DNA of 64,000 bases from Oceanococcus sp. (GTDB lineage: Bacteria > Pseudomonadota > Gammaproteobacteria > Nevskiales > Oceanococcaceae), in NCBI GenBank assembly GCA_030147945.1, contig JASBUL010000059.1, positions 1 to 64,000 of the forward strand, read 5' to 3'. Below are positions 1 to 64,000 of the stretch, piece by piece. Each line of letters opens with the position of its first letter. The first letter of the stretch is position 1. Made by a program: the position numbers and the translations under genes. The notes under the pieces are model-generated. The model worked only from the letters and a program-made list of their open reading frames with translations. It was not told where the DNA came from and did no database searches.

Positions 1-115
1 ACGTAGAGCTCATTCCCGCGATTGTACTGTACTGCTTATTGACGTTCGCTTGAATGCTCTCTTAGTTGGTGGCTTCGCCACTTTCCAAGGAGCACCCGCA
101 CAAATTACTTGCTTG

Positions 116-209
116 ATTTTTAAAGAACTTTTGACGACTCGCCCCGCTCGTGTGAAGCAGGCTGCTCGTCAAGGGAGGCGTATGATACATGCCTGCTCAG
201 AGGCGTCAA
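116..209 (-). promoter_or_regulatory. rRNA operon promoter and boxA leader (16S gene lies off the left edge)
   Basis: Read on the minus strand. A -35 TTGACG (204-209) and a -10 TATCAT (182-187) are 16 bp apart, with T/A-rich DNA upstream (210-240) and a GC-rich discriminator, as in rRNA promoters. Downstream lie a 7-bp stem (TTGACGA/TCGTCAA, 131-137 with 166-172) and then GTTCTTTAAAAAT (116-128). The latter resembles the boxA antitermination signal of gammaproteobacterial rrn leaders. The sequence after boxA (CAAGCAAGTAATTTGTG...) also looks like a Pseudomonas-type pre-16S leader. The 16S gene itself is not in the window, so the call rests on the leader alone. Confidence 0.7.
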
Positions 210-240
210 CTGTTTTTTTCACTTCTTCGTAAAATTTTCA

Positions 241-400
241 GTTTGGCCTGCTCTTGCCACGTATTTACGGGGATTTTCAGCACCTGGGAAACGCTCAAGC
301 ACCGCAAATTCAGGACAGCTCGCGCGGTTTCGAAGCCGTAAGCGGCCCCTCGGCACCAATCCCTTCGATACCGCATCACACCAACGCATCGTGGACGCGA
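241..400. other. Intergenic DNA between ctaB and the rRNA promoter
   Basis: I see no credible ORF, hairpin with a T-run, or RNA gene here. It separates the end of ctaB from the upstream edge of the rRNA promoter. Both units run leftwards on the minus strand. Confidence 0.4.
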
Positions 401-1303
401 CTAAGCTGACACAATCGGTAGCAGGTAGTGATCCAGCAACAACAACGCAAATATCGCCATCAGATAGATGATCGAATAGTTGAACAGCTTGCGTGGCAAA
501 TCATCAACAGGTTTACGCACCAACTGCCAGGACCACAGCAGGTACAACACCCCAAGCGGCAGCGCGCCTGCCAGATAGAGCCATCCACTCATCTGCGCCA
601 CGTAAGGCAGCAGCGCCACGGCAAACAGGATTGCGGTGTAGAGCAGAATCTGCAGGCTGGTGAATTGCACCCCATGGGTGACCGGCAGCATCGGAATCCC
701 CGCGCGGGCATATTCCTCACGCCGATCAATCGCCAAAGCCCAAAAATGCGGGGGCGTCCAGGCAAAGATAATCAGGAACAGGATCAGCGCATGGGCATGC
801 ACCTCACCGGTGACAGCCGTCCAGCCAAGCAGCGGCGGCGCGGCACCCGCCGCCCCACCGATCACGATGTTCTGCGGCGTCGCGCGCTTCAGGAACAGAG
901 TGTAAATCACCGCGTAACCAACCAGGGAAATCAGCGTCAACCACATCGTCAGCGTATTGGTCAGCCAGTACAGCAAGGCCGCACCGGTGATGCCCAGCAC
1001 CGCAGCGAAGCCGAGTGCCTGGGCATCGCTCAGTGTGCCGGTCGGCAGCGGTCGGCGCCGAGTTCGGGCCATACGCGCATCGGCCTCACGATCGGCCCAC
1101 TGATTGAGCACAGCCGCGCAGGCCGAGCACAGCCAGATACCCGCACTGCCCCCGAGCAGCACCGGCCAAGGCACCACTCCCGGAGTTGCCAGAAACATGC
1201 CAATCACGGCTGTGAAGACTAGCAGCAAAACAACTCGCGGCTTGGTCAGCTCGTAGTATTCACGCCAGCGTGCAACTGGCAGGGTCTCGGTCGTACTGCT
1301 CAT
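401..1303 (-). CDS. ctaB: Protoheme IX farnesyltransferase (heme O synthase)
   Basis: Adds a farnesyl group to heme B to make heme O, the precursor of heme A for the aa3-type oxidase encoded upstream. It is an integral inner-membrane protein of the UbiA prenyltransferase superfamily. Its 300 residues are mostly hydrophobic helices, with the diphosphate-binding NxxxDxxxD motif at N67, D71 and D75 followed by a basic RTRRRPLP stretch, as in CyoE/CtaB. The ATG overlaps the stop of ctaA (ATGA, 1300-1303), so the two heme-modifying enzymes are translationally coupled. It is the last gene of the cox cluster; no clear terminator was seen after it. Confidence 0.95.
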   Translation of the reverse strand: MSSTTETLPVARWREYYELTKPRVVLLLVFTAVIGMFLATPGVVPWPVLLGGSAGIWLCSACAAVLNQWADREADARMARTRRRPLPTGTLSDAQALGFAAVLGITGAALLYWLTNTLTMWLTLISLVGYAVIYTLFLKRATPQNIVIGGAAGAAPPLLGWTAVTGEVHAHALILFLIIFAWTPPHFWALAIDRREEYARAGIPMLPVTHGVQFTSLQILLYTAILFAVALLPYVAQMSGWLYLAGALPLGVLYLLWSWQLVRKPVDDLPRKLFNYSIIYLMAIFALLLLDHYLLPIVSA

Positions 1304-2301
1304 GGCGATACATCCACCAGCGCTGCCGAACTCGGGCGTTCCCGGCGCGCCATTACGTTAATACTGACAACCACCAGGGCGAGCAGCGCGGCGCCCCCGT
1401 TATGGGCCGCAGCAACCAGCAAGGGCAATCCCAGCTTTACGCTGGCGATACCCAGCGCCAGCTGCAGGCTCAACGCCCCACCCAGCAGCACCGCCAGCAC
1501 GCGTGCTTGGGTGCGCCGCCAAATGAGAACGGCCAGGCTGAACAGGGTCAGCGCGGTCACGATCGCACCGAGCCGATGGGTCAGATGGATGGCGGTACGT
1601 GCTGGACTCTCCAGAATGCCGTACTCGAAGTTGATACCCAGGCCATGCCACAACACAAAAGCGCTGGAGAAGTCGGTATCCGACGGCCACCACTGTCCAT
1701 GACAGGTTGGAAAATCCGGGCATGCCAGCGCTGCGTAGTTGCTGCTGGTCCAGCCGCCAAGGAAGATCTGCCCGATCAACACCAGCAAGGCGACCAACGA
1801 AAAACCTCGCAAGGCACGCAAGCCCTGCCCCACCGGGGCCGGGTTCTGCAGCAGACGTAACCACAATAAAAGGCTCAGGGTGGTCATGCCGCCAAGCAAA
1901 TGCGAACTGACCGCGAGCGGCTTGAGCTGCCAGGTCACCGTCCACATACCGAGGATGCCCTGAAAAATCACCACCCCGACCAGCCCCAGCAACAGGCTTC
2001 TCGGCAACCCGCGTTTCCAGCCGAAAACCGCCAGCGCGATGATCAGCAAGCCAAGGGTGGATGCGAAATAGCGATGGACCATCTCCTTCCAGGCCTTGGC
2101 GGCCTCCAGCGGGCGCTCCGCATGTCCTGCATGGGCTTCCGCCACCTGTGCATCGGGCACCAGTATCTTGCCGTAGCAACCCGGCCAGTCAGGGCAGCCA
2201 AGCCCAGCGTCTGACAGACGCACGTAAGCGCCCAGGACCACGATGCCAAAGCACAGGATCAGCGTGAACAGCGACAGTTTCTTGTAGGCAGCATCAGACA
2301 C
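1300..2301 (-). CDS. ctaA: Heme A synthase (COX15/CtaA)
   Basis: Oxidises the C8 methyl group of heme O to a formyl group, giving heme A for the caa3 oxidase. It has 333 residues with about eight transmembrane segments. The N-terminal signature GAYVRLSDAGLGCPDWPGC is typical of the type of CtaA found in proteobacteria, with a conserved cysteine pair on the periplasmic side. It overlaps ctaB by four bases and follows the thioredoxin-like assembly gene by about 86 bp, so it is probably part of the cox assembly transcript. Function is assigned from family motifs and context. Confidence 0.94.
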   Translation of the reverse strand: MSDAAYKKLSLFTLILCFGIVVLGAYVRLSDAGLGCPDWPGCYGKILVPDAQVAEAHAGHAERPLEAAKAWKEMVHRYFASTLGLLIIALAVFGWKRGLPRSLLLGLVGVVIFQGILGMWTVTWQLKPLAVSSHLLGGMTTLSLLLWLRLLQNPAPVGQGLRALRGFSLVALLVLIGQIFLGGWTSSNYAALACPDFPTCHGQWWPSDTDFSSAFVLWHGLGINFEYGILESPARTAIHLTHRLGAIVTALTLFSLAVLIWRRTQARVLAVLLGGALSLQLALGIASVKLGLPLLVAAAHNGGAALLALVVVSINVMARRERPSSAALVDVSP

Positions 2302-2387
2302 GGCAAAGCCATTTGGGTGTGGGGGTAACCGGGTATTTTAAGGTTTTCAGCGTGATTCGGCATCCGTCGCAGCACGCAGCGGATGGC

Positions 2388-2975
2388 TTATCCGATATTG
2401 GACAGCTTGAGCAGATGCTTGATGTCCTTGTACATACCTTCCAGCGGCAGCTCATCGCCGTAATACATCAGAAAGTTGCCCAACGGATCGATCAGCAGCA
2501 CCGGATCTCGAACCGGCAACTCACCGAGCCAGCCATCAAATCGCGCGCGATCCTGTGCACTCAGCGATAGCACCTTCAAACGCGGATGGCCTTCGCCCAG
2601 TGCGGCAGCCAGCGTAGCGGCTTCGGCAGGCTCGGCAACCAGCACGGCACGCTGGACGCGTCCGCGACGTCGATGCAAGAGCGTACGCATCTGTCGGGTT
2701 TGCCACAGGCGGTACTGGCAATCGTCCGCGCACGGTGCACGCTGCACATGCAGGATTGTCCATAACCCTTCCAGGGTTTCAGCCCCACCCTCGGCCAGCT
2801 GAAATTCGACATCGGGCAGCGGTCGCGCCGGATTGAGCAAGTAGCCCTCAGCGGTATAGCTGTGCGGCTTCCACGAGTCGGGGCCGTAGTACAGCACCGC
2901 GGCCAGCACCATCGGTGCAAAAAACAGCACCGCCATGGCGATGAACTTAAGGCGATTACGATTTCTCTGGGTCAT
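2388..2975 (-). CDS. Membrane-anchored thioredoxin/SCO-like protein of the cox cluster
   Basis: A 195-residue protein with one N-terminal membrane segment (about residues 11-29) and a periplasmic domain. That domain carries a CxxxC pair (C82 and C86, in PCADDCQ) at the point where SCO1/PrrC copper chaperones carry theirs. Genes of this kind commonly sit between SURF1 and ctaA in gammaproteobacterial cox clusters and are usually listed as hypothetical. A role in CuA-site thiol reduction or copper delivery is my inference. I chose the ATG at 2975 because it overlaps the SURF1 stop (ATGA); the frame is open for 39 more codons upstream, but those lie inside SURF1. Confidence 0.8.
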   Translation of the reverse strand: MTQRNRNRLKFIAMAVLFFAPMVLAAVLYYGPDSWKPHSYTAEGYLLNPARPLPDVEFQLAEGGAETLEGLWTILHVQRAPCADDCQYRLWQTRQMRTLLHRRRGRVQRAVLVAEPAEAATLAAALGEGHPRLKVLSLSAQDRARFDGWLGELPVRDPVLLIDPLGNFLMYYGDELPLEGMYKDIKHLLKLSNIG

Positions 2976-3682
2976 GGCGATGAGCGTTTGAAATTCAGAA
3001 GGAGATACAAAATCAGGGCGGTCAGCATCAGCGCAGCCCACTGAAAGGCGTAACCATAATGCCGCTCCGGCGGGATGCCCAGATCGGTCCATTCACGGAC
3101 AAATCCGCTGGGGGCATCCGGATCGAGCAAAACAATACCGTTGGCCACCGGACGCTGATACAAGCACTCCAGCAAGCCATGCGAAGGGTAATTGAGCCGC
3201 TGCGGCCAGGACACCTGGGCGCTGTCGCAACGCCCGTCGTCGGTGGCCAGACCAGCCCGCGGCAGGCTGCGCCAGAAACCGCGCAGGGTCACGGTTTGGT
3301 CTGGTAGATCGCCTGTTTGCGGCAGCTGTTCGCGGCGCAGCGGACTGGCTATCCAGCCCCGGTTGACCAGCACCACATTGGCGGACGCCTGCAATAGCAA
3401 GGGCGTCCACACTTCAACGCCTATGCGCTTGTTATGGGTCTTGTTATCCAGCAACACCTCTTGCGCAGGCATCCAGCGCCCGCGCAGTTCGACCCGACGA
3501 CCGTGCGCCGGCAGCGCCCCGTTGCGCGCAACATCGACCACCGCATCACTGCGACTGCCCTGACGCGCTATGATGTCGACCTTTTCCTGCCCGCGCTGCA
3601 TCTGCCACCAGGCCAGACTGCCAAACAGCATCACTGCCAGGCACGTCACCAGCGTGGCCCAGACCGGCGGGCGAAATCTCAC
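2972..3682 (-). CDS. SURF1-family cytochrome oxidase assembly protein
   Basis: Assists insertion of heme A into subunit I. The 236 residues show the family layout: an N-terminal membrane helix (about residues 8-26, followed by WWQMQRGQEK), a soluble periplasmic domain with NRGWI, and a C-terminal helix ending YAFQWAALMLTALILYLLL. The start is GTG at 3680-3682, with AGGGTAG a few bases upstream. The start codon lies only 12 bp from the ATG of the divergent DUF2909 gene, so each gene's ribosome-binding site lies in or beside the other's start. Downstream it overlaps the thioredoxin-like gene by four bases. Confidence 0.9.
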   Translation of the reverse strand: MRFRPPVWATLVTCLAVMLFGSLAWWQMQRGQEKVDIIARQGSRSDAVVDVARNGALPAHGRRVELRGRWMPAQEVLLDNKTHNKRIGVEVWTPLLLQASANVVLVNRGWIASPLRREQLPQTGDLPDQTVTLRGFWRSLPRAGLATDDGRCDSAQVSWPQRLNYPSHGLLECLYQRPVANGIVLLDPDAPSGFVREWTDLGIPPERHYGYAFQWAALMLTALILYLLLNFKRSSP

Positions 3683-3694
3683 GGGGCTACCCTG

Positions 3695-3898
3695 ATGAAA
3701 CTGTTCATTTCACTGATGTTGCTGGCCATCATCGTGTCTCTCGGATTCGCGATGTTTTTCATGCTCAACGATTCGGGACCAAAGAAACGCACGGTGAATG
3801 CCCTGATGTTTCGTGTCGGCCTTTCGGTGAGCCTGATTGTGATACTGATCATCAGCTATTTCATGGGCTGGATTCAGCCCCACGGCATCGTGCCATAA
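3695..3898 (+). CDS. DUF2909 twin-transmembrane small protein
   Basis: A 67-residue protein made of two hydrophobic helices (about 3-23 and 38-58) joined by a short polar, basic loop (SGPKKRTVN). It matches the DUF2909 'twin transmembrane' proteins found in proteobacterial cox clusters, whose function is unknown. It is the only plus-strand gene in the oxidase cluster, transcribed against SURF1 and coxC. The ATG at 3695 gives a full-length protein; the longer open frame upstream is antisense to SURF1. It ends just before a bidirectional terminator. Confidence 0.82.
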   Translation: MKLFISLMLLAIIVSLGFAMFFMLNDSGPKKRTVNALMFRVGLSVSLIVILIISYFMGWIQPHGIVP

Positions 3899-3923
3899 CA
3901 AAAGCAGGAACACGCGGGGCAAG

Positions 3924-3950
3924 AAAAAGGGCGCCGGTGGCGCCCTTTTT
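3924..3950. terminator. Bidirectional intrinsic terminator between DUF2909 and coxC
   Basis: A GGGCGCC stem (3929-3935) pairs with GGCGCCC (3939-3945) across a three-base loop. It is flanked by five A on the left and five T on the right, so it can end transcripts from both the plus-strand DUF2909 gene and minus-strand coxC. Confidence 0.85.
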
Positions 3951-3972
3951 CATGACGGTATGCCGTGCCGGG

Positions 3973-4833
3973 CTACAGAATGTAGACGAACACGAACAGG
4001 CCGAGCCAGACCACGTCGACAAAGTGCCAATACCAGGCCACACCTTCAAAGCCGAAATGCGAGTCGGATTTGAAGTGCCCTTTCATCAAGCGCAGCGTAA
4101 TCACCAGCAGCATCAGGGTACCGAGGGTGACGTGCATGCCGTGGAAGCCGGTGAGCATGAAGAAGGTGGAACCGTAGATGCCCGACTCCAGCGTCAGATT
4201 CAGATGCTGGTAGGCCACGATGTACTCTTCGGCCTGGAAGAACAGGAAGATGCAACCCAGGGCCACGGTTGCCCACATCCACAGAATCACATTGCGGCGC
4301 GGCTTGTTTTCACGCAGACCGTGGTGAGCGAAGGTCAGTGTCACACCCGAGGTCAGCAGCAGCATGGTGTTGAGGAACGGCACGCCCCATGGCGGGATGA
4401 TGCCGAAATCGCCACCAACGCCACCCGGGCCATTGGTCGGCCAGGCGTTCTCGAACTGCGGCCAAAGCACCGCGTTGGTCATCACATCACTGCCACCCAG
4501 CCACGGCAGCGAAAGCTGGCGTGCGTAGAACAGGGCGCCGAAGAACGCACCGAAAAACATCACTTCGGAGAAGATGAACCAGCCCATGCCCCAACGATAG
4601 GTCATGTCGACCTGCTGGCCGTATTTGCCGGACTCGGATTCATTGATGATGCCGCGGAACCAGATCCAGATGAACGCCAGCGAGATCGCCAGCCCGGTCC
4701 AGATCAGCATCGAAGCGCCATGACCGTTGAGATAGTTGGATACACCGCCCAACATCAGGAACAGGCCAATCGTCAGATAGAACGGCCACGCAGTGGGGGC
4801 AGGAACGAAGTATCCGCCAGTATTGCTCGACAT
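3973..4833 (-). CDS. coxC: Cytochrome c oxidase subunit III
   Basis: Structural subunit of the aa3/caa3 oxidase that stabilises the D-pathway of subunit I. From the ATG at 4833 the protein is 286 residues, starting MSSNTGGYFVPAPTAWPF, with about seven membrane helices. It shows the family stretches RWGMGWFIFSEVMFFGAFFGALFYAR, TNGPGGVGG and GFHGMHVTLGT. A longer frame runs to 4884 but would overlap the end of ctaG, so the shorter start is preferred. A terminator separates it from SURF1, so the assembly genes further left may need their own promoter or read-through. Confidence 0.95.
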   Translation of the reverse strand: MSSNTGGYFVPAPTAWPFYLTIGLFLMLGGVSNYLNGHGASMLIWTGLAISLAFIWIWFRGIINESESGKYGQQVDMTYRWGMGWFIFSEVMFFGAFFGALFYARQLSLPWLGGSDVMTNAVLWPQFENAWPTNGPGGVGGDFGIIPPWGVPFLNTMLLLTSGVTLTFAHHGLRENKPRRNVILWMWATVALGCIFLFFQAEEYIVAYQHLNLTLESGIYGSTFFMLTGFHGMHVTLGTLMLLVITLRLMKGHFKSDSHFGFEGVAWYWHFVDVVWLGLFVFVYIL

Positions 4834-4849
4834 CTCTAAGCTACTCCAA

Positions 4850-5410
4850 TCACTGGGCGGCCTGGGCCAGCCCGGTTGCATCAAATAAGGTATACGACAG
4901 GGTTACCGTAGTAACCTCCGGCGGCAAAGCGGGATCCAGCATGAAGCGGACCGGCATCTGTTTGTATTCGCCGGCATCCAGCGTCTGCTGGGAAAAACAG
5001 AAGCATTCGGTCTTGCGCACGTAGCGGGCCGCATTCCACGGCACCACACTGGGTGTGGCCTGGGTGATGTAATCCTGCGCGGTCCGGTTCTCGGCAAAAA
5101 AGTTGACCGTATACAACTTGCCCGGATGCACTTCGATGGCGTTGGTTTCCGCCCCGAAGCCCCAGTCCAGACTGTTGTTCACCGTGGTCAGGAACTCCAC
5201 ACGCACAACGCGATCCTGATCCGGCGCTTCGGCCACGCTGTCCTGCAACTGTATGCCGTCGGTTTTGCCGTTCAGGCCTGTGATGTCACAGACCAGACCG
5301 TAAAGCGGCACCAGGGCATAGCCGAAGGCAAACATGCCCAGCACCAGACCGCCCAGACGAGCCAAATGCCAAACGCGCTGGCGTGGTGAACGCTGCTTGT
5401 CAGCGCTCAC
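4850..5410 (-). CDS. ctaG: Cytochrome c oxidase copper chaperone CtaG/Cox11
   Basis: Delivers copper to the CuB site of subunit I. Its 186 residues comprise a short cytoplasmic tail, one membrane anchor (about 18-38) and a periplasmic immunoglobulin-like domain. The copper-binding CFCF motif is present in KTECFCFSQQTL, and VNNSLDWGF and QDYITQATPSVVPW are also family-typical. The start is GTG (5408-5410), overlapping the TGA of the 38-codon gene upstream. This places it between coxA and coxC, the usual proteobacterial order coxB-coxA-ctaG-coxC. Confidence 0.95.
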   Translation of the reverse strand: MSADKQRSPRQRVWHLARLGGLVLGMFAFGYALVPLYGLVCDITGLNGKTDGIQLQDSVAEAPDQDRVVRVEFLTTVNNSLDWGFGAETNAIEVHPGKLYTVNFFAENRTAQDYITQATPSVVPWNAARYVRKTECFCFSQQTLDAGEYKQMPVRFMLDPALPPEVTTVTLSYTLFDATGLAQAAQ

Positions 5411-5523
5411 CGCGACATCACCACAAACATGGCGAAATAGAACGTCAGCGCAACCGCGCCCAGCATCAGTGCGAGACGCACATTGCTGGGACGCTTGTTG
5501 TTACGCGGGTCCTGATCGCTCAC
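5407..5523 (-). CDS. Small single-helix oxidase assembly protein, 38 aa
   Basis: A short gene too small for ordinary ORF listings. It starts GTG (5521-5523), two bases after the coxA stop, and its TGA (5407-5409) overlaps the GTG of ctaG. The product begins MSDQDPRNNKRPSNVRLAL, continues as one membrane helix (LMLGAVALTFYFAMFVVM) and ends SR. In betaproteobacteria a 'cytochrome oxidase small assembly protein' of this size and shape sits in the same place, which supports it being real. Its function is unknown; stabilising subunit I or CtaG is my inference. Confidence 0.75.
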   Translation of the reverse strand: MSDQDPRNNKRPSNVRLALMLGAVALTFYFAMFVVMSR

Positions 5524-5525
5524 GT

Positions 5526-7160
5526 TTAAGCTCGCGACGGGGCCGCAGCCGGCTCATCGTGCACCGCAGTGATTTCGCTCTCGCTGATCACCGGCGGGGT
5601 TTCAAAAGTGTGATATGGCGCCGGCGACGGCACGGTCCATTCCAGCCCATGAGCCCCTTCCCAAACGCGCGCGGTCGCCGGAGCACCCTTACGCATCACA
5701 CAGTTCACGATCCAGTTGTAGGCCATGATGAACTGCGCGATGAAGAAGAAGAATGCGCCGATGGACGAAATCACGTTCCAGTCGGTGAACTGCACGGCGT
5801 AGTCAGGAATACGGCGCGGCATACCCGCCAGACCGGCAAAATGCTGCGGGAAGAAAGTCAGGTTAATGGCGATTGCCGACAGCCAGAAATGCAGCTTGCC
5901 GAGACCTTCGTGATACATGTGCCCGGTCCACTTCGGCATCCAGTAGTACATGCCGGCGATGATCGAGAACACAGCACCCGGCACCAGCACATAGTGGAAA
6001 TGCGCAACCACAAAGTAGCTGTCGTGGTACTGGAAATCAGCCGGAGCAATCGCCAGCATCAACCCAGAAAAACCACCGATGGTGAACAGGAACACGAAGC
6101 CCAGCGCGAACAACATCGGTGTTTCGAAGGTCATGGACCCGCGCCACATGGTGGCCACCCAGTTGAACACTTTGACCCCGGTGGGCACCGCGATAAGCAT
6201 GGTGGCGAACATGAAGAACAACTCGCCAGCCAGCGGCATACCCACCGTAAACATGTGGTGGGCCCACACGATGAACGACAGGAATGCGATCGAAGCCATG
6301 GCGTAGACCATGGAGTCGTAGCCGAACAAGGTCTTGCGCGCGAAGGTCGGAATGATCGTGGAGACGATACCGAAAGCCGGCAGAATCAGGATGTAGACCT
6401 CGGGATGACCGAAGAACCAGAAGATGTGCTGGTACATGACCGGGTCACCACCGCCGGCAGCGGTGAAGAAGCTGGTGCCGAAGTATTTGTCGGTCAGCAA
6501 CATGGTCACGGCACCGGCCAGAACCGGCATCGTCGCAATCAACAGGTAGGCCGTGATCAACCAGGACCATACGAACAACGGCATTTTCAGCAGGGTCATA
6601 CCCGGCGCGCGCATGTTCAAAATGGTCACGATCACGTTGATCGCCCCGGTGATCGAGGAGATCCCCATCAAATGGATGGCGAAGATCATGAACGGGAAGG
6701 CATCACCGGTCTGCAACACCAGCGGCGGGTACATGGTCCAGCCACTGGCCGGCGCACCGCCACCCATGAACAGGGTCGACAGCAACAGCGTGAAGGCAAA
6801 CGGCAGAATCCAGAAGCCCCAGTTGTTAACACGTGGCAGAGCCAGATCACTGGCGCCAACCATCATCGGGACCATCCAGTTGGCCAGACCGGTAAAGGCC
6901 GGCATCACCCCACCGAAAATCATGATCAACGCATGCATGGTGGTCATGGAGTTGAAGAACTCCGGATTGACCCACTGCAGGCCCGGCGAGAACAGCTCAA
7001 GACGGATAATCAGCGACATCACGCCGCCGATGAAGAACATGATGAAGGCAAACCACAGATACAGGGTGCCCAGATCTTTATGGTTGGTGGTTTTTATCCA
7101 CCGCATGATGCCCTTTTCCGGGCCGTGATCGTCGTGATGACTATCGTGATGTTCGCTCAT
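5526..7160 (-). CDS. coxA: Cytochrome c oxidase subunit I (A1-type heme-copper oxidase)
   Basis: Catalytic subunit that reduces O2 to water and pumps protons. The 544 residues form about twelve membrane helices. Visible ligands: H76 and H389 for low-spin heme a, H252, H301 and H302 for CuB with Y256 as the cross-linked tyrosine (GHPEVY), and H387 for heme a3 (HFHYVL). The glutamate in GHPEV marks the A1 subfamily. The N-terminus is rich in His and Asp ([13 protein letters not shown]), a feature seen in many proteobacterial homologues. It follows coxB by 19 bp and precedes the 38-codon gene by two. Confidence 0.97.
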
Positions 7161-7179
7161 TGATCAGACTCCGAAAATC

Positions 7180-8346
7180 TTAGCGACGGGCAGCAATTTG
7201 GGCCGGCTGAACCACATCGCCGGCGGCATTGCCCAGGGCATTACGTTCATAGGTGACGACCGCGGCAATTTCGCGATCCTTGAGGTATGCGAAGGCCGCC
7301 ATGGCATTCTTGCCCTGCAGCACCATGTCGATGTGGGCGTCAACCGGCCCGTTCGCAATCTGACTTCCCGTCAACGGCGGGAAATTGGCAGCCGCCATCC
7401 CCGAACCATCCGCCTGATGGCAGGCCGAGCAGTAGTTCTTGTAAACCTTTTCACCTTCCGACATGAGCTGATCACGGGTCAGCTCGGCCGGCTCGCTGCT
7501 TACCGCAGGCGCATCAGCACTGGCCACTTCAACCGGTTCGGCTGCAGCGCTCTGTTCATCTGCGCCACCAACCTTGCCGCCACGCTCGGCGATCCAACGC
7601 TCATACTCTTCAAGCTGAACAGCACGCACAACCACCGGCATAAAGCCATGGTCACGACCACACAGCTCAGCGCACTGGCCACGGTAGATACCGGGCTCAT
7701 CAATCTTGGTCCACAGCTGGTTGATGTAGCCCGGAACGGCGTCCTTCTTGGTCGCCAGCTCCGGCACCCACCAAGCGTGGATGACATCATTGGAGGTCAG
7801 CAGCAAACGCACTTTCTTGCCAACCGGCAGGACCAGCGGCTCATCCACTTCCAGCAGATAGTTGGGCACATCGGCGGGATTGATACCCGAGTTCAACTGA
7901 CGCGCAACGTTGCTCTTGGCATCCATATTGGAGAAGAACGAAACGCCTTCATCCATATATTCGTAGTGCCACTTCCACTGATAGCCGGTGATCTTGATGG
8001 TGATATCGGCATCGGAGGTGTCCTCCATCTTGATCAACGTACCGGCAGCCGGAATAGCCATTGCGATCAAAATGACGAAGGGCAGCACGGTCCATGCAAT
8101 CTCGACCTTGATGCTCTCGTGGAAATCCGCCGGTTTGGGGTGAACCGACTTACGGTGAGCGATGATGGAGTAGATCATCACGCCGAACACCGCGGCGCCA
8201 ATCGCGCAGCAGATGTAGAAAATCAGCATGTGCAATCCATGCACTTCCCGGCTGATCTCGGTCACACCGACGGGCATGTTGTATTCGGCAGCATGCGCCA
8301 AACTGGCCAGCACCATGCCCGACAGGCCCCAAATCAATCGTCCCAT
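7180..8346 (-). CDS. coxB: Cytochrome c oxidase subunit II with fused cytochrome c domain (caa3 type)
   Basis: Takes electrons into the oxidase through CuA. The order is signal peptide (MGRLIWGLSGMVLASLAHA), two membrane helices, a cupredoxin domain with CuA ligands (HAWWVPEL, then C-x3-C-x3-H-x2-M in CAELCGRDHGFM), an Ala/Glu-rich linker, and a C-terminal cytochrome c domain with heme site CSACH and a Met in KNAMAAFAYL. The fused heme domain makes this a caa3-type enzyme, so it need not use a separate soluble cytochrome c in the same way as plain aa3. I chose the ATG at 8346 because GGAG lies nine bases upstream; earlier in-frame starts exist up to 8394. Confidence 0.95.
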   Translation of the reverse strand: MGRLIWGLSGMVLASLAHAAEYNMPVGVTEISREVHGLHMLIFYICCAIGAAVFGVMIYSIIAHRKSVHPKPADFHESIKVEIAWTVLPFVILIAMAIPAAGTLIKMEDTSDADITIKITGYQWKWHYEYMDEGVSFFSNMDAKSNVARQLNSGINPADVPNYLLEVDEPLVLPVGKKVRLLLTSNDVIHAWWVPELATKKDAVPGYINQLWTKIDEPGIYRGQCAELCGRDHGFMPVVVRAVQLEEYERWIAERGGKVGGADEQSAAAEPVEVASADAPAVSSEPAELTRDQLMSEGEKVYKNYCSACHQADGSGMAAANFPPLTGSQIANGPVDAHIDMVLQGKNAMAAFAYLKDREIAAVVTYERNALGNAAGDVVQPAQIAARR

Positions 8347-8706
8347 TCGACAATTCTCCATCACTTTGTTCATCGTGGCGTTCCGGCAAGCCACCGCGGT
8401 GACTGCGTCGACAGCGCTTTTTCAAGCACCGTTATCTATCGTCTGCGTCAAAGCGCATACCGCTCGGGCAGCTGTCCTCGCGGCACCGACCGGCTCCCTT
8501 GTAAGGCACGGCCAACGGGCTGTGTAGCCTCTCCCCAAACAGGTTATCGAGCCGCACGCGTACATTCGTCCAGCTCAGCATTGGAATTTTAGTCCATCCC
8601 TGTGCGACAGGCCACTCCCAAAATCTGTCGGGGCTGCAAAAACACTTTGCTGATCTGAAATTTCGGCGCTAGTCTGGCCCATCACATTCTCCCCACGGGA
8701 ATCTGT
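8347..8706. promoter_or_regulatory. Divergent control region between coxB and the molybdopterin oxidoreductase
   Basis: This 360-bp gap must hold the promoters of the cox operon (leftward) and of the oxidoreductase (rightward). For the rightward gene I can point to TTGCTG (8647-8652), 17 bp, then TAGTCT (8670-8675). This is a weak sigma70 match ending about 30 bp before the start codon. For the leftward cox promoter I found no convincing -35/-10 pair. No RNA gene or conserved ORF is apparent. Confidence 0.35.
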
Positions 8707-10857
8707 ATGAGCGCCGCGAACACCCACTACCGCAGCTGCAATCTGTGTGAGGCGATGTGCGGCATCGCCGTAACCGTCGAGCAACAGAAGATCGTCTCGA
8801 TCAAGGGCGATCCGGATGATCCTTTCAGCCGCGGTCATATCTGCCCCAAGGCCGTTGCGCTCAAAGACCTCTACGACGACCCCGATCGCCTGCGCACGCC
8901 CGTGGAAAAACGTGATGGCGAATGGCACCCGATTTCCTGGGACGAAGCGCTCGACAAGGCTGCCGCAGGCATCAAACGCGCACAGACGACCTACGGAAAC
9001 AACAGCGTCGGCGCCTACCTCGGCAACCCCAACGCGCACAATCTGGGTTCGCTGCTCATGGGCCCGCCATTGCTGCGCGCCCTGAAAACACGCAACCGTT
9101 TCTCGGCAACCTCGGTCGACCAACTGCCGCACCACCTGGTCTCGTGGAAGCTGTTCGGACATCAGCTGCGCATCCCGGTACCGGACATCGATCGCTGCGA
9201 TCACTTCGTCATGCTCGGCGCCAACCCGCTGGCTTCCAATGGCAGCATCATGAGCGTACCGGACGTCAAGAAACGTCTGCGCGGCGTGAGCCAGCGCGGG
9301 CGCGTCACCGTGATTGACCCGCGCCGCAGCGAGACCGCCGACGCCGCCAACGTACATCACTTTATCCGCCCCGGCAGTGACGTCACTCTGCTATTGGCCA
9401 TGCTCAACCATCTGTTCGAGAGCGATCAGGTCAAACCCGGCGGCCTCGGCGCATACCTCGACACGGCCCCACAGACGCTACGCGCCTACTTTGCCGCCTG
9501 GACCGCAGAACGCGCCGAGCAGGCCACCGGCATCAAGGCCGCGACCATCCGCCAGCTGGTTGATGATTTCTGCGCCGCCGACGCGGCTGTGCTTTACGGC
9601 CGCATGGGCGTTTCGGTGCAGGCCTTCGGCACGCTGTGCCAGTACCTGATCATGCTGTTCAATATTCTGACCGGCCGGCTGGATGCGCCGGGCGGTCTGA
9701 TGTTCACAACGCCGGCGGCCAATATCCTGGCCCAGACCAACCCGGGCAGCATGGGGCGTTTTCATTCGCGTGTGCGCAAGTTGCCGGAATTTGGTGGCGA
9801 ATTGCCGGTTTCCACCCTGGCCGAAGACATCCTCACGCCCAGTCAGGGCGATGACGACACCCCCATCCGGGCCATGTTGCTGATTGCAGGCAACCCGGTG
9901 GTCTCCACACCCAACGGCGACCAGCTTGATCGTGCGCTGGCCAGCCTGGATTTCGTGGTCAGTATTGATTTCTATATCAATGAATCCAACCGTCATGCAG
10001 ACATCATTCTGCCGCCGGTCAGCCCGATCGAGCGAACCCACTACGACCTGATTTTTCATCTGCTCGCGGTGCGCAATACCGCACGCTATTGCCCGCCACT
10101 GTTCGACAAACCGGCTGATGCCCGCTACGACTGGGAAATTCTTCTCGCCCTGCAAGAGCGCCTGGCCCCGGCCAAGACCATCAAGGACAAGCTGGGACGC
10201 CGCGCCATGCGCCTGCTGGGCCCGACCGGCATGGTCGATCTGCTGCTCCGCAACGGCCCCTACGGCGCCGGATTCAAACCCTTCGGTCAGGGCCTCAGCA
10301 TCAGCCGTCTCAAGCGCCACCCTCACGGGCTTGATCTGGGCACGCTCAAACCCATGCTGCCGCAGGCTTTGCACCACCGCGACGGCAAAATCCATCTCAA
10401 CAGCGCTTTTTTCCTCGCCGACCTGGCACGCGTCGAGGAGAGCTTTGCTCAGCCCGCCGACCACGACATGGTACTGATCGGACGGCGCCACGTTCGCAGC
10501 AACAATTCCTGGCTGCACAACAGTCATCGGCTGGTCAAAGGCAAACCTCGCTGCGTGGCTCTGATTCATCCGAGCGATGCCGAAAGACTCGGCCTCGCCG
10601 GCGATCAGGCCGTGGTCAGGGTGCGCTCACGTGTCGGCGAACTGGAGGTGAGCGCGAGCATCAGCGATGAAGTGATGCCCAGGGTGATCAGCATTCCGCA
10701 CGGCTGGGGGCATGACAAGGACGACACCAGCTGGAAAACGGCTCAGGCCCACGCCGGCGTAAACCTCAACAGCCTGACCGACGAGCAGGCTCTGGATCAT
10801 CTGTCGGGCAACGCGGCCCTGAACGGCATTCCGGTTGAGGTGCGCGCCGTCGCCTGA
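8707..10857 (+). CDS. Molybdopterin (bis-MGD) oxidoreductase, DMSO-reductase superfamily, substrate unknown
   Basis: A 716-residue cytoplasmic-type enzyme with no signal peptide or Tat motif. The N-terminus binds a [4Fe-4S] cluster through C11, C14, C18 and C46 (CNLCEAMC and HICPKA). Downstream are typical molybdopterin-binding stretches (GANPLASNGS, LIAGNPVVSTPNGDQ) and a C-terminal dinucleotide-binding domain (NSWLHNSHRLVKGKPRC). In the segment where formate dehydrogenases and nitrate reductases present Cys or Sec to the metal (about residues 133-145, SATSVDQLPHHL) there is no Cys or Sec. It therefore belongs to the poorly characterised branch often annotated as formate-dehydrogenase-like. 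Its neighbour is a Rieske oxygenase system, but its stop faces theirs only 3 bp away, so shared function is not proven. Confidence 0.85.
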   Translation: MSAANTHYRSCNLCEAMCGIAVTVEQQKIVSIKGDPDDPFSRGHICPKAVALKDLYDDPDRLRTPVEKRDGEWHPISWDEALDKAAAGIKRAQTTYGNNSVGAYLGNPNAHNLGSLLMGPPLLRALKTRNRFSATSVDQLPHHLVSWKLFGHQLRIPVPDIDRCDHFVMLGANPLASNGSIMSVPDVKKRLRGVSQRGRVTVIDPRRSETADAANVHHFIRPGSDVTLLLAMLNHLFESDQVKPGGLGAYLDTAPQTLRAYFAAWTAERAEQATGIKAATIRQLVDDFCAADAAVLYGRMGVSVQAFGTLCQYLIMLFNILTGRLDAPGGLMFTTPAANILAQTNPGSMGRFHSRVRKLPEFGGELPVSTLAEDILTPSQGDDDTPIRAMLLIAGNPVVSTPNGDQLDRALASLDFVVSIDFYINESNRHADIILPPVSPIERTHYDLIFHLLAVRNTARYCPPLFDKPADARYDWEILLALQERLAPAKTIKDKLGRRAMRLLGPTGMVDLLLRNGPYGAGFKPFGQGLSISRLKRHPHGLDLGTLKPMLPQALHHRDGKIHLNSAFFLADLARVEESFAQPADHDMVLIGRRHVRSNNSWLHNSHRLVKGKPRCVALIHPSDAERLGLAGDQAVVRVRSRVGELEVSASISDEVMPRVISIPHGWGHDKDDTSWKTAQAHAGVNLNSLTDEQALDHLSGNAALNGIPVEVRAVA

Positions 10858-10860
10858 GAT

Positions 10861-11187
10861 TTACTCGACGGGTGGGGCAATCTCGAGCTCGAGGCCGTCG
10901 AGGGCATTGCTGACCTCGATACGACAAGCCAAACGCGAGCCCGGACGCAGTTCGACGTACTCTTCCAGCGCCTCCAGCATCATGTCTTCCTCATCGCTGC
11001 GAGCACCTGTTTTGTCCTGCCAGGTACCCGCCACATACACGTGGCAAGTTCCACAGGAGCAGGTCCCGCCGCAGGTCCCTTCAACGCCGGTGTTTTCGTC
11101 ACGCAGAGCCTCCATCAAAGGCTCGCCTTCCGGCGCCTCGATGGTGCGCTTGCTGCCGTCACGTTGAATGACATGAATCTGGGCCAT
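10861..11187 (-). CDS. [2Fe-2S] ferredoxin, adrenodoxin/ISC type
   Basis: A 108-residue electron carrier. Four cluster ligands are visible: C39, C45, C48 (in TCGGTCSCGTCHV, which also has a spare C43) and C88 (RLACRIE). The C-x5-C-x2-C spacing is that of the adrenodoxin/putidaredoxin group rather than plant-type ferredoxins. It lies directly downstream of the Rieske oxygenase gene, so it is the likely electron donor to that enzyme; no reductase is encoded beside it. A hairpin terminator lies between the two genes, so its dose may be set by read-through or a separate promoter. Confidence 0.9.
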   Translation of the reverse strand: MAQIHVIQRDGSKRTIEAPEGEPLMEALRDENTGVEGTCGGTCSCGTCHVYVAGTWQDKTGARSDEEDMMLEALEEYVELRPGSRLACRIEVSNALDGLELEIAPPVE

Positions 11188-11200
11188 GTTTTTGTCCTAA

Positions 11201-11239
11201 GCAAAAAGAAGGCCCCGGGCGCGCGCGGCGCCGGGGGCC
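11201..11239 (-). terminator. Intrinsic terminator between the Rieske oxygenase and ferredoxin genes
   Basis: On the minus strand, a GC-rich hairpin (arms 11211-11218 and 11231-11239, GGCCCCGG against CCGGGGGCC with one bulged base) is followed by TTCTTTTTGC (11201-11210). It sits 17 bp after the oxygenase stop and about 13 bp before the ferredoxin start. Confidence 0.75.
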
Positions 11240-11255
11240 GTCGACAATACAGAAA

Positions 11256-12269
11256 TTACAGGTTCGGGTTGTCTTCGTTACCCGGGTAGAACTGCTTGAA
11301 CCATTTGCGGTACTGCAGGATCGGACCGTCGCCGTCACACAGCAACGGATTGGGCCGGTATTTCTTGTTGTTCCAAACGATGAAATCAACGCTTTCAAAA
11401 CCCGCCGATTCTTCGCCATCAGCCTCGCCAACCATGTGATTGACCAGATGCTGAGCCACCATCGCTTCCTTGGTCCCTTCCGGGTACTTGAAGTGGGTGA
11501 AGCTCATGTTCATCTTGGTCTGTTCACGCGTGTACGGCACCGAGTAGGACACCATGGTGGCGACCACGCCTTCGTGATCGAAGCGGAAGATCGCCAGACC
11601 CGGCCCACACTGATGGCCCTTGATGTAGCCGTTCTTCATGTCGGTGAAGATTTCGTGGCCCTTGAACTCCGTGGTGGCAGGCGGAATTTCCGGCTCGCCA
11701 TGGAGGAACTTCAGGTGGGCAAAGTCCACCCCGTTCTCGGCCACTTCCTGGACCGCGGTATTGACTTCCCAGTGGCCGGTGCGCGGCTCGATGTAGTCGT
11801 CGCTTTCCAGCTCGGGAATGCTCGGCAGCTCCCACTGCGGCGCTTCCGCCTGCGGGTGGTACCAGCACCAGATCATGCCCCACTTCTCGATCACCGGCAG
11901 GGTGCGCAGAATCGGCTGTTTCTTGCACACCGGCGGCATGATCTTGGCGTAGGGCACATCCTTGCACCAGCCTTCCGGGTTGAACTGCCAGTGGTGGAAG
12001 GTGCAACGGATGTTGTCACCAACAACCTTGCCGCCATGCCCCAGGTGAGCGCCCAGATGCGGACAGAAAGGGTCGGTCAGGCCTGCCTTGCCGTCTTCGC
12101 CTTCACCGCGGAACAGCACCCATTCCTGATCAAGCAGGAACACGTTGCGCACTTCGCCAGGCGCCAGATTCTTGGAATAGTCCACGAAGAACCAGCCGGC
12201 AGGAATCGGGAACGGGCAACGCTCCAGCGTTTTGGTTTCCTGCAGCAACTTGAGATCGATCACGCTCAC
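11256..12269 (-). CDS. Rieske non-heme iron oxygenase, KshA/Neverland-like (steroid-type)
   Basis: Terminal oxygenase of 337 residues. The Rieske [2Fe-2S] site is C69, H71, C89 and H92 (FCPHLGAHLGHGG and CTFHHWQF). The mononuclear iron site begins D182-x2-H185-x4-H190 (VDFAHLKFLHG). The stretch after the Rieske site (GWCKDVPYAKIMPP, then EKWGMIWCWYHP, LPSIPEL) resembles 3-ketosteroid 9-alpha-hydroxylase KshA and the cholesterol 7-desaturases Neverland/DAF-36 more than benzene- or naphthalene-type dioxygenases. A sterol or bulky hydrophobic substrate is therefore my inference. The start is GTG, with GGAGG nine bases upstream. There is no beta subunit, as expected for this group. Confidence 0.88.
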   Translation of the reverse strand: MSVIDLKLLQETKTLERCPFPIPAGWFFVDYSKNLAPGEVRNVFLLDQEWVLFRGEGEDGKAGLTDPFCPHLGAHLGHGGKVVGDNIRCTFHHWQFNPEGWCKDVPYAKIMPPVCKKQPILRTLPVIEKWGMIWCWYHPQAEAPQWELPSIPELESDDYIEPRTGHWEVNTAVQEVAENGVDFAHLKFLHGEPEIPPATTEFKGHEIFTDMKNGYIKGHQCGPGLAIFRFDHEGVVATMVSYSVPYTREQTKMNMSFTHFKYPEGTKEAMVAQHLVNHMVGEADGEESAGFESVDFIVWNNKKYRPNPLLCDGDGPILQYRKWFKQFYPGNEDNPNL

Positions 12270-12407
12270 TTGAAACTTCCTCCATCGTATTGCCGATAAC
12301 GCCCTGCGATAAGGCGATCATCGTGTCTGATGGGTACAGAATGCCCTTACAAGACGCGCCCGGCATCCCGTGGAAGCATCTTGCGACTGGCAACACCAGG
12401 CGTTATA

Positions 12408-13091
12408 TTAAGGGGTTTTCCTCAAAATAGACTCAAGCTGCTCGACATCAATCTCGTCGGCGGCTTGCTGAGGCGTGGCTGCGCGCACAATCCCCAGACA
12501 CGGTGCCGGGATTCTGGCTTGCAAGGCGGCAATATTTTCGCCCAGGCGTGGCTGTTCCGGCGGCAGCACATTGGCCACCCAGCCGAGCAAGGGGGCGCGC
12601 CGCTGAATCGCCTCCACACTGAGCAGCGCGTGGTTGATGCAACCCAGCCGCATGCCCACAACCAGTAACACCGGCCAAGCCGCAGCCTCAACCATGTCGG
12701 CGAAGTCCTGCTGTGCATTGAGCGGCACCCGAAAACCGCCCGCGCCTTCCACCACCACCCACTCACTGCGTGACTGCAGCGCAACGGCCCCTTCAATCAG
12801 CGCCGCAGGATTGATGGTAAGACCCAGATCATCGGCGGCCACATGCGGGGCAATCGGCGGTTCCAGCGTGATCGGGTTGATGTCGGCATAGTCAAAGCCC
12901 GACGCGGAAGCCGCCCATAAGGCGCGCGCATCGGCATTGCTCAAGCCTGTGGGGCCATGCTCGCAACCCGCCGCCACTGGCTTGTAGCCCACCGCAGGCT
13001 TGCCCCGCGCTGCCAACGCATGCAGCAAAGCCACGCTGACATGGGTCTTGCCACAATCCGTATCGGTGCCTGTTACGAACAAGGTTGGCAT
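12408..13091 (-). CDS. bioD: Dethiobiotin synthetase
   Basis: ATP-dependent carboxylase that closes the ureido ring of dethiobiotin from 7,8-diaminopelargonate. From the ATG at 13091 it has 227 residues, with a P-loop-like GTDTDCGKTHVS at the N-terminus, the KPVAAGCE segment, and VVVEGAGGFRVPL. The longer open frame to 13163 overlaps bioF; the chosen ATG is one base after the bioF stop. It is the third gene of a compact bioB-bioF-bioD operon that lacks bioA, bioC and bioH locally. Confidence 0.93.
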   Translation of the reverse strand: MPTLFVTGTDTDCGKTHVSVALLHALAARGKPAVGYKPVAAGCEHGPTGLSNADARALWAASASGFDYADINPITLEPPIAPHVAADDLGLTINPAALIEGAVALQSRSEWVVVEGAGGFRVPLNAQQDFADMVEAAAWPVLLVVGMRLGCINHALLSVEAIQRRAPLLGWVANVLPPEQPRLGENIAALQARIPAPCLGIVRAATPQQAADEIDVEQLESILRKTP

Positions 13092-13092
13092 C

Positions 13093-14268
13093 TCAGTCTC
13101 TCGGCATGATCTCGTCAAGCGCAGCGAGCAAACGCTGCACATCGGCTTCGCTGTGCGCGGCACTCAGGGTGATGCGCAAACGGCAGGTGCCCGCCGGCAC
13201 CGTGGGCGGTCGAATCGCAGTGACCCACAGGCCGCGCGCGCGTAAAGCCTCCGACAAAGCCAGGGCGCGATCCTCCGGGCCGACAATCAGCGGTTGAATG
13301 GGCGTACTCGAAGCGGTGTCCGGCAAGCCCAGCCGCACCAGCCCGGCACGAAACTGCTCAATCAGTCCATTCAGATGAGCGCGCCGCTGATCCGCATCGG
13401 CAACCAGCTCCAGCGCTGCACGCAGGCTGGCGACCAGCGGCGGCGGTAGGGCGGTGGCGAAAATGCCGGTTCGGGTCACCTGGGTCAGGCAATCAATGAC
13501 TTCGTTTGAAGCCGCCACAAACGCCCCATAAACCCCGAAAGCCTTGCCCAGCGTACCGGTCAGCACCGGCACCTCACTGACACCGCATTGATGCAAGGCC
13601 ACAGCCCCGCGCCCCTGCGGCCCCAGCACCCCAACACCATGCGCATCATCAAGCATCAACCAGGCAGATCGCTGCCGGGCCAACCTGGCCAGCGCCGGAA
13701 TATCGGCGATATCGCCATCCATACTGAACACCGCATCGGACAGCAATAAACGCTGACCGTCGCCAACACATGCCGCCAGCGCCTGATCAGCCGCCTCAAT
13801 GTCGGCATGCGCAAAACGCTCCACGCGCGCCCCCGACAAACGGCAGCCGTCGATCAGCGACGCATGATTGAGCGCATCAGAGACGATGACATCGTCACGC
13901 CCGACCAGCGCATCAATCACGCCGGTATTGACCAGATAGCCCGAGCCGAGCAAAAGCACCCGCGGATAATCCAGAAAGGCCGCCAGTTCGCGCTCGAAGG
14001 CCGCAATTTCGGCGCTGTGGCCATTGATGTACTGCGATGCCGTACTGCCCACACCATAGCGCTCGGCCGCCTGGCTCAGCGCCTCGACCAGCCGCGGGTG
14101 ATCGGACAGACCAAGATAGTCATTGCTGCAGAACAGCGTCAGATCGGCATCATCGCAAGCCACCGCCATACCCTGACGGGCGGCGTATTCGCGCCGAACC
14201 CGGTAGCGGTTGGCGCGCTCGATATGCTTTAAACGCTGGGCAGCAAACTCAGGCAGCGGCTGCGTCAC
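13093..14268 (-). CDS. bioF: 8-amino-7-oxononanoate synthase
   Basis: PLP-dependent condensation of alanine with pimeloyl-ACP, the first ring-building step of biotin synthesis. Its 391 residues are the normal length. Fold-type I markers are [24 protein letters not shown], the PLP-contacting [13 protein letters not shown], and the Schiff-base lysine K242 in TGTLGKAFG. It overlaps the end of bioB by 20 bp, and its stop lies one base before bioD, so the three genes are almost certainly one transcript. Confidence 0.96.
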
Positions 14269-15259
14269 CGTCTGCGGCCGCGGGCTGGGGTTGGCATTCG
14301 GTAGCAGCTTCCACCGCCATGGCGCGGATGCCCAGATCCGCCATCAATCGCTGATCCGCTTCGTGCTCAGGATTGCCGGTGGTGAGCAGTTTCTCACCGT
14401 AGAACATGGAATTGGCTCCGGCGAAGAAGCACAGCGCCTGCACCGCAGGCGACATGCTGGTACGCCCGGCAGACAGGCGAACCATGGATTTGGGCATCAG
14501 GATGCGGGCCACCGCAATGGTCCGTACGAAGTCCACCGCAGCCACATCATCAACCTGATCCAGCGGGGTGCCCTCAACCTTGACCAGCTGATTGATCGGC
14601 ACGCTTTCCGGATGGGTCGGCAGATTGGCCAGCGTACGCAGCATCTCAGCCCGGTCGCCAACCTCCTCGCCCAGCCCGACGATGCCGCCGCAGCACACTT
14701 TCATGCCGGCCTTGCGCACCGAATCCAGGGTGTCCAAGCGGTCCTGGTAGGTCCGGGTGGTGATGATCTTCTCGTAGTACTCCGGGGAGGTATCCACGTT
14801 ATGGTTGTAATAATCCAGCCCTGCATCACGCAGCTGCTGCGCCTGCTGCTCGGTCAGCATGCCCAGTGTCATGCAGGTTTCCATGCCCAGATCGCGCACC
14901 GCCTTGATCATCTTGGCCACGGCCACGATGTCGCGATCCTTGGGGCTGCGCCAGGCCGCGCCCATGCAAAAACGCGTCGCACCGGCCTGCTTGGCACGCT
15001 CAGCAGCTTCACGCACCTGCTCAACCTGCATCAGCGGCTCCGCATCCAGACCGGTGTTGTAGCGCACGCTCTGAGGACAGTACGAGCAATCCTCCGGGCA
15101 GGCGCCGGTCTTGATGTTCAGCAATGTGCTGAGCTGCACTTCATTGGGGTCGAAATGTGCACGGTGCACGCTTTGTGCACGAAAAAGAAGGTCGTTGAAC
15201 GGCAGATCAAACAATGCGCGCACTTCATCCGCGCGCCAGTCGTGGCGTAGCTCAGCCAT
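14249..15259 (-). CDS. bioB: Biotin synthase
   Basis: Radical SAM enzyme that inserts sulfur into dethiobiotin. It has 336 residues, with the radical-SAM cluster ligands C54, C58 and C61 ([14 protein letters not shown]) and the flanking [16 protein letters not shown] that is nearly invariant in the family. It is the first gene of the operon. The ATG at 15257-15259 overlaps the ATG of divergent comF (15258-15260) inside the palindrome CCATGG. Homology to E. coli BioB begins right at this start, so the bioB start is reliable and the comF start is the less certain of the two. Confidence 0.97.
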
Positions 15260-16025
15260 GGCCCTATTCCATCGGAGTCAAGGCGCAGAGCATGAAAGCG
15301 CCCGCCAACGCTGTCAACCCAACTACGGACGACGGGTTGACAGGCTACTGGACGCCCTGCTGCCGCCGCTGTGTCCGGCTTGCGATACACCCCAATCCGA
15401 TCCGGGCGGGTTGTGCGCTACCTGCCTGCACAATCTGCAAGCACTGGGATGGCAATGCCGCCATTGCGCCCTGCCGCTGCCAAACCCAAACGTGCAGGTG
15501 TGCGGCGCCTGTCTGCACAGCCGCGTACGGCTGTATCCGGTCTGGGCCGGCTTCGCATTCAACGCAGCCCTGCGCAAGATGGTTCACGCGCTCAAGTTTC
15601 AGCACAAGCTGGTGCTGGCGCCACTGCTGGGCCAGCAATTGCTCCAGCACCTGCCGGCAGACATCCCTGGGGACGGATTCGATGCGTTGATCCCGGCGCC
15701 GCTGCATATCAGTCGTCTGCGTGAACGCGGCTTCAATCAGGCCCTGGAATTGTCCCGGCCACTGGCTTCGAGCTGGCACATGCCGTTACGCAGTGACCTG
15801 CTTCGGCGTGACCGCGCAACCCGCAAGCAAACACATCTGGATAAGCCCCAGCGGCGCGCCAACGTGAACCAGGCGTTTTCCGCCACGCCTGAAGTGCGCG
15901 GTCTGCGCGTGCTCATCTTTGATGATGTCATGACCACCGGCGCCACCCTGCATGCCATGGCAAAGGCACTGCGCCAGGCCGGCGCCGAGCAGGTTGGTGC
16001 CATCACCCTGGCGCGCGTGATCTAG
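15258..16025 (+). CDS. comF: ComF-family phosphoribosyltransferase-like protein
   Basis: About 255 residues. The N-terminal half has a zinc-finger-like array of cysteines (CPACDTP, CATC, CRHC, CGAC). The C-terminal half is a type I phosphoribosyltransferase fold with the PRPP loop [14 protein letters not shown]. ComF (GntX in E. coli) is linked to DNA uptake and use of external DNA. It lies beside bioB in many gammaproteobacteria, as here. The exact start is uncertain: the ATG at 15258 shares bases with the bioB ATG and has no obvious ribosome-binding site. Confidence 0.87.
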
Positions 16026-16046
16026 GGCCTGTTAACAGGCCCTAGA
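16021..16046. terminator. Perfect 26-bp palindrome spanning both stop codons of comF and ubiA
   Basis: The sequence is its own reverse complement: half-site TCTAGGGCCTGTT followed by its exact complement AACAGGCCCTAGA. The comF stop TAG (16023-16025) and the ubiA stop (CTA on the plus strand, 16042-16044) occupy symmetric positions. It would fold as a hairpin in either transcript. There is no T-run, so termination efficiency is unclear. Confidence 0.55.
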
Positions 16047-16890
16047 GCGTTTGCAGCAACAGACCGGCGAAGATCGCCATGCCGAAGCGATGGTTGTTGA
16101 GAAACGCCTGAAAACAGGGCTCGCGCTGACGCTCACGAATCAGAAATTGCTGCCATACGAAATGCCCCGCCCCTACCGCGACGCCCAGATAAAACCACAG
16201 TCCATAGCCCTTCCAGCACCCCAGCACCACCAGCAGGCCGATCACTGCGAGCTGCAACAGCCCGGTGATCAGGCGATCATGGCGCCCGAACAACACGGCG
16301 GTGGACTTGACCCCGATCTTCAGGTCGTCGTCGCGATCGACCATGGCATAGAACGTGTCGTACACGATGGTCCACAGCAGGGTGATCAGCACCAGCAACC
16401 AGGCCAGCGCGGGAACCTGGCTGGTCAGCGCAGCAAACCCCATGGGTATACCGGCAGCGAAAGCCATGCCCAAATGAGCCTGCGGGAGGTAGGTGTAACG
16501 TTTGGCAAACGGATACGAGCCGGCCAGGATCACCGCCGGAATACTCAACAGCAACGCCAGGCGATTCAGTTGCAGGGCCAGGCCGAAGGCCGCCAGCGCA
16601 AGCACCACGAAGACCATGACCGCTTCCCAGGCCTGAATCTCGCCGGCCGCCAGCGGACGTTGATCGGTGCGCTTGACGTGCGGGTCGATCTTGCGATCGG
16701 CAAAGTCATTGATGGCGCATCCCGCCGCCCGCATCAGAAACGTACCGAGCACGAATATCGCCAGAATATTCCACGGCGGCAGGCCGTCCGCCGCAATCCA
16801 AAGGCCCCACAGGGTCGGCCACAGCAACAACATATTGCCGATCGGCCGATCCAGACGCACCAATCGGTAGTAGGCGTTTAACCGCTGCAT
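16042..16890 (-). CDS. ubiA: 4-hydroxybenzoate octaprenyltransferase
   Basis: Attaches the polyprenyl tail to 4-hydroxybenzoate in ubiquinone biosynthesis, in the inner membrane. From the ATG at 16890 it has 282 residues with about eight helices. The two Asp-rich prenyl-diphosphate sites are visible: NDFADRKID near residue 71 and DTFYAMVDRDDD near residue 180. An upstream in-frame extension to 17055 overlaps recG and is rejected. It follows recG by 25 bp and ends in the shared palindrome with comF. Confidence 0.95.
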   Translation of the reverse strand: MQRLNAYYRLVRLDRPIGNMLLLWPTLWGLWIAADGLPPWNILAIFVLGTFLMRAAGCAINDFADRKIDPHVKRTDQRPLAAGEIQAWEAVMVFVVLALAAFGLALQLNRLALLLSIPAVILAGSYPFAKRYTYLPQAHLGMAFAAGIPMGFAALTSQVPALAWLLVLITLLWTIVYDTFYAMVDRDDDLKIGVKSTAVLFGRHDRLITGLLQLAVIGLLVVLGCWKGYGLWFYLGVAVGAGHFVWQQFLIRERQREPCFQAFLNNHRFGMAIFAGLLLQTL

Positions 16891-16915
16891 CAATGCACTC
16901 AATGTTCTTGCTCGC

Positions 16916-18922
16916 TCATGCGTCCGCGTATTTCTGTCCGGCGGGCAGCCAGCGCACCAGCAACGGGCCAACCACCTCGGGCTGCTGCTCAAAAACCTGC
17001 CGGGCCAACTCCCGCACCTCCCCCAGCCACGCGGCATCACGTTGCGGATCGGCAATGCGGAACTCGCTCAATCCTGACTGACGCGTCCCCAGAATTTCAC
17101 CGGCGCCGCGCAGTTCCAGATCACGCTCAGCCAGCCGAAAACCGTTGTGCTCGTGACGCAAGGCATCGAGGCGCGCACGCGCGGTGTCGGTCAGCGGCGG
17201 ACGGTACATCAGCACACAATGACTGGCCACCCCGCCACGCCCGACCCGGCCGCGCAACTGATGCAGCTGAGCCAGCCCCATACGCTCGGCATTGTCGATC
17301 ACCATCACGGACGCGTTGGGCACATCAACCCCAACTTCGATCACCGTCGTGGCCACCAGAATTTGCACCTGACCGACCGCAAACGCATGCATCACCGCCT
17401 GTTTGTCCTTGGCCTTGAGCCGCCCATGCACCAGCGCCACATTCAGCCCCGGCAACGCTGCGGTCAGCTCGGCGTGGATATCTTCGGCCGCCTCGGCCCA
17501 TTCCGAAGCCTCGATCACCGGGCTGACCCAATAGGCCTGGCGGCCTTGAGCACAGGCTTTGCGCAAGCGTTCGATAACCTCGCCTCGGCGGCTTTGTGGC
17601 AGCGCCACCGTGACCACCGGCTCGCGCCCCGGCGGCAACTCGTCGATCGAGGAAAAATCCAGATCGGCAAAAAAAGTCTGCGCCAGGGTGCGCGGTATCG
17701 GCGTTGCCGTCATCACCAGTTGATGAGGGTGGCAATCATCACGGGTGGCCAGCTTCTTTAGCCCAAGGCGCTGGTCCACACCGAAACGATGCTGCTCATC
17801 AACGACGATCAGACCAACCGCGCCGAATTCGGGCTCGCCATGAAACAGCGCGTGAGTGCCCACAATCAGGGCCGCCCCGGTGGCTGGCAAAGGCTCGCCG
17901 CCACCCGCCTGCCCGCCAATACGCAGGATCACCGGCACGCCCAAGGGCTCGAACCAGGCACTCAGGGTCTTGGCGTGTTGGCGCGCCAGAATTTCGGTCG
18001 GCGCCATCAACACGGCGCGCAAACCCACCCCCAGGGCTGCCGCAGCCGCCAGCGCGGCCACCGCCGTCTTGCCCGCCCCAACATCGCCCTGCAACAGACG
18101 CAGCATCGGACTGGGCTGCGCCATATCCCGCAGAATCTCATCCAGAACCCGGGCCTGTGCACTGGTCAGGGCAAACGGCAAAGACTGACGCAAACGCTCC
18201 AGCAGATCGCGATCGCCCAAGGGCGCGGCTTTTTGCTGCAGCTTGCGCGCGCGCAGGTTAAGCATGGCTAGGCGATGCGCCAGCAACTCTTCACGTATCA
18301 GTCGGCTGCGGGCCTGCTCGACCTGCGCTTGCTGATCGGGCGGTGGCGCATGAATCAGACGCAATGCCGCATGCAGGCCCAGCTCAAAACGCGCCTGCAG
18401 CAGATCCGGGACCAGCGTATCGGCGAGCCTTAAAGCCTGCTCGACGGCACTGCGAATTCGGTTCTGGCTCAAACCGGCCACAGCGGGGTAGACCGGGGTC
18501 AGCGTGTCGTGCTCGGCCTGACCTGCCTGATCCGCTGGCACCACCCGGTATTCAGGGTGAACCATTTCCAGCTGATAGCCGGCGCGACGCACCTCGCCAA
18601 ACACGCGCACCCAGGCCGCCGGCTTGAACGCCCCCATCTGCCGACTGGAAAAGTGAAACAGACGCACGCTCAGCAGCCCGCTGTCATCTTGCAAGGTCAC
18701 CACCAGACTGCGCCGGCGCCCGTAGCGAATCTGGCTGTCGACCACCTGACCGCAGGCCAGCAAGGGCTCACCCTCGCACGCCGCAGCAAACGGCTGAACC
18801 CGGGTGCGATCCTCATACCGCAGGGGCAAATGAAACAGCAGATCGGCGACCTGCTCGATGCCCAGCGCACGAAATTTGTCTGCCAGCGCCGGCCCGATTC
18901 CGGCCAGCTCGGTCAGCTGCAC
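16916..18922 (-). CDS. recG: ATP-dependent DNA helicase RecG
   Basis: Remodels stalled replication forks and Holliday junctions. The 668 residues show an N-terminal helix-hairpin-helix/OB wedge domain (ELAGIGPALADKFRALGI, DRTRVQPF), Walker A GDVGAGKTAVA, the DEQHR Walker B box, TATPIPRT motif III, and a C-terminal block QLRGRVGRGG. It is slightly shorter than the E. coli protein (about 693). The start is GTG at 18922. It sits downstream of ridA by 24 bp in the spoT-ridA-recG arrangement common in this class. Confidence 0.96.
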   Translation of the reverse strand: MQLTELAGIGPALADKFRALGIEQVADLLFHLPLRYEDRTRVQPFAAACEGEPLLACGQVVDSQIRYGRRRSLVVTLQDDSGLLSVRLFHFSSRQMGAFKPAAWVRVFGEVRRAGYQLEMVHPEYRVVPADQAGQAEHDTLTPVYPAVAGLSQNRIRSAVEQALRLADTLVPDLLQARFELGLHAALRLIHAPPPDQQAQVEQARSRLIREELLAHRLAMLNLRARKLQQKAAPLGDRDLLERLRQSLPFALTSAQARVLDEILRDMAQPSPMLRLLQGDVGAGKTAVAALAAAAALGVGLRAVLMAPTEILARQHAKTLSAWFEPLGVPVILRIGGQAGGGEPLPATGAALIVGTHALFHGEPEFGAVGLIVVDEQHRFGVDQRLGLKKLATRDDCHPHQLVMTATPIPRTLAQTFFADLDFSSIDELPPGREPVVTVALPQSRRGEVIERLRKACAQGRQAYWVSPVIEASEWAEAAEDIHAELTAALPGLNVALVHGRLKAKDKQAVMHAFAVGQVQILVATTVIEVGVDVPNASVMVIDNAERMGLAQLHQLRGRVGRGGVASHCVLMYRPPLTDTARARLDALRHEHNGFRLAERDLELRGAGEILGTRQSGLSEFRIADPQRDAAWLGEVRELARQVFEQQPEVVGPLLVRWLPAGQKYADA

Positions 18923-18946
18923 GACATGCCCTGCGCGGCTCCGGAC

Positions 18947-19333
18947 TCAGCCGGCGATTTCGAGTACGCCGTCCGCTTCGACCTGAGCACCCTTGGGCAA
19001 TTGCGCCACGCCCAAAGCCGCGCGCGCCGGATAGGGCTCATCGAAATATTCGGCCATGACCTGATTCACCACCGGGAAATGGCTCAGGTCGGTGAGATAG
19101 ATATTCAGCTTCACCGCATCGGCCAGTTCACCGCCAGCCGCCTGCGCCACCGCTTTGAGGTTGTCGAACACCCTCCGTATATGGACGGCGATATCGCCGT
19201 CCACCAGCTCACCGGTGGCCGGGTCCAGCGGTATCTGTCCGGACAGGTACACCGTGGTGCCAACCTTGACGGCCTGCGAGTAAGTACCGATCGCCGCAGG
19301 TGCCGCGCTGGTGGAGATTGTCTGTCGTGTCAT
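18947..19333 (-). CDS. ridA: RidA-family enamine/imine deaminase
   Basis: Hydrolyses reactive 2-aminoacrylate and related enamines formed by PLP enzymes, protecting against metabolic damage. The 128 residues match YjgF/Rid[14 protein letters not shown] at the start, the [12 protein letters not shown] stretch, the catalytic-pocket Arg in [13 protein letters not shown], and a terminal glutamate in [11 protein letters not shown]. The ATG overlaps the spoT stop (ATGA, 19330-19333). Confidence 0.95.
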
Positions 19334-21543
19334 TTCTTGTCCTGTTTGCTGCGCTGGGCGGCATCGCTGACACTGCTTTCCGACCCGGCCCTGACCACCT
19401 TGACCACCGAAGGCAGCTTACGCACCTGGCGCAGCATGCGCGACAGGTGGGTACGATCCGAGACGGTCACCAGGAGCGAGAGCTCGGCGATGTCACCCTG
19501 TTTATCCTTGATTTTGACATGGTCGATGCTGCATTCCTCTTCCGCCAGGGCGGTGGCCACACGTCCCAGCAGGCCTCGCTTGTTTTCGCCCTGCACACGC
19601 AGCTCGACCGGATATTCGCCATTGACGTTTTCCGACCAGACCACATCGACCTGCGTGCCGCTCTGGCGATCGCCGACCAGACCGTTCTTGCAGTTGGCCT
19701 GGTGAATGACAATACCGCGCCCAGAGCGAATCACCCCGCGAATACGATCGCCAGGGATCGGTCGGCAGCATCCGGCGAATTCCACGGCCATGCCTTCGGT
19801 GCCCTCAATCGCCAACGCGTGAGGCTTGTCGCTGCTGGCGGTGCTGCCGGACTCCAGCTGATGCGCCACCAAAGAAGCCATGCGCCGGCCGTTGCCGATG
19901 CTCTCGAACACCCGCTCCATGTCGGGCTCCTTGAGCGTTTTGAGCAAAACTTCGATCTTGTCCGGATCGAGCTTGCGCAAGGACATACCGCGCTCATGCA
20001 AGGCCATGGTCAGCAAACGCCGGCCCAGACGCCGTGACTCATCGGCCCGCTGGTGACGCAGGTGATGCAGGATCGCACTGCGCGCCTTGCCGGTCTTGAC
20101 GAAGTTCAGCCAGGTGGCGTTGGGGCTTTGATGGCGCGCCGTCACGATACGCACCTGCTGACCATTGCTCAGCGGCGTTGACAGCGCCTGCAGGTGATCG
20201 TCGATCCAGGCACTCACGGCCGAGTTGCCCAGATCAGTATGGATGGCGTAGGCCAGATCCAGCGCGGTCGCGCCTTTGACCAGACGGTAGATCTGCCCCT
20301 TGGGACTGAACACGTAGACCTCGTCGGGGAACAGATCCACACGCACCGACTCCATGAAATCCATGGCATTGGCCGTGCGCCGATTGACCTCGACCAGACC
20401 GGCCAGCCACTCACGCGCGCGCTGCTCCGGCGCCTGCCGTGCCTGATCCCGCCCCAGCTTGTACTGCCAGTGAGCGGCCACCCCGGATTCGGCAATGTGG
20501 TTCTGATCACGGGTACGAATCTGCACCTCGATCTTGACCCCTTTCGGCCCGATCAAGGTGGTGTGCAGCGATTGATAACCGTTGACCTTGGGGCAGGCAA
20601 TGTAGTCATTGAACTGCTCCGAGATCGGCTGATACATGCTGTGCACCACGCCAAGCGCGCGGTAACAGGCATCCTCGGAATCAACGATGACACGAAAGCC
20701 GTACAGATCCATGACATCCAGAAAACGCAAATGCTTCTTACGCATTTTCTGATACACGCCATACAGGTTCTTGCGCCGGCCAAACACCGCCGCCCCGATG
20801 CCCTCCTCGGACAACCGCCTGTTGAGCTTGTCCTCAACCTCGCGAATGAGGTCTTTGCGCCGCCCGGCAACCGCCTCGACCGAGCGCTTGAGCACGCGAT
20901 GGCGCTTGGGATAGCGGTTGGCAAAACCCAGATCTTCGAGTTCGTTGCGCAGGGTGTGAATGCCCAGGCGATGTGCGATGGGCGCGTAAATCTCCAGCGT
21001 TTCACGCGCCACCCGGCGCCGTTTCTCCGTGGCCATGGTCGACAGCGTGCGCATGTTGTGCAGGCGGTCTGCCAGCTTGACCAGAATCACCCGCAGGTCA
21101 TCGGTCATGGCCATCATCAACTTGCGCAGGCTTTCCGCTTGCGCTTCTTCGCGCGACTGATCGGTGGCCCGGTCGAGCTTGCTGACCCCGTCAACAATGT
21201 GCGCGACCTCTTCACCGAAACGCTCGGCCACCTCGTGTTTGGCCGCCGGCGTGTCTTCGATCACATCATGCAGGATGGCCGCCACCAGGGTGGTGTAGTC
21301 CATGCGCATTTCGGCCAGAATGCGGGCCACCGCCAGCGGATGGAAGATGTAGGGCTCGCCAGTTTTGCGGAACTGCCCGGCGTGCATCGCCGCCCCATAT
21401 TCGTGGGCTTCGCGCACGATGGCGATCTCGTCATCGGGCAGATAGGACTCGAGCACGCTGACCAGCGCATCGATACCGAACTCGCGGGTAATTCGCGAAG
21501 TGCGAAACGCAGTGTTCAGACGGCTGATGACAGGCAATTCCAT
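19330..21543 (-). CDS. spoT: Bifunctional (p)ppGpp synthetase/hydrolase
   Basis: Controls the stringent-response alarmone. The 737 residues comprise an N-terminal HD hydrolase domain with intact H92-D93 ([12 protein letters not shown]), the RelA/SpoT synthetase domain ([23 protein letters not shown]), a TGS domain ([12 protein letters not shown]), and a C-terminal ACT domain ([25 protein letters not shown]). The intact HD pair marks it as SpoT rather than the hydrolase-dead RelA. It lies in a gmk-rpoZ-spoT-ridA-recG series, but an intrinsic terminator separates rpoZ from spoT. A -10-like TATACT sits only a few bases before the ATG. Confidence 0.96.
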
Positions 21544-21579
21544 AGCTCACGAGTATAGCCACGGATCGGGTGCGCAGCA

Positions 21580-21613
21580 TAAAAAACGCCCCGGAGGCGA
21601 GCCTGCGGGGCGT
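21580..21613 (-). terminator. Intrinsic terminator between rpoZ and spoT
   Basis: On the minus strand ACGCCCCG (plus positions 21606-21613) pairs with CGGGGCGT (21586-21593) across a 12-base loop, followed directly by TTTTTT (21580-21585). It would end gmk-rpoZ transcripts or throttle read-through into spoT. Confidence 0.9.
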
Positions 21614-21632
21614 TGGTATCGGAAGATCGAAC

Positions 21633-21893
21633 TCAGTCGGTACCGACTTCGATGTTCGACAGGTCAACCTTGAGCTGAGGCACCGGCGGCGGATCGTTCT
21701 CGCGCAGCACATCGCGCCCGGTCAGATCATCAGCCACCTCGCGCAGCGCAACCACGGTGGACTTGTGGTTACCCCATGGCACCTTTGAATCCGCGCCGCG
21801 TGCGAGCTGCCGCGCGCGCTTGGCCGCGACCAGGGTCAGCTCAAACTGGTTGTCGATGTTTTTGAGGCAGTCCTCAACAGTGACACGTGCCAT
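21633..21893 (-). CDS. rpoZ: RNA polymerase omega subunit
   Basis: Small subunit that helps RNA polymerase assembly and carries part of a ppGpp site. The 86 residues begin [19 protein letters not shown] and include [11 protein letters not shown] and [14 protein letters not shown], all conserved in the family. The longer frame upstream to 22055 runs through gmk and is rejected in favour of the ATG at 21893. It lies 34 bp after gmk. Confidence 0.96.
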
Positions 21894-21927
21894 GAGTGCT
21901 CGAATTTCTGAAACGTAGCCGGGTAGT

Positions 21928-22563
21928 TTAATCGCTCTGAAGCAGATCCGCCAGCAAGCTCGCGCAGCGGCTTTGCTGCAACGGCCCACGCAAGCCCGCC
22001 GCCAGACATACCGCCTCCAGCTCATCGCAGGCCGTTTCCAGATCGTCGTTGACAATCAGGTAGTCGAACTCGCGGTAGTGGCTCATCTCAGCCACCGCCT
22101 CGGCCATGCGCTGTGCGATGGTGTCTTCGTTGTCCTGGCCACGCCCGCGCAGGCGCTCCTCCAGGGCGGCACGCGAAGGCGGCAAGACGCCAACGCTGCA
22201 GGCCAGCGCAGGCAGATGCGCTTTGACCTGCCGGGCGCCCTGCCAGTCGATGTCCAGAAACACCCAGTGCCCTGCATCAAGGGCCTGTTCGGTCCGCGCC
22301 CGGCCGGTGCCATAGCAACGCCCGAACACCTCGGCATGTTCGAGCATCTCGCCCGCCGCCACCATCTGGTCAAACACGGCGCGCGTGACGAAGTGGTAGT
22401 CATGCCCATCACGCTCACCCGGGCGCGGAGCACGCGTGGTGTAGGACACGGAAAAACTCGCCTCCAGACCACGCGCCTGCAGGCGCGCCATGACGCGCCG
22501 TGCCAAAGTGGTTTTACCGGCACCTGAGGGCGCGCACAGGATGATCAGATTACCTTGCGTCAT
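21928..22563 (-). CDS. gmk: Guanylate kinase
   Basis: Phosphorylates GMP to GDP. From the ATG at 22563 it is 211 residues, starting [20 protein letters not shown], which aligns with the usual N-terminus and P-loop. GMP-binding residues lie in [22 protein letters not shown], and the lid and later motifs ([23 protein letters not shown]) are present. A TTG three codons upstream is possible but unlikely. It is first of the gmk-rpoZ pair. Confidence 0.95.
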
Positions 22564-22729
22564 GAACTGCAACAGTGAGCAAAGTGCTCAGTGTACTGTC
22601 TGCCGCCCTCACCCGTTTGCACCGTGCGACACGGCCCGCACACCGTTAAACTAGTCGGATGGTTCCGGTCACTGGACGACCGGACACGCCGACACACGGG
22701 TCATAAGAACCCGCTTGAGGAGACACATC

Positions 22730-24553
22730 ATGTTGTACCGCATCCTTGCCCTGGGGCTGGGCCTGAGCGTTGCCGCCTGCAACGGTGGACGTACCGAGTC
22801 CGCTGGCAACAACGACGCCGGCGACAGCGTCATCGCCATGGGCCAGTCACCCGCCCTGGTTGAAGTCAGCGAAAGCCGCGCCGGCGAAGTCTATCGCCAG
22901 GAAATTCTGTCCCCGACCACCGGCGACACCGTCGTGGTTCAGGTCATGGAACCAACCCACCTGGACACTGGCGCCACCTACCCGCTGGTGCTGCAAGGCC
23001 ACGGATATGGCGGCAGCCGTAACCTCGAGCCCAGCAACTTTCAGCAGCGCCTGCGCGACGCTGGCTATTACGTGATCTCGATCGATCAGCGCGGCTTTGG
23101 CGAATCCTCCGGCCAGGTTCGCGTGATGGATCCGGAATATGAAGGCCAGAATCTGATTGCTGTTCTGGACTGGGCCGAGAATCTCCCAGGGCTGCGTCGC
23201 CGCGCCAATGGCGAAATGTATGTCGGCAGCTATGGCAGCTCCTACGGCGGCATGTACCAATTTCTGCTGCATGCGGTCGACCCGCGCCACCGCCTGCGCG
23301 TCATGGCGCCGGACATCACCCCGCATGACCTGACCTACTCGCTCAATCCGCACAATGTCGTCAAATCCAGCTGGGGCCTGTTGCTGGTGGCTGGCGGCGA
23401 GGCCTCCGGTGTCACTTCATTGCTGACCGGCGATCCGACCACCCTGCTTCCCGAACTGCTGGAGCTGGCCAGCCAGGGTGTCACCGCTCAGGACCCGGCC
23501 ATTCTTGAGATTCTGCTGAATGCGGGCGTGAGCAATGCCTTCAGCGAAGCCGGCTTCAACTTCATGCGTTACCACAGCGTGAAATATTTCTGCGATGGCG
23601 AAGCCGCCGGACCACAGGATTTCCTGTTCGCCACAGCTGATGAGCTGAGCGTCGCGCCCGACCTTCCACCGCCGGCTGACATTCTGATTTCACAGGGATT
23701 CCTCGATACGCTGTTCAACTTCAACGAAGGCCTGGCCAACTATGAATGCCGCAAGGCCATCGGCGGTGATGTGCGCCTTGTGACTCACCAATCCGGCCAC
23801 TTGCTGCCCGCCCTGGGACTCGAAGAACCCTTCGACCCGCTGGCCCAGGTTGTGACCATTCCCGAACTGCAGGGGGCAGGCGGCAGCGCCGACTGCGGCA
23901 CCTACTCCCAGGAAGACATGCGCTTTGCCTGGTTTGAAGAGAAACTGCAGGGCCGCGAAGGCGTGATTGCAGCGAACCTGCCACCGTCAGACAAGATCTG
24001 CCTCAGCCTGGGCGAAGGCGACGCCATCCTGGTCGATGATGTTCAACACGGCGGGACGACCTTCGATATCGACAGCAGCACACCACAGCTCAATGCCGTT
24101 CTGGGTGTTGCGGGCGCTGTGCTGGGTAACGGCGCTCGTGAGGCACTGCTCGCAAACCAGCCGCTGATGAGCGTAGGCGACGAAGGCGGCGTGCTGGCCG
24201 GCATTCCCAAACTGGACATTCAGATCGATGGGCTGAGCGGCCTGGAGATGAGCGAGTGCGCAGTCGCTACGGCACCCGTGCAACTCGGATGCGACCCGAT
24301 TCTGTACCTGGCCATTGGGCACCGCCCCGCGGGACAAAATCATTGGGATCCGCTGGATGGCCAGATCACACCGGTGCGTGGCTTCGGCGCCCACCAGCTG
24401 GAAATGAACGGCATCGCCGAGCGGCTCAATCCCGGCGATGAGCTGGCCTTGCTGATCTACGGCTTCCACGCCCAGTTCCCGATCACTTGGTCGCGCGACC
24501 TTCTGGTGCCGGCCGTGACGCTCAGCGGCACGCTGGAACTGCCATTGCTGTAA
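22730..24553 (+). CDS. Secreted lipoprotein hydrolase, S15 (CocE/X-Pro peptidase) family
   Basis: A 607-residue outer-membrane or periplasmic lipoprotein. The signal ends in the lipobox VAAC with the acylated cysteine at C17. The alpha/beta-hydrolase core shows GHGYGG (oxyanion region), the nucleophile S171 in GSSYGG (the GxSYxG form of peptidase family S15), a likely acid in GFLDTLFN, and the base in THQSGH. The last third has the beta-rich character of the S15 C-terminal domain. Start chosen at 22730, with GAGGAG seven bases upstream. Substrate unknown: peptide, ester and polyester hydrolases all occur in this family. Confidence 0.82.
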   Translation: MLYRILALGLGLSVAACNGGRTESAGNNDAGDSVIAMGQSPALVEVSESRAGEVYRQEILSPTTGDTVVVQVMEPTHLDTGATYPLVLQGHGYGGSRNLEPSNFQQRLRDAGYYVISIDQRGFGESSGQVRVMDPEYEGQNLIAVLDWAENLPGLRRRANGEMYVGSYGSSYGGMYQFLLHAVDPRHRLRVMAPDITPHDLTYSLNPHNVVKSSWGLLLVAGGEASGVTSLLTGDPTTLLPELLELASQGVTAQDPAILEILLNAGVSNAFSEAGFNFMRYHSVKYFCDGEAAGPQDFLFATADELSVAPDLPPPADILISQGFLDTLFNFNEGLANYECRKAIGGDVRLVTHQSGHLLPALGLEEPFDPLAQVVTIPELQGAGGSADCGTYSQEDMRFAWFEEKLQGREGVIAANLPPSDKICLSLGEGDAILVDDVQHGGTTFDIDSSTPQLNAVLGVAGAVLGNGAREALLANQPLMSVGDEGGVLAGIPKLDIQIDGLSGLEMSECAVATAPVQLGCDPILYLAIGHRPAGQNHWDPLDGQITPVRGFGAHQLEMNGIAERLNPGDELALLIYGFHAQFPITWSRDLLVPAVTLSGTLELPLL

Positions 24554-24562
24554 GTCACCAAC

Positions 24563-24600
24563 GTCACGCTGGCCGCCGCCAATGGGCGGTCAGCGTGACT
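24563..24600. terminator. Strong hairpin between convergent genes
   Basis: GTCACGCTG (24563-24571) pairs with CAGCGTGAC (24591-24599), and the stem continues inside with CCGCC/GGCGG after one mismatch. It lies right after the lipoprotein stop and overlaps the stop of the convergent membrane-protein gene. The T-run is short (TTT), so it may act through transcript stability as much as termination. Confidence 0.65.
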
Positions 24601-24961
24601 TTCGCAGCAGCCCCCCTTGGATGACGGACAGCAAGGCCGTTGCCGCCAGCAACAACAAGGACATGGGCTGACCGAACTCATCGTGGCCCAAGGCGAAAAA
24701 CAGGCTGTGCAAGACCACGGTCAGCAGCCCCAGAAAAATCAGCAAACCATGCGCCTGGCGCTGTCGCCGCCCGTTGCGCACCACTTCGGCAAAGGCCAGC
24801 AGCACCAGCGCGATGATGGGCAAGTTGAGCAACAAATTGACCTGATTGCCGCCGGGAATCCGGAACAGATTCCATTCATGCCAATACGCCGCATCAATTT
24901 GATGCGTGATCAACACCGTGGCATTGAGCAAAAAAACACGAAACAAGGCGGGCTGATGCAT
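24590..24961 (-). CDS. Small four-helix integral membrane protein of unknown function
   Basis: From the ATG at 24961 (AGGAG upstream at good spacing) it is 123 residues. It has a helix beginning LFRVFLLNATVLITHQIDAAYWHEWNLF, then three more hydrophobic segments (about 45-62, 77-93, 99-115) and a basic end RKSR. The HxIDAxYWHEWxLF signature is reminiscent of the DUF6713-type membrane proteins, but I am not sure of that assignment. No enzymatic motif is visible. It is convergent with the lipoprotein and lies downstream of the acetyltransferase. Confidence 0.65.
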   Translation of the reverse strand: MHQPALFRVFLLNATVLITHQIDAAYWHEWNLFRIPGGNQVNLLLNLPIIALVLLAFAEVVRNGRRQRQAHGLLIFLGLLTVVLHSLFFALGHDEFGQPMSLLLLAATALLSVIQGGLLRKSR

Positions 24962-25024
24962 AACGGGACTCCTGACTTGCCCCATCAGACCGCAAAGCCG
25001 CTGCGCCGACAATAACCTCGCAGG

Positions 25025-25714
25025 TTATGAAGGCCGCTCAGCACGCAACCTCGCCAGGCTCTGGCGCTGACAACCTTCAGCATCAAAGTTATCCGCTGAC
25101 AGCCAGCGCTCAAGTGCACACCGCACAGCCGGCCATTGAACATCGATAATCGAATACCAGGCCGTGTCGCGGTTACGCCCCTTGACCACCGCCGCCTGGC
25201 GAAACAGGCCTTCGTACTCAAACCCTAAACGCAACGCGGCAGCCCGCGAGGCCTCGTTCAGCGCATCGCATTTCCATTCGTATCGCCGGTAGCCCAAGGC
25301 GAACGCCTCACGCATCATCAGATACATGGCTTCGGTGGCCAGGCGGGTTTTCTGCAAACGCGGCGAGAAACTCAGATGCCCAACCTCCAGGCAACCGTGC
25401 TGCGGCACGATGCGCAGGTAAGCAGCCAAGCCCAGCACTTCAAACGGCGTCTTGGACTCAATGACATAGAACAGCATGTCGGGCTGTTGAGCCGCGCCGT
25501 CCAGCCATGCCCCCAGGTCCGCAACATCCTTAAAAGGCCCATACGGCAGATAGCGCCAATGTTGATCCGGCGCATCTGCCAAAACACGCCACAGCGCCGC
25601 TGCATGGATCGCCGGGTCCAGAGGCTGCAAGCGTACATAACACCCATCCAGCACGCGCGGCGATGGCGAATCTGGCGCTATCCAGTGGGCCAGGTCAGGC
25701 TCAATCGAACTCAT
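25025..25714 (-). CDS. GNAT-family N-acetyltransferase (RimJ/RimL-like)
   Basis: A 229-residue protein. The acetyl-CoA fold is seen in LGLAAYLRIVPQHGCLEVGHLSFSP, then EAMYLMMREAFALGYRRYEWKCDALNEASRAAALRLGFEYEGLFRQ, which is the RimJ/RimL-type arrangement. It ends with KGRNRDTAWYSIIDVQWP, a hallmark of a widespread proteobacterial subgroup. The target, whether protein N-terminus or small molecule, cannot be told from sequence. It lies 17 bp downstream of yicC on the same strand. Confidence 0.86.
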   Translation of the reverse strand: MSSIEPDLAHWIAPDSPSPRVLDGCYVRLQPLDPAIHAAALWRVLADAPDQHWRYLPYGPFKDVADLGAWLDGAAQQPDMLFYVIESKTPFEVLGLAAYLRIVPQHGCLEVGHLSFSPRLQKTRLATEAMYLMMREAFALGYRRYEWKCDALNEASRAAALRLGFEYEGLFRQAAVVKGRNRDTAWYSIIDVQWPAVRCALERWLSADNFDAEGCQRQSLARLRAERPS

Positions 25715-25731
25715 CGCAGCCTCAGATCAAT

Positions 25732-26607
25732 TCACTCGATGTTCTGTACCTGCTCACGCATCTGCTCGATCACCACCTTGAGTTCCACGGCCAGCTTGGT
25801 CAGCTCGGCATCCATGGACTTGGAGCCCAGCGTATTGGCTTCGCGGTTGAACTCCTGCATGAAGAAATCCAGTTTGCGGCCAACCGGTTCGCTGTTGTCC
25901 AGCTCCGCGCGCACGGCGGCAACGTGGCTCTTCAAACGCTCGATTTCCTCATCCACGTCGAGGCGCTGGACGAATTGAACCAGCGCCTGCTCGCGCCGTT
26001 CAATCTCCATGTCGGTCATCTCGACCAGGCGTTGCTCGAGCTTCTCGCGCCACAGCTGAGCCTGCACCGGCAGACGAACCTGCACCTGCTCGACCAGGCT
26101 CTCGATGCTGTCCAGGCGAGCGGCGATCACCTCGGCCATACGCTGGCCTTCATCGCGGCGCGCTGCCTGCAGATCGGCGATGGTGCTGTCCGCCAGCTGG
26201 CTGAACGCCTGACTCAGCGCCGACATATCCATGTCAGCCTCTCGCAGCACACCCGGCCAGCGCAGTATCGCAACCGGATCAACGCTGATGGCCTCGGGAA
26301 ACTCGCCCTCAACATCACGCACGGCGCTGGCCAGCTGAGCCAGTGCGGCGCGATTGATATCCAGCGGCGCCGCCTCATCCGTGGCGCTGCGCAGGCGCAC
26401 ATAGGCCTCGACCTTGCCGCGCCCCAGCGCGTCTTTGAGTTTGGCGCGCAAAGGGTTTTCCAGCGCCCTCAATTCTTCCGGTACGCGCAGGCTGATATCG
26501 AGGTAACGGTGATTGACGGTGCGCAGTTCCAGCTGCAGTTCACCGGCCGGCGAGTCGCAACGACCGCGCGCGTATCCAGTCATGCTGCTGATGGGGTAAG
26601 CTGCCAT
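25732..26607 (-). CDS. yicC: YicC-family endoribonuclease
   Basis: A 291-residue member of the YicC/YloC family, recently shown to contain RNA-cleaving enzymes. Conserved ends are visible: SMTGYARG near the N-terminus with ELRTVNHRYLDISLR, and at the C-terminus GRKLDFFMQEFNREANTLGSKSMDAELTKLAVELKVVIEQMREQVQNIE. The middle is rich in charged helices. It is divergent from the PP2C gene and rph, a neighbourhood often seen in proteobacteria (gmk-rpoZ or rph beside yicC). Confidence 0.93.
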   Translation of the reverse strand: MAAYPISSMTGYARGRCDSPAGELQLELRTVNHRYLDISLRVPEELRALENPLRAKLKDALGRGKVEAYVRLRSATDEAAPLDINRAALAQLASAVRDVEGEFPEAISVDPVAILRWPGVLREADMDMSALSQAFSQLADSTIADLQAARRDEGQRMAEVIAARLDSIESLVEQVQVRLPVQAQLWREKLEQRLVEMTDMEIERREQALVQFVQRLDVDEEIERLKSHVAAVRAELDNSEPVGRKLDFFMQEFNREANTLGSKSMDAELTKLAVELKVVIEQMREQVQNIE

Positions 26608-26663
26608 GATTGCCTGTGGAGATGGGAGAAGGCCACGAGTATATACGCCGAACGGGCGCCATC

Positions 26664-27375
26664 ATGGCCGCCTTGCGAATTCGTCAGCCTGCAGGGTGAC
26701 CGGCACAACAACCAGGATCGTGCCGAAACATTCTCCTCCGGCTCGCGGCAGCTTCTGATCGTTGCCGACGGCATGGGCGGGCACGCCGATGGCGCCCTGG
26801 CCGCCCAATGCGTCATGGATGTGGCGGCTCGCATATTTGCCGATGAGGCCCAGCAGCCCGCCGCTCAGTTGATCCAGCGCATCGGCCTGGAATCTCACCT
26901 TGCCATTCAGTCGATGGCGCCGGATCTGAGCGAGCGGCAACAGCCCCGCACGACCGTGGTTTGTGCCGTGGTTGACGGCCCCAATGTGTTGTTCGCGCAC
27001 GCAGGTGACAGCCGCGCCTATCACCTGCGCCGCGGCGAGATTGTGCATGTCACACGCGATCACTCGGCGGTCGCCATGATGGTCCGACGCGGCGATATTC
27101 GTCCGCAGGATGCGCGCCACCATCCGATGCGCAACCAGGTGACCCGCTGCCTGGGGGGCGGCGGCCCTCCGCCAGCACTTGAACTCACCCCATGCCCGCC
27201 ACTGCGCCCCGGCGACACCTTATTATTGTGTTCCGATGGTTTCTGGGACCCGCTCGAGCCGGATGAGCTGGGCAGCAACATCGAACTGACCGAGCTGGCG
27301 CAGCGCGCCGTCGCGCGCAACCCTGGCAGTGCCGACAACTGCACCGCCCTGCGGATTCGTTTCGAGTCCGTATAA
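26664..27375 (+). CDS. PP2C-type serine/threonine phosphatase with an apparent frameshift or unusual start
   Basis: The PP2C catalytic domain is complete from [16 protein letters not shown] onward, with metal-binding Asp motifs [33 protein letters not shown] and [10 protein letters not shown]. In that frame there is no ATG, GTG or TTG near the expected start; the nearest non-standard options are CTG (26614) and ATA (26641, with GGAGAAGG eight bases before it). The good ATG at 26664 is in another frame, giving only [11 protein letters not shown] before a stop at 26697-26699. Removing one base near 26679 would join it to the domain as MAALRFVSLQGD. It is either a recent frameshift, a sequencing error or a non-canonical start. 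Confidence 0.72.
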
Positions 27376-27404
27376 TCCGCGGTTTTTTACAGCCCGGAAA
27401 GCAC

Positions 27405-28112
27405 ATGTCACGACCCAGCGGCCGCGCCGCCGATGCCCTACGCCCGGTCACCATCGAACCCGGTTTCGCCCGTCACGCTGAAGGCTCGGCCTTGATCCGC
27501 TTCGGCGACACCCATGTGCTGTGCACCGCTTCGGTGGAAGAACGCACACCGCCATGGCTGCGGGGCAGCGGCAAAGGCTGGGTAACGGCCGAATACGGCA
27601 TGCTGCCGCGCTCAACCCATTCGCGCATGGGCCGCGAAGCCGCCCGCGGCAAGCAGTCCGGCCGAACTCAGGAGATCCAGCGCCTGATCGGCCGCTCGCT
27701 GCGTGCTGTGGTTGACCTGACCGCGCTGGGTGAGCGCTCCATTGTTGTCGACTGCGATGTGCTGCAGGCCGACGGCGGCACCCGCACCGCCAGCATCACC
27801 GGCGGCTACGTGGCCCTGTGCCAGGCCATCGCCACACTGGGCCTGAAGCGCAACCCGGTGTTTGGTCAGGTCGCCGCCATCTCGGTTGGCATTTACAACG
27901 GCACCCCGGTTCTTGATCTCGACTACGACGAGGACTCCGCCGCCGAAACCGACATGAACGTGGTGATGAACGAAGCCGGCGGCTTCATCGAAGTACAAGG
28001 CACGGCTGAAGGCCATGCCTACCGCCGCGAAGAATTGGACGCCATGCTGGATCTGGCCGGCGCCGGCATCCGCCAGCTGCACCAGATTCAGGCCCAGGCA
28101 CTGGCCGGCTGA
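27405..28112 (+). CDS. rph: Ribonuclease PH
   Basis: Phosphorolytic 3'-5' exonuclease that trims tRNA precursors. It has 235 residues with the family sequence from [21 protein letters not shown] through [53 protein letters not shown] and EVQGTAEG. The C-terminal part is intact, unlike the frameshifted gene of E. coli K-12. The start codon follows CCGGAAAG at fair spacing. A TATAAT (27371-27376) overlaps the stop of the PP2C gene upstream and may be its -10, although no good -35 accompanies it. Confidence 0.96.
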
Positions 28113-28117
28113 AAACC

Positions 28118-28717
28118 ATGAGCAAGGATGTCTGGGTCCTGGCCAGCGGCAACCGCGGCAAGCTGGCCGAGCTGCAACACGCACTGGCGCCGCTGGGCCA
28201 TGAACTCAAGCCCATCAGTGACTGGACTGATCACAGCCCCGAAGAAACGGGCGACACTTTCGAGGCCAATGCCCTGATCAAGGCACGCCATGCTGCGGCA
28301 CGCAGCGGGCTGCCCAGCCTGGCCGATGACTCGGGTCTGGCGGTCGATGCCCTGAACGGCGCACCCGGGGTCTATTCCGCCCGTTATGCCGGCGATCAGG
28401 CCAGCGATGCCGACAACAACCGCAAGCTGCTGGCCGCCCTGGCCGATGTACCGCCCGAACAGCGCGGCGCCCGCTTTGTCTGCGTCATCGCACTGGTGTG
28501 CAGTGCCGACGATCCCTCGCCGCTGATCGCCCGTGGCGAATGGGAAGGACATATCGCTGACCAACCATCGGGTGACGGCGGCTTCGGTTATGACCCGCTG
28601 TTCGTCGACCCGCAATTGCAGCGCAGCGCAGCGCAGCTGAGCCGTGAGGACAAGCTGGCCCGCTCACATCGCGGTCAGGCCATCGCCAATCTGCTGCGCC
28701 AGCTGTCAGGCGCCTGA
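28118..28717 (+). CDS. rdgB: dITP/XTP pyrophosphatase
   Basis: Removes non-canonical purine nucleoside triphosphates (dITP, dXTP). The 199 residues match the Ham1/RdgB family: ASGNRGKLAEL at the start, FEANALIKARHAAARSGLPSLADDSGLAVDAL, GVYSARYAG, and GDGGFGYDPLF. It begins five bases after rph, forming an rph-rdgB-hemW operon that is common in gammaproteobacteria. Confidence 0.95.
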   Translation: MSKDVWVLASGNRGKLAELQHALAPLGHELKPISDWTDHSPEETGDTFEANALIKARHAAARSGLPSLADDSGLAVDALNGAPGVYSARYAGDQASDADNNRKLLAALADVPPEQRGARFVCVIALVCSADDPSPLIARGEWEGHIADQPSGDGGFGYDPLFVDPQLQRSAAQLSREDKLARSHRGQAIANLLRQLSGA

Positions 28718-28727
28718 GCTCACCCGC

Positions 28728-29885
28728 GTGCCAAGCACCCAGCTGCCGCTAACCGTCTATGTGCACCTGCCCTGGTGCGTGCGCAAATGCCCCTACTGTG
28801 ATTTCAACTCACACGCCGGACAGCCCGACGAGCAGCGCTATGTCGATGCCCTGATTCGCGATCTGGACTTTGAACTGCAAAGCCGGGCTCAGTGGCCACG
28901 CGTGCAGGCGGTGTTTTTCGGCGGCGGCACCCCCAGCCTGTTCAGTGGCGAGGCCATCGCGCGCATCGTGGCGGCGCTGCGTCAGCGTCTGGATATCGCC
29001 GATGACACCGAGATCACCCTGGAGGCCAACCCGGGCACGGCCGATGCCGCGCACTTCGCTGATTATCGCCGTGGCGGGGTCAACCGCCTGTCGATCGGGG
29101 TGCAGAGTTTCGATGATGCACAGCTGCGGCAGCTCGGCCGTATCCACACCGCCAGTGCTGCGCAGCATGCCTATGCGCTGGCCCGCGAGGCCGGATTCGA
29201 CAATATCAATCTCGACCTCATGCACGGTCTGCCGGGGCAAGGTTTTGCCCAGGCCATGGACGACCTTGAGCGCGCCATCGAGCTCCGCCCTGAACATATC
29301 TCCTGGTACCAGCTGACCATCGAAGAAGGCACCGCATTCGCCCAGCATCCCCCCGAGCTACCGGACAACGATGCCCAGGCTGACATCGAGGATGCCGGCC
29401 TGGCCAGGCTCACCCGCGCCGGCTATCGGCGCTACGAGGTCTCGGCCTTCGCGCAAACCGGTCGCCGTGCAGCCCACAACCTCAACTACTGGCGCTTCGG
29501 CGACTACCTGGGCCTGGGCGCGGGGGCACACGGCAAGCTCAGCTTCAGCCAGGGTGTACGCCGTCGTGCGCGCCTGCGCTCACCGCAAAAATACATGGCC
29601 GGGGCCGGCAGCGCGGCGGCACTGGCGCGTGAAAGCTGGCCCGATGCGCAGGAGTTGATCAGCGAATTTGCGCTCAACACCCTGCGTATCGATGGGGCGT
29701 TCAGTCGCGCCCGTTTTGAGCGCACCACCGGTCTCGACTTCGCCGTGCTGAGGCCGGCCATCGATGAGGCCTGTGCGCTGGGATTGATGCGCACCAAGGA
29801 AAATCAGATCACCCGCACACCGTTGGGGCGGCGCCATCTGAACCGCCTGCTCGAATGCTTTGCCGAAATCAGCGCATTTCAGTAG
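28728..29885 (+). CDS. hemW: HemW radical SAM heme chaperone
   Basis: A 385-residue member of the HemN-like group. The cluster ligands are C17, C21 and C24 in [15 protein letters not shown]. HemW proteins show CxxxCxYC followed by FNSH, and lack the extra N-terminal part of true coproporphyrinogen dehydrogenase. HemW inserts heme into respiratory proteins; older annotations call it oxygen-independent coproporphyrinogen oxidase. GTG at 28728 is the preferred start (10 bp after rdgB), since a longer frame overlaps rdgB. Confidence 0.92.
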
Positions 29886-29888
29886 ACT
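29860..29888 (+). promoter_or_regulatory. Putative sigma70 promoter of rpmE
   Basis: TTGCCG (29860-29865), a 17-bp spacer, then TAGACT (29883-29888), about 38 bp before the rpmE ATG. It overlaps the end of hemW. The -10 is a moderate match. Confidence 0.4.
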
Positions 29889-29925
29889 ACGCGCCCTTTT
29901 TTCTCTTGCCTTGCGAGCAGAAGTC

Positions 29926-30126
29926 ATGAAACCCGATATCCATCCCCAGTATGCGGCCATTCAGGTCACCTGCAGCTGCGGAAACAAATTCGAAACCCGC
30001 TCCACCATGGGCGAAGATCTGCAGATCGAAGTGTGCTCGGAATGCCATCCGTTCTACACCGGTAAGCAGAAGGTCCTGGACTCCGGTGGTCGCGTGTCCA
30101 AGTTCCGCGAACGTTACGGCTCCTAA
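29926..30126 (+). CDS. rpmE: 50S ribosomal protein L31, zinc-binding form
   Basis: A 66-residue ribosomal protein starting [20 protein letters not shown]. Four cysteines (C16, C18, C37, C40) make the zinc site of the C+ form; the zinc-free paralogue lacks these. The longer frame upstream overlaps hemW and is rejected. In many bacteria zinc limitation switches to the C- paralogue under Zur; no such paralogue or Zur box is seen here. Confidence 0.95.
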
Positions 30127-30139
30127 TCGAACCTATTTC

Positions 30140-30168
30140 TTGTACCTGATCGAGCGCAGCACTATGAA
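30140..30168 (+). promoter_or_regulatory. Putative sigma70 promoter of the malic enzyme gene
   Basis: TTGTAC (30140-30145), 17 bp, TATGAA (30163-30168). If used, the transcript would begin only about 9 bases before the ATG at 30184, so the gene would be nearly leaderless. No good ribosome-binding site is seen, which is consistent. Confidence 0.35.
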
Positions 30169-30183
30169 CACGGGCGTTACCGT

Positions 30184-31437
30184 ATGACCGACAACCCCCG
30201 CAAACAAGCCGCACTCGATTACCACGAGAAACCGCGACCGGGGAAACTCGCCATCGCGGTGACCAAGCCGTTCACTACACCCGCCGAGCTGGCTCTGGCC
30301 TACACACCTGGTGTGGCCGAGCCGGTGCGAGCCATCATGGCCGATCCGGCGGATGCGTACCGTTATACCTCCAAGGGTAATCTGGTCGCTGTCATCAGTG
30401 ACGGCTCGGCCGTGCTCGGCCTGGGCAAAGCCGGCGCGCTGGCGTCAAAGCCGGTGATGGAAGGCAAGGCGGTGCTGTTCAAGAAATTCGCCGATGTCGA
30501 CGTGTTCGACATCGAAGTCGAATCCGAAACACCGGAACAGTTCATCGACACGGTGGCGCGCATTGGCGTGACCTTCGGCGGCATCAATCTTGAAGACATT
30601 GCGGCACCGCATTGCTTCGAGATCGAAAAAGCGCTGCAGGAACGCCTCGACATTCCGGTCTTTCATGACGACCAGCACGGCACCGCGATCATTGTTGCTG
30701 CCGGCCTGCTGAATGCGCTGGAACTGCAAGGCAAGCGCATTGAAGATGTGCGTATCGTGTGTCTGGGTGCCGGCGCTGCCGGCATGGCCTCGTTGCGCCT
30801 GTGTCAGGCGCTGGGCGCGGCCCGCGACAACATGTTCGTGATCGATCGCGCCGGCGTGATCTATGACGATCGCGACAACCTGCCCGATTACAAGGCCGAG
30901 TTTGCGCGCAGCGGTGACGGTCCGCGCACCCTGAGCGAAGCCATGCACGGCGCCGACGTGTTCATCGGCGTGTCTGGCCCCGGACTGGTTGATGCCGACA
31001 TGATCGCCAGCATGGCCGACAAGCCCGTGGTGTTCGCGCTGTCGAACCCGACCCCGGAAATCCTGCCGGAAGTGGCACAAAGCGTGCGTGCCGATCTGAT
31101 CATGGCAACCGGTCGCAGCGACTACCCCAATCAGGTCAACAACGTACTGGGCTTCCCGTTCATTTTTCGCGGCGCCCTCGACGTGCACGCCAAGACCATC
31201 AACCAGGCCATGCATCTGGCCGCGGTCGAAGCCCTGCGGGCGCTGGCGCATGAACCGGTTCCGCGCACCGTGCTGGACGCCTACGACCGCGAAAGCTGGT
31301 CGTTCGGTCCGGACTACATTATTCCCACGCCGCTGGATCCGCGTCTGATCGACGTGGTGCCCAACGCCGTGGCGCGCGCCGCCGTAGAGTCTGGCGCCGC
31401 CCGCGCCCCCTACCCGGCGCATTACCAAGACAACTGA
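30184..31437 (+). CDS. Malic enzyme, short form without a phosphotransacetylase domain
   Basis: Oxidatively decarboxylates malate to pyruvate with NAD(P)+. Its 417 residues contain the two malic-enzyme domains: [13 protein letters not shown], the catalytic region [18 protein letters not shown], the metal site [20 protein letters not shown], and the nucleotide-binding [15 protein letters not shown]. coli MaeB and many proteobacterial homologues are about 760 residues, with a C-terminal phosphotransacetylase-like regulatory domain; this protein ends before it. Cofactor preference cannot be read confidently. It is followed by citrate synthase on the same strand. Confidence 0.92.
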
Positions 31438-31480
31438 CAGGCCGCAGCCTTACGTCCGTGCTGCACCATTGGAGATCATG

Positions 31481-32773
31481 ATGAGCGACAGCAAATTCGT
31501 CCTTACCAGCCCGGAAGGTCAAAACACCGACCTGCCTCTGGTCGAGGGTACTCTGGGACCCAAAGCGGTTGATGTACGTGGCCTGTATGGCGCCACCGGC
31601 ACCTTCACCTACGACCCCAGCTTCAACTCGACCTGCAGCTGCGACTCGGCCATCACCTACATCGACGGTGGCCAGGGCGTGTTGCTGTACCGTGGCTATC
31701 CGGTCGACCAGCTGGCCAACAACTCCAGCTTCATCGAAGTCTGCTACCTGCTGCTTTACGGTGAGCTGCCGAGCGCCGCGCAACTGGAAGAGTTCGACCA
31801 GGCGATCCGCTACCACACGATGTTCAATGAATCGCTGCGCAGCTTCTTCAACGGCTTCCGCTACGACGCACACCCGATGGCCATGATGGCTGGCGTGGTC
31901 GCTTCGCTGTCCGCGTTCTACCACGACACCACCAACATCAACGATCCCGAGCATCGCAACATCTTTGCGCGCCGCATGATCGCCAAGATTCCGACCATCG
32001 CCGCCGCCGCTTACAAGCGCTCGATCGGTCAACCGTTCATGTACCCGCAGAACAACCTCGACTACTGCTCCAACCTGCTGCACATGCTGTTTGCCGTGCC
32101 GGCAGAAGCGTATGAAGTCGACCCGGTCGCGGCCAAGGCTCTGGATGTGCTGTTCATCCTGCACGCTGACCACGAGCAGAACGCCTCCACCTCGACGGTG
32201 CGTCTGGCCGGCTCCACCGGCTGTAATCCGTACGCCGCGATTGCCGCAGGCATCACCGCCCTGTGGGGCCCGGCTCACGGCGGCGCCAACGAAGCCGTGC
32301 TGCGCATGCTGGATCAGATCGGCGATATTTCCAACGCCGACAAATTCATCGCCAAGGCCAAGGACAAGAACGATCCGTTCCGCCTGATGGGCTTCGGCCA
32401 TCGCGTGTACAAGAACTTCGATCCGCGCGCCACCATCATCCGCGAGCATTGCCACAAAGTGTTGTCGCACCTGGGCATGGAAAACGACCCCAAGTTCGAA
32501 CTGGCCATGAAGCTGGAACAGGTCGCCCTGGAAGATGATTACTTCAAAGAGAAGAAGCTCTACCCGAACGTCGACTTCTACTCCGGCATCATCTACAAAG
32601 CGCTGGGTATTCCGGTCTCGATGATGACCCCGATGTTCGCCATTGCTCGCACCGTGGGCTGGGCTGCGCACTGGCAGGAAATGACCGCCGACCCGGGCAA
32701 CCGCATCGGGCGTCCGCGTCAGATCTACACCGGCAGTCCGCGCCGCGACTACGTCGACATCAAGCAGCGCTAA
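31481..32773 (+). CDS. gltA: Citrate synthase (type II, hexameric)
   Basis: First step of the TCA cycle. From the ATG at 31481 (GGAG seven bases upstream) it has 430 residues. The catalytic residues lie in [29 protein letters not shown] and VDFYSG, with the CoA/citrate loop [14 protein letters not shown]. Length and N-terminal beta-rich extension match Gram-negative NADH-sensitive enzymes. It is followed by a strong terminator. Its neighbour malic enzyme suggests local grouping of pyruvate and TCA entry genes. Confidence 0.97.
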
Positions 32774-32795
32774 GTCGGCAAGACGCCAAAATCAG

Positions 32796-32827
32796 CCGCG
32801 GCCTCCTTCGGAGGTCGCGGTTTTTTT
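32796..32827 (+). terminator. Intrinsic terminator of gltA
   Basis: CCGCGGCCTCC pairs with GGAGGTCGCGG across a TTCG tetraloop (one mismatch), followed by TTTTTTT (32821-32827). The last Ts overlap the stop codon of the convergent gene. Confidence 0.93.
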
Positions 32828-33428
32828 ATGCCTCGGTGTCAGCCAGACTGGCCTGCAGGGTCGGCAGGTCCCAGCGCGTCATTGGTTTGCCGTCTATCGG
32901 TGAAAGCGGCGACCAGCGCCGATCATCCAGGCCGAATATGACCAGCTCAACTTCCGTCTCATCGGCCAGGAACAGGCAGCTGGGCCGACGCAGCTCGCGG
33001 CCTGAGGGATGCAACACGCGGCGCTCTTCATCGTCGAACGGTATGTTGCGGTCGCCGAGGAAAAAATCCAGGGCTTCGTCAAACGGGCTGAATACATGCA
33101 GGACCACGCTGCTGCGTGGGGTCGCCAAACCGTTTACGACCGCGCCCACCGCACGCGGGCTGAACTCAGAGGTGAGCTGCATGGCTTTGATCGCGATCTC
33201 ACGCAGCCCGCGCAAGCGGCCCGCCCACGCGGCACCCTCCATCACTTCCAGATAGTCGCGCACAGACTCTGCAATCTCGGCGTTGCTGGGCACCGGCGCC
33301 CGCGTGCCGCCGGTAAGACTTTCGGTCGCCTTGCTTTTGGCCAGGGCGAAATCCTTAACGCCCTGCTCGCACATCAAGCGGGCGGCTTCACGCGCAATTT
33401 CGCTGCGCAGATCTCCGCCGTAGCTCAA
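32826..33428 (-). CDS. Conserved protein with nucleotidyltransferase-like domain, function unknown
   Basis: 200 residues. The N-terminal part (SEIAREAARLMCEQGVKDFALAKSKATE) resembles a widespread proteobacterial family with a helical N-terminus followed by a nucleotidyltransferase-like fold (SPRAVGAVVNGLATPRSSVVLHVFSPFDEALDFFLGDRNIPFDDEERRV). In many relatives the second part has GxxxRGSDxDLHVF; here the acidic catalytic pair is largely replaced (PRSSVVLHVF), so activity may be lost. The start is TTG overlapping the mrcA stop (TTGA), so it is probably co-translated with PBP1a. No role is established. Confidence 0.72.
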   Translation of the reverse strand: MSYGGDLRSEIAREAARLMCEQGVKDFALAKSKATESLTGGTRAPVPSNAEIAESVRDYLEVMEGAAWAGRLRGLREIAIKAMQLTSEFSPRAVGAVVNGLATPRSSVVLHVFSPFDEALDFFLGDRNIPFDDEERRVLHPSGRELRRPSCLFLADETEVELVIFGLDDRRWSPLSPIDGKPMTRWDLPTLQASLADTEA

Positions 33429-35896
33429 AAAATATCCTCAAGCAGCTCATCTTCACGACTCGGCGGCGCGCCTTCGCTGATGCCGCCATCCGAGGTCGTG
33501 TAGCCGTAATCAGCAGCTTCCGGCAGGTGGCCTTCAATGAAGATCTCGAACTGCGCGTTGGCCGCCCCGTAGGAGGCCAGCAGACCGGTCTCCGGATCGA
33601 TGCGCGCGCTGACCACCCCCGCTGGCTGCGGCCGCACCTGACTGGGTACGCCGTCCAGCGCAGTGGCCATATAGGCCATCCACATCGGCAGGGCAGCCTG
33701 ACTGCCTGTCTCGCGCGGCCCCAGCGGCTTGATGTCATCAAACCCGACCCATGAGACCGCCACATGCCGGGCATTGAAACCACAGAACCAGGCGTCGATC
33801 TGGTCGTTGGTCGTCCCGGTCTTGCCGGCCAGATCATCGCGCCCGAGCTGGCGCGCCCGCCGTGCAGTGCCACGCTGAACCACATCGCGCAGCATGTCGG
33901 TCATGACGTAGGCATTGGCGGCGCTGATCGCACGTTCGGCCGCGGGCGGAAACTCAAGTGTCGCCGCGCCCTCAGCGGCCAGTGCGGCCGTGCCCATGGC
34001 TTCCCGCACTTCCTGCAATTCGGCCTGCGCCAGGCGCTGCGCATCACGCTCGCGCTGACAGGCACTTTCGCACACTGTCGGTGGCATGGCCTGGTGCAGC
34101 ACTTCACCTTCTGCGGTCACCACCTGCTCGATCAGATACGGCTCGATACGGTAGCCGCCATTGGCAAACACGGCGTATGCGCCCGCCATTTCCAACGGGC
34201 TGAACACCCCGGTCCCCAAGGCCATGGACAGATCGCGCGGCACACGGTCACGCTCAAAGCCGAAGCGCGTCACATAGTTGCGCACGGTGTCCAGACCAGC
34301 ACCCTCAAGCACCCGGATCGCCACCAGGTTGCGCGAATTGTAGAGACCGCTGCGCAAAGGCGTCGGGCCGTAGAAACGGCCGCTGTAGTTTTGCGGGCGC
34401 CACGCGCCCCCGAGGGCCGCATCATGAAACACCACCGGTGCGTCATTGATCACGGTGGCCGGGGTGAACCCATTTTCCAGCGCAGCCGAGTAGACAAACG
34501 GCTTGAAGGAGGAGCCCGGCTGCCGCTGTGCCTGCATGGCCCGATTGAACTTGCTGGCGAAATAATCAAACCCGCCCGACATCGCCTGCACCGCGCCGCT
34601 TTCCGGATCCAGCGCCACCAGGGCACCCTGCACCTCCGGCACCTGGGCCAGCGACCAGACCACTTCGTCACCCTCCGCTCGGGTCGCACGCAAGCGCACC
34701 AGATCGCCCTGAACCAGGGTCTCCTGCAACGCTTTGTAGGGCTGCGCCTGGGGATCCAGGGCGAGCACCCCGCTGTCGCTCGACCACACCCGGATTTGCG
34801 CTTCGCTCACCTCCAGCACCAGCGCCGGCGCCAGACCACCGACCGACGAGAACTCCTCCAGCATCGGACCCAGCAGCCCCTCCAGCTCCGCTGCGTCGAG
34901 ACGGCTCCAGTCCTGCCCCAGATCACCGAACTGCGCCTCCGGGCCACGGTAACCATGGCGCAAATCGTAGTTGATCAGATTCTCACGCAAGGCCGACACG
35001 GCCGCGCGCTGGCTTCCGGAATCGATCGTTGTGATCACTTCGATCCCGCTGGTGTAAGCCTCCAGACCAAACTGATTGATAATGCGTCCGCGCGCATATT
35101 CAGCGACGTAGTGCGCCTCCACATCAATGGTTGCGCGACGCAACTCCGCGCTGATCGGCTCTTCAAGCGCCAGCTCGAACGCTGCAGCATCGATGTAGCC
35201 CAGTTCGTGCATGCGCCGCAGCACATAGTTGCGCCTCAGCAACGCGCGCTGCGGACCGGAAATCGGGTTGTAACGCGAGGGCGCCTTGGGCAAGCCCGCA
35301 ATCATGGCCATCTGCGCCAGACTGAGATCATCCAGCTCCTTGCCGTAATAGACCTTGGCTGCAGCGCCGATCCCGTAAGCCCGGTGCCCGAGAAATATCT
35401 TGTTCAGATAGAACGTCAGAATTTCCTGCTTGCTGAGCTGCTGCTCCATTTGCACGGCGAGCAGAATCTCGCGGATTTTGCGCACATAACTTTTTTCCGA
35501 GCTGAGGAAGAAGTTACGCGCCAGCTGCATGGTGATGGTGCTGCCGCCCTGTGCTTTTTCACCGGTCAGCGCCAGCACCCAGGCGGCGCGCAGCAAGCCC
35601 TGATAATCGACCCCGGGGTGTTCAAAAAAGCGGTCGTCTTCAGCGGCCAGAAACGCCTTGATCAAGGGCTCGGGAATATCCTGGTAAGCCAGCGGTTCGC
35701 GCCGCTCGGCACCGTACTCGCCGATCAGCTGACGGTCTGCGGAATAAATCCGCAATGGCACCTGCAGGCGCACATCACGCAAGCCCTCTGTAGACGGCAG
35801 GTCCTGGGAGAAATGCCAGATCACACCCGCAACGCCAATGGCTGCAAGAACGCCGCAGACTAGACCGAAGATGAACAGATATTTGATCAAACGCAT
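33425..35896 (-). CDS. mrcA: Penicillin-binding protein 1A, bifunctional peptidoglycan synthase
   Basis: Polymerises and cross-links peptidoglycan. From the ATG at 35896 it has 823 residues: N-terminal membrane anchor (about 5-28), GT51 glycosyltransferase domain with catalytic E86 in AAEDDRFFEHPGVD and the later GGSTITMQLARN, an OB-like insert, and a transpeptidase domain with the active serine in GSSFKPF, SRN and KTGTT. The N-terminus aligns with E. coli PBP1a from this ATG; an upstream TTG is less likely. It is divergent from pilM, the standard gammaproteobacterial arrangement. Confidence 0.96.
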   Translation of the reverse strand: MRLIKYLFIFGLVCGVLAAIGVAGVIWHFSQDLPSTEGLRDVRLQVPLRIYSADRQLIGEYGAERREPLAYQDIPEPLIKAFLAAEDDRFFEHPGVDYQGLLRAAWVLALTGEKAQGGSTITMQLARNFFLSSEKSYVRKIREILLAVQMEQQLSKQEILTFYLNKIFLGHRAYGIGAAAKVYYGKELDDLSLAQMAMIAGLPKAPSRYNPISGPQRALLRRNYVLRRMHELGYIDAAAFELALEEPISAELRRATIDVEAHYVAEYARGRIINQFGLEAYTSGIEVITTIDSGSQRAAVSALRENLINYDLRHGYRGPEAQFGDLGQDWSRLDAAELEGLLGPMLEEFSSVGGLAPALVLEVSEAQIRVWSSDSGVLALDPQAQPYKALQETLVQGDLVRLRATRAEGDEVVWSLAQVPEVQGALVALDPESGAVQAMSGGFDYFASKFNRAMQAQRQPGSSFKPFVYSAALENGFTPATVINDAPVVFHDAALGGAWRPQNYSGRFYGPTPLRSGLYNSRNLVAIRVLEGAGLDTVRNYVTRFGFERDRVPRDLSMALGTGVFSPLEMAGAYAVFANGGYRIEPYLIEQVVTAEGEVLHQAMPPTVCESACQRERDAQRLAQAELQEVREAMGTAALAAEGAATLEFPPAAERAISAANAYVMTDMLRDVVQRGTARRARQLGRDDLAGKTGTTNDQIDAWFCGFNARHVAVSWVGFDDIKPLGPRETGSQAALPMWMAYMATALDGVPSQVRPQPAGVVSARIDPETGLLASYGAANAQFEIFIEGHLPEAADYGYTTSDGGISEGAPPSREDELLEDIF

Positions 35897-35973
35897 GAAG
35901 ATACGGAGAGCCCGCAGCGAGCGCCGGACCAAACCTGCGCAAGCGCTGCAAATGATTGAAGTGGCTGCAAGAG

Positions 35974-36001
35974 TTGAAACCTGCTTGGTGTGAGATATAG
36001 T
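35974..36001 (+). promoter_or_regulatory. Sigma70-type promoter of the pilMNOPQ operon
   Basis: TTGAAA (35974-35979), 16-bp spacer, TATAGT (35996-36001), about 60 bp before the pilM start. It lies in the 165-bp divergent region between mrcA and pilM. Confidence 0.6.
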
Positions 36002-36061
36002 AGCGCTTGGCCGAAATGACGGCCACGTAAAAAGGGATCGGGATCATGCGGGGGCCCCGGA

Positions 36062-37138
36062 ATGGGTGTTTTGAGCAATCTGTTTGCAAAACGTTCGACG
36101 CCGCTCATCGGCGTTGATATCAGTTCGTCCAGCGTGAAAATGCTGGAGCTATCGAAAAAAGGGGACAACTACCGCATCGAGGCGTATGCGATCGAACCGC
36201 TGCCGGCTGGCGCGGTGACCGAACGCCAGATCAGCGACTCCGACGCCGTTGGTCTGGCCTTGGCCAAAGCCTTGAAGCGTTCGGACAGCAAATTGCGCAA
36301 GGTCGCAACGGCCGTGGCCGGCTCCTCGGTGATCACCAAGATCATCCAGATGCCCGCGGACATGCGCGAACTGGAAATGGAAGAGCAGATCAAGCTGGAG
36401 GCGGATCAGTACGTCCCCTACCCGATTGACGAGGTCAACCTGGACTTCCAGCTGCTCGGCCCGACTGCGAACTCGCCGGATACGGTGGATGTGCTGCTCG
36501 CAGCCTGCCGCACCGAAACCATTGATGAGCGCGTGCTCACACTGGACCAGGTGGGCTTGGAAGCGGTCGTCGTCGATACCGAAGCGCAAGCACTGGAAAA
36601 CGCCTGCTCGCTGCTGTATCCGCAAATGCCCAACCGCGGCGAGAACACCACCTGCGCGGTCATCGACATCGGCGCCATCAACACGGTGTTCATGGTGATG
36701 CACGACCGCAAGGTCATCTACCGCCGCGAACAGGCCTTTGGTGGCCGCCAGCTGACCGAGGACATCATGCGCCACTACGGCATGTCCGAGGAAGAGGCCA
36801 ACAACGCCAAGAAAATGGGTGGACTGCCCGAGGATTACGACAGCGAAGTGCTGCCGTATTTCATCGACGACCTGACTCAGCAGATTGACCGTTCGCTGCA
36901 GCTGTTTTTCGCCAACTCACCGAAATTCAGCGAAATCGATCAGATCATCCTGTCCGGCGGTTCGGCGAATATCCCGCACCTGGCCGAGCGTGTTCAGGAG
37001 AAACTGGGTGTGGCCACGGTCATCGCCAACCCGTTCAAGGGCATCCCCGTCGCCAACAAAGCACGCCCACGCCAGCTGCAGCAGGACGAAGCGTCCCTGC
37101 TTCTGGCCTTCGGCCTCGCCATGAGGGCCTTTGACTGA
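36062..37138 (+). CDS. pilM: Type IV pilus assembly protein PilM
   Basis: Actin-like ATPase-fold protein on the cytoplasmic side of the pilus alignment complex; it binds the N-terminal tail of PilN. The 358 residues start FAKRSTPLIGVDISSSSVKMLEL (phosphate-1 loop) and include VAVAGSSVITKIIQMPADM, CAVIDIGAINTVFMV and ILSGGSANIPHL, all typical. Its TGA shares a base with the pilN ATG (TGATG). Confidence 0.95.
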   Translation: MGVLSNLFAKRSTPLIGVDISSSSVKMLELSKKGDNYRIEAYAIEPLPAGAVTERQISDSDAVGLALAKALKRSDSKLRKVATAVAGSSVITKIIQMPADMRELEMEEQIKLEADQYVPYPIDEVNLDFQLLGPTANSPDTVDVLLAACRTETIDERVLTLDQVGLEAVVVDTEAQALENACSLLYPQMPNRGENTTCAVIDIGAINTVFMVMHDRKVIYRREQAFGGRQLTEDIMRHYGMSEEEANNAKKMGGLPEDYDSEVLPYFIDDLTQQIDRSLQLFFANSPKFSEIDQIILSGGSANIPHLAERVQEKLGVATVIANPFKGIPVANKARPRQLQQDEASLLLAFGLAMRAFD

Positions 37139-37698
37139 TGATAAAAATCAACCTGCTTGATTGGCGCGAAGCACAGCGTCAGGAACGACAGAAGCAGTTT
37201 TTCATCGCGCTCGCCATCGCCGCTTTGTTCGGTGCCGGCGTGGCCTACGCCGTCAATGCCAAAGTGGTCGGTGACGTTGATTTCCAGAAGAGCCGCAACG
37301 CGCGGCTGAAGCAGGAAATCAGCCTTATGGACAAGCAGATCAAGGAAATCGATTCGCTGGAGAAGGTCAAGGCGGATCTGCTGGCGCGCATGCGTATCAT
37401 CGAGGAGCTGCAACGCAGCCGCACGGAAATCGTGCATTTCTTCGACGAACTGGTGACCACAGCGCCAGCGGGCCTGTACCTCAAGAGCCTGCAGCAGAAA
37501 GATCGCACCACCAGCATCAACGGTGTCGCGGAATCCAACGGTCGGGTCTCGACTTATATACGCAATCTGGACGGATCGCCGTGGTTTGAAAAATCACGTC
37601 TGATCGTGATCCAGTCGCAAAAGGACAATCGTCGTCGGCACAGCGATTTCCAGTTGCAATTCCAGACGTCCAAGAAGAAAGAGGAGGACGGCCAGTGA
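37138..37698 (+). CDS. pilN: Type IV pilus assembly protein PilN
   Basis: Inner-membrane protein of the pilus alignment complex. The 186 residues begin with the PilM-binding segment MIKINLLDWREAQRQERQKQF, followed by one membrane helix (about 21-38), a coiled coil (about 46-95) and a ferredoxin-like periplasmic domain. The INLLDWRE motif is the family signature. It overlaps pilM and pilO. Confidence 0.95.
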   Translation: MIKINLLDWREAQRQERQKQFFIALAIAALFGAGVAYAVNAKVVGDVDFQKSRNARLKQEISLMDKQIKEIDSLEKVKADLLARMRIIEELQRSRTEIVHFFDELVTTAPAGLYLKSLQQKDRTTSINGVAESNGRVSTYIRNLDGSPWFEKSRLIVIQSQKDNRRRHSDFQLQFQTSKKKEEDGQ

Positions 37699-38297
37699 AT
37701 TTTCGTGAGGCCCTGGACGAACTCCAATCCCTTGATCCCAACAATGTCGGGGCGTGGCCCGCATTCGTCTACATCGGCGCGTGCCTTATTGTTGCCACCG
37801 TCATTATCGTGGGGTCCTACTACTACATCGTGACGCCCAATCTTGATCTGCTTGCGCGTGAACAACGCAACGAAGAAACCTTGAAGAAGGACTTCGAGAA
37901 AAAGCAGAAGCGTGCCGCCAACCTTGATGCCTACCGGGCACAGCTGGAAGAAATGGAACGCTCGTTTGGCAGCATGCTGCGTCAGTTGCCGAGCAAGAGC
38001 GAAGTCGCCAACCTGCTCAACGACATCTCGCAAACCCGTGTTGCCGCCGGCCTGGAAGAGCAGTTGTTCCGCCCCGAGAACGAACGGCCGCGTGATTTCT
38101 ACGCGATTCTTCCCAACCGTATCGTGGTCACTGGCACCTATCATGAGATTGCCGAGTTCGTCAGCCGGGTTGCCGCGCTGCCGCGCATCGTGACGGTCAA
38201 TGATGTGAAGCTCAGCGCTGAATCGGATTCCAGCGACCTGCGCATGGAAGCCATCATCACCACCTACCGTTACCTTGACGAGTCGGAGGGCGAATGA
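37695..38297 (+). CDS. pilO: Type IV pilus assembly protein PilO
   Basis: Partner of PilN in the alignment complex. It has 200 residues: a short cytoplasmic tail (NFREALDELQSLDPNNVGAWP), a membrane helix (about 22-46), a coiled coil (about 50-90), and a periplasmic domain with LPSKSEVANLLNDISQTR and VTGTYHEIAEFVSRVAALPRIV. The start is GTG at 37695, overlapping the pilN TGA. Confidence 0.95.
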   Translation: MNFREALDELQSLDPNNVGAWPAFVYIGACLIVATVIIVGSYYYIVTPNLDLLAREQRNEETLKKDFEKKQKRAANLDAYRAQLEEMERSFGSMLRQLPSKSEVANLLNDISQTRVAAGLEEQLFRPENERPRDFYAILPNRIVVTGTYHEIAEFVSRVAALPRIVTVNDVKLSAESDSSDLRMEAIITTYRYLDESEGE

Positions 38298-38845
38298 TGA
38301 TGCGATCCAAGCTGCGCTTCACCCTGCCGTTGAGCCTAGTCGCCGCCAGCCTTGCGCTTGGCGGATGTGCGCGTGACATGAGCGATCTGGACGCCTATAT
38401 CGCGGACGTCAAAGCCCGCAAGGCCGGACCGATTGATCCGATCCCGCAAATGACACCCTACGAACCCTTCGCTTACAGCCGTCATGGCGAGCGCAGTCCG
38501 TTCGAACCGTTTGATCAGGACGAGCCGGCGCAGCTGGCCACCAACAATCTGCCGCTCAATACGCTGCGGCCCGACCTGACACGCAACAAGGAGCCGCTGG
38601 AGGAATTCCCTCTCGACGGTATCCGCCTGCTGGGAACGCTGGAAATCCGGCAGCAAACCTATGCACTGCTGAGCGCACCAGACGGCATCGTGCATCGCGC
38701 AACCTATGGTGATCACCTGGGCCAGAACTACGGCAAGATCGTCAAGATCACCGACGCGCAAATTCAATTGGAAGAAATCGTTCCGGACGGTTTTGGTGGC
38801 TATGTGAAACGGCCCGCTGTCGTGGCCATATCAGACGAAAGGTAA
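38294..38845 (+). CDS. pilP: Type IV pilus assembly lipoprotein PilP
   Basis: Inner-membrane lipoprotein that links PilNO to the secretin PilQ. The 183 residues begin with a signal peptide ending in the lipobox ALGGC. A disordered linker (PFEPFDQDEP, LRPDLTRNKEPLEEFPLDGIRLLGTLE) then leads into a small beta domain (YGDHLGQNYGKIVKITDAQIQLEEIVPDGFGGYVKR). GGAGGG precedes the start. A second ATG one codon later is equally possible. Confidence 0.94.
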   Translation: MMMRSKLRFTLPLSLVAASLALGGCARDMSDLDAYIADVKARKAGPIDPIPQMTPYEPFAYSRHGERSPFEPFDQDEPAQLATNNLPLNTLRPDLTRNKEPLEEFPLDGIRLLGTLEIRQQTYALLSAPDGIVHRATYGDHLGQNYGKIVKITDAQIQLEEIVPDGFGGYVKRPAVVAISDER

Positions 38846-38847
38846 TC

Positions 38848-41046
38848 ATGTACTTGCGTATCACACATCAGACTGGCAGTACCGCAGGTACGGACTTTGG
38901 GGGGCACAAAGTGAGAACAAACATGGCGACGCACGTCAAAAACACCCTACGCGCAGGCGCCGGCCTGTTGCTGGCCTTTGCCCTGCCCGCAACCGCCCAG
39001 GCCGCGCAGCAACTGCTTGAAGTCAGTGCTTCGCCGCTGGGCAAGAATCGCCACGCCATCGAACTCAAACTCGATGGTGCGGCACCGCAACCCTCCGTTT
39101 TTGCGCTGGAAACGCCGCCGCGCATCTCCATCGACCTGTCCGACACCAAGCTCGCACTGGAACAACGGCGGATTCCGCTCAACGTCGGCCCGGTTCAGAC
39201 ATTGACCGCGGTTGAAGCCAGTGGCCGTTCACGTATCGTCCTCAGCCTCAGCGAACTGACCCCGTACACGGTGCGGGCCGAGGGCAACAGCGTGGTGGTC
39301 GAACTGGATGGCCCATCGGGAGCCAGCGCGGCAATCAAACGACCGACCAGCAGCGGCGTGGTCAAAACCAACACCACGACAAGCAAAAGCGCCTCAGGGC
39401 AGTTTTCGGGCATCGATTTCCGGCGCACTGAAACCGGCTCCGGACGGCTTGTGGTCGAGTTGGGCGTAGACACCGCCGAGGTCGATGTACGCAGCGAAGG
39501 CGGCAAGATTGTGGCCGTTTTCCGCGGCATCGCCCCCACCGACGACATGCTTGCACGCATGGACGTGCTCGACTTCGCGACCCCGTTCAAATTTATCGAC
39601 GTGTCACGCGACGGCAATGACGGGCGTATCGCCATCACCCCGGTTTCAGGCGCCCAGTTCGACCAGGTCGCCTACCAGCTGGGCGGCAACTTCACGCTGG
39701 AGCTGCAGCCGTTGAGCCGCCAGGAGCAGGAAGAACGCGCTCGCGAGGAGCCGCAGTTCCAGGGCGAACGACTCAATGTGAACTTCCAGAACATTGAAGT
39801 ACGAGCCCTGCTGCAGATCATCGCGGACGTGGCTGGCAAAAACCTTGTCACATCGGATTCGGTGGCCGGCTCCATCACCCTGCGCCTGGAAAATGTACCG
39901 TGGGATCAGGCCCTGGACATCATTCTGCGCACCAAGGGCTTGTCGAAGAGCGAAGCCGGCAATGTCATCTGGGTGGCACCGACCGCCGAAGTCGCAGCCC
40001 AGCAGAAACAGGAACTCGAAGCGATGAAGCAGGCTGAAGAGCTTGCCCCGCTGGTTGGTGAAATCATTCAGGTCAACTACGCCAAAGCGATTGATCTGGC
40101 CGCCCTGCTGACCGAAGAGGATTCCTCATTTGTCAGTGAGCGAGGCACGGTGACGGTTGATCAGCGCACCAACGTCCTGATCGTGAACGACACCCGCGAG
40201 AAACTGGCCGGTATCCAGAGCCTGGTCCGTCGCCTCGACATTCCGGTCCGCCAGGTCCTGATCGAATCGCGCGTGGTCGTGGCCAACGATGACTTCAGCC
40301 GCTCCGTGGGTAGCAGCTTCGGTGTGACCTTCGGCGATGTCGGCAGCGACACCATCGTCGGCGGTTCCGGCTCACTGCTCGGCGCAGACGTGGTGACTCA
40401 GGGCCTTTCGGCAGGTATTCCGCTGATCCCCACCGTGGGCAACCGGCTGGCGACCAACTTCCCGGCCGCATCCGATGGCACAGATGCCCCGTCCTACGGC
40501 ATCTCCATACTCGGCTCGGATTTCCTGGTTGACCTTGAACTGTCGGCCCTGCAGGCGGAAGGCAAAGGTGAAGTGGTATCGACCCCGCGCGTGATCACCG
40601 CCAACGGCAAGGAAGCGTTGATCGAACAGGGTGAAGAAATCCCCTACATCAACACCGTGACGTCAGGCGGCGGCGCTGCGCAGCAGACCCAGTTCAAGAA
40701 AGCCGTGCTGTCCTTGCGGGTAACCCCGCAGATCACTCCGGATGACCGGGTCATCATGGATCTGGAAGTGTCCAAGGACACCCGTGGCGCACTGGCGGCT
40801 CAGGGCCAGCCGGCTATCGACACCAGCAGCGTCAACACCCAGGTGCTGGTCAACAACGGCGAAACCGTCGTGCTGGGCGGGATTTTCGAGCAAGCCACCG
40901 AAGAAGGCGTGAACAAGGTTCCCCTGCTGGGCGATATCCCGATTCTCGGCTTCCTGTTCCGCAACACGGTACGCCGCAACGACAAGCGTGAGCTGCTGAT
41001 CTTCGTTACACCGAAGATTCTCAGCGACGGCATCAAGACCAACTGA
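38848..41046 (+). CDS. pilQ: Type IV pilus secretin PilQ
   Basis: Outer-membrane ring through which the pilus passes. The 732 residues comprise a signal region, two AMIN peptidoglycan-binding domains (about residues 50-160 and 180-285), an STN/N0 domain (about 305-380), an N1 domain (LIVNDTREKLAGIQSLVRRLDIPVRQVLIESRVV) and the secretin core with VPLLGDIPILGFLFRNT. AAAGG five bases before ATG 38848 supports that start. The hydrophobic signal lies around residues 35-52, so a start at 38923 (MATHVKNTLRAG) is an alternative. A strong terminator follows. Confidence 0.95.
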   Translation: MYLRITHQTGSTAGTDFGGHKVRTNMATHVKNTLRAGAGLLLAFALPATAQAAQQLLEVSASPLGKNRHAIELKLDGAAPQPSVFALETPPRISIDLSDTKLALEQRRIPLNVGPVQTLTAVEASGRSRIVLSLSELTPYTVRAEGNSVVVELDGPSGASAAIKRPTSSGVVKTNTTTSKSASGQFSGIDFRRTETGSGRLVVELGVDTAEVDVRSEGGKIVAVFRGIAPTDDMLARMDVLDFATPFKFIDVSRDGNDGRIAITPVSGAQFDQVAYQLGGNFTLELQPLSRQEQEERAREEPQFQGERLNVNFQNIEVRALLQIIADVAGKNLVTSDSVAGSITLRLENVPWDQALDIILRTKGLSKSEAGNVIWVAPTAEVAAQQKQELEAMKQAEELAPLVGEIIQVNYAKAIDLAALLTEEDSSFVSERGTVTVDQRTNVLIVNDTREKLAGIQSLVRRLDIPVRQVLIESRVVVANDDFSRSVGSSFGVTFGDVGSDTIVGGSGSLLGADVVTQGLSAGIPLIPTVGNRLATNFPAASDGTDAPSYGISILGSDFLVDLELSALQAEGKGEVVSTPRVITANGKEALIEQGEEIPYINTVTSGGGAAQQTQFKKAVLSLRVTPQITPDDRVIMDLEVSKDTRGALAAQGQPAIDTSSVNTQVLVNNGETVVLGGIFEQATEEGVNKVPLLGDIPILGFLFRNTVRRNDKRELLIFVTPKILSDGIKTN

Positions 41047-41065
41047 TCCGTAACCCCACCCCGAA

Positions 41066-41100
41066 AGGCCCCGATCGTTATAATCGGGGCCTTTTTATTT
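41066..41100 (+). terminator. Intrinsic terminator after pilQ
   Basis: AGGCCCCGAT (41066-41075) pairs perfectly with ATCGGGGCCT (41083-41092) across a 7-base loop, followed by TTTTTATTT. It stands only 27 bp before aroK, so aroK-aroB either depends on read-through or has its own start close by. A TATAAT (41079-41084) lies inside the loop and stem, without a matching -35. Confidence 0.93.
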
Positions 41101-41126
41101 GCGCGGCTTGTGCCGCACCGGTTGTT

Positions 41127-41657
41127 TTGAACGACTCGCCACCCGTCTTTCTGGTTGGTCCCATGGGGGCCGGCAAAACCACAGTTGGTCGTCATCTCGC
41201 GCGTTTGCGCGGCATGCAATTCATCGACGCCGACCATGAACTCGAAGCCCGCACCGGCGTGGATATTCCGTATATCTTCGACAAGGAAGGTGAAGCGGGC
41301 TTTCGTGACCGCGAAGAGCAGCTGATCGACGACCTGTCGCAAGAGCGCGGAATCGTGCTCGCCACCGGCGGCGGCGTGGTCATGCGCGAAGCCAATCGTA
41401 CGCACCTCAAAAACCGCGGCCGCGTGGTCTACCTCTATACTGAAGTCGAGCAGCAGTGGCGGCGCACGCGCAAAAGCAAGAACCGCCCGTTGCTGCAACA
41501 GGACAACCCGAAGAAAATCCTCAAGGAGCTGATGGCCTTGCGTGACCCCTGGTACCGCGAAGTCGCAGACCTGATCATTCCAAGCAAGGCCCAGTCAGCC
41601 CGCTCGCTGGCCATGCTGATCAACCAGAAACTGACGCAAATGGAGCCCAAGTCTTGA
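41127..41657 (+). CDS. aroK: Shikimate kinase
   Basis: Phosphorylates shikimate at the 3-OH in the chorismate pathway. It has 176 residues, with Walker A GPMGAGKTTVG close to the N-terminus, the shikimate-binding FIDADHELEARTG, GFRDREEQ and LATGGGVV, and the lid segment RRTRKSKNRPLL. The only in-frame start that keeps the P-loop strand is TTG at 41127; no good ribosome-binding site precedes it. It is standardly found after pilQ and before aroB. Confidence 0.95.
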   Translation: MNDSPPVFLVGPMGAGKTTVGRHLARLRGMQFIDADHELEARTGVDIPYIFDKEGEAGFRDREEQLIDDLSQERGIVLATGGGVVMREANRTHLKNRGRVVYLYTEVEQQWRRTRKSKNRPLLQQDNPKKILKELMALRDPWYREVADLIIPSKAQSARSLAMLINQKLTQMEPKS

Positions 41658-41662
41658 ACCCC

Positions 41663-42739
41663 ATGCGTGTGGATGTCGACATTCCGGGCAAGCACTACCC
41701 GATTCATCTGGGCCGCAACCTGATCGCCAATGCGCAGCTCTACCCCGAAGGCGCGCGCAACGGTCGCGCCTTCGTCATCACCAACGACACGGTGGCGCCG
41801 CTGTACCTGAATCAGGTTCAGGCCGCACTGGGCGATCAGCTACCGGTTCACGTCATGCCGGACGGCGAGCGCTTCAAATCGATGGAGCAGCTCAGCGCGG
41901 TGCTCGACAAAATGCTGGCGCTCAAGCTCGGCCGTGACACCACGATCATTGCTCTGGGCGGCGGCGTGGTTGGTGATCTGGCCGGCTTCGCCGCCGCGGT
42001 CTACCAGCGCGGCATTCCTCTGGTTCAGATTCCGACCACACTGCTGTCGCAGGTGGACTCGTCGGTGGGCGGAAAAACCGCGGTCAACCACCCGTTGGGC
42101 AAGAACATGATCGGTGCGTTTCATCAACCGGATTGTGTGCTCACCGACCTGAATACCCTGGATACCCTGCCCGCACGCGAGTTCAAGGCCGGAGTGGCCG
42201 AGGTCATCAAGTATGGCCTGCTCGGCGACATCGATTTCTTCACTTGGCTGGAAGACCACATGGAGGCGCTGCTGGCGCGCGACGGCGAGACCCTCAGCCA
42301 TGCCATCGCCACATCCTGCCGCCACAAGGCCCAGGTCGTCTCGGCTGACGAAAAGGAAAAAGGCCAGCGCGCCCTGCTCAACCTCGGGCATACCTTCGGT
42401 CACGCCATTGAAGCCCATCTGGAATACCGCGACTGGTTGCACGGTGAAGCCGTCGCCACCGGCATGTGCATGGCGGCTGAGCTGTCGCAGCGCCATGGCT
42501 GGATCAGTCGCGCCGATTGCCAGCGCGTCGACGCCCTGATCAGCAAGGCCGGCCTGCCCACTGCGGTGCCCTCCGGACTGTCGGCCGACCGCATGCGCAC
42601 CCTGATGCAGGGCGACAAGAAAACCGCAGCCGGTCGGGTTCGTCTGGTGCTGTTTCGAGCCCTGGGCGATGCCCTGCTCAGCGCGGACTATGACGATGCG
42701 CTGCTGAAGCAGACCCTGCAGCACTACTGCCGCGACTGA
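41663..42739 (+). CDS. aroB: 3-dehydroquinate synthase
   Basis: NAD+- and metal-dependent cyclisation of DAHP to dehydroquinate. From the ATG at 41663 it has 358 residues. NAD- and metal-site motifs are visible: ALGGGVVGDLAGFAAAVYQRGI, PTTLLSQVDSSVGGKTAVNHP, AEVIKYGLL, and the zinc ligands in LNLGHTFGHAIE and the later EAVATGM. A TTG at 41654 is better placed relative to GGAG and would overlap the aroK stop; homology to relatives starts at the ATG. It is followed by dgt after one base. Confidence 0.95.
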   Translation: MRVDVDIPGKHYPIHLGRNLIANAQLYPEGARNGRAFVITNDTVAPLYLNQVQAALGDQLPVHVMPDGERFKSMEQLSAVLDKMLALKLGRDTTIIALGGGVVGDLAGFAAAVYQRGIPLVQIPTTLLSQVDSSVGGKTAVNHPLGKNMIGAFHQPDCVLTDLNTLDTLPAREFKAGVAEVIKYGLLGDIDFFTWLEDHMEALLARDGETLSHAIATSCRHKAQVVSADEKEKGQRALLNLGHTFGHAIEAHLEYRDWLHGEAVATGMCMAAELSQRHGWISRADCQRVDALISKAGLPTAVPSGLSADRMRTLMQGDKKTAAGRVRLVLFRALGDALLSADYDDALLKQTLQHYCRD

Positions 42740-42740
42740 C

Positions 42741-43865
42741 ATGAACCTCGCGCCCTACGCAGCCCACCCCGAACGAAGCCGCGGACGCAGGCATCCCGAG
42801 GCGGCGCCGCAAATGCGCACCGAATATCAGCGCGATCGCGACCGTATCGTGCATTCCACGGCATTTCGCCGTCTGGTCTACAAGACGCAGGTTTTCGTCA
42901 ATCATGAAGGCGATCTGTTTCGTACCCGCCTGACCCATTCGCTGGAAGTGGCTCAGATCGCACGCACGATCGCGCGCAATCTGCAGCTCAACGAGGATCT
43001 GACCGAGACCATCTCACTGGCCCACGACCTCGGACATACGCCGTTCGGTCATGCCGGACAGGACGCACTCAATCATTGCATGCGCGATCACGGCGGTTTC
43101 GAGCACAACCTGCAATCACTGCGCGTGGTCGACGAGCTGGAGGAAAAATACGCCAGCTTCCGCGGCCTCAATCTGTGCTTCGAATCGCGCGAGGGCATAC
43201 TCAAGCACTGCTCGCGCAAGCATGCGCGCGAGTTGGGTGACATCGGCGAGCGTTTTCTGGCGCGCCAGCAACCCGGAGCCGAAGCGCAACTGGCCAATCT
43301 GGCTGATGAGATTGCCTACAACAATCATGATGTCGACGACGGCCTGCGCGCCGGTCTCTTGAGTATCGAAGGCCTGCGCGACACCGCGCTGTTCCGGCGT
43401 GTGCACGACAAGGTGCTGGGTCATTACCCGCAGGTCGGGGAGCGCGCGCTGCGCCATGAAATCATTCGCCGCATGATCAACGAGCTGGTCGTCGACCTGA
43501 CCCGCGAAACCACCGCCCGGCTCAAGGCGCTGGCGCCGCAGCATATCCAGGACATCCGCGAGCACAGCCAGGCGGTGGTGGCCTATTCAGACAGCATGGC
43601 TGCGGAGTCACGCGAGCTGAAGAGCTACCTGCTCAAGCACCTGTATCAGCACTATCGGGTGCACCGCTCCGGGCGCAAGGCCCAGCAGGTCATAGGCGAT
43701 CTGTTCCAGGCCTTTTACAGCGATCAACGTCTGCTCCCGCCCCGTCATCAGGACGCCGCCGAGCGCTACGGCCTGCCCCGCGCTGTGGCCGATTACATCG
43801 CCGGCATGACCGACCGCTTCGCGATCGAAGAACACGAACGCATGTTCAACCCGCGAAAGCTCTGA
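42741..43865 (+). CDS. dgt: Deoxyguanosinetriphosphate triphosphohydrolase-like protein
   Basis: HD-domain dNTPase that cleaves dGTP to deoxyguanosine and triphosphate. The 374 residues carry RTEYQRDRDRIVHSTAFRRLVYKTQVF, then the metal ligands HSLEVAQIARTIA and HDLGHTPFGHAGQ, and VDLTRET in the helical C-terminal half. It is shorter than E. coli Dgt (505) and matches the 'type 2' branch widespread in bacteria, which may have broader dNTP use. The aroK-aroB-dgt order is common in gammaproteobacteria. Confidence 0.93.
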   Translation: MNLAPYAAHPERSRGRRHPEAAPQMRTEYQRDRDRIVHSTAFRRLVYKTQVFVNHEGDLFRTRLTHSLEVAQIARTIARNLQLNEDLTETISLAHDLGHTPFGHAGQDALNHCMRDHGGFEHNLQSLRVVDELEEKYASFRGLNLCFESREGILKHCSRKHARELGDIGERFLARQQPGAEAQLANLADEIAYNNHDVDDGLRAGLLSIEGLRDTALFRRVHDKVLGHYPQVGERALRHEIIRRMINELVVDLTRETTARLKALAPQHIQDIREHSQAVVAYSDSMAAESRELKSYLLKHLYQHYRVHRSGRKAQQVIGDLFQAFYSDQRLLPPRHQDAAERYGLPRAVADYIAGMTDRFAIEEHERMFNPRKL

Positions 43866-43912
43866 ACACGGGCTTTCAACTGTACGCTGGCGTATGGAAA
43901 CTGGCGCAAAAT

Positions 43913-43941
43913 TTGCTGCGGCGCACATAGGTTTCTATAAT
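43913..43941 (+). promoter_or_regulatory. Sigma70 promoter of gltBD
   Basis: TTGCTG (43913-43918), exactly 17 bp, then consensus TATAAT (43936-43941). Transcription would begin near 43948, giving a leader of about 165 bases before gltB. Within that leader a short ORF (ATG 44070, product [14 protein letters not shown]) ends just before the gltB start; whether it is translated is unknown. Confidence 0.75.
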
Positions 43942-44113
43942 TGATCGGCTCAGCGCGGAGAATTGCCGCCCAGCGGCCTTCGCCTTCAACCGATTGACGC
44001 TGCCGGACGACGGAGGCTTTGTCCGAGAGCGCAAACAAATCAACACCTTGCGACCCGATCGCCGCCATGCTGGCGACGTCTCGGTTCGCCCCACCGATTG
44101 CTGGCAGGTGAGC

Positions 44114-49987
<5,874 letters not shown>

Positions 49988-50003
49988 GAGGCCACCTCGC
50001 AAT

Positions 50004-50035
50004 GTGCCCGGGCATCATCGATAATCCCCGGGCAC
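50004..50035 (+). terminator. Hairpin between gltD and pyrF
   Basis: GTGCCCGGG (50004-50012) pairs perfectly with CCCGGGCAC (50027-50035) over a 14-base loop. No T-run follows (TTACC), so it may be a weak terminator, a pause site or an mRNA end-protection structure rather than a full intrinsic terminator. Confidence 0.5.
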
Positions 50036-50052
50036 TTACCAGCCGAGCCACG

Positions 50053-50784
50053 ATGACCCGAGCGATACCTGAATCCGAGCGCCTGATATTCGCCCTGGAT
50101 GTGCCCGATGCATCCGCCGCGATCAAACTCGTCAACGAACTGGGCGACACCGTCACGTTCTACAAGCTCGGCCTCGAACTGGCCATGAGCGACGACTACT
50201 GGCGGCTCATCGATTTCCTGCTGGAACGCGGCAAGAAGGTCTTTGCCGACCTCAAGTTTTTCGATATTCCGGCCACCACGGCCAGCGCAGTGCGTCAGCT
50301 GTCCGAGCGCGGGGTGCATCTGTGCACCGTGCACGGCAATCAGGGCATCATGCAGGCGGCGGCCGAAGCGCGCACCGGTGCGCTTAAAGTCCTCGCCGTC
50401 ACCGCTCTGACCAGCCTGGATCGCGGCGATCTGGATGATCTGGGTTTCGACTGCGATGTCGAACAGTTGGTCTTGTCGCGCGCCAAGCGCGCCTTCGAAA
50501 GCGGCTGCGACGGCATCGTCTCGTCCGGTATGGAAGTGGCTGCGGTTCGCGCCAGCGGACTGGACAAACTGATTGTGGTCACCCCCGGCATTCGCCCGGT
50601 CGACAACCGACCAACGGATGACCAGAAACGGGTGCTCTCGCCCACCGATGCCATCCAGCTGGGCTCCGACTATCTGGTGGTGGGGCGGCCGATTCGCAAC
50701 GCTTCCGATCCGCGCGCCGCTGCGGCGGCCAGTCAGTATGAAATTTCCCAGGCGCTCAGCGCCGGACTGTGGCTGACACCATGA
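50053..50784 (+). CDS. pyrF: Orotidine 5'-phosphate decarboxylase
   Basis: Last step of UMP synthesis. From the ATG at 50053 it has 243 residues. The catalytic K/D network is seen in [18 protein letters not shown], with FALDVP near the start and the phosphate-binding VTPGIRP and [11 protein letters not shown] at the end. The frame is open back to 50002, but that stretch encodes the gltD-pyrF hairpin. Its TGA overlaps the hemE ATG (ATGA, 50781-50784). Confidence 0.95.
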
Positions 50785-51836
50785 AGAATGATTTGCTGCT
50801 GCGGGCCCTGCAACGTCAGGCCGTAGAGCGCACGCCGGTGTGGATGATGCGCCAGGCCGGGCGCTATCTGCCGGAATACCGTGCAACACGCGAAAGCGTG
50901 AACGGGTTCATGGGTCTTTGCCAGAACCCGGAACTGGCATGCGAGGTCACGCTGCAACCGCTGCGCCGCTATGCGCTGGACGCGGCCATCCTGTTTTCCG
51001 ACATCCTGACCGTGCCGGATGCGATGGGCCTGGGCCTGTACTTCAGCGCCGGCGAAGGCCCCAAATTCGAGCGTACGGTGCGCAGCGCGGCCGAAATCGA
51101 TGCCCTGCCGCTGCCCGATCCGCACAAGGATCTGGGTTACGTGATGCAGGCAGTCAGCACCATCCGCCGCGAACTGAATGGCCAGGTGCCGTTGATCGGT
51201 TTTGCCGGCAGTCCATGGACCTTGGCCACCTACATGGTTGAAGGCGGTTCATCGAAAACTTTCGGCACGATCAAAGCCCTGCTGTACACCGACCCGGCAG
51301 CCCTGGAGCGCCTGCTCAACAAGCTGGCTGATGCCGTGGCCGCCTATCTCAATGCCCAGATCGAAGCCGGCGCCCAGGCCCTGATGATCTTCGACACCTG
51401 GGGTGGCGTGCTGGCCCATCAGGCCTATCTGGATTTCTCCCTGGCGGCCGGGCAACGCATCCTCGAACAGCTGCAGCGCGAACGCGACGGACACAAGATT
51501 CCGGTGGTCTGGTTTACCAAGAACGGGGCCGGCTGGCTGGAACAGCAAGCCGATGCCGGTTTCGATGCGCTGGGTCTGGACTGGACCGTCAATCTGACCG
51601 AGGCGCGACGCCGCGTCGGGCATCGCGTGGCGCTGCAGGGCAACCTGGACCCCTCGGTACTGCTCGGCAGCGAACAGATGATCCGTCAGCAGGTTCAGCG
51701 TGTGCTTGGCGAATTCGGTCCGGGTGACGGCCATGTGTTCAACCTTGGCCACGGCATCACCCCCGAAGTCTCGCCACACAATGCGGGTGTCATGATTGAC
51801 GCCGTGCACGAGTTCAGCCCCGCTTTTCACCGCTAA
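50781..51836 (+). CDS. hemE: Uroporphyrinogen decarboxylase
   Basis: Decarboxylates the four acetate side chains of uroporphyrinogen III in heme synthesis. The 351 residues begin [34 protein letters not shown], whose [11 protein letters not shown] is the family signature with catalytic arginines. [33 protein letters not shown] and GLDWTVNL follow. ATG at 50781, coupled to pyrF, is preferred over GTG at 50769. Confidence 0.96.
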
Positions 51837-51856
51837 CCCCGTAACAGGGACACCCC

Positions 51857-53932
51857 ATGCTTGCCAAACTCTCCCGCCGGTTACTTATCATATCGGCAGC
51901 GCTGACGGCGGCGCCCGGCCTTGCTGAAGAAGGCTTGTGGACCCTGGACAACCTGCCCCGCAAAGCGCTGGCTGATGGGTACAACTTCGCGCCGGATCAG
52001 GCCTGGGTCGACAAACTCCAGCGTGCATCAGTGCGGCTGGCCGGCGGTTGCTCCGGGGCTTTCGTGTCCGCCCAGGGGCTGGTGCTCACCAACCACCACT
52101 GCGTCAGCCGCTGCATCGCGCAACTGTCCAGCCGTCAGGACAACCTGCTGGAACAGGGTTTCGTAGCCCACAAGCGCGAAGACGAAGCGATCTGCCCGGA
52201 GATCGAACTCAATCAGCTGGAAAGCATCACCGACGTCACCGGTGAGGTTGAAAAACCCGCCGAGGGGCTGTCCGACGCGCAAGCCAAGACCGCGCGCAAA
52301 GCGGCCATGGCCAGATTGGAGTCGAACTGCGCGCAGGGCGACGCCAACCAGCGCTGCGATGTGGTCAGCCTCTACGAAGGCGGCCGCTATCATCTCTACC
52401 GCTACCGGCGTTATCAGGACGTGCGCCTGGTGTTTGCCCCGGAAACGGCGATTGCCGCCTTCGGTGGCGACCCGGACAACTTCAGCTTCCCGCGCTATGC
52501 GCTCGACATGGCGCTGCTGCGCGCCTACCGCGATGGCCAGGCGGTCGAGCCCGAGGCGTATTTCTCGATCAAGCCGGATGGCGCAGCGCAAGATGAGCTG
52601 GTTTTCGTCACCGGTCATCCCGGCTCGACCCAGCGCAGCTACACGGTGGCTCAACTCACCGCATTGCGTGATGTGGTGCTGCCGCAGCGACTGACCTATC
52701 TGGCGGAACTGCGCGGCGTGCTGCGCCAGTTCATGCGCCAGGGCAGCGAGCAGACACGCATGGCGCAACGCGAATACTTCGCCATCGAAAACGCGCTCAA
52801 AGCCTACCGCGGGCGTCATGCTGCGCTCAGCGAAAGCGGCTTCATCCAGGCGGCCATGGCGCGTGAAAACGCGCTGCGCGAGCGCGTGGCCGAGCACCGC
52901 CAGCTGCGCAAGACACCCACACCCGAGGCCTGGACCAAGATCGCCCAGGCGCAAGAGGTATGGCGTGACATCTACACCGAATATTCCCTGCTCGAGAGCC
53001 TGCGCGGGTATCAGTCCGACCTGCTCTCCATCGCGCGTCACCTGGTTCGCGCCGCGCAGGAACGCAGCAAGCCCAACGCAGAGCGTCTGCATGAATACAC
53101 CGATGCCGCCCTGCCCCAGCTCACCCAGCGCCTGTTTTCCGCCGCCCCCATCCATGCCGAGTTGGAGATCCTGACGCTGGACTGGAGCCTGGAAAAGCTG
53201 CGCGAACAACTTGGACCAGACCACCCCGCCGTGGTCCAAAGTCTGGGCAATCAGTCACCGCGTGAACTGGCGCGCAGCCTGATCGAAAATACCCAGTTGA
53301 ACGAGCTGGCCGTGCGCAAAGAACTTTGGGATGGCGGCGCCGCCGCCATTGCCGCCAGCGACGACCCGCTGATTGCCTTTGTGCGGCGTATCGACGGCAG
53401 CGCACGCGCTGTACGGGCCCGTGTCGAGCGCGAAGTTGAAGCGGTGGTCGAAGCCAATGCCACGCTGATCAGCCGCGCACGCTTCGAACTGGACGGCACC
53501 AACAGCTACCCGGACGCCACCTTCAGCCTGCGTCTGAGCTACGGCCAGGTCAAAGGCTGGAAAGAGGCTGGTCAGGACATCTTTCCGACCACCACGGTGG
53601 GCGGTCTGATTGCCCGCTCAACGGCCCAACCGCCGTTTGCCCTGCCGGCACTGTGGATCGACCGGCTGGCCGAGATCGACCTCGCCACCCCATTCAACTT
53701 CGTCACCACCCACGACATTATCGGAGGGAACTCGGGCAGTCCGATGCTCAATCGCCAGGGCCAGCTAGTGGGGCTGATCTTCGACGGCAACCTGCATTCC
53801 CTGGGCGGCGCCTACGCCTATGATGGCCGCTACAACCGCGCCGTGGCCGTGCACCCGGCGATCATGCAGCAGGCCCTGAGCGCGGTGTATCAGGCGCAGT
53901 CGCTGGTCGACGAGCTGTTTCCCGCGCCATGA
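51857..53932 (+). CDS. S46-family dipeptidyl-peptidase, DPP7-like
   Basis: Periplasmic serine exopeptidase that removes dipeptides from the N-terminus. It has 691 residues with a signal peptide (to about residue 23, GLAEEG). The chymotrypsin-like triad is visible: His in LTNHHC (residues 80-81), Asp in FGGDPDNF, and Ser in IIGGNSGSP. A helical domain lies between. Eighteen residues after the nucleophile is glycine (LIFDG). In this family Gly there goes with DPP7 (hydrophobic P1) and Arg with DPP11 (acidic P1), so I infer DPP7-like specificity. The stop overlaps the tag start (ATGA). Confidence 0.92.
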   Translation: MLAKLSRRLLIISAALTAAPGLAEEGLWTLDNLPRKALADGYNFAPDQAWVDKLQRASVRLAGGCSGAFVSAQGLVLTNHHCVSRCIAQLSSRQDNLLEQGFVAHKREDEAICPEIELNQLESITDVTGEVEKPAEGLSDAQAKTARKAAMARLESNCAQGDANQRCDVVSLYEGGRYHLYRYRRYQDVRLVFAPETAIAAFGGDPDNFSFPRYALDMALLRAYRDGQAVEPEAYFSIKPDGAAQDELVFVTGHPGSTQRSYTVAQLTALRDVVLPQRLTYLAELRGVLRQFMRQGSEQTRMAQREYFAIENALKAYRGRHAALSESGFIQAAMARENALRERVAEHRQLRKTPTPEAWTKIAQAQEVWRDIYTEYSLLESLRGYQSDLLSIARHLVRAAQERSKPNAERLHEYTDAALPQLTQRLFSAAPIHAELEILTLDWSLEKLREQLGPDHPAVVQSLGNQSPRELARSLIENTQLNELAVRKELWDGGAAAIAASDDPLIAFVRRIDGSARAVRARVEREVEAVVEANATLISRARFELDGTNSYPDATFSLRLSYGQVKGWKEAGQDIFPTTTVGGLIARSTAQPPFALPALWIDRLAEIDLATPFNFVTTHDIIGGNSGSPMLNRQGQLVGLIFDGNLHSLGGAYAYDGRYNRAVAVHPAIMQQALSAVYQAQSLVDELFPAP

Positions 53933-54534
53933 GCCGTCATCCGCGCGAGGCCATCTGCAACTGGGCGCGCAAGACCGACATCGAGCACGCCTATCACGAT
54001 GATGAATGGGGCGTGCCGGTCACCGATGATCGCAAGCTGTTCGAGTTCGTGATTTTGGAAGGCGCGCAGGCCGGTCTGTCGTGGCTGACCATACTGCGCC
54101 GACGAGAAGGCTACCGGCGGGTCTTTCACGACTTTGACCCTCTGCGTGTTGCACGCATGAGCGAGCAGGAACAAAGTGCCGCGCTGAGCGATGCCGGCAT
54201 CATTCGCAACCGGGCCAAGGTACGCTCCGCGGTCAACAACGCGCAGGCGTTTCTCCGTGTGCAGGAAGAATTCGGCAGCTTCGCCCGCTACATCTGGGGG
54301 TTCGTCGACGGGCAACCGGTGCAAGGGCAGCGCCAGAGTATGAGTGACATCCCGGCGACCACTGCCTTGTCCGACAGCGTCGCCAAGGACCTCAAAGCAC
54401 GCGGTTTCAGCTTCATGGGCTCGACCATTGTCTACGCCCACATGCAGGCCACCGGCATGGTTAACGACCACATTCTGAGTTGCCCCTGTCATGCCGAGGC
54501 CCAGCAACACGCGTTGCAACTGACGCTGGACTGA
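53929..54534 (+). CDS. tag: DNA-3-methyladenine glycosylase I
   Basis: Removes 3-methyladenine from alkylated DNA. It has 201 residues. The N-terminal CNWARKTDIEHAYHDDEWGVPVTDDRKLFEFVILEGAQAGLSWLTILRRREGYR is diagnostic. It holds one part of the zinc site, and the C-terminal HILSCPCH, with Cys and His, completes it. It is translationally coupled to the peptidase gene upstream, an unusual partner for a repair enzyme. Its stop abuts the stop of the convergent regulator. Confidence 0.96.
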   Translation: MSRHPREAICNWARKTDIEHAYHDDEWGVPVTDDRKLFEFVILEGAQAGLSWLTILRRREGYRRVFHDFDPLRVARMSEQEQSAALSDAGIIRNRAKVRSAVNNAQAFLRVQEEFGSFARYIWGFVDGQPVQGQRQSMSDIPATTALSDSVAKDLKARGFSFMGSTIVYAHMQATGMVNDHILSCPCHAEAQQHALQLTLD

Positions 54535-55821
54535 TTATTCCAGCCGGCGGTACAGCGAGCGCACGCTGATACCGGCGATCTGCGCGGCGCGCGCCTTATC
54601 ACCCTGGCAGTGATCAAGCAGCTGCTTGAGGTAGCGTCGTTCCTGGGTGTGCAAATCCACCCACGCAGCCTCTTCGTTGGCGTGGTCACGGATTTCTGGC
54701 GCCTCACCGAGGCTGCGCTGCAGCACCTCATCGTCAATCAGCAATTCACGCGCGAAAATCGTGGCCCGCTCCAGAATGTTGCGTAGCTCACGCACATTGC
54801 CACTGAAAGGCAGCGCCTGCAGCCGGGCCAGCGCCTTGTCGCTCAGACGATAGGTCCGCTCGGGGTGCAGCTTGTCGAGTATTGACCGGGCCAGCAGCGG
54901 AATATCTTCGCGACGCTTGCGCAGAGGCGGCAGGATGATCGGAAAGGCATTGATGCGGAAGTACAGATCCTCGCGAAAGGCACCGCGCTGCACCTGCTCG
55001 CGTAGATCCTTGTGGGTGGCGCAGACCAGACGGAAATCGGCCCGCCGCAGCTGGGTATCCCCGACCGCGCGGTAGGTCCCGGTTTCCAGCAGACGCAGCA
55101 GCTTGACCTGCATGCCCACCGGCACATCACCGATTTCATCGAGGAACAACGTGCCGCCCTGGGCCAGCTCGAGCAGGCCACGCTTGTTGCTCACCGCACC
55201 GGTGAAAGCGCCTTTGACATGACCGAAAAGCTCGCTCTCGAACAGTGTTTCGGTCAATCCGGCACATTCCACCGTGACCATGCTCTTGTGTGCGCGCAAG
55301 CTCGCTTCATGAATGGCGCTGGCGGCCAGTTCCTTACCCGTACCGGTTTCACCCAGCAGCAGCACCGAGGTTTCATGCGCAGCCACCAGATTGATCATTT
55401 CCAGCATCTGGTTGAACGCCGCACTGCCGCCCACCATGCGCGTGGCATTGGCCTGGGCGCTGGCTATGGGTACCGGTTTGAGGACCTCGACGAAGTAGCG
55501 TGCCACGCCGGCGTCGTCGAGCAAGGGCACCATCTCCACATCAATGTGCTCGCGACCACGGGGACTGTTGTGAATATGCAGCACCCGTTCGCGCCCCGCA
55601 CTGCGCTTGCACGCGGCCATCGGGCAGCTCTCCCCGGCCTGATCGCAGGGTTGCGCATAGCCGTGGGAGACTTCGTAGCAACGCGCAGACGGGGGCACGT
55701 CACCGAAGCGTTCGACATAACGACGATTGCTCGCGAGCACACGGTAATCGGCGCCCAGCAAGATGGCCGGGTACTCAATGACATCCAGCAAGGCGCGGGG
55801 CGGCAATGGTTCGGGCTTCAT
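54535..55821 (-). CDS. FisR-like sigma54-dependent activator with a cysteine sensor domain
   Basis: A bacterial enhancer-binding protein of about 428 residues from the ATG at 55821 (other in-frame starts at 55848 and 55869). The N-terminal PAS-like sensor carries C48, C59, C66 and C71 ([22 protein letters not shown]). The AAA+ domain has Walker A GETGTGKE, the sigma54-contacting GAFTGA loop and [11 protein letters not shown]. It ends in a Fis-type helix-turn-helix ([19 protein letters not shown]). The 11- and 7-residue steps between C48, C59 and C66 equal those I recall for the sulfane-sulfur sensor FisR (Cys53/64/71). It is divergent from cydAB-sqr, which has a -24/-12 promoter, so it is very likely the activator of that operon. 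Confidence 0.88.
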
Positions 55822-55889
55822 AGGTCTTGTCGATTCTGTCAGGGACATTGACAGTTTCGACAATTCCAAGCCGTAAAGATAGCTTGATT

Positions 55890-55913
55890 TATTTTCTGTA
55901 ATTTCAGAAAATA
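55890..55913. promoter_or_regulatory. 9+6+9 inverted repeat, candidate enhancer for the FisR-like activator
   Basis: TATTTTCTG (55890-55898) and its exact complement CAGAAAATA (55905-55913) flank a six-base spacer. The centre is about 93 bp upstream of the start expected from the -24/-12 promoter, a normal distance for an enhancer-binding site. The site also lies 70-90 bp upstream of the regulator's own start, so it could serve autoregulation. Confidence 0.7.
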
Positions 55914-55968
55914 TTGAATGTTGTTTTATGTCAGTGTGTTATCGCCGAATTGATCGCCCAACCAAGAC

Positions 55969-55983
55969 TGGCACACGGATTGC
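55969..55983 (+). promoter_or_regulatory. Sigma54 (-24/-12) promoter of cydA-cydB-sqr
   Basis: TGGCAC (55969-55974), five bases, TTGC (55980-55983): full match to the RpoN core consensus TGGCAC-N5-TTGC. It is on the correct strand about 42 bp before the cydA ATG, opposite a gene for a sigma54 activator. Transcription should start near 55995. Confidence 0.88.
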
Positions 55984-56024
55984 TCTGAGCTTGCTGCTGT
56001 CCACGCCATTACAGGACATGTTCC

Positions 56025-57371
56025 ATGGATCCCTTCGTACTCGCCCGCATTCAGTTTGCCACCAACATCAGCTTCCACATCCTGTTCCCGGCCATCACCA
56101 TTGGTCTGGCCTGGATGCTGCTGTTCTTCCGTATCCGTTTTACCCAGACGGGCGACAAAGCCTGGGAATACGCCTATTTCTTCTGGGTCAAAATCTTCGC
56201 CCTGACCTTTGCCATGGGCGTGGTCAGCGGCATCACCATGAGCTTCCAGTTCGGCACCAACTGGCCGGGCTTCATGGAAAAGGCCGGCAACGTTGCCGGA
56301 CCACTGCTGGGCTACGAAGTGCTGAGCGCATTTTTTCTTGAGGCCTCGTTTCTCGGCATCATGCTGTTCGGCAAGGATCGGGTGTCCAACCGCCTGCACT
56401 TGCTGAGCACTTTTCTGGTCGCCTTCGGCACCACCTTGTCGGCTTTCTGGATTCTCTCGCTGAACTCATGGATGCAAACGCCTGCGGGTATCCAGATGGT
56501 TGACGGCGTGGTCATGGTCGAAGACTGGTGGGCGGTGATCTTCAACCCCTCATTCCCCTACCGCTTCTTCCACATGTTGATCGCCTCGTTCCTCACTGCC
56601 GCTTTCCTCATTTCCGGGGTCAGCGCCTGGCGGGCGCGCAGCGGTGTCGACGGCCCGGCCACCTGGAAAGTCATGCGCGCCGGCGTCGGCGTGGCGGCCA
56701 TTTTAGCCCCGCTGCAGATCTTCATCGGTGATCTGCATGGTCTCAACACGCTGGAACATCAGCCGGCCAAGGTGGCCGCGATGGAAGCGGTGTGGGAGAC
56801 CGAATCCGCAGTGCCGTTCAACCTGATTGCGTTTCCCGATGAACAGGCGCGCGAGAACCGCCTGGCCATTCAGATCCCCTACGCTGCCAGCCTGATCCTG
56901 ACCCATGATCCGCAAGGTGAAGTTCAGGGCCTGAACGAATTTGCAGGCGAACATCCGCCAGTCGCCATGGTGTTCTGGTCATTCCGCGTGATGCTGGCCA
57001 TTGGTGGACTGATGGTGCTGGTCAGCTGGTGGGCCAGCTGGCAGTTGCGCGGGGGGCGCGAGCCACATCGGGCGCTGCTGCTCACACTATCCGCCATGAC
57101 CTTCTCCGGCTGGATCGCCGTGCTGGCAGGCTGGTATGTCACCGAAATCGGCCGTCAGCCCTGGATCGTGCAGGACCTCATCAGCGTGCAGGAGGTCGTG
57201 GCTGACCACGCCAGCGCCACCATGACCGGCACGCTGCTTGGCTATGTGCTGCTCTACGCCTTCCTGCTGGTCAGCTACATCGGCGCGATGCGACATATGG
57301 CAACCAAGCCGGCCGCATCACAGGCGCTCGGTCCGGTGACCTTCACCACACAGCCCTCGGCCCAGCACTAA
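56025..57371 (+). CDS. cydA: Cytochrome bd-type quinol oxidase subunit I, cyanide-insensitive (short Q-loop)
   Basis: Catalytic subunit that oxidises quinol and reduces O2 without heme-copper chemistry. The 448 residues span about nine helices. H18 (ISFHILFPA) is the heme d/b595-side ligand equivalent, and GRQPW in WYVTEIGRQPWIVQ is the quinol-site signature of the CioA branch. It is much shorter than the E. coli CydA because the Q-loop lacks the long insertion, again the CIO type. Such oxidases resist cyanide and sulfide. It is first gene of the sigma54-driven operon, 11 bp before cydB. Confidence 0.95.
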   Translation: MDPFVLARIQFATNISFHILFPAITIGLAWMLLFFRIRFTQTGDKAWEYAYFFWVKIFALTFAMGVVSGITMSFQFGTNWPGFMEKAGNVAGPLLGYEVLSAFFLEASFLGIMLFGKDRVSNRLHLLSTFLVAFGTTLSAFWILSLNSWMQTPAGIQMVDGVVMVEDWWAVIFNPSFPYRFFHMLIASFLTAAFLISGVSAWRARSGVDGPATWKVMRAGVGVAAILAPLQIFIGDLHGLNTLEHQPAKVAAMEAVWETESAVPFNLIAFPDEQARENRLAIQIPYAASLILTHDPQGEVQGLNEFAGEHPPVAMVFWSFRVMLAIGGLMVLVSWWASWQLRGGREPHRALLLTLSAMTFSGWIAVLAGWYVTEIGRQPWIVQDLISVQEVVADHASATMTGTLLGYVLLYAFLLVSYIGAMRHMATKPAASQALGPVTFTTQPSAQH

Positions 57372-57382
57372 AGGAACGCACT

Positions 57383-58375
57383 ATGGAATTCTGGCTTCCC
57401 ATCATCTACATGGCCGCCATGGGCCTGGCCTTGCTGATCTACGTGATCCTCGATGGCTACGACCTCGGCGTAGGCATCCTGCTGCCACTGGCCGAGGAGT
57501 CCGAAAAGGACACCATGATCGCCTCCATTGGCCCCTTCTGGGATGCCAATGAGACCTGGATCGTGCTCGGTGTGGGCATACTGCTGATCGCCTTTCCGCT
57601 GGCCCACGGCATCGTGCTCACCCATCTGTACCTGCCCGTCACCATCATGCTGATGGGTCTGATCCTGCGTGGCGTGGCCTTTGATCTCAGGGTCAAAGCC
57701 GGCGATCACCGCCGTGCCCTGTGGAATCGGGCGTTCTTTGCCGGCTCGCTGATCAGTGCGATGGCCCAGGGCTGGATGCTCGGCGCCTACGTCACCGGTC
57801 TGCGTGACGGCAGCACCAGCGTGCTGTTTTCCGTGCTCATCGCACTCACCCTGCCCGCGCTTTATGTGGTCCTGGGCTGCGGCTGGCTCAACATGAAAAC
57901 CGAAGGCACGCTGCAACGTAAAAGCCACCTGTGGGGCGGGCGTGCAATCTGGCCCATGGGCCTGGGCCTGGGCCTGATCTCCATCGCCACCCCGCTGGTC
58001 AGCCCGGCCATTGCAGCCAAATGGTTCAGCCTGCCCAATGCACTGTGGCTGGCACCCATTCCATTGGTCACGCTGGCCAGCTTCGTCGGCATCGTGCTGA
58101 CCCTGCGCACATCCAGTGAACAGCAGGCCGCCCAGCCGTGGCGTGTTTTCGGGCTGACCGTGCTGATCTGCCTTATGGCCAGCCTGGGTCTGGCTTACAG
58201 CCTGTTCCCCCACATCATCATCGGGCAGATGACGATCTGGGAAGCCTCCGCCTCGGTCAGCTCGCTGCTCTTCACCCTGGTTGGCGTGGCCCTGACCCTG
58301 CCCATGATTCTCGCCTACACCTTCGTGGTCTATCGCATTTTCCACGGTAAGGCGACGGCGCTCAGCTACGACTAG
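57383..58375 (+). CDS. cydB: Cytochrome bd-type quinol oxidase subunit II
   Basis: Membrane partner of CydA. The 330 residues start MEFWLPIIYMAAMGLALLIYVILDGYDLGVGIL, with the conserved DGYDLGVG and, later, FWDANETWIVLGVGILLIAFPLAHG. The length (330 against about 379 in E. coli) again fits the CIO branch. No cydX-like small ORF follows; the next gene is SQR, 15 bp on. Confidence 0.95.
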   Translation: MEFWLPIIYMAAMGLALLIYVILDGYDLGVGILLPLAEESEKDTMIASIGPFWDANETWIVLGVGILLIAFPLAHGIVLTHLYLPVTIMLMGLILRGVAFDLRVKAGDHRRALWNRAFFAGSLISAMAQGWMLGAYVTGLRDGSTSVLFSVLIALTLPALYVVLGCGWLNMKTEGTLQRKSHLWGGRAIWPMGLGLGLISIATPLVSPAIAAKWFSLPNALWLAPIPLVTLASFVGIVLTLRTSSEQQAAQPWRVFGLTVLICLMASLGLAYSLFPHIIIGQMTIWEASASVSSLLFTLVGVALTLPMILAYTFVVYRIFHGKATALSYD

Positions 58376-58390
58376 ATCCAAGGAGATTCC

Positions 58391-59632
58391 ATGTCGCGCA
58401 TACACGACGTGCTCATCGTCGGCGGCGGAGCCGCCGGCATCGCCACTGCGGCGAGCCTGAAAAAACGCCAGCCCGGGCTCGATATCGGCATCATCGACCC
58501 GGCTGACGTGCATTACTACCAGCCGGGCTGGACTCTGGTCGGCGGCGGCGTGTTCACCCCCGAGCAGACCGCCCGCGACATGGACACGCTGATCCCATCC
58601 GGCATCCAGCGCATCAAGGCCAGCGTGGTCGCGTTTGAGCCAGAAAACAACACGGTGGTCACCGACAGCCAGGAGCGCCTGAACTACAAACGGCTGGTGG
58701 TGGCCCCGGGCCTTACGCTCAACTGGGACGGCATCGAAGGCCTGAGCGACACCCTGGGCAAGAACGGGGTGACCTCCAACTACCGATACGACCTGGCGCC
58801 CTATACCTGGGAACTGGTGCAGGCGCTCAAGGGTGGCCGCGCCATCTTCACCCAGCCGCCCATGCCCATCAAATGTGCCGGCGCGCCGCAGAAGGCCATG
58901 TATCTGTCCTGCGATCACTGGTTGCGACAGGGCGTGCTGCAGGACATTCAGGTGGACTTCTGCAACGCTGGCGGCGTCCTGTTCGGGGTGGCCGATTATG
59001 TGCCCGCGCTGATGCAGTACGTCGACAAGTACGCCATCAATCTCAACTTCAACCACACCCTGACACGCATCGATGGGGGCGCCAAAACCGCCTGGTTCAA
59101 TACCACCAATGAGAACGGCGACGCCATCGAAACAAGCCGCACATTCGACATGATTCACGTCTGCCCGCCACAGCAGGCACCCGCGTTCATTCGCGACAGC
59201 GCGCTGGCCGACAGCGCAGGCTGGGTCGATGTCGACCAAAGCACCCTGCGCCACAAACACTTCGACAACATCTGGGCCCTGGGCGATGTGATGAACGCCC
59301 CGAACGCCAAAACCGCTGCTGCGGCCCGCAAGCAGGCGCCGATCGTGGCCAACAACATCATGGCCGATATCCACGGCAACAATCGCGGCATCGCACAATA
59401 CGACGGCTACGGCTCATGTCCGCTGACGGTCGAGCGCGGCAAGATCGTACTCGCCGAATTCGGCTATGGCGGCAAGCTGTTGCCGAGTTTCCCCAGCTGG
59501 TTTCTGGACGGTCGCAAACCCACCCGCCGCGCCTGGTTTTTGAAAGAAACCCTGCTGCCGCCAATCTACTGGAGCGGCATGCTCAAGGGCCGTGAGTGGC
59601 TGGTCAAACCGGTGAGCGAAGACGCTCCCTGA
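58391..59632 (+). CDS. sqr: Sulfide:quinone oxidoreductase
   Basis: Flavoprotein that oxidises sulfide to sulfane sulfur and passes electrons to ubiquinone. It has 413 residues. Landmarks are the N-terminal FAD motif VLIVGGGAAGIATAASL, HYYQPGWTLVGGG, the redox cysteines C162 (PIKCAGAPQKAMYLS) and C343 (YDGYGSCPLT), and the second FAD segment IWALGDVMNAPNAKTAAAARKQ. A third cysteine near residue 127, found in type I enzymes, is absent, so this resembles the two-cysteine SQOR-like (type II) group. AAGGAG precedes the ATG. It is the third gene of the cydAB operon. Confidence 0.92.
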   Translation: MSRIHDVLIVGGGAAGIATAASLKKRQPGLDIGIIDPADVHYYQPGWTLVGGGVFTPEQTARDMDTLIPSGIQRIKASVVAFEPENNTVVTDSQERLNYKRLVVAPGLTLNWDGIEGLSDTLGKNGVTSNYRYDLAPYTWELVQALKGGRAIFTQPPMPIKCAGAPQKAMYLSCDHWLRQGVLQDIQVDFCNAGGVLFGVADYVPALMQYVDKYAINLNFNHTLTRIDGGAKTAWFNTTNENGDAIETSRTFDMIHVCPPQQAPAFIRDSALADSAGWVDVDQSTLRHKHFDNIWALGDVMNAPNAKTAAAARKQAPIVANNIMADIHGNNRGIAQYDGYGSCPLTVERGKIVLAEFGYGGKLLPSFPSWFLDGRKPTRRAWFLKETLLPPIYWSGMLKGREWLVKPVSEDAP

Positions 59633-59655
59633 ACGGCTTTCTCATCACCCAGGCA

Positions 59656-59688
59656 TAAAAAAACCCGGGGTGCTCACCACCCCGGGTT
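59656..59688. terminator. Terminator between sqr and mdh
   Basis: AACCCGGGGTG (59662-59672) pairs perfectly with CACCCCGGGTT (59678-59688) across a five-base loop. On the minus strand it is followed by TTTTTTT, so it is a strong terminator for mdh. For the plus-strand sqr transcript it forms the same hairpin but lacks a T-run. Confidence 0.9.
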
Positions 59689-59711
59689 GGTATTGCTCAG
59701 TACGGCTGTGC

Positions 59712-60689
59712 TTAGCCGAGCAGTTCTTCCACCGCGGCACGCTCTTCGCGCAGTTCCTGCTCGGTGGCGTCCATGCGGGCCTGACTGAATGCGTTGATCT
59801 CCAGCCCCTGCACCACGGTGTAATCACCGTTTTCACACACACACGGGTAGGAGTAGACGATGCCTTCGGCCACGCCGTAGCTGCCGTCGGAGGCTACGCC
59901 CATCGACACCCAGCCACCATTGCTGCCCAGCGCCCAGCTGCGCATGTGATCAACGGCAGCGGATGCGGCCGATGCGGCCGAGGAGGCGCCGCGCGCCTTG
60001 ATGATGGCTGCGCCACGCTGCTGTACCACCGGAATGAAGTCGTTTTCGTACCAGGCCTGATCAACCAGACCCAGCGCAGCCTCACCCGCCACCGTGGCAT
60101 GGTGCAGGTCAGGGTACTGGGTCGCGCTGTGGTTACCCCACACGATCATCTTGTCGATGTCGGTGGTGTGCTTGCCGGTTTTTTCGGCCAGCTGGCTGAG
60201 GGCGCGGTTGTGGTCCAGACGCATCATGGCGGTGAACTGACGCGGGTTGAGATCCGGCGCGTTCTCACGCGCGATCAGCGCATTGGTGTTGGCCGGGTTG
60301 CCGACAACCAGCACCTTGACGTCACGGCTGGCGTGATCATTCAGTGCCTTGCCCTGAACCGAGAAGATCTGGGCGTTGGCCTGCAGCAGGTCCTTGCGCT
60401 CCATGCCCGGGCCGCGCGGACGGGCGCCGACCAGCAGCGCGTAATCGGCATCCTTGAAGGCTACGTTGGGATCATCGGTGGCAACGATGCCGTGCACCAG
60501 CGGGAACGCACAGTCATTCAGTTCCATGACCACGCCTTCCAGGGCGCCCATGGCCGGCGGAATTTCCAGCAGCTGCAGAATGACCGGCTGGTCCGGACCG
60601 AGCATGTCACCCGAGGCGATACGGAACGCCAGGGAATAGGCAATCTGGCCGGCGCCACCTGTGATGGCTACACGTACCGGTGCTTTCAT
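59712..60689 (-). CDS. mdh: Malate dehydrogenase, type 2
   Basis: Interconverts malate and oxaloacetate with NAD+. The 325 residues begin [20 protein letters not shown] (nucleotide loop) and contain [31 protein letters not shown] and the catalytic histidine in [12 protein letters not shown], as in Thermus/Burkholderia-type enzymes rather than E. coli Mdh. A Ser/Ala repeat ([16 protein letters not shown]) replaces the commoner SAANAAID stretch. GGAG lies a few bases before the ATG. Its TATAAT-containing promoter is noted separately. Confidence 0.95.
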
Positions 60690-60742
60690 AATCCACTCCT
60701 GTTGAAACTGTGGTGGCCCGTCAGGCCGCGAAAAGACGGCGG

Positions 60743-60772
60743 ATTATAGCGAACTCACCCTCACCCGACCAC
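60743..60772 (-). promoter_or_regulatory. Putative promoter of mdh
   Basis: On the minus strand, TATAAT (plus positions 60743-60748) about 54 bp before the mdh ATG. The -35 region (about 60766-60771) is a poor match, so an activator may be needed, or the call is wrong. Confidence 0.4.
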
Positions 60773-60775
60773 GCG

Positions 60776-62239
60776 CTACTCCGGCGGCAGGGTAAAGCGG
60801 AAACGGGCGCCATCACCGGCGCTGGACTCGACCCGGATAGTGCCGCCGTGACGCTCGATGATCTTGCGCACCGTGGCCAGCCCCATGCCGGTACCGGCGG
60901 TGTCCGGATCCAGGCGGCGAAACACCTCAAAGATCTGCTGATGGTGCTCGGGCGCAATACCGATACCGTTGTCGGCCACACAGAATTCCCACAGCCCACG
61001 CTGCCAGCGTGCACTGATGTGCACCTGCGGCGGAACCTGCGGGCGCGAGAACTTGAGGGCATTGTCGATCAGCTGCACGAAGATCTGCCGAATCTGCTCG
61101 GGGTCGGCCAGGATGCTGGGCAGATCGGTGGTGGTGATGTCGGCACCCTGCGCGCGAATGCTGGCATCCAGCTGCTGTCGCACCTCATCAATCACCGCAC
61201 TCACCGACACCGTACGACGCTCCAGCTCACCGCCCCGCATCTGCTCGGCGTAAGCGACCAGATCATCCAGCAACGCCTGCATCCGCTTGACCCCGCTGAC
61301 CGCCTGCTGGGCCAACTCGTGACCGCTCTCGCCCAGGGCGTCTTTGTAACGCCGCGCGATCAACTGCACCGAGCCACCAATCCCGCGCAATGGCTCACGC
61401 AGATCATGGCTGGCCAGGAAGGCAAAGCGTTTGAGTTCTTCGTTGCTGCGCAGCAGGTCCGCGTTGCTTTCGCGCAGATTCTGCTCGGCCTGACGCCGCG
61501 CGGTGATGTCCTGAACCTGGGCAATGAAGTGTTCCAGCTCGCCATCGTCGCGCCAGATCGGGGCCAGGTTGATGAGCAGCCACAGGACCTGCCCATCGAC
61601 CCGCTGAAAACTCAATTCACGTTCACGCACGTCATCATGACGGCCGATCAGGGCCGTCACATCCTGCAACAGCTGATCATGCGCATCGCCGCCAACACGG
61701 GCGAACAGATTGCTGCCCAATAGCTCCGACACCCAGCAGCCCAGCATTTCAGCCAGCGAACGGTTGGCTTCCACAACCTGCCCGTCGGCGGCCAGCAGCG
61801 CCTTGCCGATGGGCGAATAATCGAAAGCCCCGTGATAACGCTTTTCGCTCGCCTTGAGCGCGCGTGAAGCATCCACTTCCAGCGTCACATCGTGACCGCT
61901 GATCACGATCACCTCACTGCTCTCATCCTCGCGGATACGCACGCCGCTGAGCTGCACGCGGCGCCAGCGCTGATCAGGCCCCAGACGCAGTTCGCAGACC
62001 TGGCGCTCATGCACGCGCTGAAAACCCTGCAGCCAGCTTGCCAGTATGCGTTGATCCTGCGGGTGACACAGGCTCTGCAAAGGTTGATCGATCAGCTGTT
62101 CAGCGCGACCGCGCCCCCACAGCCGTGCAGCCGGGTTGAGATAGCGGATCTGACCGGCCAGATCGATGACGCCAAGCACATCCTGGGCGTTCTCGACCAG
62201 GGCACGATACAGCGGCAGAAAGGGGGTTTGCTGAGCCAC
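60776..62239 (-). CDS. Cytoplasmic PAS-PAS sensor histidine kinase
   Basis: 487 residues, no membrane segment. Two PAS domains come first (about 8-125, ALVENAQDVLGVIDLAGQIRYLNPAA; and 130-255, KRYHGAFDYSPIGKALLAADGQVVEAN). These are followed by a HisKA dimerisation domain with the phospho-acceptor in FASHDLREPLRG, and an HATPase_c domain with the N box (QLIDNALKFS), G1 (VADNGIGIAP) and G2 (GTGMGLATVRKIIERHGG). No response regulator is nearby, so it is an orphan kinase; the signal is unknown. The start is GTG. Architecture resembles the phytochrome-output type of kinase. Confidence 0.9.
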   Translation of the reverse strand: MAQQTPFLPLYRALVENAQDVLGVIDLAGQIRYLNPAARLWGRGRAEQLIDQPLQSLCHPQDQRILASWLQGFQRVHERQVCELRLGPDQRWRRVQLSGVRIREDESSEVIVISGHDVTLEVDASRALKASEKRYHGAFDYSPIGKALLAADGQVVEANRSLAEMLGCWVSELLGSNLFARVGGDAHDQLLQDVTALIGRHDDVRERELSFQRVDGQVLWLLINLAPIWRDDGELEHFIAQVQDITARRQAEQNLRESNADLLRSNEELKRFAFLASHDLREPLRGIGGSVQLIARRYKDALGESGHELAQQAVSGVKRMQALLDDLVAYAEQMRGGELERRTVSVSAVIDEVRQQLDASIRAQGADITTTDLPSILADPEQIRQIFVQLIDNALKFSRPQVPPQVHISARWQRGLWEFCVADNGIGIAPEHHQQIFEVFRRLDPDTAGTGMGLATVRKIIERHGGTIRVESSAGDGARFRFTLPPE

Positions 62240-62310
62240 GGCGCAGGGGAGGCAAATTCAGCTTCAAGCATACCCAGTTTTCGCCGTGCGCTGGCAAACG
62301 GCGTCGGCGC

Positions 62311-62592
62311 TCAGCTGCGCGCGGGCAACAACGTCAGGACCGCCTGCGATGCGCGGAGACGAACACGCTTGTTGCGCTGGGTGTGGCCGTGGACAACCTC
62401 GACCGCGCCTCGCGGCAAACCCAGTTGAGCGGCCAGCAGACGCTCTACCGCCTGATTGGCCTTGCCCCGATCGGGGGCGGCGGTGACACTGATTTTGAGC
62501 CGCCCTTCGTGCCAGCCGTTGATGGCATTTCGCGAGGCCTTGGGCGAGACTCTGACCTCAAGCATCACTTCTTTTTGCGAGTTTTCAGACAT
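62311..62592 (-). CDS. DUF167/YggU-family protein
   Basis: 93 residues of a small conserved alpha/beta fold, with the family core SPKASRNAINGWHEGRLKISVTAAPDRGKANQAVERLLAAQLGLPRGAVEVVHGHTQRNKRVRL. No biochemical function is established. Its ATG is only two bases from the divergent ATG of the ArsC-like gene, so the two promoters must lie within each other's coding sequence or be very close. Confidence 0.9.
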   Translation of the reverse strand: MSENSQKEVMLEVRVSPKASRNAINGWHEGRLKISVTAAPDRGKANQAVERLLAAQLGLPRGAVEVVHGHTQRNKRVRLRASQAVLTLLPARS

Positions 62593-62594
62593 TC

Positions 62595-62945
62595 ATGCAC
62601 AACTTCATCTGGCACAACCCGCGTTGCTCGAAAAGCCGGCAGACCCTGCAGCTGATCCAGGACGCGGGCATTGACATCGACATCGTCGAATACCTCAGCA
62701 CCGCACCCACTGTCGAACAACTGGGCGCGGCCTGCCAGGGCCTTGGGCTCAAGCCCAGCACGATCATCCGCAGCAAGGAAGAGCAATTCAAGACGCTGGG
62801 CCTGTCGCTCAAAGATGAGCGCAGTGACGAACAGTGGCTGAGCATCCTGGCGGACAACCCCAAGCTCATCGAGCGGCCGATCGTGTGCATCAACGGACGT
62901 TATGCACTGGGTCGGCCACCCGAAAACGTTCAGGAACTGTTCTGA
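62595..62945 (+). CDS. ArsC/Spx-family thiol protein (YfgD-like)
   Basis: 116 residues of the thioredoxin-fold ArsC family. The catalytic-type cysteine is in WHNPRCSKSRQTL and the conserved arginine in NPKLIERPIVCINGRYALGRPP. A Cys-Ser (not Cys-x-x-Cys) site and the RPIV segment match the glutaredoxin-coupled arsenate reductase/YfgD type. No ars operon surrounds it, so arsenate reduction is only one possibility. YfgD-like proteins without ars genes are of unknown role. Confidence 0.88.
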   Translation: MHNFIWHNPRCSKSRQTLQLIQDAGIDIDIVEYLSTAPTVEQLGAACQGLGLKPSTIIRSKEEQFKTLGLSLKDERSDEQWLSILADNPKLIERPIVCINGRYALGRPPENVQELF

Positions 62946-63367
62946 TCCGGCTCACGTTTGCGCCGTTCGCCACGGCTCAGCAGACGCCGACCACGCTGCC
63001 CGGCCAGGCGGTTGACCAATGAAATCGCGGCATACACGTTGTCGCTGGTGAAATCATGCACCCCGCGCACCACTCGGGACGTGTCGCGGGTGGCCGGAAT
63101 AGCCTCGAAAATGTCGAACGGAATGGCGGCGATGCCGCGATGAACGGCGCGCACGGCTGCCGTACCGCTGTCGATGGAGCTCTCCGTCACGCTTTGCCAC
63201 TGGGCCAGGCGCTCGTTGGCTTCGCGCATGCGTTGCGCCTCGGCACGCACCGCCGCCGTTCGGGCCAGCTGGGCCGCCAGCGCATTGATGTGCACATTGG
63301 TCCGCCACAGGCACAGCCCGGCCAGCACGCTCAAGACCAGGCACAACATCGACAGCAGCGCGATCAC
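62930..63367 (-). CDS. Predicted single-pass membrane protein of unknown function
   Basis: From GTG 63367, which overlaps the stop of the upstream gene by one base, it is 145 residues. An N-terminal membrane helix (IALLSMLCLVLSVLAGLCLW) is followed by a helical, Ala/Arg-rich coiled-coil-like region (AAQLARTAAVRAEAQRMREANERLAQWQSVTESSIDSG), then AVRAVHRGIAAIPFDIFEAIPATRDTSRVVRGVHD and a basic tail. I do not recognise the family. A GTG at 63409 would lengthen it but overlaps the neighbour. It is probably co-transcribed with that gene; its 3' end overlaps the end of the ArsC-like gene by 16 bp. Confidence 0.62.
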   Translation of the reverse strand: MIALLSMLCLVLSVLAGLCLWRTNVHINALAAQLARTAAVRAEAQRMREANERLAQWQSVTESSIDSGTAAVRAVHRGIAAIPFDIFEAIPATRDTSRVVRGVHDFTSDNVYAAISLVNRLAGQRGRRLLSRGERRKREPDQNSS

Positions 63368-63738
63368 TAGGCGCCCCGGTGCAGCGTCACCTGAGCCTGC
63401 ACGCCCCACTTGGCGACTTCGCGATGGATGTTCTTGACCGCCTGGTCATACACGATGCGCCGGATCAGCGGCGCTGCCACGCTGCCAAAGCGATCGGCAA
63501 ACCAGGACTGGCTGGCCGCCACCTCCATCGGATTGAGTATGTCCATGACGATCACGGTGCGCTTGCCGCGCCCCAGCAACTCATCCAGATCCAGCGACTG
63601 ATCCTGGGGGATCTGGCGCAGCACTTTCAGCTCGGTATCGAGCAAAGCATTCAAGCGTGACAGCACCGCCAGGCGCCACAGCACCACGCCCAGTACAAAC
63701 AGATTCAGCGCCAGCAGCGCGACCAGCACAGCATTCAT
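63367..63738 (-). CDS. Predicted membrane-anchored protein of unknown function
   Basis: From the ATG at 63738 (GGGGTG eight bases upstream) it is 123 residues. It has one membrane helix (about 3-24, NAVLVALLALNLFVLGVVLWR), then a soluble part with LDLDELLGRGKRTVIVMDILNPMEVAASQSWFADRFGSVAAPLIRRIVYDQAVKNIHREVAKWG. The longer open frame upstream enters the control region of pspA and is rejected. Family not recognised; it pairs with the next gene and lies divergent from the PspA-like gene, which suggests membrane-stress or envelope association, but only by position. Confidence 0.66.
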   Translation of the reverse strand: MNAVLVALLALNLFVLGVVLWRLAVLSRLNALLDTELKVLRQIPQDQSLDLDELLGRGKRTVIVMDILNPMEVAASQSWFADRFGSVAAPLIRRIVYDQAVKNIHREVAKWGVQAQVTLHRGA

Positions 63739-63816
63739 CAACACACCCCACAACGGTAGCGGGCAAAGTTTAGTCCACAGCAGCCCCAGCTGTCCCGACG
63801 AACGGCGCTTGCCTAA

Positions 63817-63851
63817 TGAACAATGTTCATATAATTTCTGAACAACGCTCA
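63817..63851 (+). promoter_or_regulatory. Paired palindromic operators around a TATAAT upstream of pspA
   Basis: TGAACAATGTTCA (63817-63829) is a perfect palindrome about a central A. A second copy TGAACAACGCTCA (63839-63851, 11 of 13 identical) starts 22 bp later, two helical turns away. Between them lies TATAAT (63830-63835), a likely -10; TTGCCT at 63809-63814 is a possible -35 but only 15 bp away. The layout suggests a repressor, for example of the TetR type, binding both sites. Confidence 0.6.
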
Positions 63852-63866
63852 TTTAAGGAGATGCAC

Positions 63867-64000
63867 ATGCCCAGCCTGTGGAAACGCATGGAACAGATGC
63901 TGACGGCAAACAGCCATGCCCGTCTGGACCAGCTGGAAAACCCGGCACACATGAGTCAACAGATACTGCGCGACCTCGATGACGAGCTCGACGGTCTGCG
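63867..64000 (+). CDS. PspA/IM30-family protein, N-terminal fragment (cut by the window edge)
   Basis: The first 44 codons are visible: MPSLWKRMEQMLTANSHARL, then DQLENPAHMSQQILRDLDDELDGL. The spacing of an amphipathic N-terminal helix, NPAHMSQQILRDLDDEL and a charged coiled coil is that of PspA/IM30 (ESCRT-III-like) membrane-repair proteins, although E. coli PspA starts differently. AAGGAG six bases upstream fixes the ATG at 63867. The rest is outside the window. Confidence 0.75.
   Translation, partial: MPSLWKRMEQMLTANSHARLDQLENPAHMSQQILRDLDDELDGL

Follow-up and report, generated by a model that had tools for sequence, protein, structure and literature searches.

A 38-codon frame between coxA and ctaG of Oceanococcus sp., located in the 64,000-nucleotide stretch of DNA that was analysed as a whole (hereafter the window), is, to judge from its substitutions, a real, selected gene, and is presumably translated. 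It belongs to a proteobacterial family of small proteins whose genes lie next to ctaG, immediately behind coxA, or both. Based on profile comparisons, this family is probably homologous to COA3, and its members are candidate chaperones of newly made CoxA.

Genomic context of the small gene

The genes of the cox cluster are arranged on one strand in the order coxB-coxA-orf38-ctaG-coxC, followed by surf1, ctaA, and ctaB (Table 1). A previous sequence-only reading of this DNA had placed a 38-codon frame at these coordinates without giving its strand; the frame exists and belongs to the minus strand; at 5407–5523 the plus strand reads differently. The junctions described at that time were borne out. 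The GTG start codon at 5523 follows the coxA stop codon (TAA at 5526) by 2 nt, while the TGA stop codon at 5409–5407 shares the 4-nt overlap GTGA with the ctaG start codon, the GTG at 5410. The ORF encodes the product MSDQDPRNNKRPSNVRLALMLGAVALTFYFAMFVVMSR, in which a polar, basic head precedes the hydrophobic stretch LALMLGAVALTFYFAMFVV. The structure predicted by AlphaFold2 from the single window sequence consists of one helix spanning residues 12–37 (mean pLDDT 80, head approximately 57), which agrees with the polar head and single membrane helix previously suggested. By the positive-inside rule, the protein would be situated in the inner membrane with its basic head in the cytoplasm. No promoter was found by a promoter scan.

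Table 1. Features of the cox cluster, in coordinates of the window
Feature	Position	Strand	Evidence and remarks
ctaB (cox10), UbiA prenyltransferase / heme o synthase	401..1303	-	PF01040 1.3e-72
ctaA (cox15), heme a synthase	1300..2301	-	PF02628 2.9e-73
surf1	2972..3682	-	PF02104 6e-29
DUF2909 / twin transmembrane helix small protein	3695..3898	+	PF11137 71.3 bits, NF033233 56.6 bits, both above cut-off
coxC, subunit III	3973..4833	-	PF00510 4e-55; ATG start adopted
ctaG (cox11), CuB insertion factor	4850..5410	-	NF003465 204.8 bits, above cut-off; PF04442
38-aa single-helix microprotein gene	5407..5523	-	Starts with GTG and ends with TGA; COA3-like / small oxidase assembly protein
coxA (ctaD), cytochrome c oxidase subunit I	5526..7160	-	TIGR02891 689.5 bits, above cut-off; PF00115
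coxB, subunit II with C-terminal cytochrome c domain	7180..8394 (longest frame)	-	PF00116, PF13442

The longest coxC frame would begin with a TTG at 4884. The C-terminal cytochrome c domain of the coxB product is that of a caa3-like subunit II. The DUF2909 gene is located inside the cluster, between coxC and surf1, on the opposite strand, and a 234-aa frame of uncertain start and without a Pfam match is present between surf1 and ctaA (2391–3092, minus strand).

Selection on the small frame

The nearest relative, G001, a genome of the same genus, keeps the start, stop, frame and ctaG overlap of the small gene. The two frames differ at 10 positions, nine of them synonymous and one nonsynonymous, corresponding to a dN/dS of 0.027 over the protein-aligned codons (binomial P 2e-5). 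A dN/dS below 1 was obtained in all 12 protein-aligned pairs with at least 70% identity, which are not independent of each other; the value is at most 0.133 in eight pairs, and is 0.33, 0.44, 0.44, and 0.72 in the remaining four. Loss of the frame or of its hydrophobic pattern in close relatives was looked for as a refutation, and both were found to be kept.

Distribution in the class and the phylum

The comparison of the coxA-ctaG gap across relatives, as recommended in the sequence-only reading, was made in a sample of 61 genomes from the order. CtaG was found in 41 of these, and a hydrophobic small ORF occupies the gap at all 41 ctaG-bearing loci. In the class sample of 185 genomes, CtaG was present in 106. 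The gap survey comprised 105 loci in which coxA was visible, after four others that lacked coxA had been dropped. Gaps of at least 80 nt hold a hydrophobic small ORF in 68 of 71 cases. Among the remaining 34 loci, which have a smaller gap or, in one case, no ctaG match, a single ORF was found, a doubtful 22-aa frame. Hydrophobicity was the only filter applied in this survey, and two frames that passed it, at L124 and L147, were not family-like on inspection. At L108, L159, L161, and L308 the gap is roomy enough but no such frame is present.

In a further set of 80 loci from named taxa (the named set, some genomes of which are shared with the earlier samples), ORFs were scored using a profile of the earlier members. 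Of the 50 gaps that reach 80 nt, 49 hold the ORF, as against none of the 24 narrower ones. Three loci without ctaG before coxC also carry it and one without ctaG has no room for it, while two loci are cut short by the contig end, the ORF being present in one of the two. The carriers include Solimonas, Hydrocarboniphaga, Woeseiaceae, Lysobacter, Luteimonas, Xanthomonas sp., Rhodanobacter, and Methylococcus. In other lineages coxA and ctaG are present and the small gene is absent from this place; ctaG abuts coxA in, e.g., Shewanella, Alteromonas, Idiomarina, Rheinheimera, Photobacterium, Microbulbifer, and Marinobacterium, and so leaves no room for a small gene in Shewanella and Alteromonas. A search with the family profile through 30 genomes in which ctaG abuts coxA gave no clear copy and four weak matches (E value 0.006 to 0.06). 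Five of the six positive controls of this search, five of the six being themselves in the profile, were found in the slot, and G195 was missed.

Loci from genomes representing the phylum's other classes, here termed alpha-type, have a different arrangement. At 25 of the 26 ctaG places inspected (out of 35), ctaG is closely preceded by ctaB, and a small ORF judged similar by eye is located between the two; the exception, L203, has neither ctaB nor the small ORF. Methylobacterium aquaticum (L346) is a named example of the ctaB-ORF-ctaG order. Two Methylobacterium matches, both unannotated, were also obtained in a search of plasmid records.

Retention of the small gene in genomes lacking ctaG

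The order and class samples contain 98 ctaG-less genomes (20 and 79, respectively, with G008 in both), 80 of which were searched for CoxA. Twelve genomes with no PF04442 match carry a CoxA of at least 72% identity, and in 11 of these 12 the small ORF follows coxA. In the twelfth, G008, the coxA copy inspected lacks the ORF, and a PF09813 match lies 31 nt from the second coxA copy. G008 and G017 each have two CoxA copies and were judged by one of them, and G041 has only a CoxA fragment at a contig end. Among the ctaG-less genomes with a more distant CoxA, the ORF is present in G120 (61%) and absent from G137 (68%) as well as from G043, G011, G039, and G014 (60–62%). A CtaG protein search in 25 ctaG-less genomes revealed only a short remnant, in G099, where the small ORF is intact and only the N-terminal part of ctaG is left.

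The pattern of the ORF in these genomes indicates that the small protein is independent of CtaG and tracks the closer type of CoxA. Moreover, since 11 of 12 such genomes keep the frame after coxA, CoxA would be a more likely partner than CtaG. The overlap with ctaG noted in the sequence-only reading stands for the window, but the tie to ctaG is not obligatory, the gene surviving where ctaG is lost.

Several of these loci merit separate description. The remnant in G099 (L245, 3240–3430) lies between the intact small ORF and coxC, and represents a snapshot of ctaG loss. A close CoxA together with coxC is found at L235–L239, L241–L244, and L246, which belong to order family f6 (genera g16 and g20) and to the class genomes G180 and G177; CtaG/Cox11 was not found in these genomes by either profile or protein search. 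The Rhodanobacter loci L339 and L343, and also L285, show the same order as f6: coxA is followed by the small ORF and then by coxC, and ctaG is missing from the locus.

Relation to known small oxidase proteins

The NCBIfam model NF038351 (cyt_ox_assem_30, cytochrome oxidase small assembly protein), which we take to describe a betaproteobacterial family, already names a small gene in this slot, and the presence of such a gene is therefore not new. Only two of the 185 class genomes have a hit above its cut-off, G166 (L148) and G075 (L110), and both hits lie between coxA and ctaG, so that the correspondence of position noted in the sequence-only reading holds. The window protein, for which NF038351 was the only match in Pfam and NCBIfam, reaches 14.5 bits (E value 0.023) against a cut-off of 27.5. 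For this reason its assignment is carried by position and the family profile, and not by NF038351. The model is matched by 21 of 50 members at E values up to 5 (best 7.4e-14). When 10 members were tested against the cut-off one passed, and none of the six alpha-type members did (best 22.2 bits).

The alphaproteobacterial ORF between ctaB and ctaG is presumably CoxF. It resembles the small protein of the window in size, in its basic head and single helix, and in its location immediately 5' of ctaG. It differs in gene order (coxA-ctaB-orf-ctaG or ctaB-orf-ctaG, as opposed to coxA-orf-ctaG) and in a tail that is often longer. Subunit IV of the bacterial aa3 oxidase, which we take to correspond to PF07835, is likewise a small single-helix oxidase protein. 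However, the window protein has no match to PF07835, and this family was absent among the best 25 of 35 and the best 25 of 38 Pfam families matched by 103 members. A search of the PDB with the family profile returned no solved chain below an E value of 0.1, the best match (E value 0.1) being a designed protein.

The mitochondrial protein COA3 (MITRAC12, CCDC56) has in common with the family a basic stretch, P-R-R-R-T-R-N in the human protein, which precedes one helix with a mid-helix Tyr. It works on COX1 in the pathway to which COX11 also belongs, and is longer than the bacterial proteins, with additional ends.

Similarity to COA3

Fifty members, 31 from the class of the window and 19 alpha-type, were scanned singly against Pfam-A. 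The commonest match was Coa3_cc (PF09813), found for 19 of the 50 at E values up to 5 (best 9.4e-6), with six matches for the next family. Because these members had been chosen by eye with the COA3 idea already in mind, the scan was run again with another 53 ORFs, taken from the named set; Coa3_cc was matched by 11 of them (best 3.4e-5). Shuffled copies in which head, helix and tail were permuted separately gave no match in either set (0/50 and 0/53), i.e., 30 of 103 pooled members match PF09813 versus 0 of 103 shuffled copies. The similarity to COA3 extends beyond composition for the family, not for the window protein alone, which matched no Pfam family at E values up to 1 or up to 5. The 27-bit cut-off of PF09813 was passed in none of the 34 alpha-type and none of the 185 class genomes, the best family member scoring 25.6 bits.

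The location of the PF09813 matches is also informative. In the 34 alpha-type genomes, 16 of 42 matches (E value up to 1) lie at most 400 nt 5' of ctaG, where approximately 0.002 would be expected; these 16 come from 15 genomes and include the three best matches. In the 185 class genomes the best match is the coxA-ctaG ORF of G195 (E value 1e-4), which the family profile itself misses at an E value of 0.1, and the second and third best lie elsewhere. Among the 34 class matches below 0.1, eight are located by ctaG, one of which (G068, 10 nt from ctaG) is probably the head of ctaG itself, and two by coxA without ctaG. The model is noisy, with matches in 9 of 14 control genomes at E values up to 1.

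For the reverse comparison, sequences taken to be those of human COA3 and yeast Coa3 were used; their scores on PF09813, 72.3 and 21.3 bits, respectively, support these identities, and that of the yeast protein is below the 25.6 bits reached among the bacterial ORFs. With the profile built from the 50 members, human COA3 is detected at 23.4 bits (E value 2.7e-5), a score reached by none of 2000 shuffles of the human sequence. No non-member among 15,024 frames outranks it: the 114 distinct frames above human COA3 are 104 flagged members and 10 that, judged by locus and frame, are further members adjacent to ctaG or coxA. Human COA3 scores weakly with the gamma-only (14.2 bits; 0/2000 shuffles), alpha-only (14.0 bits; 1/2000) and named-set profiles (12.3 bits; 0/2000). 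With two profiles built from shuffled members it scores 6.7 and 8.2 bits, and of 2000 shuffles 462 and 410, respectively, do at least as well. Yeast Coa3 was not recovered by any bacterial profile, and human COA3 had no real match in the PDB.

The N-terminal helix of some CtaG proteins also scores with these models. Frames containing this helix at L102 and L167 outrank human COA3 with the gamma-only profile, and PF09813 matches the head of ctaG itself in G068 (contig C130) and G129 (contig C3).

The region of resemblance comprises approximately 35 residues, mostly helix. The commonest residues in the family are a basic R/K cluster, often an N, and then A-L-x-L-x3-A-x2-F-Y-x2-F. The mid-helix Tyr, Y29 in the window protein, is a Tyr in 69 and a Phe in 22 of 103 members, and aligns with Y72 of human COA3. 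A patient carrying Y72C on one COA3 allele, with the other encoding a truncated protein, lost COX1 and COX14 (PMC11011759). As the Pfam cut-off is not reached, only about 35 residues are shared, yeast Coa3 is not recovered, and the window protein itself gives no hit, we have not filed the window protein as COA3.

Proposed function and alternatives

In humans, COA3 and COX14 are described as chaperones that act in the folding of newly made COX1, and COA3 occurs together with COX11 in early metallochaperone complexes (PMC9232578). CoxA, the small protein and the CuB inserter are encoded one after another in the same order as these events. On these grounds a CoxA-holding role is proposed, and with reasonable but limited confidence we regard the small protein as a single-helix chaperone of new CoxA, the counterpart of COA3. 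It would be made right after CoxA through coupled translation, and its helix would bind the newly inserted CoxA. It might then hold CoxA stable and open during the insertion of heme a and, via CtaG/Cox11, of CuB, and depart once the cofactors are in place, a role equivalent to that of COA3 with COX1 in mitochondria. Translation, CoxA binding, chaperone action, topology, and common descent with COA3 are all inferred here.

Alternatively, the protein might be a structural component of the mature aa3 oxidase, a small single-helix subunit comparable to subunit IV. In favour of this, it has one helix, is encoded in the structural operon directly after coxA, and is kept where ctaG is gone. Structures of the aa3 oxidases of Paracoccus and Rhodobacter exist, yet no solved chain matches the family profile at the threshold given above, PF07835 is not among the best-matched families, and the similarity that was detected is to an assembly factor; we consider a subunit unlikely. 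Even less probable is a helper specific to CtaG/Cox11, for instance a membrane adaptor for CuB insertion. The gene does overlap the ctaG start in the window and adjoins ctaG in the alpha-type loci, where its other neighbour is ctaB and not coxA, but genomes without an intact ctaG keep the small ORF after coxA, including G099 with its decayed ctaG, and many lineages have ctaG without the small gene. That the frame is a mere spacer or leader for translation coupling, with an idle peptide, is very improbable: the 2-nt and 4-nt junctions favour coupled translation, but the peptide is under purifying selection, its residues are conserved family-wide, and the frame is maintained without ctaG.

Whatever the role, the likeness to COA3 could have arisen by convergence on a basic head and a helix, perhaps in kin of the ctaG N-terminal helix. 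The shortness of the region, the failure to recover yeast Coa3, and the scores of ctaG N-terminal helices with the gamma-only profile and PF09813 are in keeping with this. Such an origin is nevertheless somewhat doubtful, given the contrast between members and shuffled copies, the absence of non-member frames above human COA3 with the 50-member profile, and the alignment of the conserved Tyr with Y72, the site of a patient mutation.

Novelty and implications

The phrase "oxidase small assembly protein" was not found in the literature searched, nor was any report of a bacterial relative of COA3, in literature partly represented by excerpts. A 2019 review states that bacteria have neither Cox14 nor Coa3 (PMC6696091). 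The portion consulted of an orthology paper linking COA3 to CCDC56 mentions no bacterial COA3 (PMC3334569), and a jakobid survey gives COA3 as n.d. in the part used here (PMC7050145). The extent of the family, its independence of ctaG and its likeness to COA3 appear new, and most of the family members described fall under the NF038351 cut-off.

We lean slightly towards the view that COA3 is not a eukaryotic invention. It would derive from a bacterial cox-operon microprotein that is encoded next to coxA/ctaG and chaperones subunit I. This protein would already have been present in the ancestor of Pseudomonadota, would have disappeared from crown gammaproteobacteria, Shewanella and Alteromonas among them, and would have entered mitochondria via the alphaproteobacterial ancestor, the gene in the window being a living copy. 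The assembly of the alphaproteobacterial aa3 oxidase has been described as requiring five factors (PMC9232578), and a conserved COA3-like bacterial microprotein would, if true, be a sixth. It would likewise provide a simple bacterial system for COA3, a human disease gene (PMC11011759), and would date the COX1 chaperone to before mitochondria. A gene of approximately 40 codons can thus escape curated models across a phylum.
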